Part shown: in pieces, positions 1-52,337 of the stretch
How the letters are laid out: each line of letters opens with the position of its first letter
How positions within the stretch are numbered: position 1 is the stretch's first letter
Assembly (NCBI RefSeq): GCF_007990755.1
Contig: NZ_BJXA01000068.1
Location: 1 to 52,337, forward strand
Length of the DNA stretch: 52,337 nucleotides
Direction of reading: 5' to 3'
Origin: Nocardia ninae NBRC 108245
GTDB lineage: Bacteria; Actinomycetota; Actinomycetes; Mycobacteriales; Mycobacteriaceae
Notes under the pieces: generated by a model
What the model was told of the DNA's origin: nothing
Seen by the model: only the letters and a program-made list of their open reading frames with translations
Database searches by the model: none
Made by a program: the position numbers and the translations under genes

Positions 1-113
1 GGTACAGCGGGCCGCTCGGCAGCGACAGACTGAGATGGTCGATCGGGGGCCGAGCCGGTAATTCCTGCGACGGCGCGCGGATCGGCACCACCGGGCGGTT
101 CAGAGTCCGGCAC
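1..113 (-). CDS. Partial N-terminus of an unidentified protein (runs off the window)
   Basis: A leftward frame opens at a GTG (113-111) inside the last codons of the GTPase-like gene, overlapping it by 14 nt, and stays open for 37 codons to the window edge. The visible start is rich in Pro, Ala and Gly (VPDSEPPGGADPRAVAG) and carries no recognisable domain. The overlap suggests translational coupling with the upstream GTPase-like gene, so a partner GTPase is possible, but that is inference. It could also be non-coding sequence that happens to be open. Confidence 0.4.
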   Translation of the reverse strand, partial: MPDSEPPGGADPRAVAGITGSAPDRPSQSVAAERPAV

Positions 114-1233
114 TGCTCATCCGTTCCCATAGTCGGATGTAGCCGTTGTGCACGCGCAGGGCGGCGCGGCGGGCGGCGGGCGGCATATCGCTCGACACGA
201 CGGCGCGCCAGCGGGCGGCACGGGCCATGGCGTCGTCGGCGTCCGCGGGCGCCGGGGCGCGATAACCCGCCGCGAGGTGCGCGACCGAGGTATGAGCCAG
301 ACCGGCGCACAGGCCGAGCCACCGTGCGTCGTCACCGAAGAGGTACGCCTCCAAGATGTCTCGGGCAGTGCTGCCTTCCGTCGGCACGGCTTGGGCGGCC
401 AGCCGGGACAGTTCGTCGAGGAGTTCACCGCCGCGCAGCGCCGAGACCTGCTCGTACCGGCGGTGCAGCAGCTGGTGCACCGCGTCGATTCCGCTTGCGG
501 CGTGCAGGATTTGCAGCAACGTCTGCGGGGCGAGCTCCGGATCGTGGCCGAGTGCGGCGAGCGCACAGGTCACCCCGTACAGGTCCCAGCGTTGCAGCAG
601 CTGCTCGCGTTCGGCCAGGTCCGGGCCGGGCGCGACGAACAGGTCCGGGGAAAGCGTCAGTGCGGCATCGGCGTTCGCGGCCAGCCTGCGAAATGTGGTC
701 AGGTCGGCCTCCGTCATCGCGCCCGCCCTGGTGCGCATGGCCAGCGAGGCGACCACCGGCAGCACCGCGAGACCGAGCTCCCTGCCGTACTGCTCGGCGG
801 CGGCGACCGCGTCCGCCCAGCGCGCGCCGATCGCGTCGGCCTTGTTCAGCACCACGATGGTGCGCTCGGGTGGCAGCGTGGCCAGCACGCGACGATCCGC
901 GGGCGATGGAGCGGCGGACAGCACGTAGACGGCGATATCGGCGTCGAGCACCGGATCGGGCATGTCCGGCTCGTCGACCGGGCCGGACTCGACGGCGGAC
1001 ATCAGTGCGAGTGCGTGCAACACCGTGGTTCGACCCGCGTGCGAACGACCGAGCACCTGAATGCGCGGCGGTGTGCGCCAGGCACTGACCGCGGCGCTCG
1101 CGGCATAGCCGATCTGCTTGTCCCGCCCCGTCCCGAACCGCAGCTCGGCGAGCAGCCGGTCGAGCTGGTCGTGTTCGCGTGCGGGTACCCCGCGTTCTCG
1201 CAACGGCCCGTCGGACTCGGTGGCTGTCGGCAT
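100..1233 (-). CDS. GTPase-like P-loop protein with Arg in place of the Walker A Lys
   Basis: 377-residue cytoplasmic protein. A P-loop-like segment GRSHAGRTT lies near residues 62-70, followed by an NKAD motif (G4, guanine specificity) near residue 131. This places it among dynamin/Era-like GTPases. The Walker A Lys is Arg (R68) and no clean DxxG (G3) motif is visible, so hydrolysis may be weak or lost. The C-terminal half is Ala/Leu-rich and helical-looking with no named domain. It is followed at once by an overlapping leftward frame that may be its partner. The start at 1233 gives the longest sensible N-terminus; a shorter start cannot be excluded. Confidence 0.8.
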   Translation of the reverse strand: MPTATESDGPLRERGVPAREHDQLDRLLAELRFGTGRDKQIGYAASAAVSAWRTPPRIQVLGRSHAGRTTVLHALALMSAVESGPVDEPDMPDPVLDADIAVYVLSAAPSPADRRVLATLPPERTIVVLNKADAIGARWADAVAAAEQYGRELGLAVLPVVASLAMRTRAGAMTEADLTTFRRLAANADAALTLSPDLFVAPGPDLAEREQLLQRWDLYGVTCALAALGHDPELAPQTLLQILHAASGIDAVHQLLHRRYEQVSALRGGELLDELSRLAAQAVPTEGSTARDILEAYLFGDDARWLGLCAGLAHTSVAHLAAGYRAPAPADADDAMARAARWRAVVSSDMPPAARRAALRVHNGYIRLWERMSSAGL

Positions 1234-1296
1234 GTCGTACCCCCTCTACGGTGCGCAATTCTTGCAGAAGACGCAGAGGTTGGCGGGGACGACCGC

Positions 1297-2079
1297 TCAG
1301 GTGCCGCTGAAGTATTTGTTCACGGTGCGCACGGCCCAGTTCGGCGCGTATTTCGCGGCGGCAGCCAGGACCTTTGCCTGCGTGCCGATCTCGTAGTGCA
1401 CCCGGGGCAGCCGGCTGCGCTTACGGGTGGCCTCCCAGATGCCCGCCGCGACGTCCTCGGCGGTGAGCCGCACGCCGAGCGACTTGGTCGTCCCGGTTTC
1501 CACGCCATCCACCATCGCGGTGTCCACGAACAGCGGCCAGATCGCGATCACCCGGATGTCGTGCCGCTCCCATTCCAGATCCAAGGCCTCCGTGAGACTT
1601 TTGACCGCCGCCTTGCTCGCGCCGTAACTGGCGAGTTCGGGCTGGCCGTAGATCGCCGAGGCCGAGCACAGATTCACCACCTGGGCGCCCGGCGTATCCC
1701 GCAGATAGCCGAACGCCGTGTGCGTGCCGGTGAGCACGCCGCCGAGGTTGACGTCGATGATCGCCTGGTGGGTGGCCAGCTCGAGGCCTTCGAACGGACC
1801 CGCGCGCAGAATGCCCGCATTGTTGATCAGAATGTCCAGCTGCCCGGCGGACGCGTGGAATTCGGCCAGCCGCTCCGTCCACTGCGTGGCGTTCATCACA
1901 TCCAGCACGCCGGTGTGCACGCTGCCACCTGTGCCTGCGATGTCGGCCGCGAGTCTGCCCAGCCCGACCTTGTCGATATCGTAGGCGCCGACCCGATACC
2001 CCTGCGCAGCGAAAAGCAGAGCCGTCGCGCGGCCGATTCCGGCCGCTGCTCCGGTGATGAACACTGACGGTCTGCCCAT
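1297..2079 (-). CDS. Short-chain dehydrogenase/reductase (SDR)
   Basis: 260-residue classical SDR. It has the cofactor-binding TGAAAGIGRA motif at the extreme N-terminus, the NNAG motif, the catalytic Ser in NLCSASAIYG, and the YGASK active-site Tyr/Lys. An Asp after the second beta strand (YDID) favours NAD(H). The frame is open upstream to 2199, but the ATG at 2079 begins MGRPSVFITG, exactly where SDR proteins start, so the longer version is rejected. The substrate cannot be read from sequence. It is divergent from the lipase gene, which begins about 150 bp away. Confidence 0.9.
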   Translation of the reverse strand: MGRPSVFITGAAAGIGRATALLFAAQGYRVGAYDIDKVGLGRLAADIAGTGGSVHTGVLDVMNATQWTERLAEFHASAGQLDILINNAGILRAGPFEGLELATHQAIIDVNLGGVLTGTHTAFGYLRDTPGAQVVNLCSASAIYGQPELASYGASKAAVKSLTEALDLEWERHDIRVIAIWPLFVDTAMVDGVETGTTKSLGVRLTAEDVAAGIWEATRKRSRLPRVHYEIGTQAKVLAAAAKYAPNWAVRTVNKYFSGT

Positions 2080-2232
2080 ACCGCGCAGTCTAGTGCGGCG
2101 GGGCGGACCGGACCGGGCTTCCCAGACCCGCCACCGGTCATTTACCCTGCTTGGACGTGGTCGGCGCCAGTGTTGGTGCACAACTTCGCTTTTCGACAAG
2201 CGACAACCGACCTCACCGACGAGGAGGTCGCG

Positions 2233-3576
2233 ATGACAGCAGATGTCATCGGCACTGCCGATACGGAGCCCGCCCTAGCGGACCGGAAGCCGCTGCTGCC
2301 GAGTAACGATCCGTTCCACCGCCCGCCGAAGGGTTTCGCGGCCAAGCCGCCGGGCACCATTCTGCGCAGCCGCAAGATCGAGCTCGCCCTGTTCGGTGTT
2401 GTGCCGCAGCAGGTCTCGGCCTGGCAATTGCTCTACCGCAGTTGCGATATGCACGGCACGCCGGAGGCGGCGATCACCACGGTGCTGCTGCCGTTGGACG
2501 CCGATCCACAAGAAGACCGGCCGCTGTTGGCCTTTCAGACCGCGATGGACGCGGTCACCGAGAAATGTTCCCCCTCTTACGCGTTGCGCTACGGCGCCCG
2601 CGCGCTCGGCTCGGTCACCCAGTTCGAGTGGCTGCTCGTCGCGAACGCGCTGCGCCGCGGCTGGGCCGTCAGCATCGCCGATCACGAGGGCCCGCGCGGA
2701 AACTTCGGCGCGCCACGCGAACCCGGCTATCGCTCGCTCGACGGCGTGCGGGCGGCGCAGCGGTTCGCCCCGCTCGGCCTCGGCGCGCACACACCGGTCG
2801 CGGTGTGGGGTTACTCCGGTGGCGGCATGGCCAGTGCCTGGATGGTGGAGATGGCGCCGACCTACGCGCCCGAACTCGACATCGTCGGCGCGGTGCTCGG
2901 CGCACCCGTCGGCGATCCGGGACAGGTCTTCGCCCGGCTGAACGGTTCCAGCTACGCCGGGCTGCCCGCGATCGTGATCGCGGCGCTGCGCAGGCTGTAT
3001 CCGGTGCTCGGCGCGATGCTGCAGAACGAACTCACCCTCGACGGTCGCCGTTTCGTGGCTCGTGCGGAGTCGGCGACGCCGTTCGGCGCCATCTTCGGCC
3101 TCGCCAACAAGCGCATGGACGACTACCTGAGCCGTCCGCTCGAGGAGCTGATCGCGACGCCGGAGTTCCAGGCCATGTTCGACGACCTGCGCCTGGGCAA
3201 TTCGACGCCGACCTGCCCGTTGCTCGTGGTGCAGCCGGTACACGACCAGGTGATCCACATGGACGGCATCGACGGCCAGGTGGAGCGCTACCGGCGCGGC
3301 GGCGCGGCGGTGAGCTACGTGCGCGACCGGCTCAGCGAGCATTTCTCGCTGCTGCCGCTGTCCACTCCGCTCAGCTTGGAATGGCTGGCAGACCGGCTGG
3401 CCGGGCAACCGGTGAGCGACGAGGGTGACAACACCGTCTGGTCGGTCGCCGCGTCGGTGACCGGCGCCCGCGGCCTGTACGAGATGATGGTGACCGCGGC
3501 CAAGGTCGCACTCGGCCGCCCGCTGCGACAGGAGAGCGCGCCGGTGGCCACGATCGCCCGCGCACGCGCCGCCTGA
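2233..3576 (+). CDS. LIP-family (secretory lipase) alpha/beta hydrolase
   Basis: 447-residue hydrolase of the secretory-lipase (LIP) family. The nucleophile elbow GYSGG puts the catalytic Ser at 195, with a later D (VHDQVI) and H (SEHFSLLP) in the expected order for the triad. I chose the ATG at 2233 because a GAGGAGG ribosome-binding site lies just upstream (2221-2227); an open frame extends back to 2170. No signal peptide is evident with this start, so the protein may stay inside the cell or in the envelope. Family members hydrolyse acylglycerols or esters. It lies directly upstream of trmB on the same strand. Confidence 0.9.
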   Translation: MTADVIGTADTEPALADRKPLLPSNDPFHRPPKGFAAKPPGTILRSRKIELALFGVVPQQVSAWQLLYRSCDMHGTPEAAITTVLLPLDADPQEDRPLLAFQTAMDAVTEKCSPSYALRYGARALGSVTQFEWLLVANALRRGWAVSIADHEGPRGNFGAPREPGYRSLDGVRAAQRFAPLGLGAHTPVAVWGYSGGGMASAWMVEMAPTYAPELDIVGAVLGAPVGDPGQVFARLNGSSYAGLPAIVIAALRRLYPVLGAMLQNELTLDGRRFVARAESATPFGAIFGLANKRMDDYLSRPLEELIATPEFQAMFDDLRLGNSTPTCPLLVVQPVHDQVIHMDGIDGQVERYRRGGAAVSYVRDRLSEHFSLLPLSTPLSLEWLADRLAGQPVSDEGDNTVWSVAASVTGARGLYEMMVTAAKVALGRPLRQESAPVATIARARAA

Positions 3577-3635
3577 CCTCCCGCTGGACGGCAAGCGCAC
3601 AGTCGATTGCCGTCCCACTCCTTCGATGCTGGACA

Positions 3636-4445
3636 ATGGACGCCGTGAACGACGCCGCGAACCATACTGCCGAGTCAGTTCCGGGCCCGCCGTCCACAGG
3701 CTCGGCCCCGACCGACCGTGCGCCCAGGAAGAATCCGGGCTCTCGCCTGTACCCCCGCGTCACCAGCTTCCGGTCGCGCCGAGGCGCGCTGACCGCGACA
3801 CAGCAGCAATCGTGGGCCAGGATGTGGCTGGCGATCGGCCGCGAGGTCGCCGACGAACCGCTGGACGCCACCGCCTGGTTCGGCCGCGAAGCACCGCTGG
3901 TCATCGAGATCGGCTGCGGCACCGGCACCGCCACCGCGGCGATGGCCCAGGCCGAACCGCACTTGAATCTGATCGGCATCGAGGTCTACCGCCCCGGCCT
4001 CGCCCAGCTGGTGCAGCGCATCGAGCGGGAAAAGATCGACAACATCCGATTGCTGCGCGGCGACGCCGTCGATGTGCTGGAAAATATGATTGCTGCTGGA
4101 TCGCTGACCGGCGTCCGAGTCTTCTTTCCCGACCCGTGGCCGAAGGCGCGTCATCACAAACGGCGTCTACTGCAGCCCGCGACATTCGCATTGATCGCCG
4201 ATCGACTAAAACCCGGCGGTGTGTTGCATGTCGCTACCGATCACGCTGACTATGCCGAACATATTGCCGCGGTAGGCGCGGAAGAACCGCTGCTCAAAGG
4301 CATGAATGAGGCTGCAGGCGGGGTAAGCGCGGAGCATCGGGACACCGCTCCGATCGGTTTCGAAAGGCCTGTCACTAAATTCGAGGGCAAGGCACATCGT
4401 GCGGGTAGCGCCATTACAGAGCTCATATGGGGGAAGATTGAATAA
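3636..4445 (+). CDS. trmB: tRNA (guanine-N7-)-methyltransferase TrmB
   Basis: 269-residue SAM-dependent enzyme that methylates G46 of tRNA. Visible motifs are the SAM-binding VIEIGCGTG, the acidic EVYRPG loop, the diagnostic FFPDPWPKARHHKRR stretch, and DHADYAEHI. The first 40 residues are a disordered, Pro-rich extension common in actinobacterial TrmB. The stop overlaps the next start by one base (TAATG), so the two genes are translationally coupled. The order trmB - NYN protein - mmpL3 is the same as the Rv0208c-Rv0207c-Rv0206c order of Mycobacterium tuberculosis. Confidence 0.96.
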   Translation: MDAVNDAANHTAESVPGPPSTGSAPTDRAPRKNPGSRLYPRVTSFRSRRGALTATQQQSWARMWLAIGREVADEPLDATAWFGREAPLVIEIGCGTGTATAAMAQAEPHLNLIGIEVYRPGLAQLVQRIEREKIDNIRLLRGDAVDVLENMIAAGSLTGVRVFFPDPWPKARHHKRRLLQPATFALIADRLKPGGVLHVATDHADYAEHIAAVGAEEPLLKGMNEAAGGVSAEHRDTAPIGFERPVTKFEGKAHRAGSAITELIWGKIE

Positions 4446-5173
4446 TGAGCGTCTCTGAGATGGCCCACGAGGTGGTCGATGTTGCCGGGGAGGTGCAGGG
4501 CACCGGTTCCGAAGGTCTGGGCGGCGTAACGCCGGACGTGCGCCGGGTCCTGTTGGTGTGGGACGCCCCGAACCTCGACATGGGTCTCGGCGCCATCCTC
4601 GGCGGGCGGCCGACAGCGGCCTATCGCCCCAGATTCGACGCGCTCGGCCGCTGGCTGCTGGCGCGCACGGCCGAATTGTCGGTCGGCACTGTGCATCGGG
4701 TCGAGCCGGAAGCCACCGTTTTCACCAACATCGCGCCGGGCACGGCCGACGTGGTGCGGCCGTGGGTCGAGGCGCTGCGCAATGTCGGTTACGCGGTCTT
4801 CGCCAAGCCCAAGATCGACGAGGACTCCGACGTCGACGCCGACATGCTCGCGCACATCGAAATGCGCAGCCGCGGCGCCGGGCTGGCGGGCATCATGGTC
4901 GCCTCGGCCGACGGCCAGGCGTTTCGGGAACCGCTCGAGGAGCTCGCCGCCAGCGGAATCCCTTGTCAGGTACTCGGCTTCCGCGAGCACGCGAGTTGGG
5001 CCGTCACTTCGGATACCCTCGAATTCATCGATCTCGAGGACATCCCGGGCGTGTTCCGTGAACCGCTGCCCAGGGTCAGCCTCGACTCGCTGCCCGACGA
5101 GGGCGCTTGGCTGCAGCCGTTCCGGCCGCTGTCGGCGCTGCTCACCTCTCGCCCAGCGCAAGGAGTCGCTTAA
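4445..5173 (+). CDS. NYN/PIN-like domain protein (Rv0207c-type)
   Basis: 242-residue protein with an NYN (PIN-like nuclease fold) core: VLLVWDAPNLDMG carries the first acidic/Asn pair, DSDVDADMLAHI the central acidic cluster, and VASADGQAF the third. NYN proteins usually act on RNA, so a role in tRNA or mRNA processing fits its coupling to trmB. It is also the conserved middle gene of the mmpL3 locus in mycobacteria, where its function is unsettled. It starts on the last base of trmB, and its TAA is followed immediately by the GTG of mmpL3. Confidence 0.9.
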   Translation: MSVSEMAHEVVDVAGEVQGTGSEGLGGVTPDVRRVLLVWDAPNLDMGLGAILGGRPTAAYRPRFDALGRWLLARTAELSVGTVHRVEPEATVFTNIAPGTADVVRPWVEALRNVGYAVFAKPKIDEDSDVDADMLAHIEMRSRGAGLAGIMVASADGQAFREPLEELAASGIPCQVLGFREHASWAVTSDTLEFIDLEDIPGVFREPLPRVSLDSLPDEGAWLQPFRPLSALLTSRPAQGVA

Positions 5174-8100
5174 GTGTTCACACGCTGGGGCGATCTGGTC
5201 TACAAGCTGCGCTTCGGCGTCATCGGTATCGTCGCGGCCGCGCTGTTGGCGCTGGGCGGATACGGCCTCGGTTTGGGAGACCATCTCAGCTCCAGCGGGT
5301 GGGATGATCCGACCTCGGAGTCCTCGCGGGGCGCGCAGATCGCCGACGCGGCGTTCGGCCGCGACCACAACAGCGACGTCATCGTGCTGTACACCGCGCC
5401 CGAGGGCAAGACGATCGATGATCCGGAGTTCAAGCAGAAGATCGTCGACAGTCTGAACAGCCTGCCGCGCGAATACCCGGAGATCAGCAAGATCAACGGC
5501 GCCTACTGGCCGACCGAGACCGGCCAGGCCTCGCCGCTGACCTTCGGTTCGAAGGACAAGAAGTACACCTTCGCCTCGATCGCCATCAAGGGCGACAACG
5601 ACACCGAGATGCTGAACAACTTCCGGAAGGTGAAGAACGTCTTCACCATTCCGGGAGTGGACGTGCAGGTGGCCGGTCTGCAAGCGGTGGCGGGCACGCT
5701 GAACGACACCATGGCCGAGGATCAGCACCGGATGGAGATCCTGGCCATCCCCGCCGTCGCGGTGTTGCTGTTCTTCATCTTCGGTGGTCTGGTCGCCGCC
5801 GGACTGCCGCTGATCGTCGGTGGTCTCACGGTGATCGGTGCGCAGGGCATCGTGCTTTTCATCACCAGATTCACCGAGGTCAACTCGTTCGTCGCGCCGG
5901 TGGTCTCGATGATCGGCCTGGGTTTGGCGATCGACTACGGCCTGTTCATCGTCAGCAGATTCCGTGAGGAACTCGCCGAGGGCTACAGCACTCCCGCCGC
6001 GGTACGCCGGTCGGTGATGACCGCGGGCCGCACCGTCGTGTTCTCCGCCACGATGATCATCGCCAGCCTCGGCGGCATGCTGCTGTTCCCGCAGGGCTTC
6101 CTGAAATCGATTGCCTACGGCTCCATCGCGACGGTCTCGCTGGCGGCGCTGACCTCGATCACCATCCTGCCCGCGATGCTCGGCGTGCTCGGGCCGCGGG
6201 TGGATATGTTCGGGCTCAAGAAGTTCCGCAAGACCAAGACCGCCGACGAGGTCGAGAACGGTTTCTGGGGCAAGTCCACCCGCTGGGTGATGCAGCATCC
6301 GCTCAAGATCGCGATTCCGATCTGCATCCTGTTGCTGCTGTTGATCATTCCGGTCAAGAATCTGGCCTTCGGCGGCATCAACGAGCGGTATCTGCCGCCG
6401 GACAATTCGACGCGACTGGCGCAGGCGAAATTCGACTCGATCTTCCCGTTGCGTAAGTCCGATCCGATCCAACTCGTGTTCGTGTCGCAGAACAGCAACG
6501 ACGTCGGCAAGGTGTGGGCGCAGGCCAAGCAGGCGCCCGGGCTCGCAGGCACCTTCGACGTGCCGTCGCGCTCGAACACCGACAACCAGGTCTATCGCAC
6601 CAGTGCGACCCTCGCCGACTCCGAGGACGCCGACCCGACCATCGACTATCTGCGCTCGATCGACGTCCCCGACGGCGTGGAAATGTACGTCGGCGGCCAA
6701 CCGGTGATCCAGAAGGACAGCATCGACGCGCTGCTGGACCGGATGCCGTTGATGATCGGGCTGGTCCTGCTCGTCACCACGCTGCTGATGTTCCTGACCT
6801 TCGGCTCGCTGGTGCTGCCGATCAAGGCCGCGCTGATGAGCGCGCTCGGCTTGGGTTCCACGCTCGGCATTCTGACCTGGATCTTCGTCGACGGGCACGG
6901 CGCCGGACTGCTGAACTTCACCCCGCAGCCGATCATGTCGCCGGTGCTGGTGCTGATCATCGCGGTGATCTACGGTCTGTCGACCGACTACGAGGTCTTC
7001 CTGCTGTCCCGGATGGTCGAGGCGCGCACGCAAGGTGCGTCCACCACCGAGGCGGTGCGCATCGGCACCGCGCAGACCGGGCGCATCATCACCGCGGCCG
7101 CGCTCATCCTGCTCGTGGTCACCGGCGCGTTCGCGTTCTCCGACCTGGTGATGATGCAGTACCTCGCCTACGGCATGATCGCCGCGCTGTTCATCGACGC
7201 CACCATTCTGCGCATGCTGCTGGTCCCCGCGACCATGAAGCTGCTCGGTGACGACTGCTGGTGGGCGCCGGCCTGGATGAAGAAGATCCAGCAGAAGATC
7301 GGGCTCGGCGAGCCCATCCTCGACGACGAACGGCCCGGCGGCGGCGAGGTCGTCGACCTGGTCAAGACGACCCCCATCACCGATCCCGTCACCATGCAGA
7401 TCCCCGCCATCAACGAGGGCAATCGGCCGCGCAAGCCGCGCCGCCCGCGCACGGTGGCGGAGATCGAAGCCGAGGCGCCGACGCGCAGGCTCGACAAGAT
7501 TCCGCCCGCCGTGCCCAAGCCGCCGGCGACGCCCGCGCCCGCGCCGCTCGACCCGACGCGTCAGCGGCCCGGATCGCCGTCCGGGTTCGTGTCGGACCCG
7601 AGCATGCCGCGGCAGGCGCCGGCGGATCCGAATGGGCAGCGGCACCTACCTTTCCCTGCGGTTCCGCATGATCCCACCGGGCCGCGACCCGGCCCGCCCT
7701 TCGATGGTGGCGGTCGTGATGGTGGCGCTCGGTCCGACGGGGCCTCGGGTGCTTCGTTCTCGGCGTTCGAGTCTCCTGCGGCGAGCTCGTTCGAGCCGCC
7801 GTCGGGTTTCGAGCCGCCTGTTGCCGCACCGTCTTTCGAGCCGCCTGCGACTCCGGCGGTTTCCCTCGACCCCGCCAGGCGTCCCGAGGCCAAGTTCGAA
7901 CCGACGCAGCCGACGCCGTCGGTTTCCCCCGCCGGTCCGGCACCGGCGGCGTACTCGGAGTTCGTTGCGCCGCGCCAGGATCCGCCTGCGGAGCGGCCCG
8001 CGCACCACGCCGCCCCGGCCGTCCCGCCGGAGGAACCGGCCGAGATCACCGATGCCGGTGACCCGAACCGCAACAGCATCGAGAACTGGATGGCCGAACT

Positions 8101-8206
8101 TCGCTCGTCGCGTCGCTCCGGCAAGCCGGAAGAAGGCCGCCACCACGGTGGCGACGGGCGCACCGTCAGCGTCAACGAACTGCTCCGCCGCCGCGACCGG
8201 GAGTAA
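5174..8206 (+). CDS. mmpL3: MmpL3-type RND transporter (trehalose monomycolate exporter)
   Basis: 1010-residue RND permease. It has an N-terminal membrane helix, a first periplasmic loop, a membrane block near residues 190-350, a second periplasmic loop, and a second block ending near 690. Both proton-relay Asp-Tyr pairs that mark MmpL3 are present: D254-Y255 (GLAIDYGLF) and D605-Y606 (GLSTDYEVF). From about residue 720 the tail is a long, disordered, Pro-rich cytoplasmic region containing repeated FEPP units. In mycobacteria MmpL3 flips trehalose monomycolate to the periplasm for mycomembrane assembly. The conserved gene order supports the same role here. The start is a GTG directly after the previous stop. 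Confidence 0.95.
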   Translation: MFTRWGDLVYKLRFGVIGIVAAALLALGGYGLGLGDHLSSSGWDDPTSESSRGAQIADAAFGRDHNSDVIVLYTAPEGKTIDDPEFKQKIVDSLNSLPREYPEISKINGAYWPTETGQASPLTFGSKDKKYTFASIAIKGDNDTEMLNNFRKVKNVFTIPGVDVQVAGLQAVAGTLNDTMAEDQHRMEILAIPAVAVLLFFIFGGLVAAGLPLIVGGLTVIGAQGIVLFITRFTEVNSFVAPVVSMIGLGLAIDYGLFIVSRFREELAEGYSTPAAVRRSVMTAGRTVVFSATMIIASLGGMLLFPQGFLKSIAYGSIATVSLAALTSITILPAMLGVLGPRVDMFGLKKFRKTKTADEVENGFWGKSTRWVMQHPLKIAIPICILLLLLIIPVKNLAFGGINERYLPPDNSTRLAQAKFDSIFPLRKSDPIQLVFVSQNSNDVGKVWAQAKQAPGLAGTFDVPSRSNTDNQVYRTSATLADSEDADPTIDYLRSIDVPDGVEMYVGGQPVIQKDSIDALLDRMPLMIGLVLLVTTLLMFLTFGSLVLPIKAALMSALGLGSTLGILTWIFVDGHGAGLLNFTPQPIMSPVLVLIIAVIYGLSTDYEVFLLSRMVEARTQGASTTEAVRIGTAQTGRIITAAALILLVVTGAFAFSDLVMMQYLAYGMIAALFIDATILRMLLVPATMKLLGDDCWWAPAWMKKIQQKIGLGEPILDDERPGGGEVVDLVKTTPITDPVTMQIPAINEGNRPRKPRRPRTVAEIEAEAPTRRLDKIPPAVPKPPATPAPAPLDPTRQRPGSPSGFVSDPSMPRQAPADPNGQRHLPFPAVPHDPTGPRPGPPFDGGGRDGGARSDGASGASFSAFESPAASSFEPPSGFEPPVAAPSFEPPATPAVSLDPARRPEAKFEPTQPTPSVSPAGPAPAAYSEFVAPRQDPPAERPAHHAAPAVPPEEPAEITDAGDPNRNSIENWMAELRSSRRSGKPEEGRHHGGDGRTVSVNELLRRRDRE

Positions 8207-8239
8207 TCGGTCGCAGCGGCGGACGGGATCCGGCGCGGA

Positions 8240-10444
8240 TCAGGGCGTCGGCGCCTCTCCGGTTTCGCGTGCGGTCGCACCTGCCTCGGCGAACGCGCGC
8301 GCATACCTGGTGCCCACGACGAGGAGCAGGACGCCGACCGCCAGGAAGGCGGCGACGCGAAGCAGACCGTCGAGCGTGGCCAGATCGAACAGGAACAGTT
8401 TCGCCAAAGCCGCTGCGGTGACCAGCAAGCCGGAGCCGAGAGCGAGTTTGGCGACCGCGGTGGCCTTGCCGATATTGCGCAGACCGTAGAACAGCGCGGC
8501 GGTGGCGGCCGCCATCCACAGGATGGTCGCGGCGCTGTGGCCGATGAGGAAGCCGTCGTCCGCGCCGGTCGCGACGCCGATCGAGACGGTCGCGGCGGTC
8601 ACCGAATACAGCCCGGCGATGCTCGCGGCGATCCACTGCAATTCAGCGGTGCCCTGCAAGCCCGGCAGTTTGCGGGCGCACCAGACGGCCACGGCGACCA
8701 CCGCGAGCGCGAGTACCGCGCCGATCACCGTCGAGATGCTCAGATTTGCTTCCGAACGGTGCTGGGAGGCAAGGATTTCCGGGCCGGCTGCGTTCAGGAA
8801 GGCGAAAGCGCCGAGTGTCGCGAAGGCCGCGCCGATACCGGCGGTGACACCGGAACGCCGTTGCCCGGCCACGCCGAGGAAGGCCAACGCCACCAGGAAC
8901 CACGCGGTCGGCAAGGTCCGTGGCTCGGTCACCGAGACGCACGTCTCCAGCAACGCGATCGATCCGGCTACTGCGGCTACCAGTGCGGTATGGCCCGGAA
9001 TCTTCGCCACCGCAGCCACTTTCGGAACCAGCGTGGTTGCTGCCATGGCGAGAAGTACCGCCGCGAAGACGCCCGCGATCGTTGCCGCGACAGGCCGTTC
9101 GGCCTCGTACATCCCCGGCACGACCAGCATCGGCACCGTTGTCACCGCGAACATCAGCGAGGCGGTGAGGTCGGTGGGCTTGCGACGCACCACCACGATG
9201 GTCCCGGCCAAGCCCACCAGCGCTACCGCCACAGCGGCGAGCAGCAGCAGCGGCCGCTCCCCTTCCGCCGGACCGCCGAGGATCGCACCCGCGACGAACA
9301 GGAAGGTAGCCAGCGCTGCAGGCAGTGTGCGGACCACGTGCAGATACGGCCAGTCCCGCACCAATTGCACCGGCACACAGGCGAACTGCAACACGATCAG
9401 GAACGCCAGCAACGCCAGCTCTATCGTCAGGATCGGTGACAGCACCGCCGCACCGACCACCACCAGCACCGCCAACGGCTGCGACTGCCACCGCATCGCC
9501 ACGGCCACACCGACGGCAGCGACACCGAACGCCACCGCGAACCCGATCACCGGATGCAACCAGTGGTAGATCGCCGTCACCGCCACCACATCCAGATACG
9601 CGCCCGCAATACCGGTGGCCGCCAACGCGATCCCGCCGACCCGGCCACCGACCCGCCCGAACACCCGCATCCCCGCAGCCACCAGCGCCACCGAGAACAC
9701 CGCGCCCGCAACAACCCTCGGCACCGGCCCGAAGAACCCCGCCTGCGCGGCCAGCACCAACAGCATCACCACGCCGATCAACGTGACAGCGACGCCCGCC
9801 ACCGCAAGCAGCCGGCTGATCACCCCGTCCCGCTGCCACCACGGCGTGTGCGGAGCCCGCGGAGCACTACGAGGCGGCGGCGGCCGCATGCCGGGCGGCA
9901 TCGGCGCGCCCATCGGCGGTACCGGCCCACGCGGCGGCATCGTCCCTCGCGCTCCCGGCATCTGAGCCTGCGCCGCAGCATTCGGCGGCATCATCCCGCC
10001 CCGCGGCCCCGCCCAACCGGACACCGCACCAGCCGGAGCCGGAGCGAACCGCGGCGCATAGCCCGGCGGCACCATCGAGCCCGGCGGCACCGCACCGGGC
10101 GGAATCGGATGCATAGGCCAAGTCGTCTCCACCGGCGCAGCCGAACCCGGCGCACCCGTACCCGGAGCAGCAGGAGCCCGATCGCCCACCCCCGCCGAAG
10201 CACCCGACTCCGGCGCAGCGGGAACCTGATCCCCCGCAGCCGACTTCGGCGCAGCAGGACCCTGGTCCCCCGCACCGGCCTCCGACACCCCTCCTCCCGA
10301 AACTTGCTGTGCCCCAGCCGAACCCCCGACAACCTGAGTCCGCAACAACTCCAGGTCCCGCCCGAGCACACCCATCTGCGCCCCCAACGCAGAAAACTCC
10401 CCCGAGATGCGCGAAATCAGCGCCGGATCGATAGATGTGGTCAT
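8240..10444 (-). CDS. DUF2339 polytopic membrane protein
   Basis: 734 residues. The first 30 or so look helical and may form a coiled coil (ISGEFSALGAQMGVLGRDLE). A long Gly/Pro/Ala-rich disordered stretch (about 40-190) and a basic WWQRDGVISR junction follow. Nearly the whole remainder is membrane helices, roughly 18-20 segments. This layout is typical of DUF2339. Its function is unknown; one idea is a role in envelope assembly, based only on topology. It converges on mmpL3 with 33 nt between stops and has its own promoter on the other side. Confidence 0.9.
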   Translation of the reverse strand: MTTSIDPALISRISGEFSALGAQMGVLGRDLELLRTQVVGGSAGAQQVSGGGVSEAGAGDQGPAAPKSAAGDQVPAAPESGASAGVGDRAPAAPGTGAPGSAAPVETTWPMHPIPPGAVPPGSMVPPGYAPRFAPAPAGAVSGWAGPRGGMMPPNAAAQAQMPGARGTMPPRGPVPPMGAPMPPGMRPPPPRSAPRAPHTPWWQRDGVISRLLAVAGVAVTLIGVVMLLVLAAQAGFFGPVPRVVAGAVFSVALVAAGMRVFGRVGGRVGGIALAATGIAGAYLDVVAVTAIYHWLHPVIGFAVAFGVAAVGVAVAMRWQSQPLAVLVVVGAAVLSPILTIELALLAFLIVLQFACVPVQLVRDWPYLHVVRTLPAALATFLFVAGAILGGPAEGERPLLLLAAVAVALVGLAGTIVVVRRKPTDLTASLMFAVTTVPMLVVPGMYEAERPVAATIAGVFAAVLLAMAATTLVPKVAAVAKIPGHTALVAAVAGSIALLETCVSVTEPRTLPTAWFLVALAFLGVAGQRRSGVTAGIGAAFATLGAFAFLNAAGPEILASQHRSEANLSISTVIGAVLALAVVAVAVWCARKLPGLQGTAELQWIAASIAGLYSVTAATVSIGVATGADDGFLIGHSAATILWMAAATAALFYGLRNIGKATAVAKLALGSGLLVTAAALAKLFLFDLATLDGLLRVAAFLAVGVLLLVVGTRYARAFAEAGATARETGEAPTP

Positions 10445-10543
10445 AACCCAATGCTGATCCCCCCACCGCCCACGAACATGAGTAGAAACCCCCGATACCC
10501 ACCAGATATCTACCCGACTTCGACCGCCACGCCGATATACGGG

Positions 10544-11005
10544 TCAGGGGGTGGTTTGGAGGGTGGTTATTTGGTGGATGGTGGTGAGGACGGTGGTGCG
10601 TGGGGGGAGGTGGAGGGGGCCGGGGGGTGGTTCGGCTGCCCAATGCCAGCCGTGGGGGGAGTCGGTGGCGGGGAGGGGGATGTGGTGACCGCCGGGGACG
10701 ATGGTGACCTGGTGGGCGGCCAGGCGGCGGCGGACCGGGATCTCGACGGGGCGGGCGGGGGTCGGCGGGGCGACGAGGAAGGTCCAGGTGCGGGCGCCAG
10801 GGTCGGCGATCACGGGGGCGGGGTGGGTGCGGTCGAGGGTGGCCAGGACGTTGCGGCCCAGCTCGGGCGGCATCACGATGGCGCTTAAGACGGAGCCGGT
10901 GGTGACCATCGGGCGGCCGGCCAGCAGTTGGACCGGGAGGCCGTACAGATTCCTGAGTTCGTGTGCGATTTCGAGGGGAGTCCGACAGCGCTCGAACATA
11001 TTCAT
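10544..11005 (-). CDS. Small hypothetical protein divergent from an XRE regulator
   Basis: 153 residues with no family I recognise. The N-terminus (FERCRTPLEIAHELRNLYG) looks helical, the middle beta-rich, and the C-terminus Pro/Thr-rich and low in complexity (TTVLTTIHQITTLQTT). It carries a possible PHGWHWA aromatic patch. It starts 148 bp from the divergent XRE regulator, a layout common for a regulator and its cognate small gene in Nocardia and Streptomyces. A weak inverted repeat (GTTGC-6-GCAAC, 11029-11044) lies just upstream of its start. Coding is supported by length, Pro/Arg codon bias and context. Confidence 0.7.
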   Translation of the reverse strand: MNMFERCRTPLEIAHELRNLYGLPVQLLAGRPMVTTGSVLSAIVMPPELGRNVLATLDRTHPAPVIADPGARTWTFLVAPPTPARPVEIPVRRRLAAHQVTIVPGGHHIPLPATDSPHGWHWAAEPPPGPLHLPPRTTVLTTIHQITTLQTTP

Positions 11006-11153
11006 GGTCGCCGCCCTTTGCTATCAAAGTTGCAGAAAGGCAACGGTATTCCATCCAGCGGTCAACGAGTCGTACGCAATGTCCCACTTCGGTCGATTGT
11101 GATGACTTAGCGTCGTACCCTGAAACCCAGATGTAACAAAGGGAATTGGGTAC

Positions 11154-12344
11154 ATGGACGATTCGTCGATCGGCGTGCGCATCCGAATGTTCCGCGGCAA
11201 GGCGCTCACCCAGCGCCAACTCGCGGATACGGCCGGGGTCAGCGTCGACCTGGTGCGCAAACTCGAGCAGGGCGGCCGCCAGACCGCCTCGATCGCCAGC
11301 CTGCAGAAACTGGCTCGCGCACTGGATGTGGACATCGCCGACCTGATCGGTAAACGCGCGGGCGTGCCGTCCAGTGACCCCGATGCGGGCATCGTCGCCA
11401 TCCGGCGCGCGTTGACGCCGGTCGACGACCTGCTCGGTGAGACGAACGACGAGGCGGCGATCAGCCTCGACGACGGCCGCCGCGCGGTCGATTACGCCTG
11501 GGGCGCCTACTGGGTGGGCCGCTACGAACTGCTCACGTCGATCCTGCCATCCGGCCTCACCCAGCTGCGCGCCACCGTGCACGCCGCGCGCAACGGCTCG
11601 GTCGCGGTCGCCAATGAGTTGCTGGCCCGGATGTATTGGGTCACCGGCTGCACCCTGGTGCACCTCGGCCAGACCGATCCGGCGTTCCTGGCGATCCGGC
11701 ACGCGCTCGCGGCGGCCGAGGAGGGCAACGACCCGCTGTTGCTCGGCACCATCCGCGGCTCGGTCGCCTGGCAGCTGCTCGTGCAGGGCCGCTACGACGA
11801 ATCACGCCGGGTGGCATTGCGCGCGGCGACCGGGTTGGAGCCGACCGGCGAGGTCGCCCCGGCGCACCTGTCCGCGTACGGCTCGCTGGTGCTGCTCGGC
11901 GCGACCGCCGCGGGCCGGGCGCAGGCCGTACCGGAGGCGTTGTCACTGGTCGAGGCGGCAAACGAGGTCGCGTTGCGGATCGGCACGGACCGGCGCGACT
12001 ACGAAACCTATTTCGGCCCTTCCCAAGTCGTCATGCAGACGGTCGACGTCAACGTCTCCGCCGAGCGGTACGCCGAGGCACTGGCCGCCGCGAAGGCCAT
12101 GCCCGCCAACAGCGGGCTCCCGCAGGCCTGTCGCGCCCGCCATCTCACCGACACCGCCGTCGCCCTGACCCGCACCGGCCAGCACCGGCGCGCACTCGAC
12201 ACGCTGCTCACCGCCGAGCGGGTCGGGGGTCCCGACTGGCTCAAATACCAGTCCCTGCCCCGCCACATCGTCTCCGAGCTGCTGGACCACGACCGCCGAG
12301 TCCCGTTGCGCGCCTTCGCCCGCCGCATCGGCGTCAACACCTGA
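11154..12344 (+). CDS. XRE-family transcriptional regulator with TPR-like C-terminal domain
   Basis: 396 residues. An N-terminal helix-turn-helix of the Cro/CI type spans about 8-65 (TQRQLADTAGVSVDLVRKLEQ, then a second helix pair ending DIADLIGKR). The rest is helical and repetitive (WLGRYELL..., LARMYWVTG..., LLLGTIRGSVAW), consistent with tetratricopeptide-like sensing repeats. Such regulators are numerous in Nocardia and Streptomyces, and some respond to signalling peptides or small ligands. An AAAGGGA ribosome-binding site precedes the ATG. The likely target is the divergent small gene at 10544-11005. A similar regulator is encoded at 31679-32908. Confidence 0.88.
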   Translation: MDDSSIGVRIRMFRGKALTQRQLADTAGVSVDLVRKLEQGGRQTASIASLQKLARALDVDIADLIGKRAGVPSSDPDAGIVAIRRALTPVDDLLGETNDEAAISLDDGRRAVDYAWGAYWVGRYELLTSILPSGLTQLRATVHAARNGSVAVANELLARMYWVTGCTLVHLGQTDPAFLAIRHALAAAEEGNDPLLLGTIRGSVAWQLLVQGRYDESRRVALRAATGLEPTGEVAPAHLSAYGSLVLLGATAAGRAQAVPEALSLVEAANEVALRIGTDRRDYETYFGPSQVVMQTVDVNVSAERYAEALAAAKAMPANSGLPQACRARHLTDTAVALTRTGQHRRALDTLLTAERVGGPDWLKYQSLPRHIVSELLDHDRRVPLRAFARRIGVNT

Positions 12345-12347
12345 CAC

Positions 12348-12719
12348 TCAACCCGCCGCGAACGGTGCTGCGGCGCGGTCGATCACCTCGTCCAGGATCT
12401 CGCGCGAGCGGACGAGGTCGTCGATGGTGCGGTCGATCCGCTGCCGTTGGATCGTCAACTGGGCGACCAGCTCCGGCGTCGCGGATTCGTTAGGCCCACC
12501 GTCCACATCGCGCATGCACGGCAGGAGCTGCCCGATGGTCTTGCTGTTCAGACCGGCCGCGAACAGTTCCTGGATGTGAATGACCCGGTCCACGGCCCGC
12601 TCGGAGTACTCCCGGTGCCCGCCCGGCGTGCGTTCGGACGCCAGCAGCAGTTGCTCCTCGTAGTAGCGCAACGACCGTTCGCTGACACCGGTGCGCTTGG
12701 CCAGCTCCCCGATGCGCAT
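12348..12719 (-). CDS. MerR-family transcriptional regulator
   Basis: 123-residue MerR regulator. The winged helix starts MRIGELAKRTGVSERSLRYYEEQ and is followed by GGHREYSERAVDRV. A C-terminal dimerisation coiled coil (VAQLTIQRQRIDRTIDDLV) completes it. There is no conserved metal-binding Cys cluster; the single Cys in LLPCMRD is not the CueR/MerR metal pattern, so an organic effector is more likely. It begins 4 nt after the DUF1707 stop and appears to be the last gene of the leftward run that starts with the AI-2E-type permease. Confidence 0.9.
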   Translation of the reverse strand: MRIGELAKRTGVSERSLRYYEEQLLLASERTPGGHREYSERAVDRVIHIQELFAAGLNSKTIGQLLPCMRDVDGGPNESATPELVAQLTIQRQRIDRTIDDLVRSREILDEVIDRAAAPFAAG

Positions 12720-12723
12720 CCGG

Positions 12724-13425
12724 TCAGTGCCCCATCATGCGACGCCAGTGCGCCATGAAGGGGTGCTTGGCGGTGACCGAGCCGAATCGGACCCGGCCGC
12801 GCACCACCAGGTGCAGCGGGCCGAGCGGGGGCCCGGTGCGGACCTTGTTGTTCACGCTGGACCCGATCAGGTCGACCTCGTTCAGGTCGACGGTGGCCTC
12901 GGTGGGCACGATCAGCGTGAGCGAGCTGCAATAGTCGTCGACGTTCAGCTCCACCACCTGGGTGGACATGATCGCCTCGGTGAAGTCCAGGGTCACGCCG
13001 GACAGCAAGCTGTTGAGGTGCAGCGACGGCGCGACATGCCAGGGCCCGCGCCTGCTCACCCCGGACAAGCGAGACCGAATTACGCCACCCGGCACGGTGT
13101 TCGCACTCAGCGGTGGCGGTACCGGCGGGTGCTTGACGAACGAGGGAGCGGTATTCACGAAGGTCGACGGCGGCGCGCTGGGCCGGCCGACCAGCCGGAC
13201 GCCGGGCAGGTCGATCAGCACGGAGTTGAGTTCGCCGCGGGTCTTGGCGGCCAGCGCCGTGTCCATCCGCTCGGTGAACTCGCCGAGCGAGAGCATGCCG
13301 AGCCCGACGGCGCGCTGCAGCAACTGGCCGACGTGCTCGCGCTCGGCGTCGGACACGCGTAGATCCCGGTCGCCTATCGCGTCTCCGGAGCCGACGCCAT
13401 TGGATACCGATTCGGGTCCGCCCAT
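12724..13425 (-). CDS. DUF1707 protein with LiaF-like C-terminal domain
   Basis: 233 residues. The N-terminal DUF1707 module (about 22-75: LRVSDAEREHVGQLLQRAV, then GEFTERMDTALAAKTRGEL) is a helical SHOCT-like domain common in actinobacteria. After a Pro-rich linker, the C-terminal half is beta-rich with Ser-Ser turns (LSGVTLDFTEA, CSSLTLIVPTEATVDL), resembling the C-terminal domain of LiaF/YvqF. No membrane helix is visible, unlike classical LiaF. It lies directly downstream of a two-component system, where LiaF-like proteins restrain the kinase, so a modulator role is plausible. Assignment of the C-terminal half is by pattern only. Confidence 0.82.
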   Translation of the reverse strand: MGGPESVSNGVGSGDAIGDRDLRVSDAEREHVGQLLQRAVGLGMLSLGEFTERMDTALAAKTRGELNSVLIDLPGVRLVGRPSAPPSTFVNTAPSFVKHPPVPPPLSANTVPGGVIRSRLSGVSRRGPWHVAPSLHLNSLLSGVTLDFTEAIMSTQVVELNVDDYCSSLTLIVPTEATVDLNEVDLIGSSVNNKVRTGPPLGPLHLVVRGRVRFGSVTAKHPFMAHWRRMMGH

Positions 13426-13501
13426 GATTCGAGATTACCGATTCGAGCCCCGACATGTATCAGGGCAATCCCGGATGCCGGGGTACTACTTCGAGCGCGT
13501 C

Positions 13502-14173
13502 CTACTCGTCGAGGCCCTGTTCGATCGCGTAGCGGGTGAGCTCGACCCGATTGGCCAACTGGAGTTTGCGCAGCGTCGCCTGGACGTGGTTCTCCACGGT
13601 CCGATGGCTCAAACCCAGCCGCGACGCGATCTGCTTGGCGGACAAGCCCTTCGCGACCATCCGCAGCACCTCGGTCTCCCGCTCGGTCAGGGCCGGGCGG
13701 TGTGGTTCGTCGGGCTCGGCCGGGGTGGTGGCCATGCGCCGGTATTCACCGAGGACCAGGCCCGCAAGTCCGGGTGTGAACACCGGCTGGCCCGCCGCCG
13801 TCGCGCGCACGGCCTCGATCAGCTCCGCCACGGACGCGCTCTTCACCAGGTAGCCCGAGGCCCCGGCCTTGATCGCGTCGAGCACGTCGTCGCGTTCGGC
13901 CGAGGCCGAGAGCACGAGCACCCGGCTGTCCGGCGAGACGCGCAGCACCTCGGCGGTGGCCTGCGCGCCGTTCCCGTCGGGCAACTGCATGTCCATCAAC
14001 ACCACCGCGGGCCGCACCGCCGCCGCCCGCCTGGTCGCGCTGCCGACCCCGTCCGCGGTGGCGGCCACCTCGAAGCCCGCCTCGGCGAGGTCGCGGGAGA
14101 CGCCGTCGCGCCACATCGGGTGGTCGTCCACCACCATCACCGAAATCGGCTCGGCCGCAGCACTGTCGGTCAC
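13502..14173 (-). CDS. NarL/LuxR-type response regulator
   Basis: 223 residues. The receiver domain (about 10-130) has the acidic pair D16-D17, phospho-acceptor D61 (VVLMDMQLPDG) and the later Lys in YLVKSASV. A LuxR-type helix-turn-helix follows at about 155-220 (LTERETEVLRMVAKGLSAKQ then IASRLGLSHRTVENHV). It is encoded 25 nt downstream of a histidine kinase of the matching HisKA_3 class, so the two form a cognate pair. Confidence 0.93.
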   Translation of the reverse strand: MTDSAAAEPISVMVVDDHPMWRDGVSRDLAEAGFEVAATADGVGSATRRAAAVRPAVVLMDMQLPDGNGAQATAEVLRVSPDSRVLVLSASAERDDVLDAIKAGASGYLVKSASVAELIEAVRATAAGQPVFTPGLAGLVLGEYRRMATTPAEPDEPHRPALTERETEVLRMVAKGLSAKQIASRLGLSHRTVENHVQATLRKLQLANRVELTRYAIEQGLDE

Positions 14174-14198
14174 GGCGCACCTCCTGTTTCGTCGAAGC

Positions 14199-15374
14199 TC
14201 ATGTCCGCGGCACCCGGAATTCCCACTCGGTGCCGAAGCCGACCCCGCCGTCGATCTCGGTGAGCAGATCGGCGGTCCCGCCGAGTGCGCCGATCCGGCC
14301 TACGATGGACCGCGAAACCCCCAGTCGCCCTTCGGCTTCCGCCTCCGCCAGTCGGCCCGGCGGGATGCCGACTCCGTCGTCGCGCACGCTGATCACCAGC
14401 TCGTCCCCCGTGTCCTCCAGCAGCACATAGGCTTTCGCGTCGGGTCCGGCGTGCAGCACGACGTTCGACAGTGCCGTCGCGACGGCCGCTGCGATCTCGG
14501 TCCCGGCCCATCGCCCGACCAGCACCGGATGGCCGGGCGTCGAGACGAACACCGACGGCGTCGCGTGCACGGTCAGCAACGGACGCAGATCGACCTCGGC
14601 GCCGCCGGAATCCCCCCGATCGGCCGTCTCAGTGATCAGCACCCGCAGCGCCACTTCCTGTTCGGCGGCGCGCTGGGCCAATTCCTCGGTGGGGCCGCCG
14701 ATCTCGGTGCCGCGCCGCTTGATATAGCTCAGCACCTGCAGCACCCCGTCGTGCACCTCACGCGAAAGCCGTTCCCGCTCTTCGGTGGCCGCAGTGAGCC
14801 GGACCGCGCGTTCGAGCTGGTCCTGGGCGCGGCGCGCGGTGTTGGCCGCCAAACCGAGCGCCAGGCCGACCGAGACGAGCACCGGCACCGTCGCATCGGT
14901 CCACACGTCCTGCCCCCACTGGTCGCGCACGGTCAGCGCGACCGAGGCGATCAGCGCGCCGGACAGTACCCCCGCGAACGGTCCGCGCAGGATCGCCGCG
15001 CCGATCACCGCATTGGTGGCCCACAGCGTGGTCGGCAGCGTCTGATGTCCGTGGTACCAGTCGTAGTCGGCGACCAGCCGGGTCGCCGCCATCAACGCGA
15101 TCACCACCACGTGGTCACCGAACACCACCCAGGCGCGGACCCGCCGTACCTCGGGAAAACGCCACTGCGACAACATGATCGCCGACGCACCGGACCAGAC
15201 CGCCATCAAGGCGATGAGCACCCAGCTCAACCGCTGATTCTGGTAGTAGGGCGCCGACGCGAACTGCTGCAGCACCGCGTAGAGCAGCGTCACCAGCCGC
15301 AACGCCTGCGCGGCCCGCCACAGCGGGGTCGTCGCCACGTCGGACGAGTGCGGCTCAGCCCCTCGGCGCACCAT
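14199..15374 (-). CDS. Sensor histidine kinase (HisKA_3 class, MacS-like layout)
   Basis: 391 residues. The N-terminal region (about 20-180) holds five or six membrane helices with short loops and no large extracellular domain, which suggests sensing within or at the membrane. The dimerisation helix carries phospho-acceptor His208 (SREVHDGVLQVL). The ATPase domain ends with DDGVGIPPG and a GFGTEWEF segment. The layout resembles actinobacterial MacS-type kinases (moderate confidence). It starts 5 nt after the stop of the AI-2E-type permease and precedes its regulator by 25 nt. With the LiaF-like protein downstream, an envelope-stress role is the best guess. Confidence 0.9.
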   Translation of the reverse strand: MVRRGAEPHSSDVATTPLWRAAQALRLVTLLYAVLQQFASAPYYQNQRLSWVLIALMAVWSGASAIMLSQWRFPEVRRVRAWVVFGDHVVVIALMAATRLVADYDWYHGHQTLPTTLWATNAVIGAAILRGPFAGVLSGALIASVALTVRDQWGQDVWTDATVPVLVSVGLALGLAANTARRAQDQLERAVRLTAATEERERLSREVHDGVLQVLSYIKRRGTEIGGPTEELAQRAAEQEVALRVLITETADRGDSGGAEVDLRPLLTVHATPSVFVSTPGHPVLVGRWAGTEIAAAVATALSNVVLHAGPDAKAYVLLEDTGDELVISVRDDGVGIPPGRLAEAEAEGRLGVSRSIVGRIGALGGTADLLTEIDGGVGFGTEWEFRVPRT

Positions 15375-15379
15375 CGAAC

Positions 15380-16648
15380 TCAGTCCTTCGGCGCGCGCTC
15401 ATCGGGTTCCGGATAGACGATCCCGGATTCTTTCGCTTCTTCCTTCGCCAGGGTCGCCGCCACATCGAATCGTCCAGGCTCCGGCTCGTCCGGCTCGGCG
15501 TCGTATAAGTCCTCGCCGGTCTGTAGTTCGCCGAACATCTCCTCCGGACTGTCCGAAAGCAGCGACCGGATAGCGGTATTCATCACCGCGACGAGCGGCA
15601 CCGCGAGCAGGCCGCCCGCTATCCCGCCGAGCACCACGCCCGCGGTGATGGCGAGCACCACCGCCAGCGGATGGATGCTCACCGCCCGGCCGAGCAGCAA
15701 TGGTTGCAGCACATGCCCTTCCAGCTGCATCACCGCGATGATGATGCCGAGCACGATCAGCGACGTGATCAGCCCCTTGGTCACCAGCGCGATGAACACC
15801 GCGACGAACCCGGCCACGAACGCGCCGATGATCGGGATGAACGCGCCGATGAACACCAGCGAGGCCAGCGGAAGGGCCAGCGGCACACCGAGAATGCCGA
15901 GCCCGGTGCCGATGCCGATGGCGTCCACCGCCGCGACGGCCACGGTGGCGCGCACGAACCCGACCAGCGTGCCGAACCCGAGCTGGCCGGCCGTGCGCAC
16001 CCGCTCGCGCTGCGGGGTCGGCACGATCCTGGTGACGAACCGCCAGATCTGATCGCCGCCGTAGAGGAAGAAGATGAGGATGAACAGGGTCAGGAACAGG
16101 CCGGTGAGCAGCTCGGCGAGCACCGTCGCGGTGGTCAGTGCCCCGCTGGTGAGCCGGTCCTGATTGGACTGGATCGTCTTGATGATCTGGTCACCGGCAT
16201 TGCGGATCTGATCGTTGCTCAGATGCGGCGGCCCGGTGATCAGCCAATCCTGGATCTTGTGAATGCTGTTGGTGAACTCGTCCGACAGCTGCGGCACGCC
16301 GGCCACGAACTGCTCGACGACGAAGGTCATCACACCTGCCACCAAGCCGAGCGACCCGACCAAAGCGACGAACACGCCCACCGACCGTGGCACGCCGAGC
16401 CGCTGCAGCCAGTCCACCAGCGGCGCCAGCAGCGCGGCCGCGAGCAGCGCGATGGCGAGCGGAATGACCACCGTCGCCAGCTTCTGCACGATCGCCGCGA
16501 ACGCGAGCACCACCGCGAACAGGACCAGCAGCCGCCAGCCCCACTCCGCCGACACCCGCACGATCGGGTGTACCGAGTCCGCGGCGGGCCGGGTCAGGGC
16601 GGCTTTCCGCTTCGGGCTTGCCTTGGGGTCCGTCACCTGGCCGAGCAT
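15380..16648 (-). CDS. AI-2E family (PerM-like) membrane transporter
   Basis: 422 residues with about eight membrane helices in the AI-2E/PerM pattern: two N-terminal hairpins (LLVLFAVVLAFAAIVQKLA, then a run of short hydrophobic stretches), a central amphipathic region, and the C-terminal block with the Gly-rich GVVLGGIAGGLLAVPLVAVM signature. The last 60 residues are acidic and soluble. Mycobacteria have a PerM-type protein next to mmpL3 (Rv0205), and this gene is about 8 kb from mmpL3 here. The start may be the ATG at 16648 or a GTG at 16636; no strong ribosome-binding site decides it. Confidence 0.88.
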   Translation of the reverse strand: MLGQVTDPKASPKRKAALTRPAADSVHPIVRVSAEWGWRLLVLFAVVLAFAAIVQKLATVVIPLAIALLAAALLAPLVDWLQRLGVPRSVGVFVALVGSLGLVAGVMTFVVEQFVAGVPQLSDEFTNSIHKIQDWLITGPPHLSNDQIRNAGDQIIKTIQSNQDRLTSGALTTATVLAELLTGLFLTLFILIFFLYGGDQIWRFVTRIVPTPQRERVRTAGQLGFGTLVGFVRATVAVAAVDAIGIGTGLGILGVPLALPLASLVFIGAFIPIIGAFVAGFVAVFIALVTKGLITSLIVLGIIIAVMQLEGHVLQPLLLGRAVSIHPLAVVLAITAGVVLGGIAGGLLAVPLVAVMNTAIRSLLSDSPEEMFGELQTGEDLYDAEPDEPEPGRFDVAATLAKEEAKESGIVYPEPDERAPKD

Positions 16649-16762
16649 AACCAGCGCAGCGGCCCATTGTCCGTCCTCAGCGTGCGCCGAGCCGGACGAA
16701 TGCCAGGCCGCCGAACAGCGCCGCGGGGAACCTCACATGATCGAAACGCTAGATTGTTGGTT

Positions 16763-18316
16763 GTGTCAGCGCCCTTGGAAGCGGTCAAACAGACCATGCG
16801 AACGCGCTGGCCGCTGTACCTGACATCGATGCTGCTGGCCAATGCCTTCGGTGCGGTGCTGGTGTGGGCCTTCATCCAATACGGACTGCCGGTCCCCGAG
16901 GGCGCGCCCGACGGTGCCAGGAGCACCGGCCTGCTCGTGCCCGCCCTGGTGTTCGTCACCGGCGGCCTGCTGAGCATGGTCGCGTCCGCGCTGATGCTGC
17001 GCCCGGTGATGCGCTGGCAGATGCGCGGCGGACCACCGAGCCGCCAAGAGCAGATGGCCGCGCTGCACGCCCCGCTGCGGCAGGCCATCCTGCACCTGGC
17101 GCTGTGGCTGATCGGCGGAGCGATCCTCGCCCTGTTGATCATCTCCGAAGAGCCCAAGCTGGCCGGCGCCGTCATCGTCACCCTGTGTATGGCCGCGACC
17201 ATCGTGTTCGGCTTCACCTACATGCTCGGCGAACGTATCCTTCGCCCGGTCGCCGCCGCGGCACTGACCGCAGGCACCTTCGACCACACCTTGACGCCGG
17301 GCGTCGGCACCCGGATGGCGATGACCTGGGGAATGGGCACTTTCGCCCCCACCATCGCCATCGTGCTGCTGTGTATCACGCAGATCTCTTCGGACGTGAA
17401 ATTCTCCGCCCAATCGCTGGCCATCTCCATCCTGCTGCTCTGCGGTGTGGTGATCCTGCAGGCACTGGCGCTGTCCATGCTCACCGGCTCCAGCATCTCC
17501 GACCCGGTGCGCCAGCTCAGCCAGGCCATCGACCGGGTGCAGGAGGGCGCGCGCGACGTCCAGGTCGAGGTGTTCGACGGCAGCGAGATCGGCCTGCTGC
17601 AGGTCGGCTTCAACCGGATGATGGAAGAGGCCGCCAAACGCCGCCAGCTGCAGGAACTGTTCGGTCAGCACGTCGGCGAGGAGGTCGCCCAGCGTGCACT
17701 CGACTACGGCACCGAGCTCGGCGGTGAGACCCGGTTCGTGGCCGTGCTGTTCGTCGACATGGTCGGCTCCACCGCGACCGCCGCCGAGCGCCCGCCGACC
17801 GAGGTGGTGAGCCTGCTCAACGAGTTCTTCCGGATCGTGGTCGACGTCATCGACCGGCACAACGGCTTTGTGAACAAGTTCGTCGGCGACGCGGCACTGG
17901 CCATCTTCGGCGCCCCGCTGGACCGGCCGGACGCGCCGACCGCCGCGCTGGCCGCGGCCCGGGAGCTGCGTGCGGTGTTGCGGGAGGTGCCCGGCCTCGA
18001 CATCGGGATCGGCGTCTCGGCGGGATTGGCCGTCGCCGGAAATATCGGGGCCGCCAATCGTTTCGAATACACGGTGATCGGCGATCCGGTCAATGAGGCG
18101 TCCCGGCTGACCGAGCTCGCCAAAGACCAGCCCGGCCGCACCTTGGCCTCCGGCAGCGCGCTGTATTTCGCCGAGGAAAGCGAGCAGGACAAGTGGGAAA
18201 CCGGCGACGAGGTACAGCTGCGCGGGCGGCGCCGAAAAACGCTGCTCGCCTACCCCAGAGCAGAGCTCGACGCGCCGAAACCTCCCGACGCCGAAACAGT
18301 ACGTTCGTTAGGCTGA
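16763..18316 (+). CDS. Membrane-anchored adenylate cyclase (HAMP plus class III catalytic domain)
   Basis: 517 residues. Six membrane helices (about 15-240) are followed by a HAMP-like linker (ISDPVRQLSQAIDRVQEG) and a class III cyclase domain (about 320-480). Both metal Asp residues (D332 in LFVDMVGS, D376 in KFVGDAA), the adenine-selecting Lys (NKFVGD) and Asp (VIGDPVN), and the transition-state Asn/Arg (NEASR) are present, so an active adenylate cyclase is predicted. The layout matches mycobacterial Rv1318c-Rv1320c and Rv3645. The frame is open far upstream, but the GTG at 16763 starts just before the first helix; an ATG at 16796 is an alternative. The next gene follows after 4 nt. Confidence 0.92.
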   Translation: MSAPLEAVKQTMRTRWPLYLTSMLLANAFGAVLVWAFIQYGLPVPEGAPDGARSTGLLVPALVFVTGGLLSMVASALMLRPVMRWQMRGGPPSRQEQMAALHAPLRQAILHLALWLIGGAILALLIISEEPKLAGAVIVTLCMAATIVFGFTYMLGERILRPVAAAALTAGTFDHTLTPGVGTRMAMTWGMGTFAPTIAIVLLCITQISSDVKFSAQSLAISILLLCGVVILQALALSMLTGSSISDPVRQLSQAIDRVQEGARDVQVEVFDGSEIGLLQVGFNRMMEEAAKRRQLQELFGQHVGEEVAQRALDYGTELGGETRFVAVLFVDMVGSTATAAERPPTEVVSLLNEFFRIVVDVIDRHNGFVNKFVGDAALAIFGAPLDRPDAPTAALAAARELRAVLREVPGLDIGIGVSAGLAVAGNIGAANRFEYTVIGDPVNEASRLTELAKDQPGRTLASGSALYFAEESEQDKWETGDEVQLRGRRRKTLLAYPRAELDAPKPPDAETVRSLG

Positions 18317-18320
18317 CCTG

Positions 18321-19409
18321 GTGACGGCCAACGGGGAACCGGCAGGAGATCCTGCGCCGCCTCCCACGACCGATGGCCGCCGTGGCAAATTCTGGTGGGT
18401 CAAATGGGTGCTCGGGGTCGCCTTGCTGGCCTTATTGATCGCCGAGGGCATCTATCTATGGCCGCGACTGCACGAATCGTGGCGCAAGCTCAGCGACATT
18501 CATTGGGGGTGGGTCGCCGCCTGTATTTGGTTACAGGCCTTGTCGATGAGCGGATTCGGGCGGGTGCAGAAACAGCTGCTGCACGCCGGGGGTGTCGAGG
18601 TAAGTCAGCGAAAATCTGTCGCGGTCGTCTACGGCGCCACCGCCATGTCGGTCACACTGCCCGCAGGCCAGGTGTTCTCCACCGCCTTCACCTACCGCCA
18701 GACCAGGCGGTTCGGCGCGAGTCCGATCGTCGCGTCCTGGCAGTTGGTGTTCTCCGGGGTGGTCGCCGCGGCGGGGCTCGCGTTGCTCGGGGTGGGCGGC
18801 ACGTTCCTGTCCGGCGGCAGCATCGGGCCGTTCAAACTGATCCTGTCGCTGGCAGCGGTGGTCGCGGTGGTGTGGGTCGGCAACTATGTCTCGCGCAATC
18901 CAGGGTCGCTGGAGTCGCTGCTGCGCAAGGCGCTCGGCCTGGTCAATCGGCTACGCAAGCGGCCGGCCGACCAAGGCGCGAGCAAGGTCGGCGACGTGCT
19001 GGCGCAGCTGGAGTCGGTGGATCTCGGTAAGCGCGACGGTTCCCTGGTCGGGCTGTGGGCGCTGGTGCACAGGTTCGCCGACGTGGCCTGTCTCGGCGCC
19101 GCCTGCTATGCCGTCGGCGCGGACCCCCGGCTGGCCGGGCTGCTGCTGGCGTTCGCCGTGGGCAAGGCGGTCGGCTCGATTCCGTTCGCGCCCGGCGGGA
19201 TCGTCTATGTCGACGCGACACTCATCTACGGCCTCACCGCGGCCGCCGGACTGCCCGCCGCGCAGGCGGTCGCGGCGGCGTTCGTCTACCGGTTGGTGAG
19301 CTTCATCCTGGTCGCGATCGTCGGATGGATCGTGTTCCTGTTCCTGTTCCGCACCCCGCAGGACGACGACGCCGAGTACGAGAAGGAATTCTCCCAGCGC
19401 CGGTTCTGA
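18321..19409 (+). CDS. YbhN/UPF0104-type flippase-like membrane protein
   Basis: 362 residues with about eight membrane helices in the pattern of the lysylphosphatidylglycerol-synthase transmembrane domain family. Recognisable parts are the VSQRKSVAVVYGATAMSVTL segment, the VFSTAFTYRQ motif and the C-terminal SIPFAPGGIVYVDATLIYGL. The soluble synthase domain of MprF is absent, so this is a stand-alone flippase-like unit with unknown lipid substrate. It starts at a GTG 4 nt after the cyclase stop and is probably co-transcribed with it. Confidence 0.88.
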   Translation: MTANGEPAGDPAPPPTTDGRRGKFWWVKWVLGVALLALLIAEGIYLWPRLHESWRKLSDIHWGWVAACIWLQALSMSGFGRVQKQLLHAGGVEVSQRKSVAVVYGATAMSVTLPAGQVFSTAFTYRQTRRFGASPIVASWQLVFSGVVAAAGLALLGVGGTFLSGGSIGPFKLILSLAAVVAVVWVGNYVSRNPGSLESLLRKALGLVNRLRKRPADQGASKVGDVLAQLESVDLGKRDGSLVGLWALVHRFADVACLGAACYAVGADPRLAGLLLAFAVGKAVGSIPFAPGGIVYVDATLIYGLTAAAGLPAAQAVAAAFVYRLVSFILVAIVGWIVFLFLFRTPQDDDAEYEKEFSQRRF

Positions 19410-19495
19410 GGTGGAAACACCTGGCACAGCCCAAGAACACGCAGCCCCGTAGGCGCTTCACATTTGACCAGGACCGGCCAACTACGCTTGCCCGC

Positions 19496-19876
19496 GTGAA
19501 GAAACTGGTGCCGTTGGTAGTAGATGCGCTGCTGGTGATCCTGTTCTGTGCGATCGGCAGGCGTAGTCACGACGAGGCCGTGCTCACCGGACTACTTCGC
19601 ACGCTGTGGCCGTTCGCCATCGGCCTGGCGATCGGCTGGACCGTGGCGGTCGCCGCGGCGAGCCGGATGTTCGGTGACGCGGGACGAGACGCCCGCTTCG
19701 ACGGAACCGCCTTGTGGCCCACCGGGATTCTGGTCTGGCTCGGCACTCTGGGCGGCGGCATGCTGCTGCGCGTGGTCAGCGGTCAGGGCACCGCGTTCAG
19801 CTTCATCCTGGTGGCGGGTGTGGTGCTTGCCCTGTTCCTGCTCGGCTGGCGCGCGGCCATCAAAGCATTGAATTAA
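19496..19876 (+). CDS. DUF3054 small membrane protein
   Basis: 126 residues with four membrane helices. It begins VKKLVPLVVDALLVILFCAI and contains GRRSHDEAVLTGLLRTLWPF, which is typical of DUF3054. Function unknown. The frame is open far upstream, but the GTG at 19496 begins exactly at the family N-terminus. The stop overlaps the stop of the convergent penicillin-binding-like gene by 4 nt. Confidence 0.87.
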   Translation: MKKLVPLVVDALLVILFCAIGRRSHDEAVLTGLLRTLWPFAIGLAIGWTVAVAAASRMFGDAGRDARFDGTALWPTGILVWLGTLGGGMLLRVVSGQGTAFSFILVAGVVLALFLLGWRAAIKALN

Positions 19877-21552
19877 GTCTCGGGCGCGGCCAGCGACTGC
19901 AACATCCGAACCGCCATCCGCGCGGTGGCATCGCCGCTGTCCACGTCGTTGATGTGGATGGCGAAGGCCAGGTCGCCCATGATCGCGATCAGCCAGCCGT
20001 CCCGTCCCGCGGTCGCGCTGAACCCGTTGACATCGCGGTACATTCGCAGGCTCGCGAACTCGGGGGCGTTGGTCGAATCGCGCAGCATGCTGTGCAGCCG
20101 GTCGGTGACCTCCCTGGACAGCGGCGCGAGCTGCGCGTCGGTGGTGCTCGGCCGGGCCACCTCGATCATCGGCCGCGGCACCTCGCCGCGCGCGATCGCG
20201 GCCGCGGCGATCGCCATGCCGAACGGGCTGGCCAGCACCGCGTCCGAGCCGCCGCCCTGGCGGACCTGCTCGGCGCTGCGGCCCGCGACGGCCAGTCGTC
20301 CGGTCACCTCGTCGAGTCCGGGCACCTTGAAGTCGATACCTACCCCGAGCGCCGTCGCGGCCTCAGCCGCTTCCTGCACCGGAATCTCGTGCGGGGCCTT
20401 GCCTTTGGTGACGGCCGCGATATTGCGGAACAGCTCGATATTGCCGCCGACCGGATAGAGTCCGGTGAAGGCCACCGGCCCGTGCTCGCTGGCCTGAGAG
20501 TTCTGCGCGACCGCGACCACCGCGCCACTGGAGGGCTGGATCGCCACGATCGCGGCGGGGGTGGCGGAGCTGACGACCGCGTCCTCGGCGGCGCGCTGCA
20601 GGCGCTGGTCCATGGTGCCCGCGATGTCGGGGCCCGGCGGACCCTGCACACCGGCGAGCTGGCCGACGAAGCGACCGTCCTGTTCGAAAACCTGCACACC
20701 CCAACCGGAGTGCTGCTCCTGGCTCTCCTGCTGCACCTTGCGCAAGGCGTCGAGCATGGGCGACCAGACCCGGCGGTCGGCGGAGATGAGCCGCGGCTGC
20801 TTCTCCATCACCACGCCGGGGATCGGCGCCATGTCCTTCTCCAGGATGGCGAAGTCGGGCTCGCGCAGATTCACCGCGACCACCGGTTTGCCCTGCGAGG
20901 TGGCCACCTGCTGCATCAGCGACGGCCCGGTGATCAACGGCGCGACCGGCTCGATGGCCTTGGCCAGTGCGTTGGTCGAGCCGACCGGGTCGGGCATCTT
21001 CGCGGGGTCGAGCTTGATCACGTTGATGATCTGCTCGGTCATCAGCGGCTGCCCCGCCATGTCGTTGACCTTCGGCGCCGGGGACGGCTCGGTGCGCACC
21101 AGGCGCACGGTGCGATTGTGGTCGAGCTGGGGCATCACGACGGCCGGATCCCAGGAGATGCGCCAGCCGATGGCGAGCTTGCGGACATTGCCCTGCAGGC
21201 TGTAGTTCCAGTTTTTGCGGTCGCCGAAGGTCCAGGCGGCGTCCATGCTGAAGATCGCCGCTTCGGAGTCGAGGCCGATGAATTGGGTCTTCTTGTAATC
21301 CACCTTGCCCGGCTGCAGCCCAGCAAACATTTGCTTCAGCGTTGCCGAAGCCGCCGACGGGTACGACGTGAGCTCGGAAGCCTTGGTGTAGTCCTGCTTG
21401 TCGAGCAGTTCGGTGAAGCGCTCGACGACAGCCTCCGCCTCGTTCTTACCCTCACTTACACCGCACGATCCCATCGCGATCGCGAGCGCCGCCACCCCCG
21501 CGAGTGCCATAGCGCCCCGGACGCGAAAGCGGCGGGATCCCCAGACATCCAT
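19873..21552 (-). CDS. Penicillin-binding lipoprotein homologue lacking the catalytic motifs
   Basis: 559 residues. A signal peptide ends in a lipobox (AMGSC), followed by an NTF2-like domain (about 35-150), a dimerisation region and a transpeptidase-fold domain (about 310-555). This is the order of the Rv2864c-type penicillin-binding lipoproteins. The catalytic SxxK of the usual YPPGSTFK is replaced: here it reads YPVGGNIE, so Ser is G370 and Lys is E373. The KTG triad is also lost (F511-S512-A513). Surrounding landmarks (IQPSSGAVVAV, DGWLIAIMGDLAFAI) are kept, so the fold is preserved but it should not acylate. I prefer the ATG at 21552, which has GAAGAG 8 nt upstream, over a GTG at 21561. 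Confidence 0.9.
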   Translation of the reverse strand: MDVWGSRRFRVRGAMALAGVAALAIAMGSCGVSEGKNEAEAVVERFTELLDKQDYTKASELTSYPSAASATLKQMFAGLQPGKVDYKKTQFIGLDSEAAIFSMDAAWTFGDRKNWNYSLQGNVRKLAIGWRISWDPAVVMPQLDHNRTVRLVRTEPSPAPKVNDMAGQPLMTEQIINVIKLDPAKMPDPVGSTNALAKAIEPVAPLITGPSLMQQVATSQGKPVVAVNLREPDFAILEKDMAPIPGVVMEKQPRLISADRRVWSPMLDALRKVQQESQEQHSGWGVQVFEQDGRFVGQLAGVQGPPGPDIAGTMDQRLQRAAEDAVVSSATPAAIVAIQPSSGAVVAVAQNSQASEHGPVAFTGLYPVGGNIELFRNIAAVTKGKAPHEIPVQEAAEAATALGVGIDFKVPGLDEVTGRLAVAGRSAEQVRQGGGSDAVLASPFGMAIAAAAIARGEVPRPMIEVARPSTTDAQLAPLSREVTDRLHSMLRDSTNAPEFASLRMYRDVNGFSATAGRDGWLIAIMGDLAFAIHINDVDSGDATARMAVRMLQSLAAPET

Positions 21553-21569
21553 GTCGCCCACTCTTCACT

Positions 21570-21589
21570 CTTGTCACTCCAGTAACAAG
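21570..21589. promoter_or_regulatory. Near-perfect 20-bp palindrome upstream of the penicillin-binding-like gene
   Basis: CTTGTCACT-CC-AGTAACAAG: 9-nt arms with a single mismatch, 18 nt before the ATG of the leftward lipoprotein gene. Its position suits an operator overlapping the transcription start or a 5' leader hairpin. No cognate regulator can be named. Confidence 0.4.
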
Positions 21590-21949
21590 ACCACCGTACC
21601 TGAAAAAGACCTGTCTGCGGTGCCTCCGCCACAAGGACGTTACCCATGCTCAGCATCTCAATTGTGCCCGAAATCTCCCGTCTCGGGGGACCGATCCTGA
21701 TCGTTGTCCAGTGCTACGGCGACAACCGGCGCCGCTACCGTACCGGGGCCCCACGCAAAGTTGTGCACTTACTGCCCTACTCGGCGTTTCGGATCAATGA
21801 GTACCCAGAGCGAGCGTCTACGAACCGCGAATCACCCCCGTTAACCACCGGCGAACTCTGTTCGCACAGAGCGGAACCATTGGCGCGGATTGCGACGTAA
21901 TCTTGTAATCACTGTAAGAAACACTGAAGAGTAAGTAGGTGATCCCCTC
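21590..21949. other. Divergent intergenic region without a convincing gene
   Basis: About 360 bp between the leftward penicillin-binding-like gene and the rightward gene at 21950. A short open frame (21646-21900) has no ribosome-binding site and an implausible composition, so I do not call it. A possible promoter for the rightward gene is TTGCGA (21890-21895), 17 nt, TGTAAG (21913-21918), ending 31 nt before the ATG. The rest shows no riboswitch, repeat or terminator that I can recognise. Confidence 0.4.
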
Positions 21950-22555
21950 ATGAGACATCAACACCGGGGACGGGGCTTCGGACGACCGGGCGGCTGGCAG
22001 CAGGCCGACCTACCGGATCCCGCGGACGTGCCGGACTGGTTCGCGGGCAGGTTGCCCGAGGACTGGTTCGCCGGCCCCCCCGTCATCGAGATCGACCGGG
22101 ACGAGATCGTCGTCATCGGTGAACTGCCGATCCCCCAGCCCGAGAAGACTCCCGTCGACGCGGAAGGCACCGCGGAAGCGGCGACCGAGGAAGTGCCGCG
22201 GGCGACCAAGGAGGGCGCTATCTCGCGCTTCCGCGAGTCCACCCGCCCGGCCCGCATGCAGATCGCCGACGAGGCGCAGCGCCGCTACGGCCGCAGCGTC
22301 GCGTGGGGCGTGTCGGTGGACGGGGAACGGATCATGTTCACCCACTTGGCGGTCCCCGTCATGACCCGGCTGCGTCAGCCCGAACGCAAAGTTCTCGACA
22401 CGCTCGTCGACTCGGGCGTGGCGCGCTCACGGGCGGACGCACTGGCCTGGACGGTGAAACTGGCCGGCCAGCACGCGGAATCCTGGCTGGCGGAACTGCG
22501 CGACGCCATGCGCAAAGTGGACGACCTGCGCTCGGAAGGACCGCAGGGACTGTAG
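21950..22555 (+). CDS. Conserved-type hypothetical protein, acidic linker plus helical C-terminal domain
   Basis: 201 residues, no family recognised. The N-terminus is Gly/Pro/Asp-rich and contains two PDWFAG/EDWFAG copies. An acidic, Ala-rich linker runs to about residue 95. The C-terminal 105 residues look folded and helical (ARMQIADEAQRRYGRSVAWG then VLDTLVDSGVARSRADALAW). The SGVARSRADALAW segment resembles a ribbon-helix-helix-like or antitoxin-type helix, but no DNA-binding claim is justified. Prediction rests on codon bias, a good ATG and its own intergenic promoter region. AroQ follows 58 bp downstream on the same strand. Confidence 0.75.
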   Translation: MRHQHRGRGFGRPGGWQQADLPDPADVPDWFAGRLPEDWFAGPPVIEIDRDEIVVIGELPIPQPEKTPVDAEGTAEAATEEVPRATKEGAISRFRESTRPARMQIADEAQRRYGRSVAWGVSVDGERIMFTHLAVPVMTRLRQPERKVLDTLVDSGVARSRADALAWTVKLAGQHAESWLAELRDAMRKVDDLRSEGPQGL

Positions 22556-22613
22556 GTCCCCCGGACGCGCCGGGTAGGGCTTCGAGACCAGGCCTGCGAC
22601 TAATGTTGCGGGC

Positions 22614-23054
22614 ATGTCCGCACCCGGTCCGATCCTGGTTCTCAACGGCCCGAACCTGAACATGCTCGGCACTCGCCAGCCGGAGGTCTACGGGTCGGCG
22701 ACGCTCGACGACGTCGTCGAACTCTGCAGGCAGACCGCGCAACGCTACGGCCGCGAGATCGCCGCCTTCCAGTCCAATTCCGAAGGCGCGCTGATCGACC
22801 GGATCCATCGGGCGCGCGGCGTCGAGTCGGGCATCGTGATCAATCCCGGCGGGCTCACCCACACCTCGGTGGCATTGCGGGACGCGCTGGTGATTCCGGA
22901 ACTCCCGATCGTGGAGGTGCATATCAGCAATGTGCACGCCCGCGAGGAGTTCCGGCATCACTCCTACATCTCCCCGATCGCGACCGCGGTGGTCGCCGGA
23001 ATGGGAATTCAGGGGTATGCCGCGGCGATCGAATTCCTGGTTCACTCTGCCTGA
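22614..23054 (+). CDS. aroQ: Type II 3-dehydroquinate dehydratase
   Basis: 146 residues. Converts 3-dehydroquinate to 3-dehydroshikimate in the shikimate pathway as a dodecamer. All family motifs are visible: the N-terminal [18 protein letters not shown] with the catalytic loop Tyr, [48 protein letters not shown] with the catalytic His, and the C-terminal GYAAAIEFL. Length is normal. No other aro gene is adjacent, so it is detached from a shikimate operon. Confidence 0.96.
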
Positions 23055-23065
23055 GCGCCGCGTGT

Positions 23066-23512
23066 TCAGTTGATCTGAAAGACCGGGAATCCTGGTGCGA
23101 TAGCGGCCAACTCCGCGTCGGTGGCGTCCTTGGTGACGCCCTCGAAGAACTTGCCCACCTCCCAGCCCCACTTGCGCAGGTACAGCCGCAACAGCGGGAC
23201 CTTGTCCGCGTCGGCGATCTCGGTGGCGGTGAACTCCTCGACCTTGCGACCGAGCCGCAGCTCGCCGCCACCGGCCACACGCAGATTGCGCACCCACTGC
23301 GTGTGCCCGCGCGGGGCGACGAGGAAGCGGGCGCCGTCTTCGCGCACCATCAGGTTGACCATCGTGGTCCGCCACTGCCCGCTCTTGCGACCGCGGACCG
23401 CCAGCAGCCGCGAACCCATGACGCTGATACCGAGCCTGGGCAGCCAGTTGAAAATCCGGTTCATGATCGGGTCCAGGCCGGCGGGGCCGATGTAGCGGGT
23501 GCTGTGGTCCAT
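23066..23512 (-). CDS. Ddn-like deazaflavin (F420)-dependent nitroreductase family protein
   Basis: 148-residue split-barrel protein of the DUF385/Ddn family. Diagnostic stretches are LLAVRGRKSGQWRTTMVNLM and RFLVAPRGHTQWVRNLRVAG. Family members use F420H2 to reduce quinones or other acceptors; the substrate is not predictable. The start at 23512 has AAAGGAG upstream; the frame is open to 23575 but that would place a palindromic site inside the gene. It is divergent from the glycerate kinase gene, and two copies of a GAGCACTGCTCTC site lie between them. Confidence 0.92.
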   Translation of the reverse strand: MDHSTRYIGPAGLDPIMNRIFNWLPRLGISVMGSRLLAVRGRKSGQWRTTMVNLMVREDGARFLVAPRGHTQWVRNLRVAGGGELRLGRKVEEFTATEIADADKVPLLRLYLRKWGWEVGKFFEGVTKDATDAELAAIAPGFPVFQIN

Positions 23513-23528
23513 GGTCGATCTCCTTTGT

Positions 23529-23541
23529 GAGCACTGCTCTC
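23529..23541. promoter_or_regulatory. Operator-like repeat, copy 1 (Ddn-like gene side)
   Basis: GAGCACTGCTCTC, an odd-centred palindrome (GAGCA-C-TGCTC) 17 nt upstream of the Ddn-like ATG. An identical 13-nt copy lies at 23581-23593. This shape is typical of TetR-family operators. No TetR gene is present in the window, so the regulator would be encoded elsewhere. Confidence 0.6.
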
Positions 23542-23579
23542 TATTGCGATAAGTGTTCCACTTTCGCGAAGGCACGTCA

Positions 23580-23592
23580 AGAGCACTGCTCT
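23580..23592. promoter_or_regulatory. Operator-like repeat, copy 2 (glycerate kinase side)
   Basis: AGAGCA-C-TGCTCT, a perfect palindrome with 6-nt arms, 52 bp from copy 1 (start to start of the shared 13-mer) and about 80 bp before the glycerate kinase ATG. The spacing is five helical turns, so both sites face the same side of the DNA and could bind one cooperative complex controlling both divergent genes. Confidence 0.6.
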
Positions 23593-23672
23593 CTTTTCTT
23601 GAACACGCGGTTCACGGCGCATCGCGTCGGCGGCATCGCGCGGGTTTCCGGCGGGCACCCGACAATGTGGGG

Positions 23673-24800
23673 ATGACGCGCGAGACCGTTCGCCGGGCGG
23701 TGCTCGCCCCGGACAAGTTCAAGGGGTCGCTGACCGCACCGCAGGTGGCGGCCGCGCTCGCGACGGGCATCGCGGGGGTCGCGCCGACGATGCAGGTCCG
23801 GCAGGTGCCGGTCGCCGACGGCGGGGACGGAACCGTCGACGCGTTCGTGGCGAGCGGGTGGACGCGGGTCGAGTTGTCCGCACCCGGCCCTACCGGCGTG
23901 CCGGGCAGCACGTCGTACGCGGTGCAGGCGGAGACAGCCGTCATCGAGTTGGCCGCGGTGGTCGGTCTCGCGAAACTTCCTGCGGGACAGCCCGATCCAC
24001 TCGGTGCGAGCACTTTCGGATTAGGGGTGGTGATCGCACACGCACTCGACAACGGTGCCACGCGTATCGTGCTGGGTCTGGGCGGCAGCGCTTCCACCGA
24101 TGGCGGTGCGGGCATGGTGCAGGCGCTCGGTGGCCGTGTCCTGGACGCCGACGGCCACGAATTAGCCCAGGGTGGTGCGGCTTTGGCCCGCGCCGCTCAG
24201 TTGGACCTTTCCGGGCTCCATCCTGGAATCGCCGCCAGCACTTTCACGCTGGCCTGCGATGTGGACAATCCACTACTCGGTCCGAAGGGTGCGGTCGCGG
24301 TCTACGCGCCCCAGAAGGGCACTGATCCAGCCGATTTCGGCCTCCTCGAAGAGGGGCTCACGAACTGGGCACGCCTCGCAGACCCCGCATTCGCGGATCA
24401 TCCCGGCGCCGGCGCCGCGGGCGGAACAGGTTTCGGCGCGCTCGCCGTCCTCGGCGCGGAGGTGCGCAGCGGTATCGAGGTGATCCTCGAGCTGCTGGAC
24501 TTTCCCGCACTTCTCGATGGCGCCGAACTCGTCATCACCGGTGAGGGTTCGCTCGATGCGCAGAGCCTGCACGGTAAGGCCCCCGTCGGTGTCTGCGAAT
24601 CTGCACGCAAGGCCGGAATTCCCGTCATCGCCGTCGCGGGCCGCAATCTTCTTGCCGCACAAGAGATTCGCGCGGCGGGTTTCACCGCTTGTTACGCCCT
24701 CACAGATTTGGAGCCGGACCCGGTCCGCTCGATCGCGCAGGCGAGCCACCTTTTGCAGCAAGTAGGCGCACAGATTGCAGAGCAGCACCTGTCTCGGTAA
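23673..24800 (+). CDS. Glycerate kinase (GlxK/GarK family)
   Basis: 375 residues. Phosphorylates D-glycerate, feeding glyoxylate or glycerate carbon into glycolysis. The N-terminal LAPDKFKGSLTAPQVA is diagnostic, followed by VPVADGGDGTVDAF, the Gly-rich VLGLGGSASTDGGAGM and the C-terminal ITGEGSLDAQSLHGKAP. The open frame begins at 23553, but the ATG at 23673 matches the family N-terminus. No glyoxylate carboligase or tartronate semialdehyde reductase gene is adjacent, although two beta-hydroxyacid-dehydrogenase-fold genes lie 0.5 kb downstream. Confidence 0.94.
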   Translation: MTRETVRRAVLAPDKFKGSLTAPQVAAALATGIAGVAPTMQVRQVPVADGGDGTVDAFVASGWTRVELSAPGPTGVPGSTSYAVQAETAVIELAAVVGLAKLPAGQPDPLGASTFGLGVVIAHALDNGATRIVLGLGGSASTDGGAGMVQALGGRVLDADGHELAQGGAALARAAQLDLSGLHPGIAASTFTLACDVDNPLLGPKGAVAVYAPQKGTDPADFGLLEEGLTNWARLADPAFADHPGAGAAGGTGFGALAVLGAEVRSGIEVILELLDFPALLDGAELVITGEGSLDAQSLHGKAPVGVCESARKAGIPVIAVAGRNLLAAQEIRAAGFTACYALTDLEPDPVRSIAQASHLLQQVGAQIAEQHLSR

Positions 24801-24850
24801 GGCCGGCACCGCAAGCGATTACAGAATCCCGCTGGCCCACCAGAGCCGTA

Positions 24851-25201
24851 CTAGCTCGCCGAAGCCAGGAGGTTGCCGAGCAACTCGTGGCGGTGCTTGT
24901 CGCCCCACTCTTCGAGAGGACGCAGTGCCACGGCGAGTTCCGCGCCGAGCGAGGTGAGGGAGTATTCGACGCGGGGCGGAACCTCCGGGTAGACCTCCCG
25001 GTGCACGACGCCGCTCGCCTCGAGGTGGCGCAGGTTTTCCGCGAGCACCTTCTCGCTGACGCCGGCCAGCAGGCGGCGGATCTCGCCGAATCGCTGCGGG
25101 CGCTCACTCAGCGCCCACATCAGGTGCAGTTTCCATTTGCCGCCGACGACATCGATCGCCACGGACATGCCACACACGTCGTGATCCGCGTCACTGCTCA
25201 T
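24851..25201 (-). CDS. HxlR-family transcriptional regulator
   Basis: 116 residues, winged helix of the HxlR/MarR-like group: VCGMSVAIDVVGGKWKLHLM, RFGEIRRLLAGVSEKVLAEN, then EVYPEVPPRVEYSLTSLG. The single Cys near the N-terminus is at the position used for redox or electrophile sensing in YodB-type members. The ATG at 25201 is preceded by AGAAGGAG with good spacing; an upstream ATG at 25225 is less likely. It is divergent from two tandem imine-reductase-like genes and is their probable regulator. Confidence 0.92.
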   Translation of the reverse strand: MSSDADHDVCGMSVAIDVVGGKWKLHLMWALSERPQRFGEIRRLLAGVSEKVLAENLRHLEASGVVHREVYPEVPPRVEYSLTSLGAELAVALRPLEEWGDKHRHELLGNLLASAS

Positions 25202-25344
25202 GTCCACCGCACTCCTTCTGACCATATTTCGAACCTCTAGGTAAGCAACCCCACCTGAACGTTCGGTCTTCCCGACTCTACCTGCGGCAACGAGTATTGG
25301 TCCCGGCGCCGACACCATCCGAACCAGAAGCGAAGGGACACACA

Positions 25345-26226
25345 ATGTCCGCACAGACCAGCCCCCGTTCCGTCTCCGTCGTCGGCCTCGGGCCGATGGG
25401 CCAGTCGATGGTCCGCGCCTTCCTGGACGCCGGCGTCGAGGTGACCGTGTGGAACCGCAGCACCGACAAGGTCGACGCGATGGTCGAACTCGGCGCCAAG
25501 CCGGCCGCGACCGTCGCCGACGCGCTGGACGCCAACGAGGTGACCGTGCTGAGCCTCACCCACTACGCCGCCATGTACGACGTGCTCGGCCAGGCCACCG
25601 ACCACCTGGCGGGCAAGGTGATCGTCAACCTGTCCTCCGATTCGCCGGAAAAGGCCCGCAAGGGTGCGGAGTGGGTCCGCTCGCACGGCGCGCAGTTCCT
25701 GTCCGGTGGCGTCATGTCGGCGGGTGACAACATCACCCACCCCGCGTCGTACATCTTCTACAGCGGCCCGCGGGAAGTCTTCGACGCACACGCGGAGCTG
25801 TTGCGTCCACTGAGCCCGCAGGAATACCTCGGCGCGGACGACGGTCTCGCGCAGATCTTCTACCAGGCGCTGCTGACCATCTTCCATCCGTGGCTGCTCG
25901 CCTTCGACCAGGCGACCGCGATGATCGACCGCTCCGGCCACAGCATCGCCCAGTTCGTCCCGTTTGCCGTCCGCTCCGCCGCCGCGTTCCCCTATTTCAT
26001 GGAGGAGTTCTCGGTGGCCAACCAGAACGGCGGCTGGGCCACCCTGGCGAGCCTGAAGATGATGGACGCAGGCGCACAGCACATCATCGACGCCAGCGAG
26101 GAGGTCGGCGTCGACGCGACGTTCTCGCACACCGCACAGTCGTTCTGGCGCAAGGCCGTTGCCGCCAGCGAGGAGAAGGGCGAGGCCGTCTCGACCTACG
26201 CGCTGCTCCGCGGGGACAAGGTCTAG
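25345..26226 (+). CDS. Imine-reductase-like NADP-dependent oxidoreductase, copy 1
   Basis: 293 residues with the 6-phosphogluconate/beta-hydroxyacid dehydrogenase fold. The Rossmann motif VGLGPMGQSMV and NRST (Arg after the second beta strand, favouring NADPH) are followed by SLTHYAAMYDVL, VNLSSDSPEKARKGAEW and SGPREVFDAH, which fit imine reductases better than hydroxyacid dehydrogenases. The catalytic Lys of hydroxyacid dehydrogenases is absent. The residue equivalent to the proton-donor position of imine reductases appears to be Y173 (IFYQALL), the Tyr type associated with S-selective enzymes. The ATG at 25345 is chosen over an upstream frame. It precedes its paralogue by 5 nt. Confidence 0.88.
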   Translation: MSAQTSPRSVSVVGLGPMGQSMVRAFLDAGVEVTVWNRSTDKVDAMVELGAKPAATVADALDANEVTVLSLTHYAAMYDVLGQATDHLAGKVIVNLSSDSPEKARKGAEWVRSHGAQFLSGGVMSAGDNITHPASYIFYSGPREVFDAHAELLRPLSPQEYLGADDGLAQIFYQALLTIFHPWLLAFDQATAMIDRSGHSIAQFVPFAVRSAAAFPYFMEEFSVANQNGGWATLASLKMMDAGAQHIIDASEEVGVDATFSHTAQSFWRKAVAASEEKGEAVSTYALLRGDKV

Positions 26227-26231
26227 TCGAC

Positions 26232-27113
26232 ATGCCTGCGCGGAAACCCATCGGCTCCGTCTCCGTCGTCGGTTTGGGGCCGATGGGTCAGGCTGTGGTC
26301 CGGGCCTTCCTGAATGCTGGTGTCGCGGTGACGGTGTGGAACCGCAGCGCCGAAAAGGCCGATGCCATGGTCGAACTCGGCGCCCGGCGTGCCGCGACGG
26401 TCCGCGAGGTCCTCGACGCCAACGACCTGATCGTGGTCAGCCTCACGCACTACGCGGCGATGTACGACGCACTCGGCAATGCATCGGATCACCTGGCGGG
26501 CAAGGTGATTGCCAACCTGTCGTCGGATTCCCCCGCAAACACCCGCGAGGCCGCGGCGTGGGTGCGCTCGCACGGCGGGGACTTCCTCGCCGGTGGTGTG
26601 ATGGCACAGAGCGACGGTCTCACCAACCCTGAGTCCTACGTGTTCTATGCCGGTCACCGCGCGGTGTTCGAAGCGCATCGTGACCTGTTGAGCGTGCTCA
26701 ACGCACCGGAGTATCTCGGCGAGGACGCAGGACTGGCCCAGCTCTATTACCAAGCGGTCCTTGCCATCTTCAATCCGTTGCTACTCGGCGCCGAACAGGC
26801 GCTGGCGATGATCGACCGCTCCGGCGAGCCGATCGATCGCTTCCTGCCTTACGCCCAACGTTCACTGGGCCGGGTCGACGATGTGTACGCGGGTCTGGCC
26901 GCGTCGGCGCAGGCCGGCGGGTTGGGCGATGTCGCGAATCTGCAGATGATGGCGGCGGGCGCGCGGCACGTGCTCGAGACCAGCGAGGCCGTCGGCGTCG
27001 ACACCGCCCTGGCCCGGACCGTTCAGGCCTACTGGCACCGGGCGATCGCCGAAAGCGGGCGGCGCGGCGAGCTCGTCCCCACCTTCGCCGTGCTCCGCGG
27101 CGACCACACGTAG
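26232..27113 (+). CDS. Imine-reductase-like NADP-dependent oxidoreductase, copy 2
   Basis: 293 residues, the same length as its neighbour and alignable throughout without gaps: VGLGPMGQAVV, NRSAEKADAMVELGA, SLTHYAAMYDAL, NLSSDSPANTREAAAW, AGHRAVFEAH. The putative proton donor is again Y173 (LYYQAVL). The pair arose by tandem duplication and has since diverged, mostly in the C-terminal dimer-forming helices that line the active site, so substrate ranges may differ. The open frame reaches back into copy 1, but the ATG at 26232 restores the family N-terminus. Confidence 0.88.
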   Translation: MPARKPIGSVSVVGLGPMGQAVVRAFLNAGVAVTVWNRSAEKADAMVELGARRAATVREVLDANDLIVVSLTHYAAMYDALGNASDHLAGKVIANLSSDSPANTREAAAWVRSHGGDFLAGGVMAQSDGLTNPESYVFYAGHRAVFEAHRDLLSVLNAPEYLGEDAGLAQLYYQAVLAIFNPLLLGAEQALAMIDRSGEPIDRFLPYAQRSLGRVDDVYAGLAASAQAGGLGDVANLQMMAAGARHVLETSEAVGVDTALARTVQAYWHRAIAESGRRGELVPTFAVLRGDHT

Positions 27114-27147
27114 TGCCGCCGGTCCGAGCGTCGAGTCGGCTTGCTGG

Positions 27148-27390
27148 TCAAGCTGTCTCGACGCGGGACCCGAGGCGCGGGAAGGGGCTGGTGGAGAAGA
27201 CGACTTCCACGGTCACCTCGAAGTAAGCCGCGATCCGCAGGGCCAGATGCAAGCTCGGGCTGTACTCGCCGCGCTCCAGGTAGCCGATCGTTTGATAGTG
27301 CACGCCGAGCGCCTCCGCCAACTCGCGGCGCGAGATGCCGCGCTCGGCGCGCAACATCGCGATGCGGTTGTAGATGACCTCAGTAGGCAC
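27148..27390 (-). CDS. Small XRE-family regulator coupled to an ABC exporter
   Basis: 80 residues, almost entirely one Cro/CI-type helix-turn-helix: NRIAMLRAERGISRRELAEA, then LGVHYQTIGYLERGEYSPSL and HLALRIAAYFEVTVEVVFS. The YozG-like length and ending (VEVVFS) are typical of small regulators next to ABC-2 exporters. The GTG at 27390 overlaps the end of the permease gene by 11 nt, so it is translationally coupled to the transporter and probably autoregulates the operon. A longer frame to 27510 is an artefact inside the permease gene. Confidence 0.88.
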   Translation of the reverse strand: MPTEVIYNRIAMLRAERGISRRELAEALGVHYQTIGYLERGEYSPSLHLALRIAAYFEVTVEVVFSTSPFPRLGSRVETA

Positions 27391-28231
27391 GCTGCATCGC
27401 TTTCTCCCGTCGGACGGCCACGCTGGAGCCGGACTCGCGGCGGGCCATCCTGCGCAGCACCACCGGCGCGATGAGCAAGCCCGCAATCGCCCAGATACCG
27501 AGCACGCCAACGGTTTCCAGATGCCGCCAGGACTGTCCGAGTTCGATGGCGGCCGCCTCGTCCGGCAGCAGCGCCGAACGCATGCCGAGCCCGAGCCAGT
27601 ACACCGGGAACAGCTGGGCCGCGCCCTGCACCCAGCCGGGCATCGAGGTGATCGGGTAGAAGATGCCGGACACCGCGACGAGCGCCATGATCGGGAAGGT
27701 CATGAACGCGAAATTGCGCGGATCGGCGAACACCGAGCCGAAGATTGCCCCGATCGGCAGGGTGGCCAGCAAGCCGAGCACGATCACCCAGGTCAACGTC
27801 ATCCACGACCCGACCTGGCCGAGCGCGAGTCCGTCGACGATGAACATGCCGCCGACCAGCAGCAACGCAGACGGAATGAGCACCCAGCCGGACACCTGGA
27901 CGATTTTGCCGATCAGGTAGCCGACCATCCCGTTCGGGGTCGCCTTGGCCCGCAACAGCGTGCCGTCTTCCCGGTCGAGGGTGAGCTGCTGACCCATGCC
28001 GATCATGCCGTTGATCGCGACCACCATGCCGATCGTGCTGGGCAACGCGAGCGAGCCGAGCAGCACGCCGCTCCCCTCGAACGACGCGTTCCGCATGAAG
28101 AACAGCACCACCAGCATGGCGGCGGGCCAGAACAGCATCCCGAACAGGTCTTGGCCGTTGGTGAGTCCTTGTCTCAGCTCGATCATGCCGCGCGTCCAGC
28201 CCTGCCGAACCGCAATCGCCATCGGATTCAT
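27380..28231 (-). CDS. ABC-2 type transporter permease
   Basis: 283 residues with six membrane helices in the ABC-2 pattern, including LFWPAAMLVVLFFM, GTLLRAKATPNGMVGYLIGK (the conserved cytoplasmic coupling segment), VLGLLATLPIGAIFG and the MPGWVQGAAQLFPVYWLG loop before the last helix. Pairs with the ATPase just upstream through a 4-nt ATGA overlap. Export of a drug, peptide or lipid is expected, and the substrate is unknown. Confidence 0.9.
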   Translation of the reverse strand: MNPMAIAVRQGWTRGMIELRQGLTNGQDLFGMLFWPAAMLVVLFFMRNASFEGSGVLLGSLALPSTIGMVVAINGMIGMGQQLTLDREDGTLLRAKATPNGMVGYLIGKIVQVSGWVLIPSALLLVGGMFIVDGLALGQVGSWMTLTWVIVLGLLATLPIGAIFGSVFADPRNFAFMTFPIMALVAVSGIFYPITSMPGWVQGAAQLFPVYWLGLGMRSALLPDEAAAIELGQSWRHLETVGVLGIWAIAGLLIAPVVLRRMARRESGSSVAVRREKAMQRAY

Positions 28232-29157
28232 CGCCCTACTTCCTCGATCGTGTGCACCTCGGACTCGACCTGCCCGGATTCGAACCGGCGCACCAGCGTC
28301 ATATAGGTGTCCTCCAGTGAGGCGCGGCGGACCTCCAGGTCGCCGATGGCCTCGCCGTGCTGCTTGAACAGTTCGTGCACGAACTCGGTCGACTCGGTGG
28401 TGGAGTGCACGAATCGTTGCCCGCCGTTGGTCCAGCTCACCTCGGCCGCACCGGATATCCGGCGGGAGAGTTCGTCGGCCGAACCGTCCGCGATGATGCG
28501 CCCGCCGGCCAGGATCAGGATCCGGTCGGCGAGCTTCTCGGCCTCGTCGAGATCATGAGTGGTGAGCAGGATGGTGGTCTGCTGGTCGTCGGCGAGGCGA
28601 TGGACCAGATCGTGGAACTCGCGCCGGGCCTCCGGATCGAAGCCGGCGGTCGGCTCGTCCAGGAACAGCACTTCGGGGCGGCCCACGATGCCGATCGCCA
28701 CGTCGATCCTGCGGCGCTGGCCGCCGGACAGGTCTTTGATCCTGCTCGACGCCTGGCCGGTGAGACCCACAGCTTTGATGAGTTCATCTGTGTCCCAAGG
28801 GCGTTGGATGCCTTCGGTGCCGTAGGGCGCATAAAAGGCACCCAGGTAGTCGAGCAATTCGCGCACCCGCCACTTGCCGTGGTCGCGCCATGATTGCAGG
28901 ACGACGCCGATGCGCGCCCGCCAGGCCTCATCGCCGTGCGCCGGATCGGTGCCGAGCACTTCGGCGCGGCCGGCCGACCGCATGCGGAAGCCCTCCAGGA
29001 TCTCGATGGTGGTCGTCTTGCCCGCACCGTTCGGGCCGAGCAGCACCAGCACCTCGCCGTGCCGGGCCTGGAACGTCACGTCGTGCAGGACATCGGTGCT
29101 GCCGTATCGCATCCGCAGTTTTTCGACGTCGATTGCGACGCCCTGACCCACTGTCAT
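28228..29157 (-). CDS. ABC transporter ATP-binding protein
   Basis: 309 residues. Walker A GPNGAGKTTT, Q-loop in VVLQSWRDHG, signature LSGGQRRRI, Walker B VLFLDEPTAG and the H-loop TTHDLDEA are all intact. The C-terminal 80 residues form the accessory domain of the DrrA/CcmA group of exporters. It is the first gene of the ATPase - permease - XRE operon. Its promoter lies in the 159-bp region shared with the divergent ArsR-SRPBCC gene. Confidence 0.93.
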   Translation of the reverse strand: MTVGQGVAIDVEKLRMRYGSTDVLHDVTFQARHGEVLVLLGPNGAGKTTTIEILEGFRMRSAGRAEVLGTDPAHGDEAWRARIGVVLQSWRDHGKWRVRELLDYLGAFYAPYGTEGIQRPWDTDELIKAVGLTGQASSRIKDLSGGQRRRIDVAIGIVGRPEVLFLDEPTAGFDPEARREFHDLVHRLADDQQTTILLTTHDLDEAEKLADRILILAGGRIIADGSADELSRRISGAAEVSWTNGGQRFVHSTTESTEFVHELFKQHGEAIGDLEVRRASLEDTYMTLVRRFESGQVESEVHTIEEVGR

Positions 29158-29244
29158 GGTTCTCTCCCCGTTGCGGGTTACCGTCGACTCGTAGCATATC
29201 TACTACATTTCGCCGCGACAATGCATTACTCCTCGGGGCCATCC

Positions 29245-29274
29245 TTGACATGCAGCCGTTCGGCTGCCTAATCT
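29245..29274 (+). promoter_or_regulatory. Consensus-like sigma-70 promoter of the ArsR-SRPBCC gene
   Basis: TTGACA (29245-29250), an 18-nt spacer, and TAATCT (29269-29274). The predicted start falls near 29281. The spacer is almost entirely filled by operator copy 1, so a bound repressor would block polymerase directly. Confidence 0.75.
29252..29267. promoter_or_regulatory. ArsR-type operator, copy 1 (between -35 and -10)
   Basis: GCAGCCG-TT-CGGCTGC, a perfect inverted repeat with 7-nt arms, lying between the promoter hexamers. Its partner is 31 bp away centre to centre, about three helical turns. Confidence 0.75.
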
Positions 29275-29280
29275 CTGAAC

Positions 29281-29300
29281 ATGCAGCCGAACGGCTGCAT
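29281..29300. promoter_or_regulatory. ArsR-type operator, copy 2 (at the transcription start)
   Basis: ATGCAGCCG-AA-CGGCTGCAT, inverted repeat with 9-nt arms, covering the predicted transcription start and ending 16 nt before the gene's ATG. Because an ATG begins this repeat in the same frame, an annotation program may extend the gene to 29281; the operator and the GGAAGG ribosome-binding site at 29307 argue against that. Confidence 0.75.
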
Positions 29301-29316
29301 AAATCTGGAAGGTGGC

Positions 29317-30114
29317 ATGGACGAGGTATTCAAGGCGCTGGCCGACCCCCATCGTCGGCGACTGCTCGACAGCCTCAACGCGCGCAACGGGCAAACCCTG
29401 CGCGAATTGTGCGCCGGGCTCGCGATGGCGCGCCAGTCGGTCAGCAAACACCTGGCCGTACTGGAGGCGGCCAACTTGATCACCACCCGTCGCAGCGGCC
29501 GCGAAAAACTGCACTACCTCAACGCCGAACCCATCAACGCCATCACCGAGCGCTGGATCACCAACTACCACCGTGCCCGCGTGCACGCGCTGGCCGATCT
29601 CAAGAAGGCACTGGAGGCAAAACCCATGAGCGACAACGCATTCGTCTACACGACCTACATCAAGACCACCCCGGAAACGCTGTGGCACGCGCTCACCGAC
29701 CCGGCGTTCACCGATCGCTACTGGGGCGCGACCTTCGACACCGACTGGCAGCCCGGCTCCGAAATGGTGTGGCACCAGAAGAATTGGACCAGCAAGGATC
29801 CGGAACAGGTTGTGCTGGAAGCCGACCCGTACACCAAGCTGGCCTACACCTGGCACACCTTCGACTCTGCGTTCGCGGAAACCTTCGGCATGCCGACGAG
29901 TGAGGTGGCCGCCCTGGCCGATGAGCCGCGTTCGAAAGTGACCTTCGAACTCGAGCCCGCCGGGGACGAGGTAGTGAAGCTGACCGTGGTGCACGACGGC
30001 TTCCAGCCGGGAAGTGCTCTGCTGGAATCGATCAGCGGTGGTTGGCCGAGCATCTTGTCCGGGCTCAAGTCCTTGCTGGAGACCGGTGCGGAGCTGCCCG
30101 AACCGACTGTGTAG
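29317..30114 (+). CDS. ArsR-family regulator fused to an SRPBCC (AHSA1) domain
   Basis: 265 residues. The N-terminal winged helix (about 1-95: VFKALADPHRRRLLDSLNAR, then ARQSVSKHLAVLEAANLI) lacks the metal-binding Cys of classical ArsR sensors. The C-terminal domain (about 110-255) is an AHSA1/START-like SRPBCC fold (VYTTYIKTTPETLWHALTDP, then LSGLKSLLE at the end), with a hydrophobic cavity that could bind a ligand. This is a single-chain ligand-responsive repressor. It is preceded by two matched operators and a strong promoter, so autorepression is likely, and the divergent ABC operon could be co-regulated. Confidence 0.92.
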   Translation: MDEVFKALADPHRRRLLDSLNARNGQTLRELCAGLAMARQSVSKHLAVLEAANLITTRRSGREKLHYLNAEPINAITERWITNYHRARVHALADLKKALEAKPMSDNAFVYTTYIKTTPETLWHALTDPAFTDRYWGATFDTDWQPGSEMVWHQKNWTSKDPEQVVLEADPYTKLAYTWHTFDSAFAETFGMPTSEVAALADEPRSKVTFELEPAGDEVVKLTVVHDGFQPGSALLESISGGWPSILSGLKSLLETGAELPEPTV

Positions 30115-30248
30115 CGGGCAGTCCCGCTGAACCCGATTCCTCCTGGCCACGCACCGGTAAGATGCATTGGTCCGTGTCCAGCTCGGTTGGAGCACGAGTC
30201 CGTCAGGGCGACTGCGGGACTGAGCCTGTCGCACAAATTGGGGAAATC

Positions 30249-30731
30249 ATGATCAAGGTCCTGCTGCAAACCTCCATGGGTGACATCGAGCTCGAACTCG
30301 ATGAAGCGAAGGCACCCAAGACCGTGCGTAATTTCCTGACCTACGTCAACAGTGGCCACTACGACGGCACGATTTTCCACCGGGTGATCGACGGTTTCAT
30401 GATCCAGGGCGGTGGCATCGACACCACCATGCGCGAGAAGCCCGCGCCCAACAAGGTCGAGAACGAGGCGAAGAACGGGCTGAAGAACGTCACCTACAGC
30501 GTGGCGATGGCCCGCACGTCCGACCCGCAGTCGGCGTCGGCCCAGTTCTTCATCAACACCAACGACAACGCGTTCCTCGACTACCCGGGCCAGGACGGCT
30601 GGGGTTACGCGGTATTCGGCAAGGTCACCCGCGGCCAGGACGTCGTCGACCAGATCGGCAAGGTCAAGACGGGTGCGCAGGACGTCCCCGTCCAGCAGGT
30701 CGTGCTCACCTCGGCCACCGTCACCCGCTGA
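30249..30731 (+). CDS. ppiB: PpiB-type cyclophilin (peptidyl-prolyl cis-trans isomerase)
   Basis: 160 residues, cyclophilin fold. Catalytic Arg is in TIFHRVIDGFMIQGG, and SASAQFFIN, LDYPGQDGWGYAVFGKV and DVPVQQVVL follow. It looks closer to the cytoplasmic PpiB of Gram-negative bacteria (short, no signal peptide, no N-terminal extension) than to the usual actinobacterial PpiA, which has a His-rich or extended N-terminus. Start at the ATG 30249; the upstream open frame overlaps the previous gene and is rejected. It stands alone between two unrelated genes. Confidence 0.95.
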   Translation: MIKVLLQTSMGDIELELDEAKAPKTVRNFLTYVNSGHYDGTIFHRVIDGFMIQGGGIDTTMREKPAPNKVENEAKNGLKNVTYSVAMARTSDPQSASAQFFINTNDNAFLDYPGQDGWGYAVFGKVTRGQDVVDQIGKVKTGAQDVPVQQVVLTSATVTR

Positions 30732-30816
30732 GCTCGATCCCCGCGGCGGCGCACCGATGCGGCGGAATGAACTGGCACAGGTATATTTCGGATTCTGACT
30801 TTTCGAGGAGTCCACG

Positions 30817-31173
30817 GTGGCTGTGCAGAGTGACGAGTTCTTCCGGATTGTGGGCACCCTCGCCGATGTGCAACCCACGAAAGGCGAGAAGTACACCTCG
30901 TACAAGGTGCGCGGCAAGCTGTTCGGCTATTACTGGCCGCGCACCCAGACCGTCGGCCTGAAGCAAACCCTCTCCGAGCAGAAGGCGCTGGTATCCGAAC
31001 GGCCCGAAGTGTTCGAGGAACAGTTCACGGCAGGCGGTTTCGGCTGGGTCGTCGTGCACCTGTCCGGTATCGCCGCCGACGAACTGGCCGAACTCGTCTT
31101 CGAGGCGTGGCGGTTGTCCGCGCCCGAGGAACTGGTCGCCCAGGTGCCCGACCTGCCGCCGGTACCCCGCTAA
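30817..31173 (+). CDS. MmcQ/YjbR family protein
   Basis: 118 residues with a YjbR-like fold of the double-wing DNA-binding type: the N-terminal FFRIVGTLADVQPTKGEKYT, the middle YYWPRTQTVGLKQTLSEQ and the C-terminal WVVVHLSGIAADELAELV. Cytoplasmic, function unknown. The GTG start has GAGGAG upstream at about 30804-30809. A 12+4-bp hairpin at 31194-31234 terminates it. Confidence 0.85.
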   Translation: MAVQSDEFFRIVGTLADVQPTKGEKYTSYKVRGKLFGYYWPRTQTVGLKQTLSEQKALVSERPEVFEEQFTAGGFGWVVVHLSGIAADELAELVFEAWRLSAPEELVAQVPDLPPVPR

Positions 31174-31193
31174 GCACGTCTCGTCGGTTCTCC

Positions 31194-31234
31194 CAGTGCG
31201 TTCGACGCCGGGCTGGTCGGCATCGAACGCACTG
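31194..31234 (+). terminator. Strong hairpin terminator after the YjbR-type gene
   Basis: Arms CAGTGCGTTCGA and TCGAACGCACTG pair perfectly over 12 bp, then one mismatch and a further GCCG/CGGC, closing on a 7-nt loop. There is no U-run, which is usual for actinobacterial terminators. It starts 21 nt after the stop. Confidence 0.7.
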
Positions 31235-31265
31235 TGGATTCGGGCTGATAGATCCTCCTATTCGA

Positions 31266-31469
31266 TCACGGCTCCCGCTGCGCGGAACTGAAAAGCGCTG
31301 TGGCGGAGAGGAAGACCAACGATGCCGTGTGCCAGTCGGTAAGGAACCCGGCGATCGCGGTCAGGGCCGTGCTCAATATCAATCCCAGCAGCGGCGTGAT
31401 CAGCGGGCCCAGATTGTTCGGTGGTAAGCGTGAATCGCTGCCTTCGGCAGGTGGTTTGCCTATAGTCAT
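31266..31469 (-). CDS. Small two-helix membrane protein, hypothetical
   Basis: 67 residues. A polar Pro-rich start is followed by two membrane-like segments (PLITPLLGLILSTALTAIAG and ASLVFLSATALFSSA) joined by a short DWHT turn, holin- or toxin-like in size only. It lies alone in an AT-richer stretch between the YjbR-type gene and an XRE regulator. No family is recognised, and no clear ribosome-binding site is seen. The membrane pattern is unlikely in a random frame of GC-rich DNA, but the call remains tentative. Confidence 0.45.
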   Translation of the reverse strand: MTIGKPPAEGSDSRLPPNNLGPLITPLLGLILSTALTAIAGFLTDWHTASLVFLSATALFSSAQREP

Positions 31470-31626
31470 GTGCAGTCCGTTGTTTACATATGCAAGGTTG
31501 ATTCGGATATTTTTCGATGATCGATGGTGGTCCGCGCGCGTTTGTAGCGGCCATGATCATTTCGATACCTCGTCGCCGAAGTCGTTACGTCAGTTGCTTA
31601 TAGCCTGACAACTCATCGACCGGAAG

Positions 31627-31646
31627 ACCGTCAAATAGTTGACGGT
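31627..31646. promoter_or_regulatory. Palindromic operator overlapping the -35 of the XRE gene
   Basis: ACCGTCAA-ATAG-TTGACGGT: perfect 8-nt arms with a 4-nt centre, 33 nt before the GTG start. The right arm contains TTGACG, a good -35 candidate, so binding here would block transcription. Most simply this is the autoregulatory site of the XRE regulator. Confidence 0.65.
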
Positions 31647-31678
31647 TTCGCAGGAAGAATCTGCAATACACTCGGTGA

Positions 31679-32908
31679 GTGGCAACAAGTAACACCGCCG
31701 CATCAACTATCGGCTCGCGGATCCGGCGCTCCCGGCGGACCAAGAAGATGAGCCAGGCAACGCTCGCCGCGCACGTCGATCGGTCCGAGTCGTGGATGCG
31801 CGGCATCGAGGCAGGCCGGATCAAACTGGACAAGCACTCGGTGATCGACCGACTGGCCGACGTCCTCGAGGTCGATGTGGCGTGGCTGCTCGGTCAGCGG
31901 TGCGAGCTCACCCAGGACACTGGGCACAGCGCGGTACCCGCACTGCGGGCCGCGTTGCGGCGCACCAGCCTCAGCCTGTCCGGGCACGCAGGCCTGCGGG
32001 CCGTGACACCACAGCCGCTGCTCACCGACCTGCGCGACGATGTCGACCGGATCACCAGGCGCAGGCAGGCCGCGAATCTGTTCGAGGTGATGCGGCAGTT
32101 GCCCGATCTCACCGAAGCGCTGAACACCGGCGCCTTGCTGGCCGCGGGCATCGAGCGGGACGTGATCGACGGCCTCATCATCGAGACCTCACATGTCGCC
32201 CGCACCGTGCTCAACCAGCTCGGTTACCACGATCTGGCCTGGACCGCCGTCGAGAACGCCGCCACCGCAGCGGCCAGGCTCGGTGACCCCCTGATGAGTG
32301 CCTGCTCGGCGTGGGATCGCTGCGGCGTGCTGCTGCACACGGACACGCTGGACGAGGCACTCACGGTCGCCGAGGCCGCGTTGACCGAGCTGCAAGACCT
32401 CATGACATCGCCTACACCGCAGGTACTTTCGCTCTGGGGCGCGTTGCACCTACGGTGTGCGGTCGCGTCGGCCCGCCTGCACGATGGCAGCACCGCATGG
32501 GCATATCTGGCCGAGGCCGAGGCGGGTGCCGCTCGACTCGGCATGGACCGCAACGACTTTCAAACAGTCTTCGGACCGACCAACTGCAGGATCCACGCGA
32601 CCGAGATCGCCGTCGCCCTCGACCGACCCGACATCGCACTGAAGCACCACACCAGCATCAATCTGGCGGGCCTGATGTCCAAGGAACGCCACACTCGGCA
32701 CCGCATCGAAGTCGCCCGCGCGCAGGGCAGGCTCAAACACGATGCTGCCGCCGTCGAGCAGCTCGAGCGCGCGATACGCCTGGCGCCGCAGTATGTCTAC
32801 AACCACCCGACGGTGCGGGATCTGGTCGACGAACTGAGCAGACGGGCGCAGCCGAGCGCGGTCGATGCCGGGCTCGGGGCGATCGAACGTGCGATGCGGC
32901 TTGCCTGA
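31679..32908 (+). CDS. XRE-family transcriptional regulator with long helical C-terminal domain
   Basis: 409 residues. Helix-turn-helix at about 12-72 (SQATLAAHVDRSESWMRGIE, then DKHSVIDRLADVLEVDVAWL). The remaining 330 residues are helical and repeat-like (tetratricopeptide type), as in the regulator at 11154-12344. The GTG start is preceded by GGTGAG. A perfect palindrome sits 33 nt upstream. The convergent neighbour encodes a HAD-fold protein, and a hairpin at 32913-32945 separates them. Confidence 0.88.
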   Translation: MATSNTAASTIGSRIRRSRRTKKMSQATLAAHVDRSESWMRGIEAGRIKLDKHSVIDRLADVLEVDVAWLLGQRCELTQDTGHSAVPALRAALRRTSLSLSGHAGLRAVTPQPLLTDLRDDVDRITRRRQAANLFEVMRQLPDLTEALNTGALLAAGIERDVIDGLIIETSHVARTVLNQLGYHDLAWTAVENAATAAARLGDPLMSACSAWDRCGVLLHTDTLDEALTVAEAALTELQDLMTSPTPQVLSLWGALHLRCAVASARLHDGSTAWAYLAEAEAGAARLGMDRNDFQTVFGPTNCRIHATEIAVALDRPDIALKHHTSINLAGLMSKERHTRHRIEVARAQGRLKHDAAAVEQLERAIRLAPQYVYNHPTVRDLVDELSRRAQPSAVDAGLGAIERAMRLA

Positions 32909-32912
32909 TCGG

Positions 32913-32945
32913 GGCCGAGCCCGCCCTGCAGAGACGGACTCGGCC
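32913..32945. terminator. Bidirectional hairpin between the XRE and HAD genes
   Basis: GGCCGAGCCCG pairs with CGGACTCGGCC (11-nt arms, one mismatch) across an 11-nt loop. It lies between two converging genes, 5 nt after one stop and 20 nt from the other, where a shared terminator is expected. Confidence 0.5.
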
Positions 32946-32964
32946 TTCGCGACTGTTGCGGCCT

Positions 32965-33738
32965 TTACGTCAGCGCTTCCTGCCGCTGCGTATCGGGAAT
33001 TCCCTTGCCGGCGTCCGGCATTGCGTCGTTCTGCACCGGCGGGAGCATTCCGAGGTCGACACCGACCGCGCTCGTGACGAGGTGCAGCCGGCGTTGCTGC
33101 GGATCGGTCAGGGCCGGGACGAGCAGGGTCGGCATGCCGACCTCGACGGCGACGCCGTCTCGCGAAGGACGGTCACCGACCATCAGTGTTTCTACGGCAC
33201 AGGTGCCGAGTTTTTCGAGTGCCCGCTCGAATATCGCGGGGTCCGGTTTCTGCACACCTTCCTCATTCGACAGGACGAAGGTGTCGATCAAGTCGAGCAG
33301 GTTCGCGTCTTTGAAGACCGGCCGGATATCGAAGTGAATGTTGCTCAGAACGCAGATCTTATAGGCGCTTTGTTTGAGCGCGATGAGGGTGGCGGCGGCG
33401 TCGACGGCAAACTTGTTGAAGCCTGCGTCGGAATCCACATGAAATAGTGCATCGGCGACCTCACCGGGGAGCTTCGCATCCGCGAACACCGCATAATAGG
33501 TGTCCCGATGCGCCTCGAAGCTGATATTGCCCTGCGGCGATTGCAGCCGATTCGGTTGGCCCGCAGCCATTTTGATGTCCAGCAACAACTTGTACACGGC
33601 ATCGGCGTGGGATTCACGTCCTGCTCGCTGCAGCGCCTCGCGCGCCCAACCTTGCGGCGTGAGTTCCGAAACAAGCGTGCCTCGCCAGTCGAAGACAACC
33701 GCTCGGATGACATGCGGGGGCGACCCGTTGAATGACAT
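32965..33738 (-). CDS. HAD-superfamily protein with a DWR motif I
   Basis: 257 residues. HAD motif I reads VFDWRGTLV: nucleophile D17 is kept, but the usual second Asp (acid/base) is R19. Motif II (CVLSNIHF), the motif III Lys (NEEGVQKPDPAIF) and motif IV (MVGDRPSRDG) are present, and a helical cap sits between motifs I and II. The second Asp is what makes most HAD enzymes phosphatases, so this one may be a hydrolase of another type or a binding protein. I chose the ATG at 33738; the longer frame to 33876 adds a segment unlike the family. Confidence 0.85.
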   Translation of the reverse strand: MSFNGSPPHVIRAVVFDWRGTLVSELTPQGWAREALQRAGRESHADAVYKLLLDIKMAAGQPNRLQSPQGNISFEAHRDTYYAVFADAKLPGEVADALFHVDSDAGFNKFAVDAAATLIALKQSAYKICVLSNIHFDIRPVFKDANLLDLIDTFVLSNEEGVQKPDPAIFERALEKLGTCAVETLMVGDRPSRDGVAVEVGMPTLLVPALTDPQQRRLHLVTSAVGVDLGMLPPVQNDAMPDAGKGIPDTQRQEALT

Positions 33739-33842
33739 GCGGAGCAGGCTACCGACGACATGTATCAAATTGCTATTACTGAAATGTTCAAACTTTCGAA
33801 CTACCTGACCCTCCCGTGATGGGCGTACGAACAGCCAGGAGT

Positions 33843-34497
33843 ATGCGCACCGATATACCGGATCCGCCCATCGCACACTGCATTACGCATGATGGTGGGG
33901 TGCTCGACTACGACAACGAAGCGACCCACTATGACCGGACCCGAGGCGGAGTGCCCCGAGCGGAGGCTGCGGCCTCCGCACTCAGTAGCATGCTGCCGCC
34001 GCGCAGCCTGGTACTCGACCTTGCCGTCGGCACCGGAATCGTGGCCGCCGAACTCGCGGCACTCGGGCACCGAGTGGTCGGCATAGATCTTTCGGACGGC
34101 ATGCTGCGGCACGCGGCCCGACGATTGCCGGGCAGAGTGGCGCGAGCCGACGCCACCGCGCTCCCGCTGCCGGACGCTTCTGTCGACACGGTGACCGCAG
34201 TGTGGTTGTTGCACTTGCTCACCGACGCTGAACCGGTACTGACCGAGGTGGCCCGAGTCCTGCGGCCCGGCGGGCTCTTCCTCACCACTGTGGACAAGGT
34301 CGCGGCCGCCCGCCTGTCAGACAACGCCGTTCCGGAAGATCGACCGCACACCGATACCTGTGCACAACTCACCGCGCTCGGTGCTCGCCACCAACCTCCA
34401 CTTGGCCGCGGCGGCGTCCTTCGTCGGCCACGGCCAGGGCAGAGGAGGCGGCACCGACCCGCATTACCCCGTCCTGGGGTTTCGTCGCGCCGGGTAA
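33843..34497 (+). pseudogene. Class I SAM-dependent methyltransferase with a probable frameshift
   Basis: A UbiE-like methyltransferase: VLDLAVGTGIVAAELA (motif I), VGIDLSDGML, then LPLPDASVDTVTAVWLLHLL and VARVLRPGGLFLTTVDK. From about base 34390 the frame turns Arg/Pro-rich and overruns the convergent flavoprotein gene. In the +1 frame the family-like ending ASFVGHGQGRGGGTDPH is encoded and stops at 34497, before that gene. One extra C near 34390-34395 would explain this. The start is uncertain (33816, 33843 or a GTG at 33900). It could be a real pseudogene or a sequencing error. Confidence 0.7.
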
Positions 34498-34510
34498 CCG
34501 TTGTCGGCGT

Positions 34511-35200
34511 TCAGATTCGGACGAGGACCTGGTCCATGGTTTTGCGGGTGAGGTCGGGGACTACGGCATGGTCGGCGGGGTAGCCGATGGGGATGACGGC
34601 GAAGGCTTTTTCGTTGCGGGGGCGGTTGAGGACTTCGGAGAGGAACTTCATCGGGCTGGGGGTGTGGGTGAGGGCGGCCAGGCCGGAGATGTGCAGGGCG
34701 GTGAGGAGCATGCCGACCGCGATGCCTACCGATTCGTCGCCGTAGTAGTGCTTGTAGGTGGTGCCGTCGGGGCGCAGGCCGAAACGCTGCTGGAAGACGA
34801 CGAGCAGGTACGGGGCCTCGGTGAGGTGCGGCTTGTGCTCGTCGGTGCCGAGGGGGCGCAGCGCGGAGAGCCATTCCTCGCCGAGGCGGCCGTTGTAGGA
34901 GATGCGTTCCTCCGCTTCGGCCGCCTCCCGAATCCTGGCGCGCACCTCGGGATCTTCGACGAGGACGAAGGTCCACGGTTGTTGATGGGCGCCCGACGGC
35001 GCGGTGTTGGCCACCGCGATGGCGTCGAGCACCAATTGCTCCGGCACCGGATCGGTCGAGAACATCCGCACGGTGCGGCGCTCGTCCATCCGCCGGCGGA
35101 ACTCGGCCGACTTGGCGAGCGCTTCCGCGACGGGAATCCGGTTGGGGTGGTAAGGAATCGGCTGATACGGATGCCCGTGCAGCGGTGTCCACGTGGTCAT
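34511..35200 (-). CDS. Iodotyrosine-deiodinase-like nitroreductase-fold flavoprotein
   Basis: 229 residues, FMN-dependent nitroreductase fold. The N-terminal RRTVR and the APSGAHQQPWTF motif match iodotyrosine deiodinase (IYD). The substrate-clamping lid residues of human IYD (Glu157, Tyr161, Lys182) have counterparts E98, Y102 and K123 here with identical spacing (4 and 21 residues). The C-terminal VVPDLTRKTMDQVLV also matches. IYD reductively removes halogen from halotyrosines, so that or dehalogenation of another halophenol is predicted. The ATG at 35200 is chosen; the open frame extends to 35365 without resembling the family. Confidence 0.9.
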   Translation of the reverse strand: MTTWTPLHGHPYQPIPYHPNRIPVAEALAKSAEFRRRMDERRTVRMFSTDPVPEQLVLDAIAVANTAPSGAHQQPWTFVLVEDPEVRARIREAAEAEERISYNGRLGEEWLSALRPLGTDEHKPHLTEAPYLLVVFQQRFGLRPDGTTYKHYYGDESVGIAVGMLLTALHISGLAALTHTPSPMKFLSEVLNRPRNEKAFAVIPIGYPADHAVVPDLTRKTMDQVLVRI

Positions 35201-35378
35201 GTTTCGCAGTGTGATCCGCCCGAACCGGACAGGCAACGCCCCCACGAAGTTATCGTCCACTCGGCCAGACATCCGCACTGCGTGCCGCTGCCGAGACCGC
35301 GCCCATCCGCGCCGTGGTCCGCCACGAATATATGGTGCTTGGCGTTTGCGACCCGAAGCCGACACATGGAGGAATGCT

Positions 35379-35510
35379 ATGAGCTCGTTCAGTTTCGATT
35401 GGGTTCTGGCTGGTCAGAACGGCGGTGATCCGTTGGCGGCGGCACTGTACGGCCCGCTGTCGATGATGCTCAACATCCTCGCCGCGCTGCAGACCGGTGA
35501 GATCGTCTGA
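35379..35510 (+). CDS. 43-residue small protein with a strong ribosome-binding site
   Basis: A short frame starting MSSFSFDWVLAGQNGGDP, hydrophobic in its second half (ALYGPLSMMLNILAALQ). A near-consensus GGAGG (35368-35372) lies 6 nt before the ATG, the best ribosome-binding site in the region. Function unknown; a secreted or membrane-associated microprotein is possible. Stops 21 nt before the stop of the convergent peptidase gene. Confidence 0.55.
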   Translation: MSSFSFDWVLAGQNGGDPLAAALYGPLSMMLNILAALQTGEIV

Positions 35511-35531
35511 CGCACGGCCGAGCCGAACGCG

Positions 35532-37106
35532 TCAGCGCGCGGGCAGTGGTGCTTCCTCTGCGTGCGTGATCGTCACCTGACCGGTGCGCAGATAGGTCAT
35601 CACGGCGTCGTCGACCACGGGGTTGCCGCGGCCGAAGTTCCCGTGATCCCCACCTTCGACGGTGACGAGGGATCCGTTCAGCGCACGCGACATAGCCGGT
35701 CCGCCTTCGTATTTGGTGAGGGCGTCGTGCTTGCTCTGGATGACAAGCGGCGGAGTGGCGAGCCCGGCACCACTGATCACGACGGGTGTGGTGACGGGTT
35801 TCCAAGAGCCGCAAGCCATTCCGGAGCGAACCAGGTCGGCCCTGGCATCCATCGCATTGCCGCCCGAGGCGATAGTGGCTATCGCCGAGCCGATGACGTC
35901 CAGACGGCCGGGTACGGCGTTCTCATTGCAGGTGATCGCGGCGAAGACGGAGCGCCCGGTGGCGTCGGCGGAGGTGGCGCCTTCGATGGTGCGCAGGCGT
36001 TGCACGTTCGCCGGGTTGGCGAGCGCGTCGGCCATCGCGCGGGCGAAGGTGGGCCAGTAGGTGCGGGTATAGGTGGCCACCGAGGTGGCGCCGAGCAGTG
36101 GACCCCGCGTGGTGGCGCCACGAGAGATCAAGGTGCGCAACAGATTCTGCAGTTTGCCGGTCTGTTCGAGACCGCCGTTGTATCCGTCGCGGGCGATCTC
36201 GGCCAGCGGTTCGGGCAACGAGCCGGGCAGATCGGCGAGGCTGGCCGGGGGCGGAGTCAGGTTGGCGTACCAGCCGCCGCCCTGGTCGACGGCGAGGCGT
36301 ACCCAGTTCTGATAGACCTGCAAAGCGGTGTCGCCGAGGTGATATTCGGAGCTGTGCTCGGCGATCCAGGTGAACAAATCATCGAGCCGCTGCTTACCCG
36401 CGATCTGCTGCTGAGCGAACTCCTCGGTCCACACCCAGTCGGGATTGACGTTGGAGTCCAACACCATTCGCTCGACCCGGTCGGGGAACAACGAGGCATA
36501 CACCGCGCCGAGGTAGGTGCCGTACGAGGTGCCGAGGTAACTGATTCGCTCCAGACCGAGTGCCGCACGCACCGCGTCCATATCGCGAGCAGTGTTCTCG
36601 GTGGTGATGGTGTCGAGGTAACCGGGCAGCGCGGCGTCGCAGGCCTTCTTGATGGCGTTGCGGTCGCCGCCGCCGAGCGACCCCTGCCCGCCGTCCCCGG
36701 TGGCGCAGTCCAGCGGGGTGGCCCAGCGCAATCCGCGCGGCTGCACCGCGATCCGGTCGTAGTGGGCGGTCAGCTCGGCGGGAAACACGTCGGTCCGCTG
36801 GCCCCAGAAGTCAAGCCCGTCCGCGCCGGGCCCACCCGGATTGGCGAAGACGACACCGCGCCGTTCACCGGTCGCCGCGATCCGGCTGACAGTCACCTGG
36901 ATCTTCGGCCCGTCCGGTTCCGCGTAGTTCATCGGCACCTCGACGACGGCGCACCGCACGCCGTGACCTGCGGCCACTGACCCCGCCGGGCAGTCGCCGA
37001 AGGACGGACCCGGCGCGGCCGCGGCCGGACCGGACATGATCGATCCACCGAGCAGGCCCGCGGCCATGGCAGCCGCGGCACCGGAGAACAGCCGAACCTT
37101 CATCAT
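35532..37106 (-). CDS. Secreted TAP-family alpha/beta hydrolase (tripeptidyl aminopeptidase-like)
   Basis: 524 residues. A signal peptide (MMKVRLFSGAAAAMAAGLLG, cleaved near AAAAPGP) leads into an alpha/beta hydrolase of the SlpD/SlpE/TAP group: oxyanion-hole NPGGPG, nucleophile Ser in GTSYGTYLG, Asp in VIQSKHDALT and His in GGDHGNFG. Such enzymes remove tripeptides from proteins outside the cell. The ATG at 37106 has GGAGG upstream; 37121 is a weaker alternative. It converges on the 43-residue ORF. Confidence 0.92.
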   Translation of the reverse strand: MMKVRLFSGAAAAMAAGLLGGSIMSGPAAAAPGPSFGDCPAGSVAAGHGVRCAVVEVPMNYAEPDGPKIQVTVSRIAATGERRGVVFANPGGPGADGLDFWGQRTDVFPAELTAHYDRIAVQPRGLRWATPLDCATGDGGQGSLGGGDRNAIKKACDAALPGYLDTITTENTARDMDAVRAALGLERISYLGTSYGTYLGAVYASLFPDRVERMVLDSNVNPDWVWTEEFAQQQIAGKQRLDDLFTWIAEHSSEYHLGDTALQVYQNWVRLAVDQGGGWYANLTPPPASLADLPGSLPEPLAEIARDGYNGGLEQTGKLQNLLRTLISRGATTRGPLLGATSVATYTRTYWPTFARAMADALANPANVQRLRTIEGATSADATGRSVFAAITCNENAVPGRLDVIGSAIATIASGGNAMDARADLVRSGMACGSWKPVTTPVVISGAGLATPPLVIQSKHDALTKYEGGPAMSRALNGSLVTVEGGDHGNFGRGNPVVDDAVMTYLRTGQVTITHAEEAPLPAR

Positions 37107-37335
37107 GTTTCGTACCTCCACGGGCCGCCGCCACGCGCGCGTGCGCGACCCCGATCATGAGCATTCTGCGCAGGCCGGGAGCGCGGAGACAAGTCGAGCG
37201 ACCGATTCCGCCGGTCACGCGCGGCAATTGACGGCTGAGCCGCGGCCCGTCGGCAGACCGGACGGGAACCGAGCGGACCGGACGGTAGGCGTTGCGGAAT
37301 GCGCGGATGACGTCGCACGGGAGTAGCGTCGAGCC

Positions 37336-37647
37336 ATGTCGACGGAGGTCCGTATCAACACCGCGCTGGAACGCTTCGAGCTCTATGTCGACGACGCGAA
37401 CGCCGGGTACGTCGAGTATCAAGACACCCAAGCCGAACGCGCGTTCGTGCACACCGAGATCTACCCGCGCTACGAGGGCCAGGGCTACGGCCGCGTACTG
37501 GTCGAGGCGGCGTTGAACAGCACCGCCCAGGACAAACTGGGCGCACTGCCCATGTGCCCGATGGTGCACCACTTCATCGAGACCAGGCCCGAATACCTGG
37601 TGATGGTGCCGCATTGGGCGCGTGACAGTTTGAACCTGCCTCAGTAA
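37336..37647 (+). CDS. GNAT-fold N-acetyltransferase, YjdJ/NATD1 type
   Basis: 103 residues, single short GNAT domain. It shows RFELYVDDANAGYVEYQ, the HTEIYPRYEGQGYGRVLVEA acetyl-CoA pyrophosphate-binding loop (GQGYGR), and PMCPMVHHFIE. This matches the minimal YjdJ/NATD1 family of unknown substrate. Its stop overlaps the stop of the convergent acyltransferase gene by 7 nt. Confidence 0.9.
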   Translation: MSTEVRINTALERFELYVDDANAGYVEYQDTQAERAFVHTEIYPRYEGQGYGRVLVEAALNSTAQDKLGALPMCPMVHHFIETRPEYLVMVPHWARDSLNLPQ

Positions 37648-38402
37648 GCGGCGACCGCCCCGTCGAGCGCCTGTTGCAGATCGGCGCGCACCAGTCGCGC
37701 GATATCGCCGGGCTTGTTCGGCAATTCGGTGATCGGCTTCCCGAAGTAGAAGCTGGCCGACTTGGCCTCCTCCTTGTTCGGCTGCACGGTGGGGTCCAGG
37801 CGCCGCCCGTAACTCAGGCCCATGGACACCAGCACCGGCTCGACGCCGAGCTTCATCGCGCGAAACGCGATGTGCCCGATGCCGCTACCGACCGGCTGCA
37901 CCTGGGTGGGGTCCACCTCGTTGCAGGTGCCCTCCGGGAACACCGCGACCCCGTCGCCGCGCGCGATCCGCTGCGCGCAGATATCCATCATCCGCTGACC
38001 AGCCGCATTGACCGCCCGGATCCCGTGGTCCTTACCGCGGAACACCGGTATCCCGCCCATCATGTCGATCTTGCGCCGCTGCTCGGGCTCCTCGAACAGC
38101 TCGTCCTTGGCCAGCACCCGCACCCGCCCGATCACCGGTCGCAACGCACTGCGCCACGCCGCCGCCGCGACCGTATACGGATCGTTCTCGGAAAGATGAT
38201 TGATCGAGATCAACAGCGGCCTGCCCTGCCGAATCGCGTCCCGCAAACCTGCGCGCGCACCCTCGGCGTACGCGACGCGGGGATAGTAGCGACGGGCCAG
38301 AATGGCGTACGCACCCCAGGCTTTCAGCCGATTCTGGCGATGGTCGAGATAGAAGTCGTACACGGTGTCGCTGTTCTCGAGGCGCACCTCGGGCGGTTCC
38401 AT
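37641..38402 (-). CDS. PlsC-type acyltransferase (1-acyl-glycerol-3-phosphate acyltransferase-like)
   Basis: 253 residues. The catalytic NHLSEND (NHx4D) motif, GGIPVFRG and the FPEGT motif are in the correct order for a phosphate acyltransferase domain. No N-terminal membrane anchor is visible. It may acylate glycerolipids or another envelope lipid. The start at 38402 (MEPPEVRLENSD) is chosen; the upstream extension to 38465 is Arg/Gly-rich and probably not translated. Confidence 0.9.
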   Translation of the reverse strand: MEPPEVRLENSDTVYDFYLDHRQNRLKAWGAYAILARRYYPRVAYAEGARAGLRDAIRQGRPLLISINHLSENDPYTVAAAAWRSALRPVIGRVRVLAKDELFEEPEQRRKIDMMGGIPVFRGKDHGIRAVNAAGQRMMDICAQRIARGDGVAVFPEGTCNEVDPTQVQPVGSGIGHIAFRAMKLGVEPVLVSMGLSYGRRLDPTVQPNKEEAKSASFYFGKPITELPNKPGDIARLVRADLQQALDGAVAAY

Positions 38403-38517
38403 GACACGGACTCTACGACGCCCGAATCCGCCCGACACCGGCCCCCGACGCAAAATTCCGGGCACCTAACTCGTCTGCGGAAGCGCATATCCCCGAAACA
38501 ACTGCGATGATGTCCGA

Positions 38518-39162
38518 GTGGCACGCGCAGACGACCCGGATGATCGGAAAACTCGCGGCGGGCACGGCGACCGTAAGCGGCGCGATTTCCGGCACGGCGA
38601 GCAGGTGGTGCGCGCCGGCACGCTGCTGGTGTCGGCGACCGAGCTGGCCGAACCCACCTTTCGGCGCACCGTTGTCTACATCATCGAGCACAACGAGGCG
38701 GGCAGCCTCGGCGTCGTGCTGAACCGGCCGAGCGATACGGCCGTGCACGACGTGCTCCCCCGATGGACGGAGGTGGCGGCCGCGCCGCGCACCCTGTTCA
38801 TCGGCGGCCCGGTCAAACGGGACGCGGCACTGTGCCTCGGCACCGTGCGCGTCGGCGCGACCATCGACGGCGTCCCCGGCCTGCGCCGGATCGACGGCCG
38901 GGTGGTGCTCGTCGACCTGGACGCGGATCCGGAGGAGATCGGCAGGCTGGTCGAGGGCATCCGGGTGTTCGCGGGATACGCGGGCTGGACCTTCGGGCAG
39001 CTCGAGGGCGAGCTGGAGAACGACGACTGGATCGTGCTGTCCGCGTTGCCCTCCGACCCGATCAGCACCGGCCGCGCGGACCTCTGGGCGCACGTCCTGC
39101 GCCGCCAGCCCCTCCCCCTTTCACTGCTGGCCACCCACCCGATCGAACTCGAACGAAATTGA
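38518..39162 (+). CDS. YqgE/AlgH family protein (Rv0038-type)
   Basis: 214 residues. Typical stretches are RAGTLLVSATELAEPTFRRT, VLNRPSDTAVHDVLPRW, FIGGPVKRDAALCLG, FAGYAGWTFGQLEGELE and the C-terminal RRQPLPLSLLATHPIEL, all very close to mycobacterial Rv0038. Cytoplasmic, biochemical function unknown; linked to transcriptional control in Pseudomonas (AlgH). The GTG at 38518 is used. The sigL gene follows 62 bp downstream behind its own promoter. Confidence 0.94.
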   Translation: MARADDPDDRKTRGGHGDRKRRDFRHGEQVVRAGTLLVSATELAEPTFRRTVVYIIEHNEAGSLGVVLNRPSDTAVHDVLPRWTEVAAAPRTLFIGGPVKRDAALCLGTVRVGATIDGVPGLRRIDGRVVLVDLDADPEEIGRLVEGIRVFAGYAGWTFGQLEGELENDDWIVLSALPSDPISTGRADLWAHVLRRQPLPLSLLATHPIELERN

Positions 39163-39177
39163 GATGTGCGCTCCGAT

Positions 39178-39206
39178 TGAACCGTTCACCCCTGCTGATT
39201 CGTGGG
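39178..39206 (+). promoter_or_regulatory. SigL-type promoter in front of sigL
   Basis: TGAACC (39178-39183), 17-nt spacer, CGTGGG (39201-39206). This fits the known M. tuberculosis SigL consensus of TGAACC at -35 and CGTgtc at -10 with 16-18 nt between. It lies 18 nt before the sigL ATG, so autoregulation with a very short leader is predicted. Confidence 0.7.
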
Positions 39207-39224
39207 ATGAGCGGGAGGTGAGCA

Positions 39225-39734
39225 ATGCCCGACAACCGTACGGAGTTGTTGCGGGTCCTGTACGACGAACACGCGGCCGCGCTGTGGCGGTACACGCTCG
39301 GTCTGGTGCGCGACCCCGGCCGGGCCGAGGACATCGTGCAGGAGACGTTGCTGCGGGCGTGGCAGCGCCCGAACGTGTTGGATCAGTCCGACACCTCGGC
39401 GCGCGCGTGGCTGTTCACCGTGGCCCGCAATCTCGCCGTGGATGAACATCGCAGCGCCCGCAACCGGCGCGAGTTCCGCACCGACGCACCGCCCGAGCAG
39501 GCCACACCCGACCAGGCCGACCGCGCGCTGGACGGCTGGGTGGTCGCGGACGCGTTGGGCAGGCTCAGCCCCGACCACCGCGAGGTGATCGTGCGGGCCT
39601 ACTATCGGGGCCTTTCCACACATCAGATCGCCGCGGAACTCGACATTCCGCCGGGCACGGTGAAATCGCGAATGCACTATGGCATGCGGGCACTACGGCT
39701 GGCATTACAGGAGATGGGGGTGACGAACCAATGA
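39225..39734 (+). CDS. sigL: ECF RNA polymerase sigma factor SigL
   Basis: 169 residues. Region 2 (YDEHAAALWRYTLGLVRDPG, then EDIVQETLLRAWQRP and ARAWLFTVARNLAVDEHRSA) and region 4 (LSPDHREVIVRAYYRGLSTH, then IPPGTVKSRMHYGMRALRL) cover the full length. The sequence follows mycobacterial SigL closely. GGGAGG precedes the ATG. The next gene, a membrane anti-sigma factor, overlaps it by 4 nt, as sigL and rslA do in mycobacteria. Confidence 0.93.
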   Translation: MPDNRTELLRVLYDEHAAALWRYTLGLVRDPGRAEDIVQETLLRAWQRPNVLDQSDTSARAWLFTVARNLAVDEHRSARNRREFRTDAPPEQATPDQADRALDGWVVADALGRLSPDHREVIVRAYYRGLSTHQIAAELDIPPGTVKSRMHYGMRALRLALQEMGVTNQ

Positions 39735-40462
39735 ACGAACTCGCGGATGACTACACCACGTGGGACGCCCCTTACGTGCTCGGCTCCCTGACCAGGACCG
39801 AACGCCGGGAATACGAGGAGCATTTGGCCGGCTGCCCCGCCTGCCAGGCCGCCGTCGCCGAGCTGGCCGGGATGCCCGGCATGCTCGCCATGGTCGATCC
39901 GGCGACCGCGCTGGCGCTGCTCGAGCCGCCCGAAGCCGTTGCGCCGGATGCCGGCTCGCCTGCCCCCGAGGCAGGTCCTCCCGTGCCGCAGTTGCTGCCG
40001 AGGCTCGCCGCCGCGGCCGAACAGCGCAGGCGCCGCAGCCGGTGGGTGTCCGTCGGTGCCGCCGTCGCGGCCGCGGCCGCCGCGGTGGCCATCGCGGTGC
40101 CGGTGGTCGCCTCCGTCACGTCGTCGGATACTCCGACCACCGAACAGGTTGTCGCCGTACGCAGTATGCAGGCGCTCGAGCCGAGTCCGGTGACGGCGAG
40201 TTTCAAGGTCGTGCGGGCCGACAACCGGACGCGGATCGTGATGAGCTGCAGTTACGGACCGAGTAACCAGCAGTACAACTGGACATTGAAGCTGTTCGTG
40301 CTCGGCACCGACGGCAGCCAGACCGAACTCGACCAGTGGCCGGCCGGTCCGGGCACCGAGCTGACCATCGACCGGACCATCGACAAGGCGCCGGACCAGA
40401 TCCGAGCCGTGGAGATCCGGTTGGCGTCGACCGGCAAAACGCTGCTGTCCGGCACGGTCTGA
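39731..40462 (+). CDS. rslA: Anti-sigma factor RslA (zinc-binding ZAS domain, membrane anchored)
   Basis: 243 residues. The cytoplasmic zinc anti-sigma motif is H31-x3-C35-x2-C38 (EEHLAGCPACQ). A linker, one membrane helix near residues 97-120 (AAAAAAVAIAVPVVASV) and an extracytoplasmic domain of the RslA type follow. It should hold SigL inactive until zinc loss or oxidation of the Cys pair. It overlaps sigL by 4 nt and ends 6 nt before a strong hairpin. Confidence 0.92.
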   Translation: MNELADDYTTWDAPYVLGSLTRTERREYEEHLAGCPACQAAVAELAGMPGMLAMVDPATALALLEPPEAVAPDAGSPAPEAGPPVPQLLPRLAAAAEQRRRRSRWVSVGAAVAAAAAAVAIAVPVVASVTSSDTPTTEQVVAVRSMQALEPSPVTASFKVVRADNRTRIVMSCSYGPSNQQYNWTLKLFVLGTDGSQTELDQWPAGPGTELTIDRTIDKAPDQIRAVEIRLASTGKTLLSGTV

Positions 40463-40468
40463 CAACAG

Positions 40469-40504
40469 ACCGAGCCCCCCGCCGGATATGGCGGGGGGCT
40501 CGGT
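40469..40504. terminator. 15-bp perfect hairpin shared by rslA and the convergent ABC operon
   Basis: ACCGAGCCCCCCGCC pairs without mismatch with GGCGGGGGGCTCGGT across a 6-nt loop (GGATAT). It lies between two converging transcription units, 6 nt after the rslA stop and 22 nt from the ABC permease stop, so it can terminate both. Confidence 0.85.
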
Positions 40505-40526
40505 ACCCCTCATCGTGCGGTCGTGC

Positions 40527-41297
40527 TCACTGGGTCTGACGGCGGAAAGTCGAGTTGGCCCAATAGAATCCGACGGCGGTGAGGCCGGCGCACCAGGCCA
40601 GCGCGAGGATGCCGTTATTACCGATCTCGCTGCCCATCAGCAGACCGCGCACGGTCTCGGTGATCGGCGTGAACGGCTGATACTCGGCGAACTGGCGCAG
40701 CCCGACGGGCATGGTGTCGGTGGCGACCAGGCCGCTGCCCAGGAAAGGCAGCATGATGATCGGGAAGACGACGTTGCTGGCGCCCTCCGGGTTCGACGAC
40801 AGCAGACCCAAGGCCACTGCGAGCCAGTTCAATCCGAAGATGGTGAAGGTGAGCAGACCGAACGCGGCGATCCATTCGGCCACGTTGGCGTCGGGGCGCC
40901 ACCCGATGAGCAACGAGACCGCGGCCATCAACACGATGCCGCCCAGTGCTTGCAGCAACGCACCGAGCACGTGGCCGGTCAGCATCGACGACTGCGTGAT
41001 GCCCATGGTGCGGAACCGGTTGACGATGCCCTTGGACGTATCGGAGGCGATGGACACCGCCACCGACGCCGTGATGTAGGCCGGCACCATCAGCAGCATG
41101 CCGGGCGCGAGGTAGTCGATATAGTTTCCGCCGGAGGACTTTTCGAGCGCGCCGCCGAAGACGAACTTGAACACCAGCAGCAGGACGGTCGGCATCACCA
41201 CGACGCCGATGCTCATGCTCGGATAGCGCTTCGCATGGGTCAGATTGCGCCGCAACATCGTTGCGGAGTCGGCGAGGGCGTAGGACATGGTACTCAT
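40527..41297 (-). CDS. DrrB-type ABC transporter permease
   Basis: 256 residues, six membrane helices of the ABC-2 type. It has the DrrB-like N-terminus (LADSATMLRRNLTHAKRYP), YIDYLAPGMLLMVPAYI, and the FRTMGITQSSMLTGHVLGA segment; the FLGSGLVATDTMPVGLRQFA loop is close to daunorubicin-type exporters. It starts inside the last codons of the ATPase gene (ATGA overlap). Substrate unknown. Confidence 0.93.
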   Translation of the reverse strand: MSTMSYALADSATMLRRNLTHAKRYPSMSIGVVVMPTVLLLVFKFVFGGALEKSSGGNYIDYLAPGMLLMVPAYITASVAVSIASDTSKGIVNRFRTMGITQSSMLTGHVLGALLQALGGIVLMAAVSLLIGWRPDANVAEWIAAFGLLTFTIFGLNWLAVALGLLSSNPEGASNVVFPIIMLPFLGSGLVATDTMPVGLRQFAEYQPFTPITETVRGLLMGSEIGNNGILALAWCAGLTAVGFYWANSTFRRQTQ

Positions 41298-42277
41298 GCG
41301 ACGGTTTCCTTTTCGGAGGTCGGCTGGCCGGTGAGGGTGAGGAAGACATCGTCGAGATTGGGCGTGTGCACGGCGAGGCCCTCGACCTCGATCTGCTCGT
41401 AGTCGAGTCGATCCAGCAGGGCCCGTAGCGATTTCACGCTGCCGTCGCTCGGCACCGCGAGGGTCAGGTCGTCATCGTCGACGTCGTCGTCATCGACCAA
41501 CCGCGCGGCCACACCCAGCGCGGCGGACGCGGCGAACAAGGCGGTGCGATCGGCGAACTGCAACCGGATATGCCCACCCGGCACCAGCCGCTTCAGTTCC
41601 GCCGCAGTGCCTTCCGCGACGATCCGGCCGTGGTCGAGCACCGCGATACGGTCGGCCAGGTGGTCGGCCTCCTCCAGATACTGCGTGGTGAGGAAGACGG
41701 TGACGTTGTAGTCGTCGACCAACCCGCGGATGAGATCCCAGATGACCCGGCGACTGCGCGGATCCAGACCGGTGGTCGGCTCGTCGAGGAAGATGATGCG
41801 CGGATCGCCGACCAGGGTCATCGCCAGATCCAGCCGCCGGGTCATGCCGCCGGAGTAGGTGGACGCGGGCTTGTCGCCTGCCTCGACCAGATCGAAGCGT
41901 GCCAGCAGATCCGCTGCCAGCCTTTTGCTTTCGCGCCGCGGCAGATGTTGCAGGTCGCCCATCAGGATCAGGTTCTCCCGGCCGGTGAGCAGTTCGTCGA
42001 CCGCGGAGAACTGGCCGGTGACGCCGATCGCTTTGCGCACCGCGTCGCGTTCGGACTCGACATCGTGCCCGCCGACCCGGGTTTCGCCACCGTCGGCGTG
42101 GATGAGGGTGCTCAGAATCTGCACGGTGGTGGTCTTGCCCGCGCCGTTGGGGCCGAGCAGCGAGTAGACGGTGCCCTCGGGGACGGTGATGTCGATGCCG
42201 TCGAGCACGACGTGCTCGCCGAATGATTTGCGCAGGCCCAGTGCCGAGATGGCGGGTGCGCGATGGCCGTTGACCAT
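41294..42277 (-). CDS. DrrA-type ABC transporter ATP-binding protein
   Basis: 327 residues. Walker A GPNGAGKTTT, Q-loop VTGQFSAVDELLTGRENL (the DrrA-type pattern), signature YSGGMTRRLD, Walker B IIFLDEPTTGLD, H-loop TTQYLEEAD (the usual His is Gln, as in other DrrA proteins). The C-terminal domain contains an acidic run (DDDDVDDDD). The ATG at 42277 has AAAGGA upstream; the frame is open to 42319. Forms an operon with the EXLDI gene before it and the permease after it. Confidence 0.93.
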   Translation of the reverse strand: MVNGHRAPAISALGLRKSFGEHVVLDGIDITVPEGTVYSLLGPNGAGKTTTVQILSTLIHADGGETRVGGHDVESERDAVRKAIGVTGQFSAVDELLTGRENLILMGDLQHLPRRESKRLAADLLARFDLVEAGDKPASTYSGGMTRRLDLAMTLVGDPRIIFLDEPTTGLDPRSRRVIWDLIRGLVDDYNVTVFLTTQYLEEADHLADRIAVLDHGRIVAEGTAAELKRLVPGGHIRLQFADRTALFAASAALGVAARLVDDDDVDDDDLTLAVPSDGSVKSLRALLDRLDYEQIEVEGLAVHTPNLDDVFLTLTGQPTSEKETVA

Positions 42278-42404
42278 GGCGGTCCTTTCGGAGAAATCAA
42301 TTACTGAATGCGCATGCATGCATGACTGAGTTACACCGCACCCGGTGTCCCGGTGCGGCTCGAGCTGTCGAGCAGTTCTGTTCAGTTGTGCCGAGGTTGT
42401 TCGA

Positions 42405-42920
42405 CTAGATGTCGAGATCCTCGATCTGCGGGCGTTTCGCGATATCGAGCACCCGCTCGTACACCTTTTCCGGCAGCTTGTCTTTCAATTCCTCGACCGA
42501 GTCCACGATCTCCAAAATGAAGTCCCCCCAGTCCTGTTCGCCGACGCCGAGCATGCGCCGCCAGTTCGTCAAATCCTTGATCCAGTTCTCGGATTGCGGA
42601 TACTCGTCCCAGTTGGAGTAGTGCGCGTGCAGCACGAATTTGCCTTTGCGACTGCGGAACACCCGGATGTGTTCCATGCGGGTGTCGGTGACCTCGTTCG
42701 TCTCGAAGAGCAGCGCCCCGGAGAATCGCACCTGCCGGACGCCGTTGTGGCCGACCCGGACGATGACCTCGTCGTACCCTTCTTGTCGACCCTCTTCCAA
42801 TTCGATGAACCGGCGCAGCGCCGTGGTCACCGCCCCGGAGAGATTGCCGCCAACCAGCTCCTGGGCCCGCTGGAACAGCGGCAGATCGTCATCGGCAACG
42901 TAGATCGTCTTGTTGGGCAT
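42405..42920 (-). CDS. EXLDI family protein
   Basis: 171 residues. The N-terminal 45 residues (NKTIYVADDDLPLFQRAQEL, then GGNLSGAVTTALRRFIE) look like a ribbon-helix-helix-type DNA-binding unit. The remainder is beta-rich, with the family-defining EDLDI at the extreme C-terminus. EXLDI proteins are commonly encoded next to DrrAB-type exporters and are thought to regulate them. It heads the EXLDI - ATPase - permease operon, 127 bp before the ATPase. Confidence 0.9.
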   Translation of the reverse strand: MPNKTIYVADDDLPLFQRAQELVGGNLSGAVTTALRRFIELEEGRQEGYDEVIVRVGHNGVRQVRFSGALLFETNEVTDTRMEHIRVFRSRKGKFVLHAHYSNWDEYPQSENWIKDLTNWRRMLGVGEQDWGDFILEIVDSVEELKDKLPEKVYERVLDIAKRPQIEDLDI

Positions 42921-42928
42921 AACCCAAC

Positions 42929-42948
42929 TATACGTAGATGTATACGTA
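42929..42948. promoter_or_regulatory. Direct TATACGTA repeat upstream of the EXLDI gene
   Basis: TATACGTA occurs at 42929-42936 and 42941-42948, 12 bp apart start to start, beginning 8 nt before the EXLDI start codon. Each copy contains the self-complementary TACGTA. Paired short sites of this kind suit a ribbon-helix-helix autoregulator. The AT-rich site may also hold the -10 of the leftward promoter. Confidence 0.5.
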
Positions 42949-43056
42949 CACGCAAGCGCTCCCGGTAGAGCTGCGGATTTGCCCGTTCGGGGAGCGTTCG
43001 CCGAGGCGGGTCAACTCGGGCCGACACACCGTCGCCGCTCCCCGGTAGTCAAGCGT

Positions 43057-43084
43057 TGAACCGCCCAGCGTCCCGACTCGTATC
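43057..43084 (+). promoter_or_regulatory. SigL-like promoter upstream of the ThDP-KAS III cluster
   Basis: TGAACC (43057-43062), 16-nt spacer, CGTATC (43079-43084). The -35 matches the element in front of sigL exactly and the -10 keeps the CGT core. It lies 69 nt before the first cluster gene. A second copy of this pattern within 4 kb of sigL suggests the cluster belongs to the SigL regulon. Confidence 0.5.
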
Positions 43085-43153
43085 ACTCCTGTACGCAGAA
43101 AGTGATCTCGCGTGTGCCCGATGCACAGGTGGACACCGCGGGAAGGAGTGCCG

Positions 43154-44821
43154 ATGCAGACCAGGGTCGTCGATTATCTGGTACAGGCGGTTTCGGCCCT
43201 GGGCGTCCGGCACCTCTTCGGTGTGGACGGTGCGAATATCGAGGACCTGTACGACGCGATCTTCGACGCGCCGTACGACGTCACCGGGGTGATCGCCAAA
43301 CACGAGTTCGCCGCGGCGACCATGGCCGACGGTTACGCCCGATCGACCGGCGGACTCGGTGTCGTCGCCGCGACCTCCGGCGGCGGCGCGATGAATCTCG
43401 TTGCCGGACTTGCCGAATCATTCGCCTCCCGGGTGCCGGTGCTCGCGCTGGTCGGCCAGCCGCCGACGGCGCACGCGGGCAACGGCGCCTTTCAGGACAC
43501 CAGTGGGCATCCGGGCACCATCGATGCCGCCAAGATGTTCGGCGAGATCAGCCGGTACTGCGCCCGCGTCGAGACCGCCGCCGAGCTGCCGGATCAGCTG
43601 GCCAAAGCGGTCGGCGCTGCTCGGCGCGGCGGTCCCGCCGTGCTGCTGCTGCCCAAGGAGGTGCAGCAGGCGAGCATAGGTGAGGCGACGCCGATTCGCT
43701 TGCCCACCAAGGTATATCGGCGCGATGAGGCGGGGCTGGTCCGATTGCGTGCCGCGCTGACAACGGCGCGACGGACCGGGAAGGTCGTGATCATCGCGGG
43801 CGACCAGGTCGCCCGCGACGATGCGCGGGACGAACTGGCTCGCCTGGCCGCCGTCTTGGATGCGGCGGTGGGCGTCGCCCCGGACGCCAAGGACACCTAC
43901 GACAACCACGACGCCGGCTTCTGCGGCGTCGCTGGCAGCATGGGGCATCCGGGACTCGGTGCGGCGATCCGGTCTGCGGCGTTGTGTCTGCTCGTCGGCA
44001 CCCCGATGCCGATCACGACCCGTACCGGACTGGATGAACTGCTCACGGGTGCTGCCGTGGCGAGCATCGGCGTGATGCCGCCCTATCTGCCCGCCGTGCA
44101 TGCGACGAGCACCGACCTGGCCCGCACGTTGAGCGATCTCGCAGACGAATTCGCGGCTGCGCCAGCGCTGTTCGAACAGCGCCGAGCCACTCCGCTCACT
44201 CCGCTGTGTGTTCCGGAATCCACCGGCCCCGGGCTGCGCTACCGGCAGCTGGTGGAGACCATCGAGGCGGCGCTGCCCGACGGCACCGACGTCTTCGCCG
44301 ACGCGGGCAATACCGGTGCGGCCGTGGTGCATCACCTGCGCGTGCCGCGCGGCGGCCGGTTCGTCGTCGCGCTCGGGATGGGCGGCATGGGTTACGCGTT
44401 CGGCGCGGGCATCGGCTCCGCGTTCGCCCGCGGCGCCGGGCACCGCACCGTTGTCGTGGCCGGTGACGGCGCGTTCTTCATGCACGGCATGGAGATTCAC
44501 ACCGCGATCGAACACAAGTTGCCGATCACCTTCATCGTGCTGAACAACAACGCTCACGCCATGTGCGTGGCCAGGGAGCGGCTGTACTACCGAGACCGCT
44601 ACTCCTTCAACAGGTTTCAGACCGCGCACCTCGGGGACGGCGTCGACGCCATGTTCCCCGGTCTGTCCACCTGCTCGGTGCGCAGCACTGCCGAATTGGC
44701 CGCGGCCCTGCCACATTGCCTGCACAACCCTGGCCCGTCGTTCCTCTCGATCGACGTGGACCCGGACGAGATTCCGCCGTTTCTGCCGTTCTTGACCGCC
44801 ATCGAACAAATTCAGGAGTAA
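43154..44821 (+). CDS. Thiamine-diphosphate-dependent enzyme (acetolactate-synthase-like)
   Basis: 555 residues in three domains: an N-terminal ThDP-binding domain with catalytic E51 (KHEFAAATMADGYAR), a central domain (about 190-320), and a C-terminal domain with the G437-D438-G439 cofactor motif ending in NNN (GDGAFF...IVLNNN). It resembles acetolactate synthase and benzaldehyde-lyase-type enzymes, but the central domain gives no clear FAD-binding motif and no regulatory subunit gene is adjacent. A decarboxylation or acyloin-type C-C bond-forming reaction is likely. GGAAGGAG precedes the ATG at 43154. First gene of a four-gene cluster; the next begins 3 nt later. Confidence 0.9.
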   Translation: MQTRVVDYLVQAVSALGVRHLFGVDGANIEDLYDAIFDAPYDVTGVIAKHEFAAATMADGYARSTGGLGVVAATSGGGAMNLVAGLAESFASRVPVLALVGQPPTAHAGNGAFQDTSGHPGTIDAAKMFGEISRYCARVETAAELPDQLAKAVGAARRGGPAVLLLPKEVQQASIGEATPIRLPTKVYRRDEAGLVRLRAALTTARRTGKVVIIAGDQVARDDARDELARLAAVLDAAVGVAPDAKDTYDNHDAGFCGVAGSMGHPGLGAAIRSAALCLLVGTPMPITTRTGLDELLTGAAVASIGVMPPYLPAVHATSTDLARTLSDLADEFAAAPALFEQRRATPLTPLCVPESTGPGLRYRQLVETIEAALPDGTDVFADAGNTGAAVVHHLRVPRGGRFVVALGMGGMGYAFGAGIGSAFARGAGHRTVVVAGDGAFFMHGMEIHTAIEHKLPITFIVLNNNAHAMCVARERLYYRDRYSFNRFQTAHLGDGVDAMFPGLSTCSVRSTAELAAALPHCLHNPGPSFLSIDVDPDEIPPFLPFLTAIEQIQE

Positions 44822-44824
44822 ACA

Positions 44825-45487
44825 ATGACGACAAGCGCCCTGCCAGCACTCAGCGATATCCCGGCCGACGACGCGCCACCCGGTGTCCTGCGTATCGAGA
44901 ACTCCGACAAGGACGCGACCACGCCGATCATCATGGACATGCTGCGGTCGGTGTACCCGCACGACCAGGTCTTCGGCGAATACTGTCCGGTGCAGGCCTA
45001 TATCGCCGCGCCGCCGCGCGAGGTGTACGAGTACCTCGCCGACACCCGCTCGCTGGAGGAGTGGACCTACAGCCTGCGCGGTTTCGTCCCGGCCGAGGAG
45101 CCGGGCCTGTGGCTGGCCTACGACCGGCTCGGCGACGAGACCAAGATTTTCACCAGGACCGTCGAGCACCCCGAGGCGATGACCGTCGACTACCACTGCG
45201 CCTGGGACCAGTCACAACACCTGTGGATGATCTACCTGCTGCGGGTCGTCGATGCACAGACGGTGTTCAACAAGCCGGGTTCGGTGGTGCTGTGGGTCAA
45301 TTGCAGGCATCCGTTCTACGACGAGAACCCCTATCCGGAGACCGCGCCGCCGAAGCGGCCGGTCTGGGTCGGCGACTTCTGGGACATGTTCTCCGCGGGC
45401 CATCAGCTGGAGATGGACAACCTCAAGGCGATCTGCGAGTACCGGGCAGCGCACGGCCTGCCCGTCAAACCCGACTGGATGAAGTGA
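44825..45487 (+). CDS. SRPBCC-fold protein of the biosynthetic cluster
   Basis: 220 residues. The core (QAYIAAPPREVYEYLADTRS, then LEEWTYSLRGFVPAEEPG) is a START/Bet v 1-like SRPBCC domain, flanked by an N-terminal extension of about 55 residues and a C-terminal helix (HQLEMDNLKAICEYRAA). Such domains act as polyketide cyclases, aromatases or ligand carriers. Its place between a ThDP enzyme and a KAS III-like enzyme suggests that it binds or cyclises their product. Many Trp, Tyr and His residues suggest an aromatic-lined pocket. Separated from both neighbours by 1-3 nt. Confidence 0.85.
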   Translation: MTTSALPALSDIPADDAPPGVLRIENSDKDATTPIIMDMLRSVYPHDQVFGEYCPVQAYIAAPPREVYEYLADTRSLEEWTYSLRGFVPAEEPGLWLAYDRLGDETKIFTRTVEHPEAMTVDYHCAWDQSQHLWMIYLLRVVDAQTVFNKPGSVVLWVNCRHPFYDENPYPETAPPKRPVWVGDFWDMFSAGHQLEMDNLKAICEYRAAHGLPVKPDWMK

Positions 45488-45488
45488 G

Positions 45489-46538
45489 ATGCGCATGACT
45501 TCCACCAACCCGGACGCTCCGGGACTGCCCTCGGTCAGCCTGGTCGATGTGGCCAGCTACCTGCCGGGGGAGCCGGTCGGCACCGAATACTTCACGCAGT
45601 TCTCCCGCTCGGACCGGATGGCCAAGAACGTGATGTTCCGCTCGCCCAAGGCCCGCCACCACGTGGACCGGGACGAGACGGCGGTGGACATGGTCGAGCG
45701 CGCCGTCGCGCCGCTGATCGAACGCCATGGCGCGCAGTTCATCTCGGATATCGACGTACTGATCACACACACCCAGCTGCCGACCAACCCGGTGATGGGG
45801 TGCGGTCCTGAGGTCGCCAAGCGGCTCGGCGCCCGCCCCGACTTCGTCTACGACGTGCACAACGGCGGCTGTGCCGCCTTCGTGCACATGATGTCGATGG
45901 CCCGAATAGTGTTGCAGACCACCAGCGCCCGGACCGCGCTGATCGCGGCGACGCAGAACTGCGCGGGACCGGTGTTCACCCAGCCCGATATCCGCAAGCT
46001 GGCCCAGGCACCGGTGCCCGGCGACGGCTGCGGGGTGGGTCTGCTGGTGAAGGACGACAGCGCGCCGATCCTGGACATCGAGTGCCGCACCTACCCCGAA
46101 TTCGCCGGGGACATGGAGTTTTCCACCAACGGCGACCGCAAGTACTGGGAGCCGGGCGAGGGCCAGGGCTGCGTGAGCTTCACCGAATCGAAGATCACCA
46201 AGGTGTTCGCGCGCGGTAACCGGCTGGTGCCGGAGGTGGCGCAGGCGGTGTGCGATCGGATCGGGGTGAAGGGCCGCGATATCGACACGTTCGTCACCAA
46301 TCAGCCGAACCGGCTGTTCCTGCGCAACTGGCACGACGCGCTCGAGCTGCCCGCCGAACGGCATCCGGACACCTTCGACCGGTGCGGAAACCTGTTCGCC
46401 GCAGGCATTCCGGTGACGCTGGACATCGAGAACCGGGCGGGCAGGCTGCGCAACGGTTCGGTGGTGCTGATGTCGGCGTTCGCGCACGCGGGCGACTTCG
46501 CGGGCGCCGCGGCCATTCGGTGGGGCGCGGCGCGATGA
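45489..46538 (+). CDS. KAS III-like (FabH-fold) condensing or acyl-transfer enzyme with a Cys-Asn-Asn triad
   Basis: 349 residues, thiolase fold. The nucleophile is C128 (DVHNGGCAAFVHMM). FabH normally has His in HQAN followed 30 residues later by Asn. Here the His position reads TNQPN (N271) and the Asn is kept 30 residues on (N301, CGNLFAAGIP). Loss of the His argues against normal malonyl-ACP decarboxylative condensation. It may transfer an acyl group, as related secondary-metabolism KAS III proteins do, or join non-malonyl substrates. Starts 1 nt after the SRPBCC stop and overlaps the aminotransferase gene by 4 nt. Confidence 0.9.
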   Translation: MRMTSTNPDAPGLPSVSLVDVASYLPGEPVGTEYFTQFSRSDRMAKNVMFRSPKARHHVDRDETAVDMVERAVAPLIERHGAQFISDIDVLITHTQLPTNPVMGCGPEVAKRLGARPDFVYDVHNGGCAAFVHMMSMARIVLQTTSARTALIAATQNCAGPVFTQPDIRKLAQAPVPGDGCGVGLLVKDDSAPILDIECRTYPEFAGDMEFSTNGDRKYWEPGEGQGCVSFTESKITKVFARGNRLVPEVAQAVCDRIGVKGRDIDTFVTNQPNRLFLRNWHDALELPAERHPDTFDRCGNLFAAGIPVTLDIENRAGRLRNGSVVLMSAFAHAGDFAGAAAIRWGAAR

Positions 46539-47572
46539 GCCTGCACCTCGTCGAGGAGAGCACGCCGTCGCGGCAGCGTGGCGGCTCTTCGGCGGCGGCG
46601 GAGTTCGACCTGACACTGAGCGAGAACCCGTTCCCGCCGTTGCCCTCGGTGCTGCGTGCGGTGAACAGTGCGCTGGCCCAAGCCAATCGGTATCCGGAGT
46701 TCTTGCCGCGCGAGCTGCCGACGGTGATCGCGCGACATCTGGGCCTGCATCCGGATCAGGTCGTGGTCGGCTCGGGCGCGACCGGGGTGGCGCTGCAGAT
46801 CATGCAGTCGTTGACCACGTCCGGTGCCGGAATGGTCTACGCGACACCGACATTCGACGGTTACCCGATCATGGCCGAGATGACGGGCCTGGAGACGGTC
46901 GCGGTGCCGTTGAACTCGGCCGGCAATCAGGATCTGCCCGCGATGGCCAGGGCCATCGATAAACGGACCGGACTGGTGGCGGTGTGCCGCCCGCACAATC
47001 CCACGGGCACCGTGGTCTCGGCGAGTGAGTTGAGGGCGTTCTTGGGCGAGGTGCCTGCGCGGGTGCCGGTGATTCTGGACGAGGCCTATGTCGAGTTCCT
47101 GGGCGCCGCCGAGTACATCGATCCGCTCGCGCTCTTGCGCCGCCATCCCAATCTGCTTGTGCTGCGCACCTTCTCGAAGGCGTACGGCTTGGCAGGGCTG
47201 CGCATCGGCTATGCCTTCGGCAGGCGCGAGCTGGTGGCCCGGGTGCGCAGGCTGCAATTGCCCTTCGGGATGAGCGCCGCGGCGGCGGCGGCGGTGTCCG
47301 CGTCCTACGCGGCCGAGCCCGAACTCGCCGCGCGGACCATGCGGATCACCGCCGAGCGGGACGCACTGCGCGACGCGCTAGGGCGCTGCGGGATCGCGGT
47401 GCCGCGCAGTCACGCGAACTTCCTGTACCTGCCGGGACCCGGTGTGGCCACCGCGCTGCGGCGGGCGGGCATCGCCGCCAAGGCGTATCCAGATGGGAGC
47501 GCGCGCATTGCGGTTGGTGATCCGGTAGCGGCGCACGCTGTTCTGCGGGCGCTCAAGACGCTTCACAAGTAG
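46535..47572 (+). CDS. PLP-dependent aminotransferase (HisC/aromatic type)
   Basis: 345 residues, fold type I. PLP anchors are visible: SGATGVALQIM (phosphate site), CRPHNPTGTVV, ILDEAYVEFLG, Schiff-base K215 in TFSKAYGLAGLRIGYAFG, and a C-terminal Arg in SARIAVGDP for carboxylate binding. It groups by motif with histidinol-phosphate/aromatic amino-acid aminotransferases, but its clustering with ThDP, SRPBCC and KAS III genes rather than his genes indicates a pathway-specific role. It may supply an alpha-keto acid to the ThDP enzyme or aminate the product. Its stop is 9 nt from the convergent symporter stop. Confidence 0.91.
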   Translation: MSLHLVEESTPSRQRGGSSAAAEFDLTLSENPFPPLPSVLRAVNSALAQANRYPEFLPRELPTVIARHLGLHPDQVVVGSGATGVALQIMQSLTTSGAGMVYATPTFDGYPIMAEMTGLETVAVPLNSAGNQDLPAMARAIDKRTGLVAVCRPHNPTGTVVSASELRAFLGEVPARVPVILDEAYVEFLGAAEYIDPLALLRRHPNLLVLRTFSKAYGLAGLRIGYAFGRRELVARVRRLQLPFGMSAAAAAAVSASYAAEPELAARTMRITAERDALRDALGRCGIAVPRSHANFLYLPGPGVATALRRAGIAAKAYPDGSARIAVGDPVAAHAVLRALKTLHK

Positions 47573-47581
47573 CCGCGCGCG

Positions 47582-48574
47582 TCAGGCGGCCACTGCCGCG
47601 TCGGGTTCCTCCGCCTGCTTGGCCCAGCGTTGGGCCAATGCGGCGCAGGTGATCAGCTGGATTTGGTGGAACATCATCAGCGGCAGCACGATCAGCCCGA
47701 CCGGCTGGCTCGCGAAAAGCACCGTCGCCATGGGCAATCCGGTGGCGAGGCTCTTCTTGGAGCCGCAGAACACGATCACGATCCGGTCCGCGCGCGAGAA
47801 CCCGAAGACCCGGCCGATCAACATGGTCACCCCGATGACGAGCGCGAGCAGCACGCAGCACACCCCGGCCAGCGCGAGGATCCGCCACGGCGAGAGCATG
47901 TGCCAGATGCCCTCCACCATGCCCGCGCTGAACGCGCTGTAGACGACGAGCAGGATCGAGCCGCGGTCCACCAGCTTCGTCGGCTCGGCGTACCGGCTGA
48001 GCCAGCGGTGCACCTTTGGCCGGATCAGCTGGCCGATGAAGAAGGGCACCAGCAGTTGCAGCATGATGTCGCCGATCGAGGAGAAATCGACGCTGGCCTG
48101 GCCCGTGGTGTTCATCAACAGGATCACCAGCAGCGGAGTCACGAAGACACCGAGCAGGTTCGACGCCGTCGCGCTCACGATCGCGCCGGGCACGTTGCCC
48201 TTTGCGATCGAGGTGAACGCGATCGAGGACTGCACGGTGGACGGCACCAGGCACAGGAACAGCAGCCCGGTGTACAGGTCGTCGGTCAGCACGCCGGGCA
48301 CCAGCAGGTGCGCCGCCAGCCCGAGCAACGGGAAGAGCACGAAGGTGCTGGCCAGCACGACGACGTGCAGCCGCCAATGGGTGAGCCCCGCCAGCGCCTC
48401 CTTCGGCGAGAGCCGGGTGCCGTACAGCAGGAAGAGCAATGCGATGGCAATCTTCGTCAGCACACCGACTACGTCGGCAGCGGTACCCCGGGCGGGAAAA
48501 ACGCTGGCCAGGGCAACCGTAGCGAGGATCGACAGGATGAAACCGTCGATATAGAACTTGCTGAGGAATCGCAC
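47582..48574 (-). CDS. Bile acid:sodium symporter (BASS/SBF-like) family transporter
   Basis: 330 residues, nine or ten membrane helices. Characteristic segments are LLYGTRLSPKEALAGLTHWR, PSTVQSSIAFTSIAKGNVPG, FFIGQLIRPKVHRWL and the C-terminal FCGSKKSLATGLPMATVLF. This is the SBF-like (YfeH) branch, which moves organic anions with sodium. Substrate unknown. The open frame extends upstream to 48871, but the GTG at 48574 gives the family N-terminus (MRFLSKFYIDGF). It converges on the biosynthetic cluster and could import a precursor or handle the product, a link based only on position. Confidence 0.91.
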   Translation of the reverse strand: MRFLSKFYIDGFILSILATVALASVFPARGTAADVVGVLTKIAIALLFLLYGTRLSPKEALAGLTHWRLHVVVLASTFVLFPLLGLAAHLLVPGVLTDDLYTGLLFLCLVPSTVQSSIAFTSIAKGNVPGAIVSATASNLLGVFVTPLLVILLMNTTGQASVDFSSIGDIMLQLLVPFFIGQLIRPKVHRWLSRYAEPTKLVDRGSILLVVYSAFSAGMVEGIWHMLSPWRILALAGVCCVLLALVIGVTMLIGRVFGFSRADRIVIVFCGSKKSLATGLPMATVLFASQPVGLIVLPLMMFHQIQLITCAALAQRWAKQAEEPDAAVAA

Positions 48575-48664
48575 AACACACGCTAACGCCGCGACTGTGC
48601 CCTGATCGAACCGAGAAGTACGTATTTCGTCACACCATGGGATGTCTGGGCATACTGGAAATAT

Positions 48665-48676
48665 ACGAACGTTCGT
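48665..48676. promoter_or_regulatory. 12-bp perfect palindrome upstream of the metallo-hydrolase gene
   Basis: ACGAACGTTCGT, fully self-complementary, 41 nt before the ATG of the metallo-beta-lactamase-fold gene. A half-site (ATACGAACG) recurs at about 48697-48705. The shape matches TetR-family operators, and the site also lies in the promoter region of the divergent symporter. No TetR gene is present in the window. Confidence 0.6.
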
Positions 48677-48716
48677 CCGTACACTTGCCCAAAGCGATAC
48701 GAACGAAGGAACGACG

Positions 48717-49514
48717 ATGAAGATCCGCCGACTGGGCTGGGCAGGCGTGGAAGTCGAATTCGACGGCGCCACACTGGTGATCGACGCCGTACAGGACAGC
48801 GAGCTGCTGCGCGGTGCACTGCCGGACGGCGCGTTGACCACCCCGCAGCCCGCGAATGCCGCACTGGTCACCCACCTGCACCTCGATCACGCCGATCCCT
48901 CCGGGCTGTCGCGCATCCTGGCGGCCGACGGCATTGTGCTGCGCCCCGAGCCGATGGTGGGCAGCGGCGACGATCTCGCGTGGACCGCCGCAGCCGAAAA
49001 GGGCTTCGCCGCACACGATCTGCCGACCAGGGTGATGACGGAGTGGGCAACCACCGCCATCGGCCCGTTCGACGTGACCGCGGTACCCGCCGTCGACGGA
49101 CTCGGCGACCCACAGCTGAACTGGGTCGTCGGCGCCGGCGGCCACCGGATCTTCCACGGCGGCGACACGCTCTTCCACGGCATGTGGTGGCTCATCGCCC
49201 GCCGCTGCGGCCCGTTCGATGTCGCGTTCCTACCGATAAACGGTGCGGCAGTGGACTTTCCACACTTGCAACCGGCAAGCCCGTTGCCCGCAGTGCTCAC
49301 GCCGGAGCAGGCCGTGCTGGCGGGGCACCTACTCGGCGCACGTACTGTCGTTCCGATCCACTTCGGCTTGGACCGGCCCCCGTACTACGTGGAGGTCGAC
49401 GATTCGCTGGCCGAGTTCCGCGCCGCCGCTGCGGATCTCGGTGTGCACACCACTGTGCTGGCACCTGGTGAATCGCTGCAACTCTGCGATATGGCAACGA
49501 ACCGGAGCGAATAG
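48717..49514 (+). CDS. Metallo-beta-lactamase-fold hydrolase
   Basis: 265 residues. The metal-binding HLHLDHAD motif, a later HGGD (FHGGDTLFHGMWW) and the C-terminal PIHFG give the ligand set of the UlaG-like L-ascorbate lactonase/RomA-type branch. Probably a cytoplasmic lactonase or phosphodiesterase-like enzyme. GAAGGA precedes the ATG. Transcription probably starts at a palindrome-containing promoter shared with the divergent symporter. Confidence 0.9.
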   Translation: MKIRRLGWAGVEVEFDGATLVIDAVQDSELLRGALPDGALTTPQPANAALVTHLHLDHADPSGLSRILAADGIVLRPEPMVGSGDDLAWTAAAEKGFAAHDLPTRVMTEWATTAIGPFDVTAVPAVDGLGDPQLNWVVGAGGHRIFHGGDTLFHGMWWLIARRCGPFDVAFLPINGAAVDFPHLQPASPLPAVLTPEQAVLAGHLLGARTVVPIHFGLDRPPYYVEVDDSLAEFRAAAADLGVHTTVLAPGESLQLCDMATNRSE

Positions 49515-49564
49515 GCCCTGCTCACGGATGCACGGCGAATAAGCGTGGCACACGGCGGTACCCG

Positions 49565-49918
49565 CTATGAGCGTCTGCGGAGCAACAACTTTCGGGTGCG
49601 AGAAGAAGCGGCGCCGCTGAGCGCAACGCCCACGTACTCGGCGAAAGCCGTTGCGTCCGCGGCGGTCGACGTCTTGGGCTTGTCCGCGGCCCAAGCTATG
49701 AAGCGCGCGGTGAAGTCCGCACCGCAGGCGTGCGCCAGCAATGGGAAGCGGCGCGCGACCTCGCCTGCGCGTTTGCGCAGCAACGCCCGTGCCGCCGCGG
49801 CGACGGCTTCGGTATCGAAACCGTCCGGCACCGGGCTCCCCGCCACCAGTGCCCGAACCAACGCCGCCTGGCGCTCGGCGAGCAGAGCGGTATCGACATC
49901 CAGCGGCTGCGGATTCAT
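49565..49918 (-). CDS. Small partner-like protein of the DUF692 enzyme (SCO6045-like)
   Basis: 117 residues, helical. The core (AAARALLRKRAGEVARRFPL, then LAHACGADFTARFIAWA) has the pattern of short C-terminal domains encoded beside DUF692 enzymes, and loosely recalls DUF2063/MbnC-type partners with a YP..RxLxG..F rhythm. Such partners position the substrate for the oxygenase. The longer open frame to 50515 is a shadow of the DUF692 gene. The ATG at 49918 overlaps the DUF692 stop (ATGA), showing coupling. Family assignment is by pattern and context. Confidence 0.75.
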   Translation of the reverse strand: MNPQPLDVDTALLAERQAALVRALVAGSPVPDGFDTEAVAAAARALLRKRAGEVARRFPLLAHACGADFTARFIAWAADKPKTSTAADATAFAEYVGVALSGAASSRTRKLLLRRRS

Positions 49919-50787
49919 GTGCGCGCCGAACGCGCGCGTCCGGTGATCAATGGTCGGTGCGCGGCCGCGGCGATCGCATCGAGTTCGTCGAGGAGCTCGG
50001 CGGCGGGTGGATAGTTGCCGTCGCGTTCCAGCATCAGCGGCACCGGGTGCATGTCGGTGAAAGCACCTACGAGAGCGAGGACTTCGGCGGGGATCGGATC
50101 GGTGTGCGTGTCGTGGTAGCGGCCGTCGGCATCGTGCCCGCCCGCGACGTGACAGTAGGCAACGCGATCCGTCGGCAGCCGCAGCAATTCGGTAAGCGGA
50201 TCGCGGGCGCGGTTGCGGGCGTTCGCGTAGACGTTGGCGATGTCGACCAGCAGATAGACGCCGGTCCGGTCGACGAGCTCGGCGAGGAACTCCGAGTCGG
50301 TGTATTCGTCGTCGGGCCAGTCGAACAGTGCCGCGATGTTCTCCACCGCGAGCGGCACATCGAGCACCGCCTGGGTGCGGGATATGTTGCGCACCAACAC
50401 ATCCAGCGCCGCCTTGGAACGCGGCACCGGCAGCAGATGCCCTGCCTCGACACCACCCGCGCGCACGAAAGCGACATGCTCGCTCACCAGCGGCGCACCG
50501 AGCGCTTCGGCGCACGCGGCGAGATGCTCGATCCGGTGCTCGTGCAACGGTTCGGCGCCACCGAGCGACAACGAAATACCGTGCGGCACAATCACGGTCC
50601 CGCCCGCGCGCAAGGCTGCAAGTTCGGCGGGAATCGTGAGCTCCGACCTGCCGAGCAGCCGCCGCCGGACCGGTAGCGACTCCGCGATCACCTCCGCGAA
50701 CCCCAACCCGTCCAGCTCCGCGAGCACGCCGCAGATCTCCGGCCGCCAGCCGATCCCGAGCGCGCCGTCCGGCAGGGGTCCGCTCAT
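49915..50787 (-). CDS. DUF692 (MNIO) multinuclear iron-dependent oxidative enzyme
   Basis: 290-residue TIM-barrel protein of the DUF692 family (relatives: MbnB of methanobactin, TglH of 3-thiaglutamate). Metal-ligand candidates appear in the family order: VPHGISLSLGG (His), LVSEHVAF (Glu/His), LAVENIAAL (Glu), LLVDIANVYANA (Asp/Asn), YCHVAGGH (His), DTHTDPIP (Asp/His) and LMLERDGNYPP (Glu/Asp). Known members oxidise Cys or neighbouring residues of ribosomal peptides. Here the gene sits between a Gly/Cys-tailed membrane protein (25 nt upstream) and a small partner-like gene (4-nt overlap). Start chosen at 50787; the frame is open further but low in complexity. Confidence 0.92.
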   Translation of the reverse strand: MSGPLPDGALGIGWRPEICGVLAELDGLGFAEVIAESLPVRRRLLGRSELTIPAELAALRAGGTVIVPHGISLSLGGAEPLHEHRIEHLAACAEALGAPLVSEHVAFVRAGGVEAGHLLPVPRSKAALDVLVRNISRTQAVLDVPLAVENIAALFDWPDDEYTDSEFLAELVDRTGVYLLVDIANVYANARNRARDPLTELLRLPTDRVAYCHVAGGHDADGRYHDTHTDPIPAEVLALVGAFTDMHPVPLMLERDGNYPPAAELLDELDAIAAAAHRPLITGRARSART

Positions 50788-50812
50788 CCGCGGGCTCCGG
50801 CCGCTGCCGTGG

Positions 50813-51712
50813 TCAGCCGCCACAGCCGCCGCCACCACCCCCGCAGCCGCCACCTCCGCCACCGCCGTCACCACCACCACCGCTACCGCCGTCGCCGCCC
50901 GACGAGCTCGGTGGCTCGACGGCACTCGCGAGACCGGGGTCCAGCGACAACAGCGCGGCGCCGCCGAAGATCGCCGCGGCAAGTGCGGCACTTTCGGCGC
51001 CGTACGTGGCATAAGCAGGCGAATTGGACGGCCGCAGATGCGCATTGCTACTGGTCGCGTTCTTGCGGGCCAGCCTGCCGAGTGGTGTCAGCCGCGGTTT
51101 GGCCACCAAGAAGAAATAGCAGAACGCCTGCACCACCAGGGCGAGCACGAGGAACGCGACCGGGTTGTGGTTCAGCGTCCCTGCGACGAACCGCACCACA
51201 CCGACCGCTCCGACGATCAGCACCGGCAGCCCGGCGTCCCGCAGGCTGCGCCGAAAAGCCGCGTCGGGAAAGTAGCCGCGCTTGATCATCGAGTCGCGCA
51301 GCGGACCGAGCGCCGCCGCCGAGCCTGCGGTCAGCGCGGCGACCGTCGGCTTGGCCCCGGCGGCGATCCGTTCGTAGATCGACCGGGTGAACGGATCCAG
51401 TTGCCTGCGGTCCTCGGCGTTCAGCGGCCTCGCCGGCGCCGCGGCGGAGTCGATGAGGTCGTGGCTGCGCAGCCGGGCCAGCGCGGTCAGCGCCGCCCGG
51501 CGGTCGTCGAACAGCATGGCGACCTCAGGCAGTGAGAGCTCTGTGCCCGGTCGTTCGATACCGCGGGTATCGACGGCCCCGCGGGTCACCCGCAGCCGCA
51601 TCCACAACCCGAGCAGCACCGCGATGGCCACGCACGGCCAGTACAACGCCATGAAATCCGGTCCGGAGATCCCCCAGGTATCGCCCGCGGCCATCAGGTC
51701 CAACACAGTCAT
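50813..51712 (-). CDS. TIGR04222-type membrane protein with Gly/Cys-rich C-terminal tail
   Basis: 299 residues. One N-terminal membrane helix (ALYWPCVAIAVLLGLWMRL), a soluble helical region (about 55-150: VAMLFDDRRAALTALARLRS), a helix pair near 155-205 (LPVLIVGAVGVVRFV, AFLVLALVVQAFCYFFLV), a further segment near 245, then a Ser/Gly/Asp linker and a tail of glycines. The tail holds two cysteines (C290 and C297, separated by six Gly) and ends CGG. This is the near-uncomplex TIGR04222 family. It heads the operon with the DUF692 gene, which makes its Cys tail the natural candidate substrate. The ATG at 51712 has GGTAGAG upstream. Confidence 0.88.
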   Translation of the reverse strand: MTVLDLMAAGDTWGISGPDFMALYWPCVAIAVLLGLWMRLRVTRGAVDTRGIERPGTELSLPEVAMLFDDRRAALTALARLRSHDLIDSAAAPARPLNAEDRRQLDPFTRSIYERIAAGAKPTVAALTAGSAAALGPLRDSMIKRGYFPDAAFRRSLRDAGLPVLIVGAVGVVRFVAGTLNHNPVAFLVLALVVQAFCYFFLVAKPRLTPLGRLARKNATSSNAHLRPSNSPAYATYGAESAALAAAIFGGAALLSLDPGLASAVEPPSSSGGDGGSGGGGDGGGGGGGCGGGGGGCGG

Positions 51713-51866
51713 CTCTACCCCGAAATCACGCCGGTACTGCAACGCCCCAAGTATGGACCGCCGGTAACGATGCCGACAGGGTTGGACCCGAAACGTAACT
51801 CGGCCGATCTTTCACACCCGTCGCCACAGCCCTGTGGATAGCTGGGGATGATTCGATGGTGTGGTG

Positions 51867-52241
51867 ATGCGACGCAAGTACCAGGTGAACGCCGCACCCG
51901 CACGGGGCACCGCGAGCCGCGTGTTGTTCCGCCGCACCCTCGGCAAGCGCGAGCTCATGCTGCGCCAGACGATCATCGAGCCGGGCGGCAGCAGCGGCTG
52001 GCACTTTCACGACGGCACCTTGTTCGTGCTGGTCACCAAGGGCGTGCTCGACCATCCCGGCGCGGACTGCGCGCCGGTGACCTATCGCCGTGGCCGATTC
52101 TTCCGCGAACCGAGCGGCCCAAATTATCCCCACGTCGCACGTAATCGCGGGTCGGTCGCCGTAAAACTCTGCGTGCTCTACCTCAACCCGGTCGGGAGTC
52201 CGCTGTCCCGCAGCGTGCCCGCACCGGACTGCGCCGAGTAG
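51867..52241 (+). CDS. Cupin-fold protein
   Basis: 124 residues, one cupin barrel. Motif 1 is WHFHDGTLFVLVTKGVLDHP (HxH followed by Gly) and motif 2 is degenerate (GPNYPHVARNRG, one His). Probably binds a metal or small ligand; no enzymatic role is assigned. Three in-phase starts lie close together (GTG 51861, GTG 51864, ATG 51867); the ATG is chosen without a decisive ribosome-binding site. It is divergent from the TIGR04222 gene, so the two share a 154-bp promoter region. Confidence 0.85.
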   Translation: MRRKYQVNAAPARGTASRVLFRRTLGKRELMLRQTIIEPGGSSGWHFHDGTLFVLVTKGVLDHPGADCAPVTYRRGRFFREPSGPNYPHVARNRGSVAVKLCVLYLNPVGSPLSRSVPAPDCAE

Positions 52242-52244
52242 CGG

Positions 52245-52337
52245 TCAGGTCGCGGGCTGGCAGGCGTCGCGCAGCGAACAAGCACCGCAGGCACTGCCGC
52301 AGCCGCCGACTTCGGCGGGCGGGGCGATGGCGGCGGC
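52245..52337 (-). CDS. Partial C-terminus of a Cys-rich protein (runs off the window)
   Basis: A leftward frame enters from the right edge and stops at a TGA at 52245-52247, giving 30 visible residues. The end, GGCGSACGACSLRDACQPAT, carries four cysteines spaced CX3CX2CX5C, compatible with an iron-sulfur or zinc site. Its stop lies 3 nt after the stop of the cupin gene. Coding is inferred from the striking Cys pattern and tight convergence; family unknown. Confidence 0.5.
   Translation of the reverse strand, partial: AAAIAPPAEVGGCGSACGACSLRDACQPAT

Follow-up and report, generated by a model that had tools for sequence, protein, structure and literature searches.

A cysteine-tailed TIGR04222 membrane protein as putative substrate of an adjacent MNIO enzyme in Nocardia ninae

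The window analysed here, a stretch of 52,337 nucleotides from Nocardia ninae NBRC 108245 (NZ_BJXA01000068.1), contains three coupled genes for a TIGR04222 membrane protein, a DUF692/MNIO enzyme and a small third protein. The trio seems likely to constitute a protein-modification operon, in which the MNIO and its partner would oxidise cysteines in the tail of the membrane protein; that this tail is an MNIO substrate at all is somewhat better founded and quite probable. The arrangement exceeds chance and recurs over 28-29 labelled genus groups (an upper figure, as L073 is miscoded for genus and named genera may duplicate coded ones). The locus is a further case of a hypothesis already in print, by which systems of this kind were predicted: Antoine et al. 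2025 (PMC12452194), in the portion of the text available, propose subsets of TIGR04222 membrane proteins as MNIO substrates via C-proximal Cys-rich segments. An earlier note on this DNA had rightly supposed that the family-level association might have been noted before. In the literature searched, no experiment on the modification of a TIGR04222 tail was found.

All three genes are situated on the minus strand, coupled as the earlier note had described them. The TIGR04222 gene (50813..51712, 299 aa, ATG start) is followed after 25 nt by the MNIO gene (49915..50787, 290 aa), which overlaps the gene of the third protein (49565..49918, 117 aa) by 4 nt (ATGA). Since a divergent cupin-like frame lies about 148 nt upstream of the trio and a convergent metallo-beta-lactamase-fold frame 50 nt downstream, little space is left for an overlooked precursor, and an Rfam search of positions 49000-52337 matched no RNA element. 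The assembly containing the locus comprises 9.7 Mb in 204 contigs, and the MNIO is 94% identical to one from Nocardia suismassiliense.

The membrane protein matches the NCBIfam model TIGR04222 with 111.9 bits (curated cut-off 43) over profile positions 1-228 of 229 and hence belongs to this family. Hydrophobic segments are found near residues 20-38, 160-177, 183-204 and 235-257, and the charge bias, following the positive-inside rule, predicts that the folded middle domain is located in the cytosol. The Gly/Ser-rich C-terminal tail (residues 265-299, 50816..50920, minus strand) contains C290 (codon 50843-50845) and C297 (codon 50822-50824) and ends in CGG, as had been read from the sequence before; C297, G298 and G299 are invariant across the 52 rows of an alignment. 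The AlphaFold2 model has a mean pLDDT of 88.0, with values below 50 across most of residues 270-297. A Foldseek search with this model gave no match at E<=0.001 (the VIA rows held common helical bundles only), and a PDB sequence search with the TIGR04222 domain yielded no convincing relative.

The enzyme scores 250.7 bits against Pfam PF05114 (MbnB_TglH_ChrH; gathering cut-off 25), which places it in the MNIO superfamily. The claim that its ligand residues are apparently intact is borne out: at the positions equivalent to the nine iron ligands of TglH (mapped after PMC10880893, as far as its available text goes), it possesses H69, H104, E149, D182, N185, H213, D226, H228 and E254, i.e., all nine. 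The same nine are kept in 171 MNIOs of TIGR04222 loci, apart from a single gap at the final one. Concerning narrower families, the best NCBIfam match is BufB (NF050167) with 171.6 bits, below the curated cut-off of 310, such that the enzyme does not count as a BufB; the models of ChrH (59.8, cut-off 600) and MbnB (26.1, cut-off 325) score still lower. Beside the TIGR04222 gene, the MNIO is broken into several frames in L116 (genome G033) and L117 (G247); in L117 it is split over three frames, and a single tail Cys remains in the TIGR04222 protein. In L236, from a Nocardia carnea draft, TIGR04222 protein and MNIO lie in one open frame, by fusion or by sequencing error.

The third protein, which the earlier note had called partner-like, is very probably the partner of the MNIO. 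Its gene directly follows the MNIO gene or is joined to it, which corresponds to PME-type 2 partners, and the coding sequences of MNIO and partner form a single open frame in 17 loci (18 with L117, whose MNIO is split), 16 of these 17 in genomes of the Streptomyces-like genus g78 and one in Nocardia stercoris. At E<=0.001 it matches no Pfam or NCBIfam family; the DUF2063 signature of PME-type 1 partners is thus absent. For a PME-type 2 partner, a fold resembling DUF2063 but lacking its signature would be expected; the predicted model is all-helical, with MbnC, itself an MNIO partner, as the top, weak fold match in the PDB. A PDB sequence search with the partner profile brought up no convincing relative, and no plasmid relatives of the protein were found.

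In 298 genomes of the order, a PF05114 MNIO was present in 106, a TIGR04222 protein over the cut-off in 119 and both in 101, which leaves, with the genome lists matched by eye, 18 genomes with TIGR04222 only and five with MNIO only; 17 of the 18 belong to family f16 and contain short matches, the other being G203. Among 231 genomes of the window's own family, 47 possess a TIGR04222 protein over the cut-off, and 46 of these also an MNIO, the exception being G807 (MNIO status was taken from the order-wide search for eight of the 47 and from a separate search for 39, of which 38 were positive). These order and family counts take no account of kinship. In g78, an MNIO was found in 78 of 81 sampled genomes.

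Gene neighbourhoods were scanned with profiles grown from the window proteins in 270 loci plus the window; as the loci were picked for holding TIGR04222 or MNIO (the order sample supplied 120, g78 another 40, chosen partly for oddness, and the nearest named MNIO relatives 80), percentages among them are not population estimates. An MNIO was present in 198 loci, 172 of them also with a TIGR04222 gene, situated upstream of the MNIO in 158 and downstream in 14. After removal of five loci whose MNIO is identical to another, 193 MNIO loci remain, 167 with TIGR04222, and the co-occurrence of all three genes suggested for checking was found in 165 of these 167 (with repeats 170 of 172, the partner being absent from L115 and L200). 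The partner also occurs in 19 of 26 MNIO loci lacking a TIGR04222 match and in none of the seven loci L141-L147, whose MNIOs are of another type and lie on one side of a single branch in a quick tree, with the remaining MNIOs on the opposite side; a long-branch warning applies to this tree. Of twenty further loci of the family, 18 contained an MNIO (nine repeating named loci, nine new), and in all 18 a partner was present together with a TIGR04222 gene encoding at least two tail Cys. Near 25 of the 198 MNIO loci there is an MsrB-like frame, and near 28 a HemQ-like one (in part L032-L060, g78 loci; both names given by sequence reading).

A dedicated Cys-containing precursor peptide nearby, which would have spoken against the tail, was not found conserved across genera in either of two frame clusterings. 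When frames of at least 70 aa from 44 representative loci were clustered, the trio families and shadow frames reached 28-29 genus groups, and any other family among the top 25 clusters at most eight; Cys-containing frames of 20-110 aa, taken from 70 loci at distances of up to 1.2 kb from the trio, formed no cluster beyond Nocardia. A zinc-ribbon-like protein with the motif CPVCEWQE was considered as an alternative substrate and rejected as not specific, being present in six of 22 g78 loci, one of them beside a Cys-tailed TIGR04222 gene. Tail patterns at the DNA level recovered only one or two of nine known g78 tails.

Tail cysteines were counted leaving out five duplicate loci, L236, matches below 50 bits and frames lacking a stop. 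With repeats removed, 160 of 166 MNIO loci have two or more Cys in the TIGR04222 tail nearest to the MNIO, the six others being L117 and five g78 loci; the objection foreseen in the earlier note, that TIGR04222 homologues beside DUF692 genes might mostly lack them, thus did not hold. Among TIGR04222 genes that share the strand of an MNIO and lie at most 7 kb from it, 198 of 219 (192 of 213 without repeats) encode at least two tail Cys, i.e., 184 of 200 full-length and 14 of 19 partial matches. For TIGR04222 proteins located elsewhere in MNIO genomes the figure is only 19 of 40, and in MNIO-less genomes four of 19, all four from f16 (among partial matches of MNIO-less genomes, four of 17 have two tail Cys). 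The MNIO-less genomes G203, G629 and G807 contain TIGR04222 proteins lacking any tail Cys. Gly-rich tails ending in Cys occur on TIGR04222-like proteins of MNIO-less f16 genomes (L160, L167, L168, L169), and in L033, L038, L039 and L043 TIGR04222 genes are arranged in tandem, one copy lacking tail Cys and its neighbours having several. An independent-pairs test of MNIO adjacency against tail Cys was not significant (four pairs on supported branches, median p 1), few changes being countable; the case therefore rests on co-occurrence, on the frames common to MNIO and partner and on the failure of any other conserved substrate gene to appear.

Loci in which the MNIO stands apart from such a tail are of several kinds. 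Twelve odd-looking g78 genomes were rechecked, all with an MNIO: six gave no TIGR04222 match, G660 and G608 contain Cys-less ones only, G453 and G659 have at most one tail Cys, and G609 and G592 possess a TIGR04222 protein with at least two tail Cys away from the MNIO. MNIO and partner occur without a TIGR04222 gene at the locus in L182-L188 of g78. TIGR04222 genes with at least two tail Cys lie farther off in the genome for Rhodococcus L260, L261, L263 and L268 (6.7 kb from the MNIO in L268) and for Actinomadura L286, and the genome of L288, which has no TIGR04222 match, contains a frame with a seven-Cys tail directly upstream of the MNIO. In L148 (G073; 2687-3181, minus strand), the position of the TIGR04222 protein, after MNIO and partner, is occupied by a small membrane protein that has one helix, a Ser/Gly tail containing eight Cys and no match to TIGR04222; its charges would place the tail inside, and it is a possible minimal substrate. 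Five loci at contig edges (L277, L291, L296, L297, L300) were kept out of this judgement.

The cysteines of the tails follow a distinct spacing, which was determined on 198 proteins with 191 different tails (a selection older than the counts without repeats; the tails are related, such that counts are not independent). Among 649 Cys-Cys intervals, an interval of 1 never occurs (15.5% expected in shuffled tails) and an interval of 2 occurs once (13.5% in shuffled tails), whereas the commonest interval is 6 (33%). The residue before Cys is Gly or Ser in 805 of 837 listed cases, that after it is Gly in 685 of 840, and CGG forms the end of 134 of 164 nearest tails. Judged from the sequences, this rule fits single cysteines handled one by one better than a CxxC-type site.

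We infer oxidation of the tail from the co-occurrence, from this Cys pattern and from the lack of another conserved substrate gene. MNIO and small partner would form a cytosolic complex that oxidises isolated Cys of the disordered C-terminal tail, each within a [Gly/Ser]-Cys-Gly unit. By weak analogy with bufferin-type MNIOs, the likeliest product would be a four-electron-oxidised Cys heterocycle, of which 5-thiooxazole can be named tentatively. For an MNIO that forms 5-thiooxazole, a preference for a Cys-Gly dyad has been reported, its usual substrates carrying Lys beside Cys (PMC13097082, available excerpts), unlike TIGR04222 tails, from which Lys is nearly absent. Following the positive-inside rule, the tail may be situated outside the cell beside the membrane and might, speculatively, act as a tethered brush binding a soft metal, perhaps copper, a role for which we consider copper doubtful.

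The same counts have to be weighed against the reading that MNIO and partner act mainly on an unlinked substrate, the tail working unmodified, in metal binding or disulfides, as nothing but an old operon neighbour. Ten of the 12 rechecked g78 genomes keep an MNIO in spite of lacking a TIGR04222 protein with at least two tail Cys, and in the 26 MNIO loci lacking a TIGR04222 match the iron ligands are likewise kept, bar single exceptions at four positions, both of which agree with such a substrate. Elsewhere, however, the MNIO is nearly always accompanied by a Cys-tailed TIGR04222 gene (the 160 of 166 loci above), no other gene recurs as widely, and a spacing that never puts two cysteines side by side and only once at a distance of two would be odd for an ordinary metal site, such that this reading appears unlikely. 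The tail as best substrate candidate, put forward in the earlier note, is thus partly upheld: neither the counts of Cys tails nor the search for a cross-genus precursor refuted it, and the partner reading has gained strength, whereas the modification is deduced, the ten g78 genomes speak against it, and the same hypothesis was in print before.

Two further readings concern the fate of the tail and the meaning of the gene order. Characterised MNIO substrates are mostly RiPP precursors according to the available text of PMC12452194, and a TIGR04222 protein was once termed a predicted ribosomal peptide (PMC5183585, in the passage available), such that the tail might be modified and then released as a free peptide, the membrane-bound remainder of the protein serving as the very large leader of a RiPP; this is improbable, however, as neither a protease nor an exporter, nor indeed any other gene, was found to accompany the trio widely. 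Gene order that is simply inherited, the genes having no functional connection, would account for an arrangement common to related genomes and for the tree-aware adjacency test not being significant, yet it is very hard to reconcile with MNIO and partner in a single frame in 17 loci, with TIGR04222 genes downstream rather than upstream in 14 of 172, and with the eight-Cys-tailed protein in place of TIGR04222 in L148.

Under the preferred reading of the trio as a modification operon, the overall picture, which we hold tentatively and at well below even confidence, might be that of a widespread, housekeeping-like actinobacterial modification system instead of a secreted natural product, with MNIO and near-constant partner converting the spaced Cys array of a resident membrane protein into a membrane-tethered extracellular brush of Cys-derived heterocycles, which would serve as a buffer for copper or another soft metal; a single enzyme would act on several paralogues of TIGR04222, including those encoded at a distance. 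Should the tail be modified, the reach of MNIO chemistry would widen from small secreted peptides to proteins integral to the membranes of soil-dwelling and antibiotic-producing actinobacteria. For experiments, concrete substrates and controls are at hand in the spacing of the Cys, in a partner that is nearly always present and in the losses that have occurred naturally.

The locus is most similar to the clusters described in PMC12452194, with the same families and the same proposal of modification at C-proximal Cys; the MNIOs of those clusters appear to use PME-type 2 partners, and the PME-type 2 model B given there (Micromonospora matsumotoense, 158 residues) corresponds to the third protein of L299 both in source species and in length. 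Despite this similarity there are differences, as far as the available text of that source goes: more than a quarter of its TIGR04222 proteins lack such Cys and many clusters seem to be partner-less, PME-type 2 being found in at least 10% of them, whereas the partner is present here in 165 of 167 selected loci; large periplasmic domains are assumed there, whereas here a cytosolic position of the folded middle domain is predicted from charge bias. With bufferins and captophorins (BufB, FonB, HvfB with PME-type 1), the locus shares BufB as best NCBIfam match and repeated single Cys, often as Cys-Gly, but the MNIO stays below the BufB cut-off (171.6 against 310), the partner lacks the DUF2063 signature, and the putative substrate is an integral membrane protein with a tail nearly devoid of Lys. 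As is proposed for the trio, MelH of the ChrH/MelH type acts with a small partner, MelHc, on a C-terminal Cys motif, that of a 34-kDa protein (PMC12636315, available part), whereas the motif there is CPACGMG, the product is macrocyclic, and the ChrH score here is 59.8 against 600. Methanobactin synthesis by MbnB-MbnC likewise combines an MNIO with a small partner, MbnC being the top, weak fold match of the third protein; it differs in its short precursor peptide and oxazolone-thioamide product (PMC13174530, available part) and in the MbnB score, 26.1 here against 325.
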